A DNA stretch of 32,573 nt, taken from NCBI GenBank assembly GCA_021838445.1, contig JAKCDU010000042.1, positions 1-32,573 of the forward strand, given 5' to 3'. The notes below the pieces were generated by a model, which made no database searches, was not told the origin of the DNA, and was given only the letters and a program-made list of their open reading frames with translations. Made by a program: the position numbers and the translations under genes. This DNA is from Actinomycetes bacterium. GTDB lineage: Bacteria > Actinomycetota > Acidimicrobiia > Acidimicrobiales > Palsa-688. Positions 1 to 32,573 of this stretch are shown here, in pieces. How positions within the stretch are numbered: position 1 is the stretch's first letter; each line of letters begins with the position of its first letter.

Positions 1-852
1 GGCATCAAGCGAGTTGTAACTCAACGACACCGCGGCTGTACCCGACACGCTCTGCAGGCTGCGTGTCCCCGCGGTCAACGCCAAATCTCCGGTCAGCAGA
101 TTCACCGTCTCCGACGCCGGAGTCAATCCCGGATTCGGCGCGCCCTGCGAAGGCGTAGACGTGCCCGACGGTGACGCTCCGACCGTGTCCGTCGGCGACG
201 GACCGCCCGCCCCCTTACGCAGCTTAACCGTGAAACTTGTAGTGATCGCTGGCAGGGGCGTCTCCAGCAGCTCGGTATCGTCGGTCTGGACCGATACCCA
301 ATAAGTCTCACCATCACGCAGCGCCCCCTGCGGCACCGTCCAGTTCGTGATCTGGGATGGACTCTGCGAATAGTATAGCCACGTAGAATCCGCCACGGTC
401 TCGCCGCCGCCGGGTGAGGTCATAACCTTGAAATCGTAGGCAATCGGATAGCACCCACCGTCGTAGGTCGGACTACCAGGATCGAGCCACGAGTACGCGG
501 ACAGCAGGGGCGTTGTAGTAGCTATCACTGCGCCATCGGACGGAGACGTCAAATACGATGGCGGAGATTCCGACGAGGGAGGCCATGGGCATGAGAGTTG
601 CGGCGACACGCCAGCCTTCGTCCCAGAACTAGGCCTCGCATACTGCAAGCCGCTCCGCGGATACGAGATGGTAGGAGCCGACACCTGCCTAACCCCCAGC
701 GGGGACGACACCAACAGACCCGGACCAGGTCCCCCAGAAGCGCCAGCCTTACCAACACCGACCACCGTGGACGGCAACGTAGAGACGAGTCCCACCACCA
801 CGATCGCCAAACTCCATAGAACAAGAACACGACAACTCGTCCGCAAAGACAC
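1..852 (-). CDS. Secreted RHS/YD-repeat-type protein, N-terminal part, cut by the window edge
   Basis: Open frame of 284 codons running off the left edge. The only plausible start is GTG at 852, because an in-frame TGA lies seven codons upstream. The N-terminus is basic and then hydrophobic (about residues 8-25: RVLVLWSLAIVVVGLVST), which looks like a signal peptide or membrane anchor. A Ser/Pro-rich stretch is followed by a fibronectin-III-like segment (SYLTSPSDGAVI ... GETYWVSVQTDD), a Thr/Ser/Pro linker, and then ASETVNLLTGDLALTAG and VSLSYNSLDA. The last two match the region preceding the repeats of RHS/teneurin-like proteins. Such proteins are large exported polymorphic toxins or surface proteins, with the toxic or variable domain at the far C-terminus, here outside the window. 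Base composition is visibly less GC-rich than in the other genes, consistent with transfer. The RHS assignment rests on motif recognition only. Confidence 0.62.
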   Translation of the reverse strand, partial: MSLRTSCRVLVLWSLAIVVVGLVSTLPSTVVGVGKAGASGGPGPGLLVSSPLGVRQVSAPTISYPRSGLQYARPSSGTKAGVSPQLSCPWPPSSESPPSYLTSPSDGAVIATTTPLLSAYSWLDPGSPTYDGGCYPIAYDFKVMTSPGGGETVADSTWLYYSQSPSQITNWTVPQGALRDGETYWVSVQTDDTELLETPLPAITTSFTVKLRKGAGGPSPTDTVGASPSGTSTPSQGAPNPGLTPASETVNLLTGDLALTAGTRSLQSVSGTAAVSLSYNSLDA

Positions 853-1048
853 TCTCGAGGCCCCGATCTTTCAAGTCCGTCCTCGGGGAACCTACGAATC
901 CGACAGACCTCAGTCAACGACCAGCAGATGAACAGCACGCAAAAGTCACATGACGTCACTCGCCTCTCCTAGACCATCAGGAGCGCCCGCGGGGTGAAGC
1001 CAGCCACATGGGTGGGCGCACGAACGAGCGACCAGGGGAGGGGGCGGC
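853..1048. other. Intergenic region between RHS-like gene and thioesterase
   Basis: About 200 bases with no convincing gene. The half next to the RHS-like gene is less GC-rich and holds the candidate promoter described separately; the other half is GC-rich like the core. This may be the junction between chromosomal core and an acquired segment. No direct repeat or tRNA remnant marking an insertion point was seen. Confidence 0.4.
889..917 (-). promoter_or_regulatory. Candidate sigma70-type promoter for the RHS-like gene
   Basis: On the minus strand TTGACT (917-912) is followed, after 17 nt, by TAGGTT (894-889). The GTG start of the RHS-like gene is at 852, giving a short leader of about 30 nt. 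The -35 box matches consensus well and the -10 box only partly (TAnnnT). Slightly upstream, at 951-958, is the palindrome TGACGTCA, which could be an operator. Confidence 0.38.
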
Positions 1049-1885
1049 TCAGCGGGCGGGACGGGTGCGAGCCGCGACCAGGCACACGATGCGGTCCTCC
1101 ATACCCGTGTCGATCGCCGCGACCCGGTACAGGCCGGGGCCGACAGCCTGGGCCTCGGCCCGGAACGGCCCCACCCGGGCCGCCGCGAGGTAGTGCACCT
1201 CGATGCTCTCCACCACGGCCGGCCGGCCCAGGTCGGCCGAGGCCGCCGTCTTGGCCGCGGTCTCGGCCAGGAGGGCCACCAGGCCTCCCTGCAGGCTCTG
1301 GGTGCCGTTGAGCAGGTCTTCCCGGAGGCTGATCTCGGCGATCCCCGGTTCGGTCACCACGAGGCCGACGTGGTCGGCGAGAGTGGGGTGGCCCGACACC
1401 ACGTGCTTGATCTGCTGGACCTCCGATATCCGTGCCGAGACGGTGTCCTGGGGCCGGGGCGACGCCTGGAAGGTGCCGACGGCCAGGCCGATCACCCGCC
1501 CGTCGGCCACCGAGCGGACCGTGGTCTCGCCGACCGACACCGTGCGCCCCGATTTGGTCAAGCGGCACGACAGATCTATCTCGGTCCCCGGGGGGACCGA
1601 CCCGGTCAGGTGGACCGACAGGCTGGAGGTGACCGAGATGCGAGGGGCGGTGCGGGTGGACGCGGCCACGCCGATCAGCACGTCGGCGAAGGTCAGCACG
1701 GCCGCAATGCCCGGCCAGCCCGGGGCGGCCGCCAGGTAGTCGTCGATCCGGGCCCGGCCCTGACCGCCGCCGTCCTCCATGCGGTAGTGGAACCCCATCG
1801 TGGCGAGGAAGTAGGCCCGCTCGTCGGCGTGCAACTCCGGGACAGGGGCCTCTGCAGGCCCCCCATCTCGTGCTTCGGCCACCAT
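1049..1885 (-). CDS. Double-hotdog acyl-CoA thioesterase-like protein
   Basis: 278 residues from ATG at 1885. The frame stays open further upstream, but that part overlaps the divergent lipoprotein gene and reads like non-coding sequence. Two tandem hotdog-type halves can be seen. The first, to about residue 125, includes MGFHYRMEDGGGQGRARIDDYL and SSLSVHLTGSVPPGTEIDLSCRLTKSGRTVSVGETTVRS; the second includes ISLREDLLNGTQSLQGGLVALLAETAA, the helix-plus-loop typical of the PaaI/thioesterase superfamily. Proteins of this fold hydrolyse or bind acyl-CoA esters in the cytosol. The substrate cannot be read from sequence. The nearby enoyl-CoA hydratase and acyl-CoA-dehydrogenase-fold genes suggest CoA-thioester metabolism, but they are not in the same operon. 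No strong ribosome-binding site precedes the start. Confidence 0.72.
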   Translation of the reverse strand: MVAEARDGGPAEAPVPELHADERAYFLATMGFHYRMEDGGGQGRARIDDYLAAAPGWPGIAAVLTFADVLIGVAASTRTAPRISVTSSLSVHLTGSVPPGTEIDLSCRLTKSGRTVSVGETTVRSVADGRVIGLAVGTFQASPRPQDTVSARISEVQQIKHVVSGHPTLADHVGLVVTEPGIAEISLREDLLNGTQSLQGGLVALLAETAAKTAASADLGRPAVVESIEVHYLAAARVGPFRAEAQAVGPGLYRVAAIDTGMEDRIVCLVAARTRPAR

Positions 1886-2069
1886 CGGGCGGCAGGCTAA
1901 CCCAACTGCCGGCGGTCGCGCCGCATCGGGGGCGGCCAGCTGCGACCCCCGGAGCCGAGTAGCCCGCAGGCCGGTGGCGGAGCCGCCACGGTGGCCCGCT
2001 GGGATTCGGCTACGCGTCGGCCCCTGAATCTGCAAGGATCGCTGGGCCAAGAGCAAGGGGGACTGGAAG
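1886..2069. other. Divergent intergenic region, thioesterase / binding lipoprotein
   Basis: 184 bases between two divergent genes, so promoters for both should lie here. A small hairpin (GTGGCGG at 1974-1980 pairing with CCGCCAC at 1983-1989) is visible. The purine-rich AAGGGGGA near 2053-2060 is the likely ribosome-binding site of the lipoprotein gene. I could not identify convincing -35/-10 pairs. Confidence 0.35.
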
Positions 2070-3305
2070 ATGCTCGCAAGAGGCAGGCTGATGGCCGTGG
2101 TGGTCGCCGCCACGCTGGTGGTCGGAGCGTGCAGCTCCTCCAAGCCGGGCGGCTCGGCCGCCGGCCCGTCGGGGGGGTCAGGTCAGGGGGGCACCCTGAC
2201 CATAGGCGTCCTCGGAGACTTCACGGGCCCCGCCGCCTCGGGGAACAAGACCTACATCAACGGGATCGACGCCGGCCTGGTCCTGGCCAAACGGCAGGGA
2301 TGGAACATCACCGTGGTGCAGGCCGACACCCAGACGTCACCGGCGGCCGCCCTCTCCGCGGTCCAGAAGCTGGTGACCCAGAACAATGTGTCAGTGATCT
2401 TGACCCAGTCGGCCATAGCCTTCGCCGCCGCCCCCTACCTCAACCAGCACAAGATCCCGGTGATCGGGGTGGCCGAGGATGCCGGCGAGTGGCAGACCGA
2501 CCTCAATATGTTCCCCGTTGGCGGGGCCCTGCACATCACCGCTGTCACCAGCACCTTCGGTCTCCTGCTCAAGCAACTCGGCGCGACCAACGTCGGAACC
2601 CTCGGGTACTCCATCTCGCCGTCGTCGGCCGACTCGGCCAAAGGGGCGACCCTCTCCGCCGAGGCCGCCGGTCTGAAAGGTGGCTATCTCAACGCCAATT
2701 TTCCGTTCGGCAGCACCAACGTGGCACCGGTGGCCATCGCCATGAAGAACGCCGGGGTGGACGCCTTCTACGCCTCGGTGGATCCGAACACCGGTTTCTC
2801 GCTCATCAGCGCCCTCCGCCAGCAGGGCGTCGACCTGAAGGCCGCCGTACTTCCTGACGGTTATGGTGCCGATACCCTCCAGGCGGGTCCGGGGGCGCTG
2901 CAGTCGGCTCAGAACGTGTACTTCACCCTCGGTTTCGAGCCGGTCGAGATGAACAAGCCCGAGACCAGGCAGTTCCAGGCCGATCTCGTCGCCTCCGGCA
3001 CCCAGGGCGTCCCGACCTACGGCGAGTACAACGGTTACGTGTCGGTCGGCCTGCTGCTGAAAGCCCTCGCCGCCACCGGCGCCCATCCGAGCGCCGCTTC
3101 GCTCACCACGGCCCTGTCCAACATCCACAGCTGGGACGCCCTGGGCCTCTGGGGTGGGCGGTCCATCGACATCAACGACCGCACCGGCGTCCTGGCCACC
3201 GGCTTGTGCTCGTGGGTGACCAAGCTGGTGGGCTCCAACTTCGAGCTGGTCCCGGGCGCCACACCGATCTGCGGGACGGTGATCAAGGGCGCCAGCGCCG
3301 GCTGA
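2070..3305 (+). CDS. ABC-transporter substrate-binding lipoprotein, branched-chain amino acid/amide type (Peripla_BP_6)
   Basis: 411 residues starting at ATG 2070, about 10 nt after a purine-rich AAGGGGGA. A lipoprotein signal ends in the lipobox VGAC with acylated Cys21. A Gly/Ser linker leads into a Leu/Ile/Val-binding-type periplasmic domain: TLTIGVLGDFTGPAASGNKTYINGIDAGL, QADTQTSPAAALSAVQKLV, NVSVILTQSAIAFAAAPYLN, KIPVIGVAED and, late, YGEYNGYVSVGLLLKAL. The protein should sit on the outer face of the membrane and hand a small carboxylate, amide or aromatic compound to a permease. No permease or ATPase gene lies next to it, so it is an orphan: it either serves a transporter encoded elsewhere or acts as a sensor. 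The downstream neighbour, an MFS exporter, is convergent and unrelated. Confidence 0.88.
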   Translation: MLARGRLMAVVVAATLVVGACSSSKPGGSAAGPSGGSGQGGTLTIGVLGDFTGPAASGNKTYINGIDAGLVLAKRQGWNITVVQADTQTSPAAALSAVQKLVTQNNVSVILTQSAIAFAAAPYLNQHKIPVIGVAEDAGEWQTDLNMFPVGGALHITAVTSTFGLLLKQLGATNVGTLGYSISPSSADSAKGATLSAEAAGLKGGYLNANFPFGSTNVAPVAIAMKNAGVDAFYASVDPNTGFSLISALRQQGVDLKAAVLPDGYGADTLQAGPGALQSAQNVYFTLGFEPVEMNKPETRQFQADLVASGTQGVPTYGEYNGYVSVGLLLKALAATGAHPSAASLTTALSNIHSWDALGLWGGRSIDINDRTGVLATGLCSWVTKLVGSNFELVPGATPICGTVIKGASAG

Positions 3306-3312
3306 TCGGCCT

Positions 3313-3340
3313 GGGCTCAGAGGGTCGGGCTCAGAGGGTC
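3313..3340. repeat. Perfect tandem duplication of a 14-mer
   Basis: GGGCTCAGAGGGTC occurs twice in a row (3313-3326 and 3327-3340) in the short gap between two convergent genes. The second copy contains the TCA that is the stop codon (TGA, minus strand) of the MFS gene; the first copy carries a second TCA 14 nt further on. It looks like a recent slippage duplication. Confidence 0.9.
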
Positions 3341-4887
3341 GGGGCGGCCCCCGCCTCGGCGGCCACCGCCTCGGCCACGTCGGCCTCGGTCATCTCTATT
3401 TCCGACGGCTTGGGGATCGGCACCAGGCTGACGAGGAGGGCCAGCCCGGCGAGCCCGGCGGCGGCCACTTGGTAGGAGACGTGGGTGCCGGCGACGAAGG
3501 GTACGGTCGTGCGGACCCGGGCCGACACGGCCTGGCCCAGCTGGTGGGCGCGGGCCGTCGAGACCGACCCGAAGATGCTCACCAGCACGGCCAGGCCGAG
3601 AGCCCCGCCGACCTGCTGGGCCGCGTTGAGGAGGCCTGAGGCGGCCCCGGCGTCCTCGTGGGCCACGCCGCTCAGGCCCATGGTGGTGATGACCATGAAC
3701 GACAGGCCGTTGCCGATGCCGAACAGCACGAGGGGCACGATCAGGTCCGAGTAGGCGCTGTGGACCGTCACCCCCGACAGCACGTACAGGCCGGCGGCCG
3801 ACAGGGACAGGCCGGTGACCAGCTGCACCCGGGCCGGGACCCGCCGGGCCAGGACGTGGGCGCTCAACTGCGACGAGGCGAACAGGCACACCGTGATGGG
3901 GACGAACGACAGCCCGGCCTGGACCGGGCTGTAGCCGAGGACTTCCTGGAGGTACTGGCTGAGGAAGAAGAAGATGCTCGTGCCGGCGGCCACGACCAGT
4001 ACCCGGGCCACGTAGGCCACCGAACGGCTCCGGTCGGCGAACAGGTGCAGCGGGGTGATCGGTGTCACCGCCCGCCGCTCGGCCAGTACGAAGCCGACCA
4101 GGAGGGCACCACCCGCGGCCAGGGAGACGATGGTGACGGGGTCGCCCCAGGTACCGGTGGCGGCCCGTACCAGAGCGAACACCAGCGCCGACATCCCGAG
4201 GGTGGACGTCAGGGCGCCGGTCAGGTCCAGGCTTCCCCTTCTGGGTTCGGTCTCGGGTAGGACGGCCCGGGCCAGCAGGATGAGGGCGGCTCCCACGGGG
4301 AGGTTGATGAAGAAGATCCAGCGCCAGGAGACACTGCCGACGATCAGGCCGCCCACCACCAGCCCGACGGCCGTCCCCCCGATGGACACTGCGGTGAAGT
4401 AGGCGAGGGCCCTCAGGCGCTCCCGGCCCTCGGGGAAGCCGATGGTGAGCAGGGCCAGGGCCGACGGCGACGCCAGGGCGCCCCCGACCCCCTGGGCCGC
4501 CCGGGCGGCGAGGAGCAGGGCCGAGGAGTCACTGAGACCGGCGGCCAGCGAGGCGAAGGTGAAGATGGCGATACCGACGAGGAAGGTCTTGCGACGCCCC
4601 CGCAGGTCCCCGGCGCGGGCGCCGAGCAGCAGGAGGCCTCCGAAGGTCAGTCCGTAGGCGTTGAGGACCCATGACAGTTCGGCCGGTTGCATGTGCAGCG
4701 ACGAGCGGATGTGCGGGATGGCGATATTGACGACCGTCCCGTCGAGCACCACCATCAGCTGCGAGATGACGATCACCGCCAGGACGCCGTTGGCGTGTCG
4801 GGGCCGGGTCGGGTTGGTCGGAGCCGGGCCGTCCCCGGGGGTGGCACCCGCGGGCGGGTCGGCGCGAGCCGGGGTGATATCGCTCAA
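3331..4887 (-). CDS. MFS drug-efflux transporter, DHA2/EmrB-QacA type (14 TM)
   Basis: 518 residues, the usual length of 14-helix drug:H+ antiporters. The start is TTG at 4887 (minus strand reads TTG AGC GAT); no ATG or GTG lies between it and the first helix that would leave a sensible N-terminus. Visible family motifs are LDGTVVNIAIP in helix 1 (residues 48-58, motif D1), GDLRGRRKTFLVG (93-105, motif A in loop 2-3), RAAQGVGGALASPSALAL, and the helix-5 region GGTAVGLVVGGLIVGSVSWRWIFFINLPVG. Helices continue through YLQEVLGYSPVQAGLSFVP to the C-terminus. The N-terminal 33 residues are a disordered Pro/Ala tail. The family exports hydrophobic drugs or metabolites with proton exchange; the substrate is unknown. 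The tail ends in an Ala/Glu-rich stretch. Confidence 0.9.
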   Translation of the reverse strand: MSDITPARADPPAGATPGDGPAPTNPTRPRHANGVLAVIVISQLMVVLDGTVVNIAIPHIRSSLHMQPAELSWVLNAYGLTFGGLLLLGARAGDLRGRRKTFLVGIAIFTFASLAAGLSDSSALLLAARAAQGVGGALASPSALALLTIGFPEGRERLRALAYFTAVSIGGTAVGLVVGGLIVGSVSWRWIFFINLPVGAALILLARAVLPETEPRRGSLDLTGALTSTLGMSALVFALVRAATGTWGDPVTIVSLAAGGALLVGFVLAERRAVTPITPLHLFADRSRSVAYVARVLVVAAGTSIFFFLSQYLQEVLGYSPVQAGLSFVPITVCLFASSQLSAHVLARRVPARVQLVTGLSLSAAGLYVLSGVTVHSAYSDLIVPLVLFGIGNGLSFMVITTMGLSGVAHEDAGAASGLLNAAQQVGGALGLAVLVSIFGSVSTARAHQLGQAVSARVRTTVPFVAGTHVSYQVAAAGLAGLALLVSLVPIPKPSEIEMTEADVAEAVAAEAGAAPTL

Positions 4888-4964
4888 GGCTGTTCAGCCT
4901 AGGCAACCGCCTGGTCCGGTCGGGTCCCCGGCGTCCCGGATACCGGGAGGCGGGTGCCGGGAGT

Positions 4965-5001
4965 CGGGGGGTCGGGGGTCGGGGGTCGGGGGTCGGGGTC
5001 A
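4965..5001 (+). repeat. Tandem G-rich heptamer array, possible G-quadruplex
   Basis: The + strand carries successive G-runs of 6, 5, 5, 5 and 4, each separated by TC (unit GGGGGTC), followed by an AGGG. The array sits in the 111-base gap between two minus-strand genes and ends exactly over the methyltransferase stop codon (4999-5001). The transcript there is C-rich; the G-runs are on the template strand. Four or more runs of at least four G with 2-nt loops satisfy simple quadruplex rules. Confidence 0.85.
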
Positions 5002-5769
5002 GGGAGTCCAGTACACGGTCACGGCGGTGGTGGGTTGGTCGGCGACGCCGGCGCGCAGGAGGGCGGCGATGTCGTCGTCCCGGTCGGCGGTGAGGCACAG
5101 CCGGCGACGGAGAAAGGCCACGTGCTCGGCCGGGTCGAGGTGGGCCTTCATCGGCGGTCGGCTCTCGGTTTCGACGGTGGGGTGCACCCCCATCTCGGCG
5201 AGCAGCGCGACGAAAAGCTCGGCGTTCGGACCGGCGGGCCGGTCCAGGTCCCAGAAGTGCTTCCACAGGGGGACGAGGGGGACCGAGGGGTGCTCGCCGC
5301 TCAACTCCAGCACCACCCGCCTGCGGGCGTGGTCGGCCAGGGCGGCGACGAACGGTACGGCCGCCGCCACGTTGTAGACCACGTTGCGGCAGACGACGAC
5401 GTCGGCGGCGGCCACGGTCGCGGCCATCTCCGGCCACTCACCGGTCACCGCGACGGCCTCGGCGCCGACGGCCCGGGCGGCCCGGGTGAGCTCGGCGAGC
5501 ATGGCGGGGGAAGGGTCGACCCCGGTCAGCGCCCGGGCTGCCGGCACCAGGGGCACGCTCGCCGCCCCCGCGCCGCAACCCACGTCGAGGACCGTGCCAC
5601 CGCCGCCGAGGGCTTCGCGGGCCACCCGGTGCAAGGCGCCGCTCGGCGCCTGGTCGGCCGCGAAGAGGGCGGGAGGGAAAGCCCACGGCGGTTCGGGGGC
5701 CCGCTCGAGGATGGCGTCGGGTATCCGCCAGGCTTCGAGCTGGGCCGTCCACCGCCCGGCGGCGCTCAT
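4999..5769 (-). CDS. Class I SAM-dependent methyltransferase
   Basis: 256 residues. Motif I of the Rossmann-type SAM fold is clear (TVLDVGCGAGAASVPL, residues 59-74), followed by LTGVDPSPAMLAEL (motif II, the acidic residue that binds the ribose) and ADVVVCRNVVYNVAAAVPFVAAL (motif III/IV region). The C-terminal third (HLDPAEHVAFLRRRLCLTADRDDDI) resembles the helical end of the Methyltransf_11/25 group. The cytosolic protein would transfer a methyl group from S-adenosylmethionine; the acceptor is unknown. It starts 11 bases after the epimerase stop, so the two are probably co-transcribed. The G-rich tandem array begins at its stop codon. Confidence 0.85.
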   Translation of the reverse strand: MSAAGRWTAQLEAWRIPDAILERAPEPPWAFPPALFAADQAPSGALHRVAREALGGGGTVLDVGCGAGAASVPLVPAARALTGVDPSPAMLAELTRAARAVGAEAVAVTGEWPEMAATVAAADVVVCRNVVYNVAAAVPFVAALADHARRRVVLELSGEHPSVPLVPLWKHFWDLDRPAGPNAELFVALLAEMGVHPTVETESRPPMKAHLDPAEHVAFLRRRLCLTADRDDDIAALLRAGVADQPTTAVTVYWTP

Positions 5770-5780
5770 CCCGTCCCCGC

Positions 5781-6872
5781 TCAGCGGCAGAGCCGCACCA
5801 GCTCGTCCTCGAAGCCGAAATCAAAGGGACCGGTGCGCTCCTGGCCCTCGCCCTCGAACCACTCGAAGGTGTTCTGCACCGCCGCCCGGAAGCCGATGGC
5901 CGGCCGCCAACCGACGTCGCGGGCCAGCTTGTCGGTGTCGAGAAGGACGCTGGCGTTCCAGCGGTGCAGGTTCGGTTGGGTCTTCTGCACCAGGTTGGCC
6001 AGCTGGTAGCGGGTCCGCATGGCCGTCCCGGCCTGGCGGGACGGCTCCGACGAGCGGATGTCGATGTGGGCGGTCGACCCGCCGCCGGTTCCGAGCTCGC
6101 GGCGGCCGTCCCACAGCTCGTCGACCAGCTCAGCCGGCACGAACACCTTGTCGGCCTCCCGGCCGGTGACGTCGGCGAGCACGTCGACGTAGCCCTCGTC
6201 GGTGAAGTACTCGCCGCCGGTCAGGTTGTAGCGCTGCCCGAAGGTCTCGCGACGCCCCATCAGCTCGCACAGGGCGACCGCCTGGTCGTCGACGTGGCCG
6301 ACCTGGCCGAGTGTGGTGCCGTCACCGAGGATGAGGACAGGTCGGTCGGTGAGCAGCCTCACGAACATCCTCTGCTCCCGGTCGGGGAGGATGTTGCGGG
6401 GCCCCATCACCATGTGCAGCACGACGGTCGTGGCCGGAAAGCCGCGGTCGCGGTGGGCCTCGAGCAGGTGGTCCTCACAGAGGAGCTTGTGCAGGCCGTA
6501 CTCGTTCTGCTGGTCGCTGCGGTCGTCGGGGAAGTCCTCGGCGATGGGCAGTATCCGCGACGGGGCGTAGATGGCGACCGAGCTGAGGAACACGTAGTGG
6601 CCGGTTCGGCCGCCGAACAGGCCGCTCATCATCTCGACGTCGGCAGGGTGGTAGGCGCAGGTGTCGTACACCGCGTCGTACTCCGACCGGGCGAACAGCT
6701 CCCGCATGCGCTCGGCGTCGGTACGGTCACCGACGAGGCGCTGCACTCCTTCGGGGAGGGAGGTCTCGGTCCGGCCGCGGTTGAGGACCGTCGTGTCGTG
6801 ACCGCGACGTGCCAGCTCCTGCACGAGTGAGTAGCCGTTGAACTGGGATCCCCCGATGACCAGCACTTTCAC
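5781..6872 (-). CDS. NAD-dependent epimerase/dehydratase (extended SDR, CSP41-like)
   Basis: 363 residues from GTG at 6872; no clear ribosome-binding site precedes it. The nucleotide-binding turn is MKVLVIGGSQFNGYSLVQELARRGH (residues 1-25, GGxxFxG), followed by VLNRGRT. The catalytic set of short-chain dehydrogenases is present: FLSSVAIY (Ser97/98) and YGLHK (Tyr125, Lys129). The GGSxFNG turn and the NRGR that follows beta-2 resemble the CSP41/atypical epimerase subgroup rather than classical UDP-glucose epimerases. It probably acts on a nucleotide sugar or similar hydroxylated substrate in the cytosol. The adjacent methyltransferase, 11 bases downstream, suggests the two modify the same molecule; that is inference. 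Confidence 0.86.
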   Translation of the reverse strand: MKVLVIGGSQFNGYSLVQELARRGHDTTVLNRGRTETSLPEGVQRLVGDRTDAERMRELFARSEYDAVYDTCAYHPADVEMMSGLFGGRTGHYVFLSSVAIYAPSRILPIAEDFPDDRSDQQNEYGLHKLLCEDHLLEAHRDRGFPATTVVLHMVMGPRNILPDREQRMFVRLLTDRPVLILGDGTTLGQVGHVDDQAVALCELMGRRETFGQRYNLTGGEYFTDEGYVDVLADVTGREADKVFVPAELVDELWDGRRELGTGGGSTAHIDIRSSEPSRQAGTAMRTRYQLANLVQKTQPNLHRWNASVLLDTDKLARDVGWRPAIGFRAAVQNTFEWFEGEGQERTGPFDFGFEDELVRLCR

Positions 6873-6918
6873 CGGGCCGAGCGTAGCCGGGCCGAGGTAG
6901 GACCCGCCCGGTCGGCGC

Positions 6919-9117
6919 TCAGCCGGCGACGGGCGCCTTGACCGGCTCGTGGACGTGCAACTCGTCGGCCTCGATGTGCAGGGTCGGCAGGAGCGAGTCG
7001 AGCCAGCGGGGCAGCCACCAGTTGGCCGGGCCGAAGAGGTGCATGAGCGAAGGCACCAGGATGGTGCGCACCACGAAGGCGTCGATGACGATGGCCGCGG
7101 CGAAGCCGATCCCGAACTCCTGGATCACCAGAGCGTTGCCGAGCAGCGTGAAGGACAGGAACACCAGGATCATGATCAAAGCGGCGGCGGTGATCACCCG
7201 GCCGGTCTCGCTCTGGCCTCTTTGGACGGCCCGGTCGTTGTCCGCGCTGAGGACCCACTCCTCGTGCATGCGGCTGACGAGGAACACCTCGTAGTCCATG
7301 GAGAGGCCGAACAGGACGGCGAAGACCATCACCGGCAGGTACACCTCGATGGGCCCGGCGCTGGAGAAGCCGAGCAGCGGTTTGGCCCAGCCGAACTGGA
7401 AGGCGGCGACCATCGTCCCGAGGGCGGCGCCGATGGACAGCAGGTTCATGATCGACGCGGTCAGGGGCACGACCAGACTCCGGAACACCGCGGCCAGCAG
7501 GAGGAACGCCAGGACCACGATCACGGCCACGAACAGCGGCATCTTGCTCGACAGCACCGAGGCGAAATCGATGCCCGCCGCGGTCTGACCCCCGACGTGG
7601 ATCACCAGTGATGTGCCGGCGGTGTCGCGGGCGGCCTCGGCGCGGATGCGATCGACGAGGGTGACCGTCTGGGCCGCCTGGGGGCTGTAGGTCGGGTAGA
7701 CGATGGCGACGACGGCCCGCCCGTTGGGGCTGGTCCTGGCTGGCAGCACCCGGGCCACCCCGGGCTGGCCGCTCAGTCCCGACACGAACGAGTCGAATCG
7801 GGCCGCGTCGGCCGGCCCCCCGGCCCGTCCCACCACCTGCAACGGCCCGTTGAAGCCGGGACCGAAGCCCTTGGCCAGGAGGTCGTAGGCCTGGCGGCTG
7901 GTCGACGACGCCGGGTTCTCGCCGGCGTCGGCTATTCCCAGGCGCAGATGGAAGAAGGGCAGGGCGATGACCACGATGGCGGCCAGGGCGATCCCGCTCA
8001 GCACCACCGAGTTGCGCCCGATCATCTTCGACCAGCGGGGCCAGAACCCCTCTTCCTCGCCGGGGACCCCGGCCCCCGCCGACGGTGCGGCGGCCAGGAC
8101 GCGCCGCTCCCGGCGGGCCAGGACCCGAATCCCGTAGAAGCCGAGCATGGCCGGCAGCAACGTCAGGGAGGCCAGCATGGTGAGGGCCACGACCAGCGCC
8201 GAAGCCACCGCCACCCCGTAGAGGAAGCTGAGTCCGAGCACGAACATGCTGAGCAGGGCGATGCACACTGTGATGCCGGCGACCAGCACCGCCCGCCCCG
8301 AGGTGTTGAGGGCCCGCTCCGCCGCCTCCTCGGGCGTGGCCCCGGCCAGGATCTCCCGGCGGTGCCGGTTGACGATGAACAGGGCGTAGTCGATGCCCAC
8401 CCCCAGCGATATCAGCTCGGCGAGCTGGGTGGAGAACTGCGGCATGGTCACCACATGGCTGAGGATGCCGACCAGGGCGATGCCTATGCCGATGGCCGCC
8501 ACCGCCGAGATGAGCGGCAGGACGGCGCTGAGCAAGGAGCGGCGGAAGGCGAAGTACAGCACCACCAGGGCCAGCACCACCCCCCCGAGGAACTCGGCCG
8601 ACCCCCCGCCGAACCTCTCTCCCTTCTGCACCGCCGCTCCGCCGAGCGCCACATTGAGGGACCCGCTGGCGTGGGCCCGGGCGGTGGAGATCAGCTCCTT
8701 GGCCTCGGCGGTGGAGATGTTCTGGGCCTGGGCGTCCAGCTGAACCGTCGCCAGCCCGATGGTCCCGTCCCTGGAGATGAGCGCGGCCGAGCGCTGGTAG
8801 GGCGACGTGACACCGGTGACGAACGGCAGCCGGCTGACGCTGGTCAGCAGATCGGTCACCTCGGCGCGTACCGCCGGGTCGGCCAACGTGGCGTGGCGGG
8901 CCTGGACCACGATCTGGTCGCTGTCACCGCTCTGGGCGGCGAAGTTGGCCTTGACGACGTCCTCGGCCCGGCTCGAGTCGGTGGCCGGGAAGGAGAAGTT
9001 GTTGCTGTAGCTGGAACCTGCCGAATGGGCGATTCCGGACACGACCACCAGAGCCACCAGCCACACGGCCAGGACCAAACGGCGGTGCCGGAAGCACCAG
9101 CGAGCCAAGGAGGTCAC
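6919..9117 (-). CDS. MMPL-family RND transporter
   Basis: 732 residues from GTG at 9117, preceded by GGAGG four bases upstream; the longer open frame upstream overlaps the anti-sigma gene in another frame and is rejected. The layout is that of MmpL proteins: helix 1 (LVLAVWLVALVVVSGIA), a large extracytoplasmic domain (about 32-175), a block of five helices with the signature GIDYALFIVNRHR (241-253), then a second half of the same design with helix 7, extracytoplasmic domain and SMDYEVFLVSRMHEEW (606-621). The Asp-Tyr pairs in the two signature helices are the proton-relay residues of the family. In actinobacteria these pumps export lipids, siderophores or drugs. It lies 83 bases downstream of the anti-sigma gene, so it may belong to the sigma-factor operon or regulon. 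Confidence 0.92.
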   Translation of the reverse strand: MTSLARWCFRHRRLVLAVWLVALVVVSGIAHSAGSSYSNNFSFPATDSSRAEDVVKANFAAQSGDSDQIVVQARHATLADPAVRAEVTDLLTSVSRLPFVTGVTSPYQRSAALISRDGTIGLATVQLDAQAQNISTAEAKELISTARAHASGSLNVALGGAAVQKGERFGGGSAEFLGGVVLALVVLYFAFRRSLLSAVLPLISAVAAIGIGIALVGILSHVVTMPQFSTQLAELISLGVGIDYALFIVNRHRREILAGATPEEAAERALNTSGRAVLVAGITVCIALLSMFVLGLSFLYGVAVASALVVALTMLASLTLLPAMLGFYGIRVLARRERRVLAAAPSAGAGVPGEEEGFWPRWSKMIGRNSVVLSGIALAAIVVIALPFFHLRLGIADAGENPASSTSRQAYDLLAKGFGPGFNGPLQVVGRAGGPADAARFDSFVSGLSGQPGVARVLPARTSPNGRAVVAIVYPTYSPQAAQTVTLVDRIRAEAARDTAGTSLVIHVGGQTAAGIDFASVLSSKMPLFVAVIVVLAFLLLAAVFRSLVVPLTASIMNLLSIGAALGTMVAAFQFGWAKPLLGFSSAGPIEVYLPVMVFAVLFGLSMDYEVFLVSRMHEEWVLSADNDRAVQRGQSETGRVITAAALIMILVFLSFTLLGNALVIQEFGIGFAAAIVIDAFVVRTILVPSLMHLFGPANWWLPRWLDSLLPTLHIEADELHVHEPVKAPVAG

Positions 9118-9200
9118 GGTTCCTCCGATTTGAGAAGCTTGGGGGGGACGGGCTGATGCTAGCCGTCGAGAAGGCCCGGCAATCGGCGTCGGGCGGCCGC

Positions 9201-9911
9201 CTACTGCAGGCGGGCCGTGGCCAGCACCCGGCCCGACGGGTCCACCAGGCGGGCGATCCGGGCCGGCGCCCCTGGCCGCGGGACGGCCGCCGCCCAGTAG
9301 CCGCCGTGGGCGCCGGTGGTGAACTCCCCGATGGTGATGACCGATCCGTCGGCGGTTACGACCTGGCAGATGACGGCCCGGTCGGGCCAGGCGGTGACCG
9401 CCATCGAGATCCACGGGCTGGGGCCGTAGTCCCACACCACGTCGCCGACCGGCCCGGTGGAAGCGGTGAGGGTGGCCACCTTGACCCACGACTTCTCCGG
9501 CCGCGGCGACGAGGGGACCAGGACGAGGACGGCCACGACGGCCGCGGCGGCCAGCGAAGCGGCGGCCAGGACGGCGCGGCGTCGTCGTCCGCCTCGCTCG
9601 CCGCTGGGCCGGGGGCCGTAGGACCGGAGGCGGTACGGCCGGCCTGCGGCCCCCGGTTGGGGGCCGGAGCCAGCGTGGTCGGCGAGACTGGTCACACGGT
9701 CGAGAACCCGCTGCTCGAATCCCACCTCCGGCTCGGCGGCCGGGGCGAGAGCGGCGAGCCGGTCGGACACGTCGGCCAGCGCCGCCAGCTCCTCCCGGCA
9801 GTGCCCGCACCGGGCCAGGTGGGTCAGCAGCTCGGGGCGCGTCGATGGGTCTTCGATCCCGAGGGCCATCTCGGGAAGGTCTTGGGGATGGATGTCGGGG
9901 TGGTCGCTCAT
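9201..9911 (-). CDS. Membrane-anchored zinc-finger anti-sigma factor
   Basis: 236 residues. The N-terminal anti-sigma domain has the HxxxCxxC zinc motif of ZAS proteins (HLARCGHC, His31, Cys35, Cys38). A basic stretch (GERGGRRRR) precedes one membrane helix (about 113-132), and some 100 residues follow outside the cell with no recognised domain (KSWVKVATLTAS ... RIARLVDPSGRVLATARLQ). The ATG start overlaps the sigma-factor stop (ATGA, 9908-9911), the usual translational coupling between an ECF sigma factor and its inhibitor. The N-terminal domain should hold the sigma factor at the membrane until an envelope or redox signal releases it. Its external domain, with tryptophans and a WDYGPSPW motif, would be the sensor. 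Confidence 0.88.
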   Translation of the reverse strand: MSDHPDIHPQDLPEMALGIEDPSTRPELLTHLARCGHCREELAALADVSDRLAALAPAAEPEVGFEQRVLDRVTSLADHAGSGPQPGAAGRPYRLRSYGPRPSGERGGRRRRAVLAAASLAAAAVVAVLVLVPSSPRPEKSWVKVATLTASTGPVGDVVWDYGPSPWISMAVTAWPDRAVICQVVTADGSVITIGEFTTGAHGGYWAAAVPRPGAPARIARLVDPSGRVLATARLQ

Positions 9912-10534
9912 TGCCTCGTGAGGAGTGTTCGGCGCAGAGCCATCATGGCGGTGCGGATACGGGTCTTGGCCGTTCCGAGCGGAATTCCCTCGGCGGCGGC
10001 GACTTGGGAGGCGCTCAGGCCGACCACGCCGGCGAGGACGACGGCGCGGGCCTGCTCGGGGGGCAGGCCCCGCAGGGCCGCCCTGAGCTCCTCGATCGAT
10101 TCACCGGCTAGGGCGGCCGCTTCGGGGGTCCGCTCGGTGCTGCCCACCCTGGCCAGGAGGGCGTCGGTGTCCACCGGTTGAGGCCGGCGGACCCTCAGAG
10201 CGTCGATGGCCAGGTTGCGGGTTATGGCCGACAGCCACGTCCCGACCGACGCCCGGCGGGCGTCGTAGGTGGAGCCGTGGCGCCAGGCCTGCACGAACCC
10301 CTGCTGGGCGATGTCGTCGGCCATCGCCGGGTCGGCCGTGACGGCCAGGGCCACGCCGTGCACCTTGGACTGGAAGCGACGGACGAAGGCCAGCGAAAGC
10401 TCACGGTCCCCCGAGGCGAAACCGGCGAGGAGGGCCTCATCGGGTAGCTGGTCGACCGGGACGGCCGACTCCAGGGCCTGTCGCCGCCCCGGTCGCCTCC
10501 CGGTCAAGTCGAGAGGCCTTCGGTCAGTAGCCAC
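9908..10534 (-). CDS. ECF-type RNA polymerase sigma factor
   Basis: 208 residues from GTG at 10534. Region 2 is seen in SLAFVRRFQSKVHGVALAVTADPAMADDIAQQGFVQAWRHGSTYDARRASVGTWLSAITRNLAIDALR: the DDIAQQGFVQAW helix and the WLSAITRNLAID segment for -10 recognition. Region 4 is LRGLPPEQARAVVLAGVVGLSASQVAAAEGIPLGTAKTRIRTAMMALRR, a helix-turn-helix for the -35 element. No region 3 or C-terminal extension is present, as expected for the ECF group. Its start overlaps the end of the lipoprotein gene by 11 bases and its stop overlaps the anti-sigma start, so lipoprotein, sigma and anti-sigma form one unit. By analogy with the family the sigma factor probably drives its own operon and possibly the MMPL gene. 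Confidence 0.92.
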   Translation of the reverse strand: MATDRRPLDLTGRRPGRRQALESAVPVDQLPDEALLAGFASGDRELSLAFVRRFQSKVHGVALAVTADPAMADDIAQQGFVQAWRHGSTYDARRASVGTWLSAITRNLAIDALRVRRPQPVDTDALLARVGSTERTPEAAALAGESIEELRAALRGLPPEQARAVVLAGVVGLSASQVAAAEGIPLGTAKTRIRTAMMALRRTLLTRQ

Positions 10535-11030
10535 CAGAGCTGGAGCCCGCGGCGGCGGTCGTCGCCGGCGAGGAAGCGCCCTGCACCGCGGTGCCGGCGG
10601 CGCTCACCGTGTACCAGTAGCCCCCGAATCCGTGCACCCCCTGGCCCCGGGCCTGCCCGGCCCCGGTGTCCTTCACGAAAGTGTAGAGCGGCCAGCCGTT
10701 GTAGGTCAGCTGGTTGCCGTTGGGGCCGGCCACCGAGCCGACGAGCTTGGACTGGGTGCCGCCGCCGGCGGCGAGCCCGGCGGCGAGGGGCGGCCACACC
10801 ACCGCGCACTGCCCGGTGCAGGTCGGCTTGGAGCGGGCGTCGGGCTCGAAGAGGTACACCGTCTGTCCGGTGGCGTCCACCAGCACCGATCCGACCCCCG
10901 CCACCGTCTCGGTGTGCAGCCCGGGCCCGCTGGTGGTCGACGCCGACTTGGACGACCCCGACGACCCGCAGGCCGCGGTCAGCCCGGCGACCAGCGTGCA
11001 GGCGATAGCAAGGGTGGGACGGAAACGCAC
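10524..11030 (-). CDS. Secreted lipoprotein with PF03640-type repeats (COG4315)
   Basis: 168 residues from GTG at 11030, with a good GAGGAGG eight bases upstream. A lipoprotein signal ends at Cys21 (LTAAC-GSSG). After a Ser/Thr linker come the two repeats typical of this family: VLVDATGQTVYLFEPDA...CTGQCAVVWPP and NQLTYNGWPLYTFVKDT...GVHGFGGYWYTVS. The Trp-Pro and Tyr-Leu/Tyr-Thr-Phe motifs are diagnostic. The tail is Ser/Ala/Thr/Gly rich. The biochemical role of the family is unknown; members are exported and often sit with ECF sigma/anti-sigma pairs or redox genes. The gene heads the sigma operon, overlapping the sigma start by 11 bases, and could be part of the sensed envelope state. Cys residues in the CTGQC pair could form a disulfide. 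Confidence 0.88.
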   Translation of the reverse strand: MRFRPTLAIACTLVAGLTAACGSSGSSKSASTTSGPGLHTETVAGVGSVLVDATGQTVYLFEPDARSKPTCTGQCAVVWPPLAAGLAAGGGTQSKLVGSVAGPNGNQLTYNGWPLYTFVKDTGAGQARGQGVHGFGGYWYTVSAAGTAVQGASSPATTAAAGSSSGGY

Positions 11031-11097
11031 TTCGGCAACCTCCTCGATGAACTGGCTTACATACGAACGGCAGGCCGGATCGGATTGCCCTCTCGAC

Positions 11098-11138
11098 TCG
11101 ATGCGCCGCGAATGAAGCCGCGAGCGGTCGGGCATCGA
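11098..11138. repeat. Interrupted inverted repeat between TusA-ferritin gene and lipoprotein gene
   Basis: TCGATGC (11098-11104) pairs with GCATCGA (11132-11138). The element lies just after the stop of the TusA-ferritin gene (11144) and upstream of the lipoprotein start (11030). It could be a weak terminator for the former or an operator for the sigma operon. The stem is short and the loop long, so it may be chance. Confidence 0.3.
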
Positions 11139-11143
11139 CGGCG

Positions 11144-12358
11144 TCACATGAAGTTGCGGGTGTGCAGCTCGGACAGCTCGGCGGCCTGGCGGTCGTCGAA
11201 TCCGAGGTGGACCAGCCGGCGGCGCCGGCCCATATCCATCTCCGCCTGCAGGGCCGCCACCGCGTCCCAGCCGGACGCCATGGCCGACGGTTCCCAGCTC
11301 CCGGCGGCCAGAACCACGAGGCTGTCGTGGACCGCCGGCGCCAGGCCGGCGGTGGTGGCGAGAGCGTCGTGGCGCCGCTCCAGAGCCGCTCTCAGCCGGT
11401 CCCGCTCGGAGGGGCGGCGGGTGACGTGCTCGGAGAGGTGGCCCATGGCGAAAGCCACGTGGCGGGCCTCGTCGGCGAGGACCACCCGGGCCAGGCGGGA
11501 GGTGACCGGATCGGGCCCGTGACGCTCCAGGAAGGACAGCAGGGCCAGGAAGCTGCCCTCGCCGAGCACCGATAGCAGGAACGAGGCGTTGGCCCAGTCC
11601 GGCTCGTCGAGCAGGGACTGCAACGACGCCCGGCCGCCCGCTCCCGACACCCCCGGGGGCCCACCGCTCAGCCCGGCCCGGCGGGTGAAGACCTCCACGT
11701 GGCGGGCCTCGTCGGCGACCTGGGTGGCGAGGAAAGCGACAGCCTCGCGGAAGTGGGGGTGGATGCGGCCGAGGAAGCGGGCCGGCACCATCAAAGCCGC
11801 CTGCTCGTTCTCGACCAGGTAGGTCATGGTCTGCACCACGGCCGCCTCCACGTCGTCGGGCAGGTCGGGCCTGGCCCAGTCGACCACGGTCGCCGGATCC
11901 CACTGGTTGGCCGCGGCCTGGGCGTAGAGGCGGCCGGCCTGCTCACTCCAGATCACGTCGCGGCGGTCCAGGTCGGCGCCGGGTAGGGGCGGCCCCCCCG
12001 CCTCGACCAGCGCCCCCCGGGCGGCCAGACCCCACGCCGGGTCGGCCCGCGACGCCGGGCGGCCGGCCTCCCCGGCCCGCCGCGCCCCCGCCCATCTCCG
12101 CTCGTCGGCGTCACCGCGCACCACGACCAGGGCCTCGCCGCCACCGTGACCGGGCCCGGAGCCGCCGGCGGCCTCGCCCGGGGGGTCCACGAAGCGGTGG
12201 CCCCGCCGGCGGGCCCACGCCCTCAGGTGCACGGGCAGGGCCGGGTCGCGGCCGGTGACCGCCAGGTGCCCGCCGACCGGCAGCGGGGCCAGGGCCCGCT
12301 CCAGGAGTATGTGGCCGCCCCGGTCGAGGCCGAGGGGACCGAGATCCAGCCGGTACAA
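11144..12358 (-). CDS. Fusion protein: TusA-like N-terminal domain plus ferritin-like di-iron domain
   Basis: 404 residues. An in-frame TGA upstream leaves TTG at 12358 as the first usable start, with no clear ribosome-binding site; coupling to the gene 19 bases upstream is likely. Residues 2-56 align by eye with TusA proteins (YRLDLGPLGLDRGG ... LLERALAPLPVGGHLAVTGRDPALPVHLRAWARRRGHRFV), but the catalytic Cys-Pro of TusA is absent, so sulfur transfer by that Cys is unlikely. After a low-complexity linker, residues about 130-404 form a helical ferritin-like domain. Its metal ligands are easy to see: Glu183 or Glu185, Glu217 with His220 (DEARH), Glu267, and Glu297 with His300 (second DEARH). 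This is the E, ExxH, E, ExxH set of di-iron oxidases, oxygenases and ferritins. The reaction is unknown. It is the last gene of a cluster with a flavoprotein and a PhnD-like protein. Confidence 0.75.
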   Translation of the reverse strand: MYRLDLGPLGLDRGGHILLERALAPLPVGGHLAVTGRDPALPVHLRAWARRRGHRFVDPPGEAAGGSGPGHGGGEALVVVRGDADERRWAGARRAGEAGRPASRADPAWGLAARGALVEAGGPPLPGADLDRRDVIWSEQAGRLYAQAAANQWDPATVVDWARPDLPDDVEAAVVQTMTYLVENEQAALMVPARFLGRIHPHFREAVAFLATQVADEARHVEVFTRRAGLSGGPPGVSGAGGRASLQSLLDEPDWANASFLLSVLGEGSFLALLSFLERHGPDPVTSRLARVVLADEARHVAFAMGHLSEHVTRRPSERDRLRAALERRHDALATTAGLAPAVHDSLVVLAAGSWEPSAMASGWDAVAALQAEMDMGRRRRLVHLGFDDRQAAELSELHTRNFM

Positions 12359-12377
12359 CTGCGGCGCGGGGGGGAGG

Positions 12378-13205
12378 TCAGGGTTGGTAGCCGTCGGCGG
12401 TCACCTCCCCGCCGGGACCGTAGAAGCCGAGTCGGTCCACGGCCCGTTCCAGTTGGGCGTAGCCCGAGATGCGACCCGGGACCCACTGCCGCAGGCCCTC
12501 CAGGTCGAGCAGGGGCCGGACCTGCGGGTCGGCGTAGTCCATGGCCAGCAGGAGGTCACAGAACCGGCGGACGGTCGGGGAGGGGGGACCGGCGGCGGTC
12601 ATGTTGCAGTGGTCGTAGGGCGGCGTCTGGGCCACGATCCTGGTGGAACCGGCGGCCACGACGCCCTGGGTGGTGAAGGCCAGGTGGTTGGCGTCGATGA
12701 GGCAGGCGGCCTCCACCTCGCCTGCGGCCAGGGCCCGCAGCGCGTCGCGCTCTCCGCCGATGTGGTCGCCGTGCAGGCCCACACCGACATCGAAGCGGCG
12801 GACCCTGACCGCCACGTCGCTCATGAGGCCGAGGGGTATGAGGGTGGCCTGCGGCGAGTCGACCGCCCCGACGGCCACCAACCGCCCGGCCAGGTCGGCG
12901 ACGTCGCGTACCTCCGAGTCGGCTCGCACCACCACCACCGAGGTCAGATCCAAGTCGGTGTCCCTCATCACCAGGGCTTCGGCGCCGGGGGCCATCCGCT
13001 GGGTGCGGACCCAGGCCAGCGGCGAGTTCCAGGCCACGTCGATCCGACCGGCGACGAGGTCCTCGACCTGGTGCTCGTAGTGCGAGTAGAGGACGTAGTC
13101 CATAGGCAGGTCCCGCGGGCGCAGCCACCGGCGGAACCCGTCCCAGATGGTCACCACCTTGGGGTCGTAGGCGACGGCGCCGAGCCGTATCCGGTCGGCG
13201 GTCAC
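12378..13205 (-). CDS. PhnD/SsuA-type substrate-binding domain protein without signal peptide
   Basis: 275 residues from GTG at 13205, overlapping the upstream flavoprotein stop by 4 bases (GTGA). The fold is that of phosphonate/sulfonate ABC binding proteins: IRLGAVAYDPKVVTIWDGFRRWL, YSHYEHQVEDLVAGRIDVAWNSPLAWVRTQ (ligand-pocket loop), VVVRADSEVRDVADLAGRLVAVGAVDSPQATLIPLGLM and LAAGEVEAACLIDANHLAF. Residues 1-9 (MTADRIRLG) run directly into the first strand, so there is no signal peptide or lipobox and the protein should remain in the cytosol. No transporter genes are nearby. A PYDHCN segment (Cys200) stands where family members often carry a ligand-binding loop. It may bind a substrate or cofactor for the neighbouring enzymes, or be an enzyme itself, as with THI5-like relatives. 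Function unknown. Confidence 0.72.
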   Translation of the reverse strand: MTADRIRLGAVAYDPKVVTIWDGFRRWLRPRDLPMDYVLYSHYEHQVEDLVAGRIDVAWNSPLAWVRTQRMAPGAEALVMRDTDLDLTSVVVVRADSEVRDVADLAGRLVAVGAVDSPQATLIPLGLMSDVAVRVRRFDVGVGLHGDHIGGERDALRALAAGEVEAACLIDANHLAFTTQGVVAAGSTRIVAQTPPYDHCNMTAAGPPSPTVRRFCDLLLAMDYADPQVRPLLDLEGLRQWVPGRISGYAQLERAVDRLGFYGPGGEVTADGYQP

Positions 13206-14323
13206 AGCAGCGGTAGGCCGTTGATGGCCCGTCCGACGAAGTCGAGCAGGGCGTCGGTGGTGGGGGCCATCACCCGGGCCGCCCGGGCGTCGCGGAAGTG
13301 GCGCTCGACGCCGAGCTCCCGGCGGAAGGCGGCGCCGCCGCAGATCTTCATGGCCAGATCGGTCACCGTGATGGCCGCCTCGCCGGCCGCCGCTTTGACC
13401 TCCAGGGTCCGCAGCGGGGCGTGGGGTTGGGCGGTGGTGACGGCCGCGACCGTGTCGTGCAGCAGCGCCGCCGCCCCGTCGGTGGCGATCCGCATGCGGG
13501 CGTGATCGGCGCGCGTGACCGGCTGATCGGCCAGCGTCTGGTCCAGGTGCTCGAGGCGGGTGGCGGTCATGTGACGGCCGGTCTCGTCGGTGACCGCCTC
13601 CATCACCCCCACGCTGAACGCCGCGCTCAGGACCAGGAACCAGGGCAGGACCTCCGACAAGGCGATGTCGAGGCCGCTGCCGTCGTCGCCGAGTCGGGCC
13701 TGCTCGGGGACCTCGGCGCCGTTGGCGTCCACCGGCGCCGAGCAGTTGCCCCGAAGACCGAGCCCGTCGAAGGGGCCCGGGGTGGCCAGCCCCGCCGTGG
13801 CCGAGGGGACCAGCCAGAGGGTCATGGCGCCCTCGGCGGCCACCGGTCGGCTCGACCAGACGTAGTAGTCGGCTCGTCCGGCGGCGGTGATCCAGCTCTT
13901 GCGGGCGTCGAGACGGACGGCGTCGCCCGACTTCGTCGCCGTACCGAGCGGGGCCCAGAAGTGGCTGCGCGACCCCGCCTCGGAGAAGGCCAGCGTGGCC
14001 AGGTGGCGCCCGGCGCCCAGCTGGCGGCGGACTTCCTGCGGCCCACGGCTCTCCACCACGGCGGTCGCCGCGTAGTGCATCATGACGACCATCGCGGTCG
14101 ACCCGCACACCCCGGCCAGAGCCCGTACGACGTCGACTGCGTCAGCCAGCGAGCCGCCGCTCCCGCCCATGTCCTCGGCCACGGTGAGGCCGAGCAGGCC
14201 GGCCTCGCCGAGGGCCTCGATGGATGCTTCGGGAAACTCGGCCTCGGCGTCCACCTCGGCTGCCGCCGGCCGCACGACCTCGTCGATGGCGCGCTGGAGC
14301 GCGCTCATGCTCATCTCGTTCAC
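13202..14323 (-). CDS. Acyl-CoA-dehydrogenase-fold flavoprotein, atypical active site
   Basis: 373 residues from GTG at 14323, chosen because AGAGGA lies six to ten bases upstream; a GTG seven codons earlier is also open. The acyl-CoA dehydrogenase layout is complete: N-terminal helices, ALGEAGLLGLTVAEDMGGSGGSLADAVDVVRAL, LATLAFSEAGSR (FAD/substrate loop), ARKSWITAAGRADYYVW (middle beta domain) and the C-terminal helical domain with ICGGAAFRRELGVERHFRDARAARVMAPTTDALLDFVG. In true acyl-CoA dehydrogenases a Glu base commonly sits in a YEGT-like motif after RDAR; here MAPTTD stands in that place. The protein may therefore be a flavin-dependent oxygenase or oxidase of the DszC-like branch, or use another base (isovaleryl-CoA dehydrogenases place it elsewhere). 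It leads a cluster with the PhnD-like gene (4-nt overlap) and the TusA-ferritin gene. Confidence 0.8.
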   Translation of the reverse strand: MNEMSMSALQRAIDEVVRPAAAEVDAEAEFPEASIEALGEAGLLGLTVAEDMGGSGGSLADAVDVVRALAGVCGSTAMVVMMHYAATAVVESRGPQEVRRQLGAGRHLATLAFSEAGSRSHFWAPLGTATKSGDAVRLDARKSWITAAGRADYYVWSSRPVAAEGAMTLWLVPSATAGLATPGPFDGLGLRGNCSAPVDANGAEVPEQARLGDDGSGLDIALSEVLPWFLVLSAAFSVGVMEAVTDETGRHMTATRLEHLDQTLADQPVTRADHARMRIATDGAAALLHDTVAAVTTAQPHAPLRTLEVKAAAGEAAITVTDLAMKICGGAAFRRELGVERHFRDARAARVMAPTTDALLDFVGRAINGLPLL

Positions 14324-14548
14324 TGCCCATCCTCTCTGGCCCACGGAGGGGCCGTTGCTCCCCCTAAGGGATCAAAGGGTCCGGCGGTGCCGCTCCGTTC
14401 GGACAAGGGAGCGCGGTGATGCCGCCGGGACCGCCCGACCGGGCGGTGCTTCACTCGCTCAACGACGGACCACGCTCACCTCCCCCCATCGATGGACCTG
14501 AATCGGGCTGGGGCGAAGCTACCAGCGGGGGCGCCCCGAGGCGGTCGG
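14324..14548. other. Intergenic region with possible terminator hairpin
   Basis: 225 bases between two minus-strand genes. ACCGCCC (14430-14436), a GACC loop and GGGCGGT (14441-14447) form a perfect 7-bp hairpin about 100 bases beyond the enoyl-CoA hydratase stop; it may end that transcript, although no U-tract follows. The promoter of the flavoprotein cluster should lie between this hairpin and 14324. No convincing -35/-10 pair was recognised. Confidence 0.42.
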
Positions 14549-15328
14549 TCAGCGACCCTTGTAGTCGGCCGGGCGCTTCTCGAGGAACGAAGCCAGTGAC
14601 TCCTTGAAGTCCTCGGTGCGGAACAGGTTGAGCAACTCGGCCAGCACGTGGTGGGAGTTGGCGTCGAAGGACGAGTCCAGGCCGAGGCGCATGGCCCGCT
14701 TGGCGGCCCGCACGGCGAGGGGCGGCATGGCCACCACGTCGGCGACCCAGGAGTCGACCGTGGCGTCGAGATCGTCGGCGGCCACGACGGTGTTGACCAG
14801 ACCGAGGCGCAGCATCTCGGACGCGTCGAGCTTGCGGCCGAACAGCGAGACCTCGCAGGCCTTGTGCCAGCCCACCAGCCGGGGCAGCAGCCAGGTGCCC
14901 CCGCTCTCGGGCAGGGCGCTTCGCTTCACCGGAGGGGTGAAGCTGGCCTGATCGGAGGCGATGACCACGTCGCAGCCGAGGGCCAGGTCCACTCCGTAGC
15001 CGGCGGCCGGCCCGTTCAACCGGCAAATTACCGGCACGTCCAGGCGGCGCAGGACGAACGGGGGAGTGTCGTCGATGCGGGTGCCGAGCCCACCGGGATC
15101 GGTGCCGAGACCCTGGCCGGCGGCCAGGTCCTGCAGGTCCAGGCCGCTGCAGAAACCCCGCCCCGCCCCGCTGAGCACGACCGCCCGCACGTCGCGGTCA
15201 GCGTCGCACTCGACGAGGAGCCGGCTCATGTCGCGCAGCATCGGCCCGCTGATGGCGTTCAGGCGGTCGGGCCGGTTCATGGTGATCGTCACGACGTGGT
15301 CGTGGCGCTGGGCGGTCAGGTGTTCCAT
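14549..15328 (-). CDS. Enoyl-CoA hydratase/isomerase family protein (crotonase)
   Basis: 259 residues from ATG at 15328, the usual length. The crotonase core is plain: VVTITMNRPDRLNAIS, the first oxyanion-hole segment AVVLSGAGRGFCSGLDL (residues 49-65), the second NGPAAGYGVDLALGCDVVIASDQASFTPP (105-133) and Glu141 in ALPESGGTWLLPRLVG, which can serve as the acid/base of hydratases. The C-terminal helix region ends in ASFLEKRPADYKGR, typical of the family. The enzyme should add water to, or isomerise, an enoyl-CoA in the cytosol. It starts 20 bases after the amidohydrolase stop, so the pair is probably one operon. Ring-hydrolysing and decarboxylating crotonases look alike, so the exact reaction is not fixed. 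Confidence 0.9.
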   Translation of the reverse strand: MEHLTAQRHDHVVTITMNRPDRLNAISGPMLRDMSRLLVECDADRDVRAVVLSGAGRGFCSGLDLQDLAAGQGLGTDPGGLGTRIDDTPPFVLRRLDVPVICRLNGPAAGYGVDLALGCDVVIASDQASFTPPVKRSALPESGGTWLLPRLVGWHKACEVSLFGRKLDASEMLRLGLVNTVVAADDLDATVDSWVADVVAMPPLAVRAAKRAMRLGLDSSFDANSHHVLAELLNLFRTEDFKESLASFLEKRPADYKGR

Positions 15329-15348
15329 GCTCGAAGTATGACCTGGAG

Positions 15349-16794
15349 CTAACCGGCCAGGACGGCGCCGGCTTGTTGGGCCACGACCGTGCCGTCGAAG
15401 AAGCCGGGGTTCATGCCGCCGTGGAGCCGGACGGCGTTGGCGAAGACGAAGTCCTCCATCTGGCCGGAGTCGAGGCGCCCGTCCTCCACCGCCTCGTAGG
15501 CCTCGGGCAGCACCAGATCCATGGCCGGCGCGTCCCAGTGGGCCACGTCGGTGCCGAGCAGGGGACGCAGGCTCACCGGCCGGTCGGCCACATGCAGCCC
15601 GAAGGCCAGCGGCACGAGCGGGTCGTCGGCCTCGCACCCGAAGAACGACCGCTCGGCGAACGGGACGATGATGTCATCAGGGCTGTCTACAGCCGCTGCG
15701 GCGAACTCGTCGATCTGGGCCGGCCGGCCCGGCCGGCGCTCCAGCCACTCGCGGATGGGCCCCGAGTTGGAGATCATCTCGTCGGTCCCGTAGCGGCCGA
15801 TCAGGCTCATCACCGCGGCGACGTCGAGGCGGTCGGGGTCGAGCTCTCCGATGGCGTGGGCGCCCCGCTTCTGCCAGTGGCCGACCAGATCGGCCAGGAG
15901 GCTGGCGCCCCACATCACCCCGCCTTCGAGGTAGCCGAAGCGCAGATCGGGGAAGCGCCGGTAGACGCCGCCCATGAACAGCGCCTTGCACAGGGCCTCG
16001 TGGGCGTGGGCCAGGCCACCGATGTGGTTGTACACGTAGTTGGTCACCGAGCGGGCCGGGTGGTGCGACTGCAGGGAGCTGTGGAACACCGGGGCCACCT
16101 GGTTGCGCCGGCACGCTTCCCAGACAGGGTCGTAGTCGGCCTCGCTGTCCAAGCCGAACACATCCAGGCGCACCGCCAGCGGGTCTCCTGAGTCGCCGAC
16201 GGGACGCAGCGCGTAACCCGACAGCAGGACCAGGCTGTGGCCGAGCACCCCGACGGCGTGGTCGATCTCGGCGGCGGCCGTCGCCGGGTCGTCCATCGGG
16301 ATCAGGGCGGCCGGGCGCAGCCGGTCCCGGTAGGGGGCGAACAGGCGGGCGGTGTAGCTGTTGACGGCCCGACAGACCGGCGCCCGCAGCTCCGATTCGG
16401 GCCCGGCCAGGTAACCGAGGGCCCACGAGGGGTAGGCCAGCATCAGGTCCACCCCGATCTCGTCGAGGCGCTCGTAAAGGAGGCGGGGGAGATGGGCGGT
16501 GGCCCGGTCCCGGGCGTCGGCCACCGGGTTGCCCCACCACGCCGACATCCCCGGCCACGATCGGCGCAGGAGCGGGTCGGAACGGTCGGCGGCGAACTGC
16601 ACGGTGTCGAAGGCGCGTACCGCCTGAGCCAGGTAGCGGTCCCGCAGCTCGGCCCCGCCGATCTGCTCCATATCGGAGGCGATGGCGTCGTCGAGGAGCG
16701 GCATCAGCTCCATGAAGTGCCCGTCGGCGTCGACCACCGGATGCGCCAGCCGGTCGTGTATCTCCGAAGCGGAAAGTGCGGGCGTGACGGTCAT
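15349..16794 (-). CDS. Amidohydrolase family protein (Amidohydro_2, metal-dependent TIM barrel)
   Basis: 481 residues from ATG at 16794, with GGAGG four bases upstream. Metal-site motifs of the family are seen in order: VVDADGHFME (His26, with Asp24), DLMLAYPSWALGYLAG, PVFHSS (His238), LRFGYLEGGVMWG and GTDVAHWD (Asp416, His419). This matches the decarboxylase/hydrolase branch (PF04909), whose members decarboxylate aromatic acids or hydrolyse C-C and C-N bonds. The protein is longer than the family's usual 300-380 residues because of an insert around 310-400. The crotonase gene 20 bases downstream and the divergent HpcH-type lyase suggest breakdown of a cyclic or branched carboxylate through CoA esters; this is inference. 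Confidence 0.85.
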   Translation of the reverse strand: MTVTPALSASEIHDRLAHPVVDADGHFMELMPLLDDAIASDMEQIGGAELRDRYLAQAVRAFDTVQFAADRSDPLLRRSWPGMSAWWGNPVADARDRATAHLPRLLYERLDEIGVDLMLAYPSWALGYLAGPESELRAPVCRAVNSYTARLFAPYRDRLRPAALIPMDDPATAAAEIDHAVGVLGHSLVLLSGYALRPVGDSGDPLAVRLDVFGLDSEADYDPVWEACRRNQVAPVFHSSLQSHHPARSVTNYVYNHIGGLAHAHEALCKALFMGGVYRRFPDLRFGYLEGGVMWGASLLADLVGHWQKRGAHAIGELDPDRLDVAAVMSLIGRYGTDEMISNSGPIREWLERRPGRPAQIDEFAAAAVDSPDDIIVPFAERSFFGCEADDPLVPLAFGLHVADRPVSLRPLLGTDVAHWDAPAMDLVLPEAYEAVEDGRLDSGQMEDFVFANAVRLHGGMNPGFFDGTVVAQQAGAVLAG

Positions 16795-16891
16795 GATGCC
16801 TCCCCGGGCGCAGCGACGTGAGGAACGTAGCGCGCGCCGCGGATCGGATCGGACAGAATCGTCGCTGGACCGCCCATTGCGAGGAGCCGAC

Positions 16892-17848
16892 ATGTCCAAG
16901 GCCGACGCCAAGCCCATCCGCACCCTGCTTTTCGTGCCGGGCACCGAGGAGGAGCGGCTGCACCGGTCGGTTGAGCACGGCGCCGATGCGGTGATGATCG
17001 ACCTCGAGGAGCCGAGGACCCCCTTCCCCGAGGCGGCCCGCGATGCCGCCCGGGCGTCGGTGCGGGCCTTCCTCGACAGCGACCGGGCGTCAGGGGCGGG
17101 TGGGGCGGCGTCGCCGCCCCGGTGGTTCGCCCGGGTGCAGCCGCCGGCGACGGGACAGACCCTGAAGGATCTGCGGGCCGTCGTCGGCCCGACCCTCACC
17201 GGCATCCTGGTCCCCAAGGTGTACGGCCCCGAGGACATCCACAGAGCGGATGCCCTGCTCACCTGCACCGAGGCCGAGCTCGGGGTCGAGATGGGCTCGA
17301 CGGCCATCTATCCCATACTCGAGACCGCCCAGAGCCTGCGGCTGGCCTACGAGATCGCCGTGGCGTCCCAGCGGGTCCAGTACATGGGCGGGGCGGTGTC
17401 GCGCTTCGGGGACATCCACCAGGCGGTCGGCTACACCTGGACCGCGGAGGGACGCGAGACGCTGTTCCTGCGCTCCAAGGTGCTCATCGACGCCCGGGCG
17501 GCGGGTATCCGCTACCCGATCAGCGGCATGTGGGGGGGCGACACCGACGACATCGACGGCCTCCGCCGCTGGGCCGGCGAGCTGCGCGGTCTCGGCTACT
17601 TCGGGATGATGCTGGGCTCCCCCGCCCACGTCCCGGTGGTCAACGAGATCTTCTCGCCCACCCCCGCCGACGTCGCCTTCTGGCAGGACCTGGACCGCCT
17701 CGCGTCCGCCGCCGAGGCCGAGGCCGTCGACTCCGGCCCGATCCTCTACGGGAGCCGCAACCAGGGTGAGGGCCACGAGGTGCACCTGGCCCACGTCGGT
17801 TCGGCGCGACAGAACCTGGCGTGGGCCCGGGACCTGGGCCTGCTCTGA
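16892..17848 (+). CDS. HpcH/HpaI aldolase / citrate lyase beta-like protein (CitE family)
   Basis: 318 residues from ATG at 16892, with GAGGAG five bases upstream; a longer open frame reaching back into the divergent gene is rejected. Family motifs are RTLLFVPGTEEERLHRSVEHGADAVMIDLEEPRTPFPEAARDAARASV (the metal-binding acidic motif DLEE), GILVPKVYGPEDI (PK loop), GVEMGSTAIYPILETAQSL (catalytic/metal Glu region) and GGAVSRFGDIHQAVGYTW (metal-binding Asp). Such enzymes cleave or condense 3-hydroxyacyl-CoA or malyl-CoA-type compounds, with Mg2+. The gene is divergent from the amidohydrolase with under 100 bases between starts, so both may share control. It ends 36 bases from the convergent kinase gene, a gap rich in GC palindromic sequence. 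Confidence 0.86.
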   Translation: MSKADAKPIRTLLFVPGTEEERLHRSVEHGADAVMIDLEEPRTPFPEAARDAARASVRAFLDSDRASGAGGAASPPRWFARVQPPATGQTLKDLRAVVGPTLTGILVPKVYGPEDIHRADALLTCTEAELGVEMGSTAIYPILETAQSLRLAYEIAVASQRVQYMGGAVSRFGDIHQAVGYTWTAEGRETLFLRSKVLIDARAAGIRYPISGMWGGDTDDIDGLRRWAGELRGLGYFGMMLGSPAHVPVVNEIFSPTPADVAFWQDLDRLASAAEAEAVDSGPILYGSRNQGEGHEVHLAHVGSARQNLAWARDLGLL

Positions 17849-17884
17849 GCGGTACGGCCGGGGCCCGCACCGGCCCGGGCGACC

Positions 17885-18934
17885 TCAGTCCAGGGCGCGG
17901 CGCAGGGCCGGGACCACCTCGAGATCGTCGAGGGCCATCTCGGCCCGCCGTAGCAGGTCGGTGGCCAGCACCTGGACGTCGCTGGCCAGGTAGGTGGGCA
18001 TGAAGGCGAGGAAGGTCGCCACCACGGTGTAGGCGGCCTGCACCCGGTGCTCGAACCACGCCTCGTCGAAGTCGATCGCGGTCCCCCCGGCGGCGGCCAG
18101 GGCGCCCAGGTACAGGCGGAGCAGATCGGCTTCGGTGGCCCGCCGCTCGGCAGGGTCGACGGTCATGGTCAAGAAGTAGCTGACGTCGCGCAGGTGGGTG
18201 CTGACCCGCGACAGCCCCCAGTCGAAGAAGCCGACCCGGGGACCGTCGAGGAACACGTTGCCGATGTGGGGATCGCCGTGCACGAAGGTGCGAGGCCCGG
18301 AGTCCCACCGGGCGGTGATGCGGTCGTGGTGTTCCACGTAGAGCCGGCCGGCCTCGACGTAGGACGGGGTCAGCTCCTCGTGGTGCTGGTCGAGCACCAT
18401 GGCGAGCAGACCGGCCGCGAACTCGGTGTGGCCGACGCCCGGCGAGGCCGCCCAGGGGGCCACGCTGGAGCGGACGGCCGGGTCCTCGAAGCGGGCGTGG
18501 AACCGGGCCAGATCCTCCAGCGCTCCGGCCGCCTCGTCGGCGGTGACACCCCTGACACCGCCGAGGAACCGGCAGCCGGCGGCCGTCAGGTCCTCGAGCA
18601 GCAGCACGAAGCAGCCGTCTTCGCCGCAGGCCCCGAAATAGGACCGGGGTAGGCGCAGATCGGCGCCGGGGGCCACGTCCTCGTAGAAGCGGACCTCCCG
18701 CTCGCCCATCTCGCCGGCACCGATCATCTTCCTGTGCTCGGGGTCGGCCGAGGCCAGTTTCACGAACAGCGTCTCCGGCCGGTCGCCGGGACGGGCGTAG
18801 CGCAGCGCCAGGCGGACCCGCTGATTGGTCGCGACGGCCTCGTCGAGCACCTCCACTCCGGTCACGGTCACGCCGAGTGAGTCGGACAGCCAGGCGACGG
18901 TGAGGTCGTCGGCCCGGACGGGCAGGGTGGTCAT
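17885..18934 (-). CDS. Aminoglycoside-phosphotransferase-fold kinase (APH/CHK-like)
   Basis: 349 residues from ATG at 18934, without an obvious ribosome-binding site. The kinase fold is shown by LFVKLAS (ATP-binding Lys59), GEREVRFYEDVAP, VLLLEDL (hinge), the Brenner-type catalytic loop TFVHGDPHIGNVF (His219, Asp221, Asn226) and the metal-binding VGFFDWGLSR (Asp238). In actinobacteria this branch is large and often sits beside acyl-CoA dehydrogenases and acyl-CoA lyases, where it phosphorylates small alcohols such as hydroxyacyl or choline-like compounds; few members are characterised. There is no sign that it is a resistance gene. It is transcribed alone, convergent with the CitE-like gene and separated from the cox operon by a double hairpin element. 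Confidence 0.85.
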   Translation of the reverse strand: MTTLPVRADDLTVAWLSDSLGVTVTGVEVLDEAVATNQRVRLALRYARPGDRPETLFVKLASADPEHRKMIGAGEMGEREVRFYEDVAPGADLRLPRSYFGACGEDGCFVLLLEDLTAAGCRFLGGVRGVTADEAAGALEDLARFHARFEDPAVRSSVAPWAASPGVGHTEFAAGLLAMVLDQHHEELTPSYVEAGRLYVEHHDRITARWDSGPRTFVHGDPHIGNVFLDGPRVGFFDWGLSRVSTHLRDVSYFLTMTVDPAERRATEADLLRLYLGALAAAGGTAIDFDEAWFEHRVQAAYTVVATFLAFMPTYLASDVQVLATDLLRRAEMALDDLEVVPALRRALD

Positions 18935-18973
18935 GGCGGCGATGTTGGCACACCCCGCCCCCGCCCGCCGTCG

Positions 18974-19033
18974 CCGGGCCGGCCTGCGGCCGGCCGAGTC
19001 CGGCTCCGGGCCGGCCTGCGGCCGGCCGAGTCC
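18974..19033. repeat. Two tandem copies of a hairpin-forming 28-mer
   Basis: Positions 18974-19001 and 19006-19033 are identical over 28 bases with a 4-base spacer. Each copy contains GGCCGGC-CTGCG-GCCGGCC, a perfect 7-bp stem with 5-nt loop. The pair lies upstream of the kinase gene and downstream of the cox operon. A 15-base part of the same stem-loop recurs at about 9637-9651 inside the anti-sigma gene. It may be a REP/BIME-like dispersed element or a tandem terminator of the cox operon. Confidence 0.88.
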
Positions 19034-19052
19034 TGCGCCGGCGCGCCCTGGC

Positions 19053-19087
19053 GGACCCGCCTCAGGCCGTAGGGGCCGGGCGGGTCC
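19053..19087 (-). terminator. Hairpin over the end of the CtaG-like gene, possible terminator
   Basis: GGACCCGCC (19053-19061) pairs perfectly with GGCGGGTCC (19079-19087), a 9-bp stem with a 17-nt loop that includes the CtaG stop codon (19062-19064). No U-tract follows, which is common in very GC-rich genomes. It could end the cox operon transcript together with the tandem hairpins downstream. Confidence 0.45.
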
Positions 19088-19874
19088 AGGCCCGCCGGGC
19101 CCCCCGGCGGCGACTGCGCTTACCCCGGCTCGATGCCAGCGCCGGGCAGCAGGCCCCGCACGTCGGCAGCGCCACGGCCAGAAAGGCGGCGCCGGCCGGT
19201 ACTGCGCCGGCGGTGACTGCGCCGGCGCCGGCCAGGATGAGCACCCCGAGCAGGATCTCGACCCCAGCGCCGGCGAGCGCCGAACCCAGGCGGAGCCGGG
19301 GCGAGAGGCGCCACGGGCCGGGGTCGGCGTCGAGCAGCGGTTGCCAGTAGAGAGACCCGACCACGACGACGAGCAGGTGGGAGCCATCATGGGCCAGCGG
19401 GTGGGTCAGCAGGTAGTCGTAGACCTGCCGGTCGGCGAGCATCGCGCCCATCGAGCCGTAGTAGAGCAGCCACCCGAGCAGCGGGTTGGTCAGGTAGCGC
19501 AGAACCCGGCTGTGGACGACCCTCACCAGTCGGACCTGGGCCGGGCGGCGGCACGCCTGGACGGCCAGCGTGACGGGCCGCCCCAGAAGAAGAAGGGGTG
19601 GTGCCACCATCATTAGGAGGGCGTGCTGGACCACGTGGACGGTGGGCTGCTCGTCGTGGGCGGCCAGGCCCGAGCCGACGGCCAGCCACAGGAGGCCGAT
19701 GCCACTGACGAAGCAGGCCGTGGAGGAGCGCGACCACCTGCGGCCTCTCCTGGCCAGCCGGCCGACACCGGCCAGGTAGGCCGCCGCCGCCAGCACCTGC
19801 AGGGCGTCGGCGGCTAGGGCCAGGCCGCCGGTCTGCACCCCCGCGAAGAGAGCGGCCCCGTCCGCTGCGGTCAC
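19062..19874 (-). CDS. CtaG-like integral membrane protein (cytochrome c oxidase assembly, caa3 type)
   Basis: 270 residues from GTG at 19874, overlapping the upstream VWA gene by 4 bases (GTGA). About six or seven membrane helices are visible. The family signature is HVVQHALLMMVAPPLLLLGRPVTLA (residues 80-104, with conserved histidines), then LTNPLLGWLLYYGSMGAMLADRQVYDYLLTHPLAHDGSHLLVVVVGSLYWQPLL. The C-terminus contains Ala/Gly-rich repeats (AGAGAVTAGAVPAGAA) followed by CGACC and a basic tail. CtaG proteins of the caa3 class aid copper-site or oxidase assembly in the membrane. Being the last gene of a tightly coupled cox operon suggests a role in copper supply for the Mo-Cu CO dehydrogenase, or in linking the enzyme to the respiratory chain. 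That is inference; the family call is solid. Confidence 0.84.
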   Translation of the reverse strand: MTAADGAALFAGVQTGGLALAADALQVLAAAAYLAGVGRLARRGRRWSRSSTACFVSGIGLLWLAVGSGLAAHDEQPTVHVVQHALLMMVAPPLLLLGRPVTLAVQACRRPAQVRLVRVVHSRVLRYLTNPLLGWLLYYGSMGAMLADRQVYDYLLTHPLAHDGSHLLVVVVGSLYWQPLLDADPGPWRLSPRLRLGSALAGAGVEILLGVLILAGAGAVTAGAVPAGAAFLAVALPTCGACCPALASSRGKRSRRRGARRAWTRPAPTA

Positions 19875-21040
19875 GAGGCGATCGCCTCCAGGACCTCGTC
19901 GAGGGCGGCCAGGCTGTGGCCGCTGACGAAGGCGTCGACGTAGGGCAGCGCCGCGGCCATGCCGGCGACCAGGGGGCGGTAGCCGTCGGCCGCCTTGCGC
20001 GGGTTGACCCACACGATGCGGTAGGCCAGGCGCCGTAGGCGCTGCATCTCCCGGGCCAAGACTTGGGCGTCGCCGGTGTCCCAGCCGTCGGAGAGGATGA
20101 GGATCACCGCCCCGCGGGCCAGCCCACGCCGTCCGTGCTGGTCGTTGAACGCGGCGATGGCCTCGCCGATGCGGGTCCCGCCGTGCCAGTCGGGCGCCAG
20201 GCGCCCGGCTTTCTCGAGGGCCCGGTCGGGGTTCGCCCGGGTCAGCGCCCGGGTCAGGCGGGTCAGCCGGGTGGCGAACACGAAGGCTTCGGCCCGGCTC
20301 TCCGACACCCCGTTCCACAGGAGCTGCAGGTAGGCCCGGGAGTAGCGCTCCATCGAGCCGGAGATGTCACATATGAGGACCACCCGTCGTGGTCGGTGCC
20401 GCCTCTTGCGCACGACCGGCGAAAGTGGCTCACCGCCGGTCCGCCGGGCCCGCCGGAGGCTGGCCCGCACGTCCAGGTCGGTGCCTCTGCGGTTGCGCAC
20501 CTGGCGGCGGCTGAGCCGCTGGGGGGCGACGATACGCAGGCGCCCCAGCTGGGCCAGTTCCTCGGGGCTGAGCCGGGCGAAGTCCTCGTGGCGGAGCCGC
20601 TCGTCGGCGCTCGAGGCGGCCTGCACGGTGTCCTCCTCTGAAGATCCTTCCTCGCCGTCGCCGGCTGCCCCCGCGGGCGAGGGCATAGGGGCGGACACGG
20701 GAGGGTTGTCCCCCCGCGGAGGGGGCCGGGTCTCACCCCGGCGGACGCTCGGCGGTGGGGGTGGGCTGTCACCGCGGAAGTCGGCGGGATCGACCAGACC
20801 CTCGAAGACCGAGGCGAACACGGCGTCGTAGACGGGTATCGACCCATGGTCGGCTACGAGGGTCACCCGTCCCAGCCAGTACAGCTCGGACACGGTGGCC
20901 GGGGCGGTCATGGCCATGGTGGCGGCCAGGCGGCCGGCCCGCTCGGGGGTGACGGGCACCCCGGCGGCGTGCAGCAGGGTGGCGAAATGGCCGGCCAGCG
21001 CGGCCAGGTCGGGGGGCCGGGTCCCGACCGCCCCGGTCAC
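19871..21040 (-). CDS. coxE: VWA-domain protein CoxE, CO dehydrogenase maturation
   Basis: 389 residues from GTG at 21040, overlapping the AAA ATPase stop by 4 bases. An N-terminal helical part (LAGHFATLLHAAGVPVTPERAGRLAATMAMT) is followed by an acidic/Pro-rich linker (about 90-150). Basic RRQVRNRRGTDLDVRASLRRARRTGGEPL leads to the von Willebrand A domain with a MIDAS motif DISGSM (225-230), GGTRIGEAI (287-295) and LSDGWDTGD (317-325). This is the CoxE type (PF05762). In CO oxidisers CoxE works with the AAA ATPase CoxD on building the Mo-S-Cu centre of CoxL; a role in the copper step has been proposed. Its position directly after the ATPase, with start/stop overlap, fits a MoxR-VWA chaperone pair acting in the cytosol. 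Confidence 0.88.
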   Translation of the reverse strand: MTGAVGTRPPDLAALAGHFATLLHAAGVPVTPERAGRLAATMAMTAPATVSELYWLGRVTLVADHGSIPVYDAVFASVFEGLVDPADFRGDSPPPPPSVRRGETRPPPRGDNPPVSAPMPSPAGAAGDGEEGSSEEDTVQAASSADERLRHEDFARLSPEELAQLGRLRIVAPQRLSRRQVRNRRGTDLDVRASLRRARRTGGEPLSPVVRKRRHRPRRVVLICDISGSMERYSRAYLQLLWNGVSESRAEAFVFATRLTRLTRALTRANPDRALEKAGRLAPDWHGGTRIGEAIAAFNDQHGRRGLARGAVILILSDGWDTGDAQVLAREMQRLRRLAYRIVWVNPRKAADGYRPLVAGMAAALPYVDAFVSGHSLAALDEVLEAIAS

Positions 21041-21924
21041 GGCCCGGCCAGCCAGTCCGGGCCTCGGGACATGGCCAGCTCGAGGTCCTCGCGGTATTTG
21101 AGCACCGACCCGAGGGTGGTCTCCACGGCCTGCGGGTCGAGGGCCGGCAGGCCGAGCAGGTCGAGGGCCAGCACCCAGTTGATGGCCTCGGCCACGCCCG
21201 GCGGCTTCTGCACCTCGAGGGTCCGCAGCCGGGCCACCGCGGCGGCCACCGATTCGACGAGGGGAGTGGATGCCTGCGGGACCCGACGGCGAACGATGTC
21301 GGTGGTGCGGGCCACGTCGGGGTAGTCGATCCAGTGGTAGAGGCAGCGCCGCTTCAGGGCGTCGTGGAGGTCCCTGGTCCGGTTGGAAGTGAGGATGACC
21401 ACCGGCCGGTGGGTGGCCCGCACCGTCCCGATCTCGGGGATGGTCACACTTCCCTCGGCCAGCAGCTCGAGGAGGAACGCCTCGAACTCGTCGTCGGCGC
21501 GGTCGATCTCGTCGATGAGAAGTACGGCGGGGCGGGGTCCGGGGTGCTCCACGGCTTGCAGCAGGGGGCGGGCGAGGAGGTAGTCCCGGCGGAACAGGTC
21601 CTCCTCGCGCAGGTGCTCGTGGGCCGTCTCGGAGACCTTGATGGCCAGCAACTGCCGGGGGAAGTTCCACTCGTAGAGGGCCTCGGCGGCGTCGATGCCC
21701 TCGTAGCACTGCAGCCGGATGAGCGGGGTGTCGAGGGCGGCGGCGAGGGCCTTGGCGGCCTCGGTCTTGCCCACCCCGGGCTCCCCCTCGAGCAGGAGCG
21801 GCTGGGGCAGGCGCGCCGCGCAGAACAGGGCGACGGACATGCCTTCGTCGGCCAGGTAGTCGCTGCGGTCCAGGGCCTCGCGCAGCTCGTGGGGCGAGGA
21901 GACCCACTCGGCGATGTCGCTCAA
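21037..21924 (-). CDS. coxD: MoxR-type AAA+ ATPase CoxD, CO dehydrogenase maturation
   Basis: 295 residues from TTG at 21924 in a TTGA overlap with the preceding stop; the resulting MSDIAEW start fits the family, and the longer frame upstream lies inside the XdhC gene. Walker A is GEPGVGKT (47-54), Walker B VLLIDEID (134-141), sensor 1 VVILTSN (175-181), then LKRRCLYHWIDYPD (189-202), where the arginine finger of MoxR ATPases lies, and a helical lid. YEGIDAAEALYEWNFPRQLL is characteristic of the CoxD branch. In Oligotropha CoxD is a membrane-associated ATPase needed for sulfuration of the Mo centre of CoxL. Gene order and spacing with coxE support the same role here. Confidence 0.9.
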   Translation of the reverse strand: MSDIAEWVSSPHELREALDRSDYLADEGMSVALFCAARLPQPLLLEGEPGVGKTEAAKALAAALDTPLIRLQCYEGIDAAEALYEWNFPRQLLAIKVSETAHEHLREEDLFRRDYLLARPLLQAVEHPGPRPAVLLIDEIDRADDEFEAFLLELLAEGSVTIPEIGTVRATHRPVVILTSNRTRDLHDALKRRCLYHWIDYPDVARTTDIVRRRVPQASTPLVESVAAAVARLRTLEVQKPPGVAEAINWVLALDLLGLPALDPQAVETTLGSVLKYREDLELAMSRGPDWLAGP

Positions 21925-22772
21925 GACGCTTGGTAGGCCTTGAGGCAGCCGGGACCGCAGAAGTACACGTCGTCGATGTGCAGGGCCGTCTCGGTGATGA
22001 CCACGGTCATGCCGCAGATGGGGTCCACGGCCTGGCACATGTCGGCCACGAGGGGGTGGCCCTGGCGGGCCCGGCGGGGCTGGCCGGCCACGATCTCCGC
22101 CAGTATGGACAAGGCGACCTCCTCGGCGGTGGCGGCGCCGATGTCGAGGCCGGCGGGGGAGTGCACCCGGCCCTGCATCTCCTCGCTCACCGGTAGCGCC
22201 GCGACCACCGCGGCTCCCCGCTTGCGGCTGGCCACCAGCCCCACGTAGGGGACCCCGGCCTCGAGGGCGCCGACCAGGGCCGGCTGCTCGTCGCCGCCGT
22301 GTGACGCCACCACCACCGCCGCCGCGTCGGGTGCCACCGTGCCGTCCCAGGCGACCATGGAGTAGCCGAGCGGGGTGCCGAGCGCGATCAGAGCTTGCGC
22401 CGTCGGTGAGGCTCCCACCACCTGGACCAGAGGCGACGGCAGGGCCGGCTCGAGGAATATCTCGATGGTCCCGCCCGACAGGCACGGGTTGTGCACCACG
22501 TGCTTGCCCGGCTGCTCGGGTTCGGGGGAGGGAGTGATGCGGAGGAGTACCGGCGCACCGGCGGGGAGGGCGGCGAGAGACTCCCGGATCACCGTCGCCT
22601 CGGCGCACTCACCCCCCACGAAGCCCTCGATGACCCCGTCGGCGAGAACTATCGCCTCGTCGCCGGGTTTGGCCGAGGTGGGCGGCTCGGCCCAGACCAC
22701 CCGTGCATGCACGAAAGGGGTCCGGGCCGAGCGCAGGGCCGCCGAGCGTCGGGACAGGTCCTGTCGGATCAC
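21921..22772 (-). CDS. XdhC/CoxF-type maturation protein fused to a C-terminal YHS metal-binding domain
   Basis: 283 residues from GTG at 22772, 10 bases after the coxL stop. The XdhC family parts are GVIEGFVGGECAEATVIRESL (about 46-66), NPCLSGGTIEIFLEP (95-109), the Rossmann-like LVQVVGASPTAQALIALG (115-132), VVVASHGGDEQPAL (153-166), YVGLVASRKRG (176-186) and SPAGLDIGAATAEEVALSILAEIVA (205-229). XdhC proteins bind molybdenum cofactor and support its sulfuration; two relatives (CoxF, CoxI) belong to cox clusters. After residue 245 a separate YHS domain follows: DPICGMTV (Cys253) and YFCGPGCLKAYQ (Cys272, Cys276). YHS domains occur in copper and heavy-metal transporters and in metal-dependent oxygenases. 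I have not assigned coxF or coxI, because the two are not separable by eye. The fusion fits a role in bringing metal, possibly copper, to CoxL; this is inference. Confidence 0.86.
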   Translation of the reverse strand: MIRQDLSRRSAALRSARTPFVHARVVWAEPPTSAKPGDEAIVLADGVIEGFVGGECAEATVIRESLAALPAGAPVLLRITPSPEPEQPGKHVVHNPCLSGGTIEIFLEPALPSPLVQVVGASPTAQALIALGTPLGYSMVAWDGTVAPDAAAVVVASHGGDEQPALVGALEAGVPYVGLVASRKRGAAVVAALPVSEEMQGRVHSPAGLDIGAATAEEVALSILAEIVAGQPRRARQGHPLVADMCQAVDPICGMTVVITETALHIDDVYFCGPGCLKAYQAS

Positions 22773-22782
22773 TCCGCCGCCC

Positions 22783-25206
22783 CTATTCGATGGCCAGGTC
22801 GGGACGCAGCGGGCGGCCCTGCATGGCCCGCCAGGTCGCCGCCGGGGTGAACGGCATGTCGGCGTGGCGCAGTTGGAGGGCGTCGAGCACGGCGTTGACG
22901 ACAGCCGCCGGGCTGCCGACCGTGGCCGACTCGCCGACGCCTTTGACCCCGATCGGGTGGTGCGGCGAGGGGGTCACCGTCTGTCCCAGCTCCCACGACG
23001 GGCACTCCATCGAGGTGGGCAGGAGGTAGTCCATGAAGGACCCGCCCAGGTTGTTGCCGTCGGAGTCGAAGGCGATCACCTCCATCAGGGCCATCCCCAC
23101 CCCGTCGGCCAGGCCGCCGTGCACCTGGCCTTCGACGATCATCGGGTTTATCCGGGGGCCGCAGTCGTCCACCGCGATGAAGCGGCGGACCTTCACCTGC
23201 CCGGTCTGGGGGTCGACGTCCACCACCGCGATGTAGCAACCGAAGGGGTAGGTGAGGTTGGGCGGGTTGTACACCACCGAGGCGTCGAGGTGGCCTTCTA
23301 CCCCCTCGGGCAGCTCCAGGCTTCCGTGGGACGCCATGGCGATCTCGGCCATGGTCTGTCCCTTGGACGGGTCACCTTTCACATACCAGCGACCGTGCTC
23401 CCACTCGAGGTCGTCGGGGGAGCACTCGAGGGCGGCGGCGGCCACGATGCGGGCCTTGTCCTTCACCCGCTGGGCGGCCACCGCCGCGGCCGCCCCCGAC
23501 ACCGGCGTCGAGCGCGACCCGTAGGTGCCGAGGCCGAAGGGGGTGTTGTCGGTGTCGCCGTGGATGACCTCTATGTCCTCGGGGGGGATTCCGAGCACGT
23601 GGGACACGATCTGGGCGAAGGTCGTCTCGTGGCCCTGGCCCTGGGTCTGCACCGACAGGCGCAGCTGGGCCTTGCCGGTCGGGTGGACCCGCAGGTCGCA
23701 CCCGTCGGCCATGCCGAGGCCCAGGATGTCCATGTGCTTGCGGGGCCCGGCGCCCACGCCCTCGGTGAAGAAGGAGATGCCGATACCCATCAGCGGGGCC
23801 GCCGGGTCGGCCCCTGGTTCCGCCGCCGCCGCCCGTCGCTCGGCCTGCTCCCGGCGCAACTCGTCGTAGCCGGCGATGCGCTTGGCCTCATCCAGAGCGG
23901 CCGGGTAGTTGCCCGAGTCGTATTCCCAGCCCGTCGGAGTGGTGTAGGGGAACTGTTCGGGGCGCAACAGGTTCTTCATGCGCAGTTCGGCGGGGTCCAT
24001 CTTCAGCTCGAAGGCCAGGCAGTCCACCATGCGCTCCACCAGGTAGACGGCCTCGGTGATACGGAACGAGCAGGCGTAGGCCACGCCGCCGAGCGCCTTG
24101 TTGGTGTACACCGCGGTCACCTTGCAATGCGCTGCGGGGTAGTCGTAGGACCCGGTGAAGATGTGGAAGAACCCGGCCGGGAACTTGGTCGGCTGGGCCA
24201 CCCCGTTGAAGGCGCCGTGGTCGGCCAGCACGTTCACCCTCAGGCCGAGGATCTTGCCGTCCTTGGTGGCGGCGATCTCCCCGTGCATGTGGTAGTCCCG
24301 GGCGAAGGAGGTGGACATCAGGTTCTCCGAGCGGTCCTCCATCCACTTGACCGGGGCCTTGGTCACGATGGACCCTACGATGGACAGGACGTAGCCGGGG
24401 TAGATGCCGACCTTGTTGCCGAAGCCGCCACCGATGTCGGGCGAGATGATCTGGATCTTGTGCTCGGGCAGCCCGGCGACGAGGGCGTAGACGGTGCGGT
24501 GGGCGTGGGGCGCCTGGGTGGTGGTCCAGACGGTGAGCTTGCCGGTCACCGGGTCCATGTGGGCGACCGACCCGCAGGTCTCCATCGGGGCCGGGTGCAC
24601 CCGGGGGTAGATCATGTCCTGGGCCACGACCACCTCGGCCTTGGCGAAGACCTCCTCGCAGGCCGCAGCGTCGCCGGCCTCCCAGTCGTAGATGTGGTTG
24701 TCGGTGCGACCCTCGAGGTCGTCGCGGATCACCGGAGCGTCGGGGTCGAGGGCGTGCCGGGCGTCGACGACGGCCGGGAGCGGGTCGTACTCCACGTCGA
24801 TCAGTTCCAGTGCGTCGCGCGCCGAGTACTCGTCCTCGGCGACGACGAAGGCCACCTCCTGGCCCTGGTAGCGGACCTTGTCGGTGGCCAGCACGGCGGT
24901 GACGTCACCCGACAGGGTGGGCATCCACGCCAGGTTGAGGGTCTCGAGCACCGCACCGGTGATGACCGCTTTGACCTTGGGGTGGGCCTCCGCCGCCGAG
25001 GTGTCGATGGATACGATGCGGGCGTGGGCGTAAGGGCTGCGCAGGATGGCCCCGTGCAGCATTCCCGGCAGGCGCAGGTCGTCGACGTAGTGACCCTGGC
25101 CGCGCAGGAACCGGGCGTCCTCCTTGCGCAGCATGCGGCCGAAGCCGAGAGGGTTGCCGGCCGGGGACAGGGCGGCGTCGGGCGGCGGGATTTCGGTGGC
25201 GGTCAC
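22783..25206 (-). CDS. coxL: Aerobic carbon monoxide dehydrogenase, molybdenum-copper large subunit, form I
   Basis: 807 residues, close to the 809 of the Oligotropha enzyme. GTG at 25206 follows GGAGG by seven bases and overlaps the coxS stop (GTGA). The active-site loop reads AYACSFR (376-382); the form I signature is AYxCSFR, whose Cys (here 379) binds copper, whereas form II proteins have AYRGAGR. Other cofactor contacts are [11 protein letters not shown] (257-267), [11 protein letters not shown] (520-530), [21 protein letters not shown] and GVKGVGES with the catalytic Glu759. The enzyme oxidises CO with water to CO2 and passes electrons via CoxS and CoxM towards the quinone pool. Gene order M-S-L is also that of form I. 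All key residues are intact, so a working CO dehydrogenase is expected. Confidence 0.96.
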
Positions 25207-25694
25207 GCTGACACCTCCTGGGAGTCGACGGTTTGGTGGGTGGCCGCCCAGCGGATGGCCCGCACGATGTTCTCGTAGCCGGTGCAGCGGCACAGGTTGC
25301 CCGAGATGGCTTCCCTGATGGTGTCCTCATCGGGGTCGGGGTTGCGGTCGAGCAGGGCCCGGGCGGTCATCATCATCCCGGGGGTGCAGAACCCGCACTG
25401 CAGGCCGTGCTCCTCCATGAAGCCCTGCTGCACCGGGTCGAGGTCGCCGGTGACGGGGTCGGCCAGGCCCTCGACGGTGCGCACCTCGTGGCCGTCGGCC
25501 ATGGCGGCCAGGGTGGTGCAGCTCTTGACCGGGGCGCCGTCCAGCCACACCGTGCACGCCCCGCAATTGGAGGTGTCACAACCCCAGTGGGTGCCGGTGA
25601 GGCCGGCCGACTCCCGTAGGTAGTGCACCAGGAGCAACCGGGGCTCTATCTCGGCTGTGGTCTCCTGGCCGTTGACCTTCATCGTGACGCGCAT
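25203..25694 (-). CDS. coxS: Carbon monoxide dehydrogenase small subunit, two [2Fe-2S] clusters
   Basis: 163 residues from ATG at 25694, starting immediately after the coxM stop (TAG-ATG) and overlapping coxL by 4 bases. The N-terminal plant-type ferredoxin domain has Cys39, Cys44, Cys47 and Cys59 ([22 protein letters not shown], given here only as spacing). The C-terminal helical domain has Cys100, Cys103, Cys135 and Cys137 (QCGFCTPGM and [12 protein letters not shown]). These are the two iron-sulfur clusters that carry electrons from the molybdenum centre of CoxL to the FAD of CoxM. Length and motifs are standard for the family. Confidence 0.95.
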
Positions 25695-26573
25695 CTAAGC
25701 GGCTTCCCCTCTGGCTCGGGCTATGGATCGGTTCAGTGCTCTGGCCACCAGTACCCCGACCAGGTGGCGCTTGTAGTCCACCGGGCCGCGCTGGTCGGCC
25801 GACGGGTGACAGCTGGCCGCGCAGATGGCGGCGGCCTCTTCGATGGCTTCGGCGGTGGGCGGCCGGCCCCTCAGCAGGTCCTCGGCCGGGGCGCAGGTGA
25901 AGTGCTCGGCGCCGACCGCGGTGATCCCGATCCCGACATCGGCGATCGAGCCGTCGTCGCCGAACTGCACGAAGGCTCCGGCGGCGGCGACCGACCAGTC
26001 GCCGGCCCGTCGCTCCACCTTCTCGTAGGCCGACCCGGTCCGGGTGCGGATCGGGACTCGGACCTCGACGAGGATCTCGCCGTCCCCGACGGCGGTCTCG
26101 TAGGGTCCCCGATGGAAGTTGCCGAGGTCCACGGTGCGGGCCCCCTCGACGCTGCGGATGACTACCTGCCCGCGCAGAGCGGCGAAGACGGCCGACAGGT
26201 CCTCGGACGGGTCGGCCTGGCAGAGCGACCCGCCCACTGTTCCCCGGTTGCGGACGATCGGATCGGCGATGACCCGCTCGGCCTCGGCGAAGATGCGGTA
26301 GTGCTCGGCTAGCACCGCCGACTCGAGCACGGTGGCGTGGCGGGTCATGGCCCCGATGGCGATCTGGTCGCCTTCGACGCGGATGTAGTCCAGGTCGGCC
26401 AACCCGTTGATGTCGATGAGCGTCTCGGGTCGAGCCAGGCGCAGCTTCATCATGGGCAGGAGGCTGTGTCCTCCGGCGATGAGCCGGGCCTCGGGGCCGT
26501 GACGGGTGAGCAGGGCGATGGCCTCTTCGACGCTCGCCGCTCTCTCGTACTCGAAAGGTGCCGGTGTCTGCAT
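25695..26573 (-). CDS. coxM: Carbon monoxide dehydrogenase medium subunit, FAD-binding
   Basis: 292 residues from ATG at 26573, with GGGGAC four to five bases upstream; longer upstream frame rejected because it crosses the promoter region. FAD-binding motifs of the molybdenum-hydroxylase flavoprotein are AGGHSLLPMMK (33-43) and GTVGGSL (111-117), with VIADPIVRNRGT in between. The C-terminal CO_deh_flav domain follows (GAYEKV-like segment SAYEKVERRAGDWSVAAAGAFV). CoxM receives electrons from the CoxS clusters and passes them to the membrane quinone pool. It is the first gene of the operon; its upstream region holds an inverted repeat and a candidate promoter shared with the divergent regulator. 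Confidence 0.94.
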   Translation of the reverse strand: MQTPAPFEYERAASVEEAIALLTRHGPEARLIAGGHSLLPMMKLRLARPETLIDINGLADLDYIRVEGDQIAIGAMTRHATVLESAVLAEHYRIFAEAERVIADPIVRNRGTVGGSLCQADPSEDLSAVFAALRGQVVIRSVEGARTVDLGNFHRGPYETAVGDGEILVEVRVPIRTRTGSAYEKVERRAGDWSVAAAGAFVQFGDDGSIADVGIGITAVGAEHFTCAPAEDLLRGRPPTAEAIEEAAAICAASCHPSADQRGPVDYKRHLVGVLVARALNRSIARARGEAA

Positions 26574-26622
26574 GTGTCCCCCTGCCTGCGGCCGCGCCGG
26601 TGCGGACGCCCTCTTGGACTGC

Positions 26623-26651
26623 ATCATGGCCGGGGCCCGACGGGGGGTCAA
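26623..26651 (-). promoter_or_regulatory. Candidate coxM promoter
   Basis: On the minus strand TTGACC (26651-26646) and CATGAT (26628-26623) are 17 nt apart, followed by a leader of about 45 nt before the coxM ATG. The -35 box matches five of six consensus bases and the -10 box four of six. The inverted repeat at 26657-26676 ends 5 bp upstream of the -35 box, where a LysR-type activator would contact RNA polymerase. Confidence 0.45.
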
Positions 26652-26656
26652 CGCCG

Positions 26657-26676
26657 GGATAAGCATTCGCTTATCC
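26657..26676. promoter_or_regulatory. Perfect inverted repeat, probable LysR-type operator of the cox operon
   Basis: GGATAAGC (26657-26664), ATTC, GCTTATCC (26669-26676): a perfect 8+8 palindrome with a 4-bp centre in the divergent coxM/lysR region. It is A/T-richer than almost anything nearby. It contains an ATAAG...CTTAT dyad similar to LysR-family recognition sites, though the T-to-A spacing is 12 rather than the usual 11. Its place between the two starts suits autorepression of lysR and activation of coxM. Confidence 0.6.
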
Positions 26677-26729
26677 GCGGCTGCGGCCCCGCCCCCGATT
26701 CGGCCGGCGGGGTGGTAAGTCTGTGCGTC

Positions 26730-27695
26730 GTGACCCTCACCCAACTGGAGGCTTTCGTCCTGGTGGCCCGCCTGGGTTCGGTCACGGCCGCGGCCAGGGC
26801 TCTCGGGGTGAGCGAGCCGGCGGTGTCGTCGGCGCTGTCGGCCCTGCGCCAGCAGATGGGCGATCAGCTCATATCAAAAGGGACGAACGGGATGGTTCTC
26901 ACCGTGGGGGGGCAGCGTTTCATGCCCATCGCCTCGCAGATCGTGGGCCTGGCCGCCGAGGGCCATGCGGTGATCCGCCAGGCCCAGGGGGCCCCCGCCC
27001 GCTTGCGGGTGGCCGCCACCTCCCGGGTGGCCGAGTTCGTCGTGCCGCCCCTGGTGGACGCCTTCTCGGCGCGCCACGCCAACATCGAGACCTCGGTGGG
27101 GGTGGTCGAGTCGGCGGAGATGCCGGCCCTGCTCCACGACCGGCTGGCCGACGTTTGCTTCGGTCCTCAGCTGACCGGCGAGTCAGTCGTGGGGCTCGAA
27201 TCGGTGCCGATGATGCGCTACGGGCTGATCGTCGTCGCCTCGTCCTCCCACCGGCTGGCCGGTGCCGACCGGGTGCGATGGCAGGACCTGGTGCGCGAGA
27301 GCTGGTTGGTGGACCCCTCGGCGATGGATCCCGGGTCGGAGACGGGGATGCTCATGGCCCAGCTCCATGTCCCCGCCGAGCGGGTCCGGGTGTTCCCCAA
27401 CCAGGCGGCCGCCTGGTCGGCGGCGGCCAAGGGCGAGGGGGTGGCGCCGGCCATCGCCCATCTCGCCAGCCGGGACATCGAGGGCGGGGCCCTCCGCCGC
27501 CTCGACGTGGTCGGGACCCCGGTCCAGCTGCTGTGGTACGCCAACGCCCTGGCCCCGGACCGCCGGTCCCCGGCGGTGGCCGCCCTCCTGCGGTTCCTCA
27601 CCACCCCCGAGGCCATGCAGGCCATGCACCGCAGCGACGGGGCTGTTCCGGCCAGCCGGTTCCGGCCGCCGGTCTACGTCACCCTGTGGAGCTGA
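26730..27695 (+). CDS. LysR-family transcriptional regulator, divergent from the cox operon
   Basis: 321 residues from GTG at 26730; a second GTG six codons upstream is also in frame, and no clear ribosome-binding site decides. The N-terminal winged helix-turn-helix is VTLTQLEAFVLVARLGSVTAAARALGVSEPAVSSALSALRQQMGDQLISK (1-50), followed by the linker helix and a periplasmic-binding-like effector domain (LRVAATSRVAEFVVPPLVDAFSARHANIETSVGVVESAEM, then YGLIVVASSSHRLAG and VAPAIAHLASRDIEGGALRRL). LysR genes divergent from CO dehydrogenase structural genes are known; CutR of Mycobacterium controls cutBCA in that arrangement. The effector is unknown. The shared intergenic region has a perfect inverted repeat next to a coxM promoter candidate. 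The gene ends at a strong hairpin. Confidence 0.9.
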   Translation: MTLTQLEAFVLVARLGSVTAAARALGVSEPAVSSALSALRQQMGDQLISKGTNGMVLTVGGQRFMPIASQIVGLAAEGHAVIRQAQGAPARLRVAATSRVAEFVVPPLVDAFSARHANIETSVGVVESAEMPALLHDRLADVCFGPQLTGESVVGLESVPMMRYGLIVVASSSHRLAGADRVRWQDLVRESWLVDPSAMDPGSETGMLMAQLHVPAERVRVFPNQAAAWSAAAKGEGVAPAIAHLASRDIEGGALRRLDVVGTPVQLLWYANALAPDRRSPAVAALLRFLTTPEAMQAMHRSDGAVPASRFRPPVYVTLWS

Positions 27696-27719
27696 CCGGT
27701 CGGGCCTCGGCCCGACCGG
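27696..27719. terminator. Perfect 11-bp hairpin between convergent lysR and GGDEF-EAL genes
   Basis: CCGGTCGGGCC (27696-27706) and GGCCCGACCGG (27709-27719) are exact reverse complements, separated by TC; a real loop would open one or two inner pairs. It begins directly after the lysR TGA and ends 11 bases before the stop of the convergent gene, so it can serve both directions. No U-tract is present. Confidence 0.75.
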
Positions 27720-27729
27720 GGGAGCCGGG

Positions 27730-29454
27730 TCAGGTGGGGCTGACCCTGCCTGAGCGGAGGGGGGCGGCCATCAGCTCGGCCAGATCGCCGGCGGGGCGGG
27801 GAGTCGAGTGGAAGTAGCCCTGGGAGTAGTCGCAGCCGAGGATGGTGACCATCTCGTGCTGGCGGGCCGTCTCGACGCCCTCGGCCACCACCGACATGCC
27901 GAGGACGTGGGCCAGGGTGCAAACGGCGTGGACTATGGCCTGATGGCTGGATCCGGTTCCCAGCTGGGTGACGAAGCTGCGGTCGACCTTCACGCTGTCG
28001 ATGGGGACCCGGCTGAGCGAGTTCAGCGACGAGTAACCGACGCCGAAGTCGTCGAGGGCGAGGAGCACTCCCAGCCGCTTCATTTCGGCCAGCGTGGAGT
28101 GGATGGTCTGGTTCTCGTGGGCGAGGGTCTGCTCGGTCAGATCCAGGGTGACCGTGAGCCGGCCGTCGAGGGACTCGAGGAGGCCGGCCACGGCTCGCAC
28201 CAGGCAATCGCCCTCGAGCAGCTGGCGTCCCGAGACGTTGACGGCGAGGGTTATCGGGATCTGACGGGCGAGGGGGCCGAGGTCGGAGCCGGCCTGTTCG
28301 AGGAGCCACCGTCCCATGCGTTCCATCAACCGGCTCCTCTCGGCGAGCGGTAGGAAGGTCTCCGGGGGGATCTCGCCGAGACGACCGTTGCGCCACCGCA
28401 GCAGCGCCTCGAAACCCACGACGCGACCGGTGACGGTCTCGACGATCGGCTGGTACACGGTGCGCAGCTCGTTGCGGTCGAGGGCCTCGCACAGCTCCAG
28501 CTCCATCTCCGCCAGCCGCCGGGTACGGCTGCGCTCCGACAGGTCGACGACGCGGTAGCCGCGGCCCCCCGAATGTTTGGCCTGGTACATGGCCACGTCG
28601 GCCTGGTCGATCAGGGCTTCGGCCGAGGTGTCGGCACCGAGGGTGAAAGCCAAGCCGATGCTGGCGGTCACCGGTATGGAACCGACCGAGACGTCGAAGG
28701 GCTCGTTGATGGTCTGCGCCAAGTGGGCGGCGATCACCTCGCCCTGGGCGTCGTTCTCCAAGCCCTCGCAGACGACCACGAACTCGTCCCCCGACAGGCG
28801 GGCGACGGTGTCATCGCTGCGCACCCCGCTCTCGAGGCGGCGGGCCAGAGCGACCAGCAGCTGGTCCCCGACGCGGTGGCCGTAGAGATCGTTCACCGAC
28901 TTGAATCGGTCGAGGTCCACGAACATCACCGCCACCACCTGGCCGCTGCGTCCGCTGCGCTGGAGGGCGTGTTCCAGGCGGTCGAGCAGAAGGGTCCGGT
29001 TGGCCAGACCCGTCAGTGAGTCGTGGAGGGCCTCGTGGCGGGCCTCGGACAGCAGGTCGGCCCCGAGGTTCACCCGCCCGATGTGGTCGAGAGCGGCGGC
29101 GACGACCTGGCCCCACGTTTCGAGGGCGGTAGGGTCGACCCCGGCCACGACGGCGGCCGGACCCTCGACGAGGGCTCGACCCACCGGATGGCCCGACGGC
29201 AGGGTCAGCTGGGCCTGCAGGGTCGTGGTGGGGGTCTTCCCGGCTGATCCCGCCGACCGGCAGGGGTTCGGCGCGCCTTCCCCGGGGGGGTCCCCAGCAT
29301 CAGCCGGCTCGCCGAGTAGCAGCCGGGCCGTCAGTCTGGGGAACTGCGCCTCCATCAGGCGGCACATGAGCTGCGAGATGCGGTCCTCGGTCAGATCCTC
29401 AGGGGGGACACAGATCGCATCCCGCACCAGCGCCAGCCACGGCTCGACTGCCAT
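27730..29454 (-). CDS. GGDEF-EAL cyclic-di-GMP enzyme
   Basis: 574 residues from ATG at 29454. The first 130 residues have no named domain but resemble a small GAF-like sensor (LQAQLTLPSGHPVGRALVEG). The GGDEF domain (about 140-305) contains DSLTGLANR, FVDLDRFKSVNDLYGHRVGD, an inhibitory RxxD site (RSDD, 212-215) and SGDEF (221-225), a variant still found in active cyclases. The EAL domain (about 320-574) has EALLRW (349-354), NVSGRQL, LDLTEQTL, DDFGVGYSSLNSL (468-480), VKVDRSFV, VAEGVET and QGYFHSTP. Metal-binding and catalytic residues look intact, so it may both make and degrade cyclic-di-GMP. There is no membrane helix or signal peptide, so it is a soluble cytosolic protein. Its end is convergent with lysR. 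Confidence 0.92.
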   Translation of the reverse strand: MAVEPWLALVRDAICVPPEDLTEDRISQLMCRLMEAQFPRLTARLLLGEPADAGDPPGEGAPNPCRSAGSAGKTPTTTLQAQLTLPSGHPVGRALVEGPAAVVAGVDPTALETWGQVVAAALDHIGRVNLGADLLSEARHEALHDSLTGLANRTLLLDRLEHALQRSGRSGQVVAVMFVDLDRFKSVNDLYGHRVGDQLLVALARRLESGVRSDDTVARLSGDEFVVVCEGLENDAQGEVIAAHLAQTINEPFDVSVGSIPVTASIGLAFTLGADTSAEALIDQADVAMYQAKHSGGRGYRVVDLSERSRTRRLAEMELELCEALDRNELRTVYQPIVETVTGRVVGFEALLRWRNGRLGEIPPETFLPLAERSRLMERMGRWLLEQAGSDLGPLARQIPITLAVNVSGRQLLEGDCLVRAVAGLLESLDGRLTVTLDLTEQTLAHENQTIHSTLAEMKRLGVLLALDDFGVGYSSLNSLSRVPIDSVKVDRSFVTQLGTGSSHQAIVHAVCTLAHVLGMSVVAEGVETARQHEMVTILGCDYSQGYFHSTPRPAGDLAELMAAPLRSGRVSPT

Positions 29455-29485
29455 ATCGGGTAACCGTCAGTTTCGCATTTTGGGG

Positions 29486-29491
29486 ATTATC
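29486..29491 (-). promoter_or_regulatory. Candidate -10 element for the GGDEF-EAL gene
   Basis: GATAAT on the minus strand (29491-29486) matches five of six bases of the -10 consensus and lies about 32 bases before the ATG at 29454, in the most A/T-rich stretch of the area. No good -35 box is found at 17 nt, so an extended or activator-dependent promoter is possible. Confidence 0.33.
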
Positions 29492-29546
29492 GACCGCCTC
29501 TCGGACGGACTCTACCCATCGATGTGACTTGCTCCACACCGCCCGC

Positions 29547-30572
29547 TCAGGGCTCGAGCGCCACCTTTATGGAGTCACCGTTGCGGGCCGCCGCCAGGCG
29601 GTAACCGTCGGGGGCGTCTTCGAGCTCGAAGGTGTGGGTGAAGATGCCGTCGGTGCGCAGCCGGCCCGAGGTGACCAGGGGCAGGAGCTCCTTCCATGTT
29701 TGGTGCACCGGCGCCGTGGTCAGCCTCAGGGTGACGCTGCGGAACAACCCCATGAGTATGGGAAGGGGGTACGGCCCGGGGTGGTGCACCCCGACCACCG
29801 AGACCGTACCCCCGGGGCGCACCGCGCTGAGGGCGGCGTCGAGGGTGGCGTCGAGAGCCACGGCGTCGATCACGGCGTCGGCTCCCCGCCCCGAGGTCAT
29901 CTCGAGGATGGACTCCACGGTGGGCCCCTCCAACGGTTCGGCCCCGAAGTCGGCGGCCAGCTGCCGTCGGCCGGCGACGGGGTCTACGGCCAGGACCCTC
30001 CCGGCCCCGAGCAGGAGCGCCGAGCGTACGGCGCACTGGCCGACGGCGCCCAGGCCCAGCACGGCAACAGTCGCGCCCGGGGCGAAGTCGGCGCGCCGGG
30101 CGGCGATCCAGCCGGTGTTCAGGTTGTCCGTGAGCAGCAGGGCCGAGCGGTCGTCGACCCCGTCGGGGATCCTGATCATCTGGAAGTCGGCCGCCGGCAC
30201 CCCCACCGATTCGGCCTGCCCTCCGGCGAGAGCCCCCGAGCCGAAGACCTTGGGGCCTTCCACGCAGGTGACGGGATCGCCGGTGGCGCATCCGTCGCAG
30301 TGACCGCATCCGGCGACCGAGGAGGTGAGCACCCGGTCCCCCGGGCGGAAGCGCGTTACGTCCCGACCGACCGCAGTCACCGTGCCCACGAACTCATGGC
30401 CGACCGACAGGGGTCCACCCACGGGGATGTCCCCGTCGTAGAAGTGCAGGTCGCTGCCGCAGATGCCGGCCAGCTCCACCTTGACCACGGCGTCACCGGG
30501 ACCGGGTGGGGCCGGGTCGGGGGCGTCGATCACCTTCGCCGAGTGCGGGCCGTCGATCACAACCTGGCGCAT
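29547..30572 (-). CDS. Zinc-dependent alcohol dehydrogenase (MDR superfamily)
   Basis: 341 residues from ATG at 30572, with GGAGGGGG about four bases upstream; the much longer open frame is rejected. The catalytic zinc ligands are Cys38 (GICGSDLHFYDG) and His59-Glu60 (GHEFVGTV); the structural zinc site has Cys89, Cys92, Cys95 and Cys103. The nucleotide-binding turn is GLGAVG (173-178), with LAVDP as the end of the second strand, where Asp favours NAD. The enzyme oxidises an alcohol or polyol in the cytosol. The ICGSDLH...GGPLSVGHE pattern is common to sorbitol, threonine and formaldehyde-type dehydrogenases, so the substrate cannot be fixed. A small membrane-peptide frame lies 172 bases upstream on the same strand. 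Confidence 0.91.
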   Translation of the reverse strand: MRQVVIDGPHSAKVIDAPDPAPPGPGDAVVKVELAGICGSDLHFYDGDIPVGGPLSVGHEFVGTVTAVGRDVTRFRPGDRVLTSSVAGCGHCDGCATGDPVTCVEGPKVFGSGALAGGQAESVGVPAADFQMIRIPDGVDDRSALLLTDNLNTGWIAARRADFAPGATVAVLGLGAVGQCAVRSALLLGAGRVLAVDPVAGRRQLAADFGAEPLEGPTVESILEMTSGRGADAVIDAVALDATLDAALSAVRPGGTVSVVGVHHPGPYPLPILMGLFRSVTLRLTTAPVHQTWKELLPLVTSGRLRTDGIFTHTFELEDAPDGYRLAAARNGDSIKVALEP

Positions 30573-30744
30573 GCCACCCCCTCCGGCGCGATGCCGCGCC
30601 GCCGTCGATCCCGCCGGTCGGCGGGCGCCTGGCGAGTCTTCCCGCCCGGGGCCGACAGGCGCAATTGCGACAGGTGGACGGTGGGTGCCTTTCGGGCGGG
30701 CGGCGTCTGCGCTGGCCGCACCACGTCGGGCTGCCCGGCGGGGG
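30573..30744. other. Intergenic region upstream of the alcohol dehydrogenase
   Basis: 172 bases with only open frames of shadow quality on either strand. The ribosome-binding site of the dehydrogenase lies at the left end. No promoter or hairpin was recognised. Together with the small frame at 30745-30852 and the gap to pyruvate kinase, this forms a 396-base stretch whose only candidate gene is that 35-residue frame. Confidence 0.35.
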
Positions 30745-30852
30745 TCAGCGGCGCTTGCCGAACCGGGGGCGCAGCGCGTACCACCAGATGGCCGCCATGG
30801 TCCCGAGCGTGCCGAGCACGGCGATGGGCTTTCTCGCCAGGTTACGGGCCAT
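30745..30852 (-). CDS. Possible 35-residue single-helix membrane protein
   Basis: ATG at 30852 to TGA at 30745. The peptide begins MARNLARKPIAVLG, has one hydrophobic segment (about residues 9-27, including GTMAAIWWYAL) and ends in a basic tail RPRFGKRR. Charged ends around one helix with paired tryptophans look like a real small membrane protein rather than chance, but the frame has only a weak GAGAG directly before the ATG and no recognised family. It is divergent from pyruvate kinase and upstream of the alcohol dehydrogenase on the same strand. Confidence 0.42.
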   Translation of the reverse strand: MARNLARKPIAVLGTLGTMAAIWWYALRPRFGKRR

Positions 30853-30968
30853 CTCTCAAACCTAGTGGACCGGGGGTGGCGGAATGTGGGGCCGGTTCCG
30901 ATGGCCCGTCCGGCGGCGGGCGCGCCGAACGGTCCGTGGGGGTCGGCACGCTGCGCAAGGATGGCGGC

Positions 30969-32402
30969 ATGTCCGATTCCAGGCGAACCAAGATCGTGGC
31001 GACGGTGGGCCCGGCCTCGCAGTCGCCGGAGGTGATCGCGGCCATGGCCGACGCCGGCATGGACGTGGCGAGGGTTCCGCTGGCCCACGGAACCGTCGAG
31101 GAGGCCGTGGAAAGGGTGCGGGCCATCCGGGCCGCGGCCCCCGGCGTGGGCATCATGCCCGACCTGCCCGGGCCCAAGATCCGCACCGCCGCCTTCCCGC
31201 CCGGGGGGGTGGCCCTTCCCGCCGGCTCGATCATCGCGCTGCGCCCGGCCCGCGACGGCGACGCCAGCACGTCGGAGGCCATCGGGGTCTGTCACCCCGA
31301 CCTGGTGGGTGGGCTCCAGGCGGGGGACCGGGTGGCGCTGGGCGACGGCGGGGTGGTGCTGACCGTTCAGCGGCGGACCAGCGTCGGCGTCGAGGCCCTG
31401 GTCCACAACGGGGGGCGTCTGCAGGGCCGCCCGGGGGTGACGGCACCTTCGGGGCGGGTGGAGCTCGACACCCCGACCGCTGAGGACCTGAGACGGCTCG
31501 AGGTGCTCGTCGGAGAGGGGGTCGACGCAGTGGCCGTGTCCTTCGTACGGTCGGCCGCCGACATGGACGCGGTGCGCCGGGCGGCGGGCGCCGATTGCCC
31601 GCTGCTGGTGGCCAAGATCGAGACCCCCGAGGCCGTCGGCGCCCTGGAGCAAATCGTCGCCAGCGCCGACGCGGTGATGGTCGCCCGGGGGGATCTCGGG
31701 GTCCGCATGGCCCTCGAGGACGTACCGCACATCCAGAAGGAGATAATCCGCGTCGGGGTCCGCTACGCCCGCCCGGTCATCACCGCCACTCAGATGCTGG
31801 AGTCGATGATCACCGCCCCGGTGCCCACCCGGGCCGAGGTGGCCGACGTGGCCAACGCCGTCCTCGACGGGACGAGCGCGGTCATGCTCTCGGGGGAGAC
31901 CGCGGTGGGGGCCGACCCGGTGGCGGTCATAGAGACCATGGCCCGCATCACCAGGCGGGCCGAACAGGATTTCGACAGCGTGGGCTGGGCCACCCATCTG
32001 GCCCCCCAGCAGGTTCCGGGAGGACCGGTGAGCGTGGCCCGGCTGACGGCCGCCACGACCGCCGCCGGGTGGCGGGCGGCCATGGAGCAGAACGCCTCGT
32101 GCATCGTCGCCTGCACCCGCTCGGGGACCACGGCGCGCTCGATCTCCCGTTTCAGGCCGCCGATGCCTCTGATCGCCTGCACCCCCTCGGAGCGCACGGC
32201 CCGGGCGCTGACGCTCAGCTGGGGGGTCCGCACCCTCACCATCGGGGAGGCGTCGAGCACCGACGAGATCGTGTGGTTCGCAGTCCAGGCCGTGGTCGGC
32301 GCCGGCTACGCCTCACCCGGTGATGTCATCGTCGTGCTGGCCGGCTCGCCCATCGAGCCCGAGCCGGCGACCGACACCATGCGGCTGGTGCGCATCCACT
32401 GA
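30969..32402 (+). CDS. pyk: Pyruvate kinase (divergent, apparently K+-independent type)
   Basis: 477 residues from ATG at 30969, preceded by AAGGAT seven bases upstream; the longer frame is rejected. Pyruvate kinase motifs are RRTKIVATVGPASQS, the catalytic VAKIETPEAV (Lys216, Glu218), AVMVARGDLGV (Asp242, metal), ITATQMLESM (271-280) and PTRAEVADVANAVLDGTSAVMLSGETA. The C-terminal alpha/beta domain ends in DTMRLVRIH. Two features are odd. The usual RLNFSHG reads RVPLAHG, so the Asn and Ser that bind K+ are Pro37 and Ala39. The usual GPE or GPK segment is DLPGPKIRT with Lys70, the residue that replaces K+ in K+-independent enzymes. Length is normal. The enzyme converts phosphoenolpyruvate and ADP to pyruvate and ATP. 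Confidence 0.88.
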   Translation: MSDSRRTKIVATVGPASQSPEVIAAMADAGMDVARVPLAHGTVEEAVERVRAIRAAAPGVGIMPDLPGPKIRTAAFPPGGVALPAGSIIALRPARDGDASTSEAIGVCHPDLVGGLQAGDRVALGDGGVVLTVQRRTSVGVEALVHNGGRLQGRPGVTAPSGRVELDTPTAEDLRRLEVLVGEGVDAVAVSFVRSAADMDAVRRAAGADCPLLVAKIETPEAVGALEQIVASADAVMVARGDLGVRMALEDVPHIQKEIIRVGVRYARPVITATQMLESMITAPVPTRAEVADVANAVLDGTSAVMLSGETAVGADPVAVIETMARITRRAEQDFDSVGWATHLAPQQVPGGPVSVARLTAATTAAGWRAAMEQNASCIVACTRSGTTARSISRFRPPMPLIACTPSERTARALTLSWGVRTLTIGEASSTDEIVWFAVQAVVGAGYASPGDVIVVLAGSPIEPEPATDTMRLVRIH

Positions 32403-32473
32403 CCTCGGCGCCGCCCGACGATCCCGCTCAGCCCCAATACCCATAAGTTGAGGAGTGAGGGACCGCGCGCGAA

Positions 32474-32573
32474 CTATTTGGACTTCGTTGGTGTGAGGTC
32501 GTAGTTCCAGTCGGGGTGCCGGTCGTGGCCGCGGAGGGGGAGGCCGGCGAGTTCGGTGTCGGTGACTTCGGCG
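32474..32573 (-). CDS. C-terminal fragment of a probable ISAzo13-like transposase, cut by the window edge
   Basis: Thirty-two codons and a TAG stop at 32474-32476; the gene continues beyond the right edge. The end of the protein reads LPLRGHDRHPDWNYDLTPTKSK. A His-rich run followed by PxWNY and a short polar tail resembles the C-terminus of ISAzo13-type (Rhodopirellula transposase, DDE) elements. Recognition rests on this short segment alone. The A/T-richer stretch at about 32436-32460 (CAATACCCATAAGTTGAGG) may belong to the end of the element. If so, an insertion sequence lies directly after pyruvate kinase. Confidence 0.45.
   Translation of the reverse strand, partial: AEVTDTELAGLPLRGHDRHPDWNYDLTPTKSK

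Follow-up and report, generated by a model that had tools for sequence, protein, structure and literature searches.

Aerobic CO dehydrogenase carries a Mo-S-Cu centre that has been termed unprecedented in nature (PMC4240915), and the question raised by the locus described here is which protein hands the copper to this centre. In O. carboxidovorans, coxF and coxE mutants produce a CO dehydrogenase without Cu and with the Mo sulfurated in part, and CoxF was proposed as the Cu supplier on the basis of a phytase motif and a MCPSHGTM motif in this one species (PMC4240915). Because a mutation in either coxE or coxF removes both proteins (PMC4240915), the Cu defect cannot be attributed unambiguously to CoxF. 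The window analyzed here, positions 1 to 32,573 of contig JAKCDU010000042.1 of an Actinomycetes bacterium of the order Acidimicrobiales (GCA_021838445.1), contains a form I cox operon for which an initial annotation, made from the sequence alone, had described an XdhC-family protein with a YHS tail and suggested that the tail is a built-in copper carrier.

The open-reading frames and their Pfam matches give the operon order coxM-S-L-F-D-E on the minus strand, and the genes overlap or almost touch, with starts at 22772 for coxF, approximately 21927 for coxD and approximately 21040 for coxE. The FAD subunit is encoded by coxM (25695..26573; PF00941, PF03450), whose frame opens at 26744 with an ATG at 26573 as the candidate start, and the [2Fe-2S] subunit by coxS (25203..25694; PF01799, PF00111). 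The large subunit gene, coxL (22783..25206), lies in a frame opening at 25293 with a GTG at 25206 as the candidate start; its product scored 1314 bits against the form I model TIGR02416 (cut-off 991) and has the active-site loop AYACSFR with Cys408, which fits the form I pattern AYxCSFR. After coxF (21921..22772) come coxD (21037..21927, start approximate; PF07728, AAA_5), encoding a MoxR-type AAA+ ATPase 49% identical to OM5 CoxD, and coxE (19871..21040, start approximate; PF05762, VWA_CoxE, 202.7 bits), encoding a VWA-domain protein. A divergent LysR-type regulator gene upstream of the operon (26736..27695, plus strand, start approximate; PF00126, PF03466) is, from its position, a possible controller of the cox genes. 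Within its own order, the window CoxF is just 37-41% identical to its closest CoxF matches from other genomes, but it reaches 60-74% identity with those from genomes of other orders and at locus L105, and these cross-order identities suggest that the operon (19871-26573) may have been acquired horizontally. Elsewhere in the window, a 957-residue open frame (29529-32402, plus strand) has pyruvate kinase confined to its C-terminal half, residues 484-956; its first ~480 residues have no Pfam match, which may reflect a fusion or an overextended frame.

The coxF frame begins with GTG and encodes 283 residues, with XdhC_CoxI (PF02625, residues 14-79, 55.5 bits) and XdhC_C (PF13478, residues 117-227, 73.4 bits) both over their curated cut-offs. 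Together with TIGR02416 and the AYACSFR loop, these matches bear out the reading of an XdhC-family protein in a form I cox operon. The XdhC protein adjoining coxD and coxE in the O. carboxidovorans cox cluster is CoxF (PMC4240915), and in a tree rooted on CoxI/XdhC paralogues the window protein and CoxF of O. carboxidovorans OM5 (Afipia, pHCG3) fell in one CoxF group with 95% SH-aLRT. By position, domains and tree, the window protein is the orthologue of pHCG3 CoxF. The initial annotation was therefore right about the family but had not recognized the protein, which is not an extra XdhC but the factor already tied to Cu insertion by mutants (PMC4240915). The two CoxFs share the XdhC_CoxI and XdhC Rossmann architecture, a form I operon with coxD and coxE, and a core Cys in a C-x-S-x-G motif, with 34% identity over residues 19-237; they differ in that the OM5 protein has no YHS domain and ends RHGQRQSDNQKEGTS, and in gene order, which is L-D-E-F in OM5 and L-F-D-E in the window.

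The C-x-S-x-G motif of Cys97 occupies the place of the proposed Cu motif MCPSHGTM of OM5 CoxF. Across alphaproteobacterial CoxFs, where M107CPSHGTM takes versions such as GCPSEGSM, MCPSEGTM and GCPSRGTV, the Cys is the sole consistently conserved possible metal ligand of this motif, so the published MCPSHGTM basis for a Cu route to the Mo-S-Cu centre is not conserved in the relatives of O. carboxidovorans. At L031 and the alphaproteobacterial loci L258 and L260-L266, related CoxFs retain just the core Cys and the S/G frame of MCPSHGTM, and the CoxF tails inspected are without the OM5 phytase motif RHGQRQS.

The cysteines of the window CoxF are at positions 56, 97, 246, 253, 272 and 276. An XdhC core of residues 1-230 (22083..22772, minus strand) holds Cys56, in a GGxC motif, and Cys97, both invariant across the aligned CoxF sequences (n=59-61). 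It is followed by a low-confidence linker of residues 231-246 (22035..22082, minus strand) and by a shortened YHS-type domain of residues 247-283 (21924..22034, minus strand) with the pattern D-x2-C-x18-C-x3-C. The tail after the linker reads CQAVDPICGMTVVITETALHIDDVYFCGPGCLKAYQAS and holds Asp250, Cys253, Cys272 and Cys276, the three Cys being exactly where they had been claimed. An AlphaFold2 model built with 59 orthologues had a mean pLDDT of 93.9 and a pTM of 0.86, with the tail at ~95 and a dip at residues 231-241; the pLDDT of the linker (block mean 59, <50 at 235-237) suggests that it is probably flexible. The model of an orthologue with a full-length tail had the same layout. In structure searches with whole CoxF models, the matches listed covered the XdhC core and Rossmann domain, the predicted core matching 2we7/2we8 at Z ~16 and 3on5 at Z 14.4. 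This fold is shared with the XdhC/CoxI/PaoD family, from which CoxF differs by its C-x-S-x-G motif, absent from the inspected family sequences (OM5 CoxI, for example, has PCGSAIEL), and by the YHS domain, found in 0/83 of those sampled.

Taken alone, the window tail scored 13.4-14.9 bits against the YHS model PF04945, below the gathering threshold of 30.3, and a profile search of the whole genome gave no PF04945 match at E<=1. The tail falls below the cut-off because of a 4-residue deletion and an early end: its first two Cys are 18 residues apart, compared to 22 in 107 of 116 distinct YHS tails of relatives, although the shorter spacing of 18 recurs in 2 of the 116. The second and third Cys are always 3 apart; all three are present in 116/116 tails and the Asp in 109 (94%). 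A chance occurrence of the Cys trio was rejected on this invariance. PF04945 was matched by 52 of the 59 aligned orthologues (E<=0.01; best 1.1e-28) and a TRASH model by 32 of them. Against the PDB, a CoxF profile matched phenol hydroxylase in its YHS region, and a profile of the tail matched phenol hydroxylase at E 1e-4 and, weakly, L24e (E 0.04-0.4). By homology, then, the window tail is a shortened YHS-type domain, and we use this label because the window copy alone fails the Pfam cut-off. The YHS pattern described in the initial annotation holds for the ligand set and the orthologues, but not for the score of the window copy itself.

The association of the fusion with the form of the neighbouring enzyme was tallied over 238 XdhC-type proteins in 206 loci, 117 of them with a YHS tail. 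The nearest large subunit of these 117 was form I in 104 cases, a variant with the loop AYRCSLR in one, form II in one, and none in view in 11. The apparent form II case, L041, was rejected: its coxF-coxM-coxS genes are cut by the end of their contig, and another contig of the same genome opens with a form I CoxL. At L037, L046, L049, L050, L054, L062, L065 and L103 no CoxL was in view and a form I CoxL was found elsewhere in the genome; among other loci without a clear CoxL, L051 and L060 probably belong to incomplete genomes and L040 has just the end of CoxL on its contig. The YHS tail was absent from all 83 CoxI/XdhC-class paralogues, including 20 beside form II, and 35 of these 83 provide a within-operon control, since they lie <=6 kb from a form I coxL. 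In a census of XdhC_C-domain proteins in the window's phylum, 7/8 CoxF-class members and 0/36 others had the domain. Fisher tests gave p = 2e-7 for this census and ~1e-35 for all loci, values that overstate the independent evidence because the sequences are related. The profiles that define the CoxF and CoxI classes cover the tail in part, but they play no role in whether a gene lies beside form I or form II. The fusion goes with form I CoxL, not with form II or other XdhC paralogues, and its commonness beside form II or xanthine dehydrogenase genes, named beforehand as an outcome that would speak against a copper role, was sought and not found. Form-I-like CoxLs with altered loops also occur beside YHS-bearing CoxFs, with AYRCSFM at L033 (Caballeronia, CoxL 1836-4148) and AYRCSLR at L256 (G506).

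The fusion is no speciality of this operon. Among 396 genomes searched in the window's phylum, there were dozens of full-length matches including the tail, and 80 loci were kept from a scan of ~85,000 species genomes, biased in that its patterns favour the motif, which reached Chloroflexota, Rokubacteria, Acidobacteriota, Verrucomicrobiota, Myxococcota, Bacteroidota, Gammaproteobacteria, Deinococcota, Gemmatimonadota, Actinomycetota and Thermoplasmata, among others; plasmid records contributed Halobacteria and Thermomicrobium. The Thermomicrobium CoxF (L032:6920-7927) has an intact YHS domain. Censuses that start from form I CoxL are free of the motif bias. In these, YHS was present in 17/17 Chloroflexota CoxFs, with one further locus having no CoxF in view, and in 21 of the 22 Actinomycetota loci with a complete CoxF, further loci having a CoxF that is cut or out of view; the single plain Actinomycetota CoxF groups with mycobacteria. 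Gammaproteobacteria (in the GTDB sense) gave three YHS, one Cys tail and two plain CoxFs, and a further gammaproteobacterial YHS CoxF was the one at L256 beside the variant loop. In Alphaproteobacteria, none of seven scorable CoxFs had YHS, all being plain with tails free of Cys. In Actinomycetota, in Chloroflexota and in a number of further phyla, CoxF thus normally bears YHS, and the model organism is an exception.

Deep branches of the CoxF tree carry YHS in many phyla, and the domain was likely present in CoxF originally, although those deep branches are poorly supported. Tail-less CoxFs are mainly an alphaproteobacterial group (98%) and a Streptosporangiaceae group (97-98%), with scattered mycobacteria, two of them without YHS and without tail Cys, and one gammaproteobacterial row. 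In some other CoxFs without YHS the tail is short and rich in Cys or His: SCCGG (seen twice, with a second CC motif) or SCCAG in Comamonadaceae, CCCSH in Thiomonas, CHGHG, CDAHGH, HHRCH and CAAHGH in mycobacteria, CAEHCH in L105, the actinomycete nearest to the window protein on the tree, and CCGHGSG in another actinomycete. Such replacement tails occur at three or more distinct positions on the tree, and tails with >=2 Cys are commoner in non-YHS CoxF-class proteins (6/34) than in the CoxI class (1/83; p = 0.002). This pattern of loss and replacement favours a need for soft-metal ligands at the C-terminal end of CoxF. A crude motif scan for a substitute small Cu carrier in the operons of YHS-less lineages found none that was convincing.

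Since the tail was seen with no form of the enzyme but the one that contains copper, it is a good candidate for the missing copper donor. The YHS domain of the M. phlei adenylyl cyclase gives a response to Cu and to no other tested metal, and an Asp and three Cys in the pattern D-x2-C..C-x3-C were proposed as its ligands (PMC4626032). That domain resembles the window tail in its C-terminal position on a short linker and in its D-x2-C ... C-x3-C pattern, and differs in being carried by a cyclase, in its sensor role and in the distance between its first two Cys, 22 as against 18 (PMC4626032). Sulfolobus CopM and CopT use the same domain superfamily for Cu trafficking or sensing, unlike CoxF as a stand-alone chaperone or transcription factor with no tie to a molybdoenzyme (PMC5328820). 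XdhC proteins, which have a conserved core Cys in common, help in sulfuration and bind the sulfurated Moco, keeping it protected (PMC2997495). In the mechanism we propose, Asp250, Cys253, Cys272 and Cys276 of the tail would bind a single Cu ion, and the XdhC core would meanwhile bind apo-CoxL, shield the sulfurated Mo site, or do both. The tethered domain would then hand Cu(I) to the Mo-SH/Cys408 pair in CoxL and so complete the Mo-S-Cu-S-Cys cluster; CoxD and CoxE would work on the same substrate as CoxF.

That the CoxF YHS-type domain is a tethered Cu carrier passing Cu(I) to sulfurated apo-CoxL is the reading we prefer, with a probability of roughly 60%. The computed support consists of the architecture, the form I specificity, the invariance of the ligands, the domain's loss or replacement across the tree, and a separate tail fold predicted with confidence; Cu binding by the tail, the oxidation state of the ion and its direct transfer to CoxL are what we infer. 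The strongest objection is that O. carboxidovorans manages without the domain, so YHS is not strictly required for Cu insertion, and the YHS-less lineages have to rely on the core site, on free thiol-bound Cu or on some other donor. The absence of YHS from Streptosporangiaceae and from two mycobacteria, as well as the shortening of the window copy, also count against a donor role. The copper idea of the initial annotation is supported in part: it withstands the check proposed with it, the fusion being restricted to form I, whose known partner-specific need is Cu. The wider proposal is that form I CO dehydrogenase widely receives its Cu(I), and probably did so from the start, from the tethered YHS domain of CoxF or from the Cys/His-rich tail that replaces it, and that the O. 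carboxidovorans lineage lost its tail; in our estimate it stands at about even odds. If it is true, this loss would help explain why the copper source stayed unidentified.

The rival that survives best, though we consider it unlikely, is a copper-gated switch in which YHS senses Cu and permits CoxF action or CoxL release while the active-site Cu comes from elsewhere. It explains no less well than donation why the fusion is tied to form I and why its loss is tolerated, and the sole YHS domain with a studied function regulates another enzyme in response to Cu (PMC4626032), but short Cys/His tails with no evident fold suit a metal carrier better than an allosteric switch, and the enzyme of coxF mutants is without Cu (PMC4240915). 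Somewhat less probable is a structural zinc or docking module that binds Zn or no metal and recognizes form I CoxL, CoxE or CoxD. The form I specificity could mirror such a partner rather than a metal, and the relatives of the domain include L24e and the MYM/FCS zinc-finger folds; among YHS/TRASH relatives, L24e can bind Cd, and the YHS of toluene 4-hydroxylase is metal-free in the crystal (PMC4626032). A docking role, however, predicts neither the unrelated Cys/His tails in the YHS position nor the restriction to the factor of a Cu enzyme. A further alternative concerns the window copy alone, which, whatever the role elsewhere, could be a decaying, functionless remnant, as its deletion, early end and sub-cut-off score and the loss of YHS in its nearest relative, L105, would suggest; we think this doubtful, given that all four ligand residues are retained, that the tail fold is predicted at high confidence and that the short spacing recurs in two other tails. 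Least credible by a clear distance is a sulfur relay in which the tail Cys, which could bear sulfane sulfur, carry persulfide sulfur for Mo sulfuration, the classical XdhC job in which these proteins assist with a common core Cys (PMC2997495), because xanthine dehydrogenases need the same sulfuration yet the tail is absent from the sampled XdhCs outside the CoxF class, and because sulfuration in O. carboxidovorans depends on CoxD and partly proceeds without CoxF (PMC4240915).

The tethered-carrier reading builds on parts that were already known, namely the XdhC family, the cox operon and the YHS domain, and domain databases probably list the XdhC plus YHS architecture. The fusion as the usual CoxF, its form I restriction and its absence in the model organism did not turn up in the open-access literature searched: searches there gave no match for YHS with XdhC or carbon monoxide dehydrogenase, with mention elsewhere possible, and for YHS with molybdenum gave selenoprotein reviews only. 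A domain that accompanies the Cu enzyme in so many phyla is a concrete candidate, with three named Cys, natural deletion lineages and natural replacements, and this makes the copper question open to mutational test. It also bears on the expression of active CO dehydrogenase in other hosts.

Two loci depart from the usual arrangement. A Chloroflexota CoxF (L037:9968-11161) carries two tandem YHS domains and is unlinked to coxL, the form I CoxL being on another contig of the genome. In Nanopelagicales, a coxF-coxD-coxE set (L062:3703-12946) lies away from the form I coxL in an apparent molybdenum-cofactor cluster, where MoaE, MoaA, MoaD and MoeA-like frames and a CoxG-like protein were recognized by eye, without profiles.
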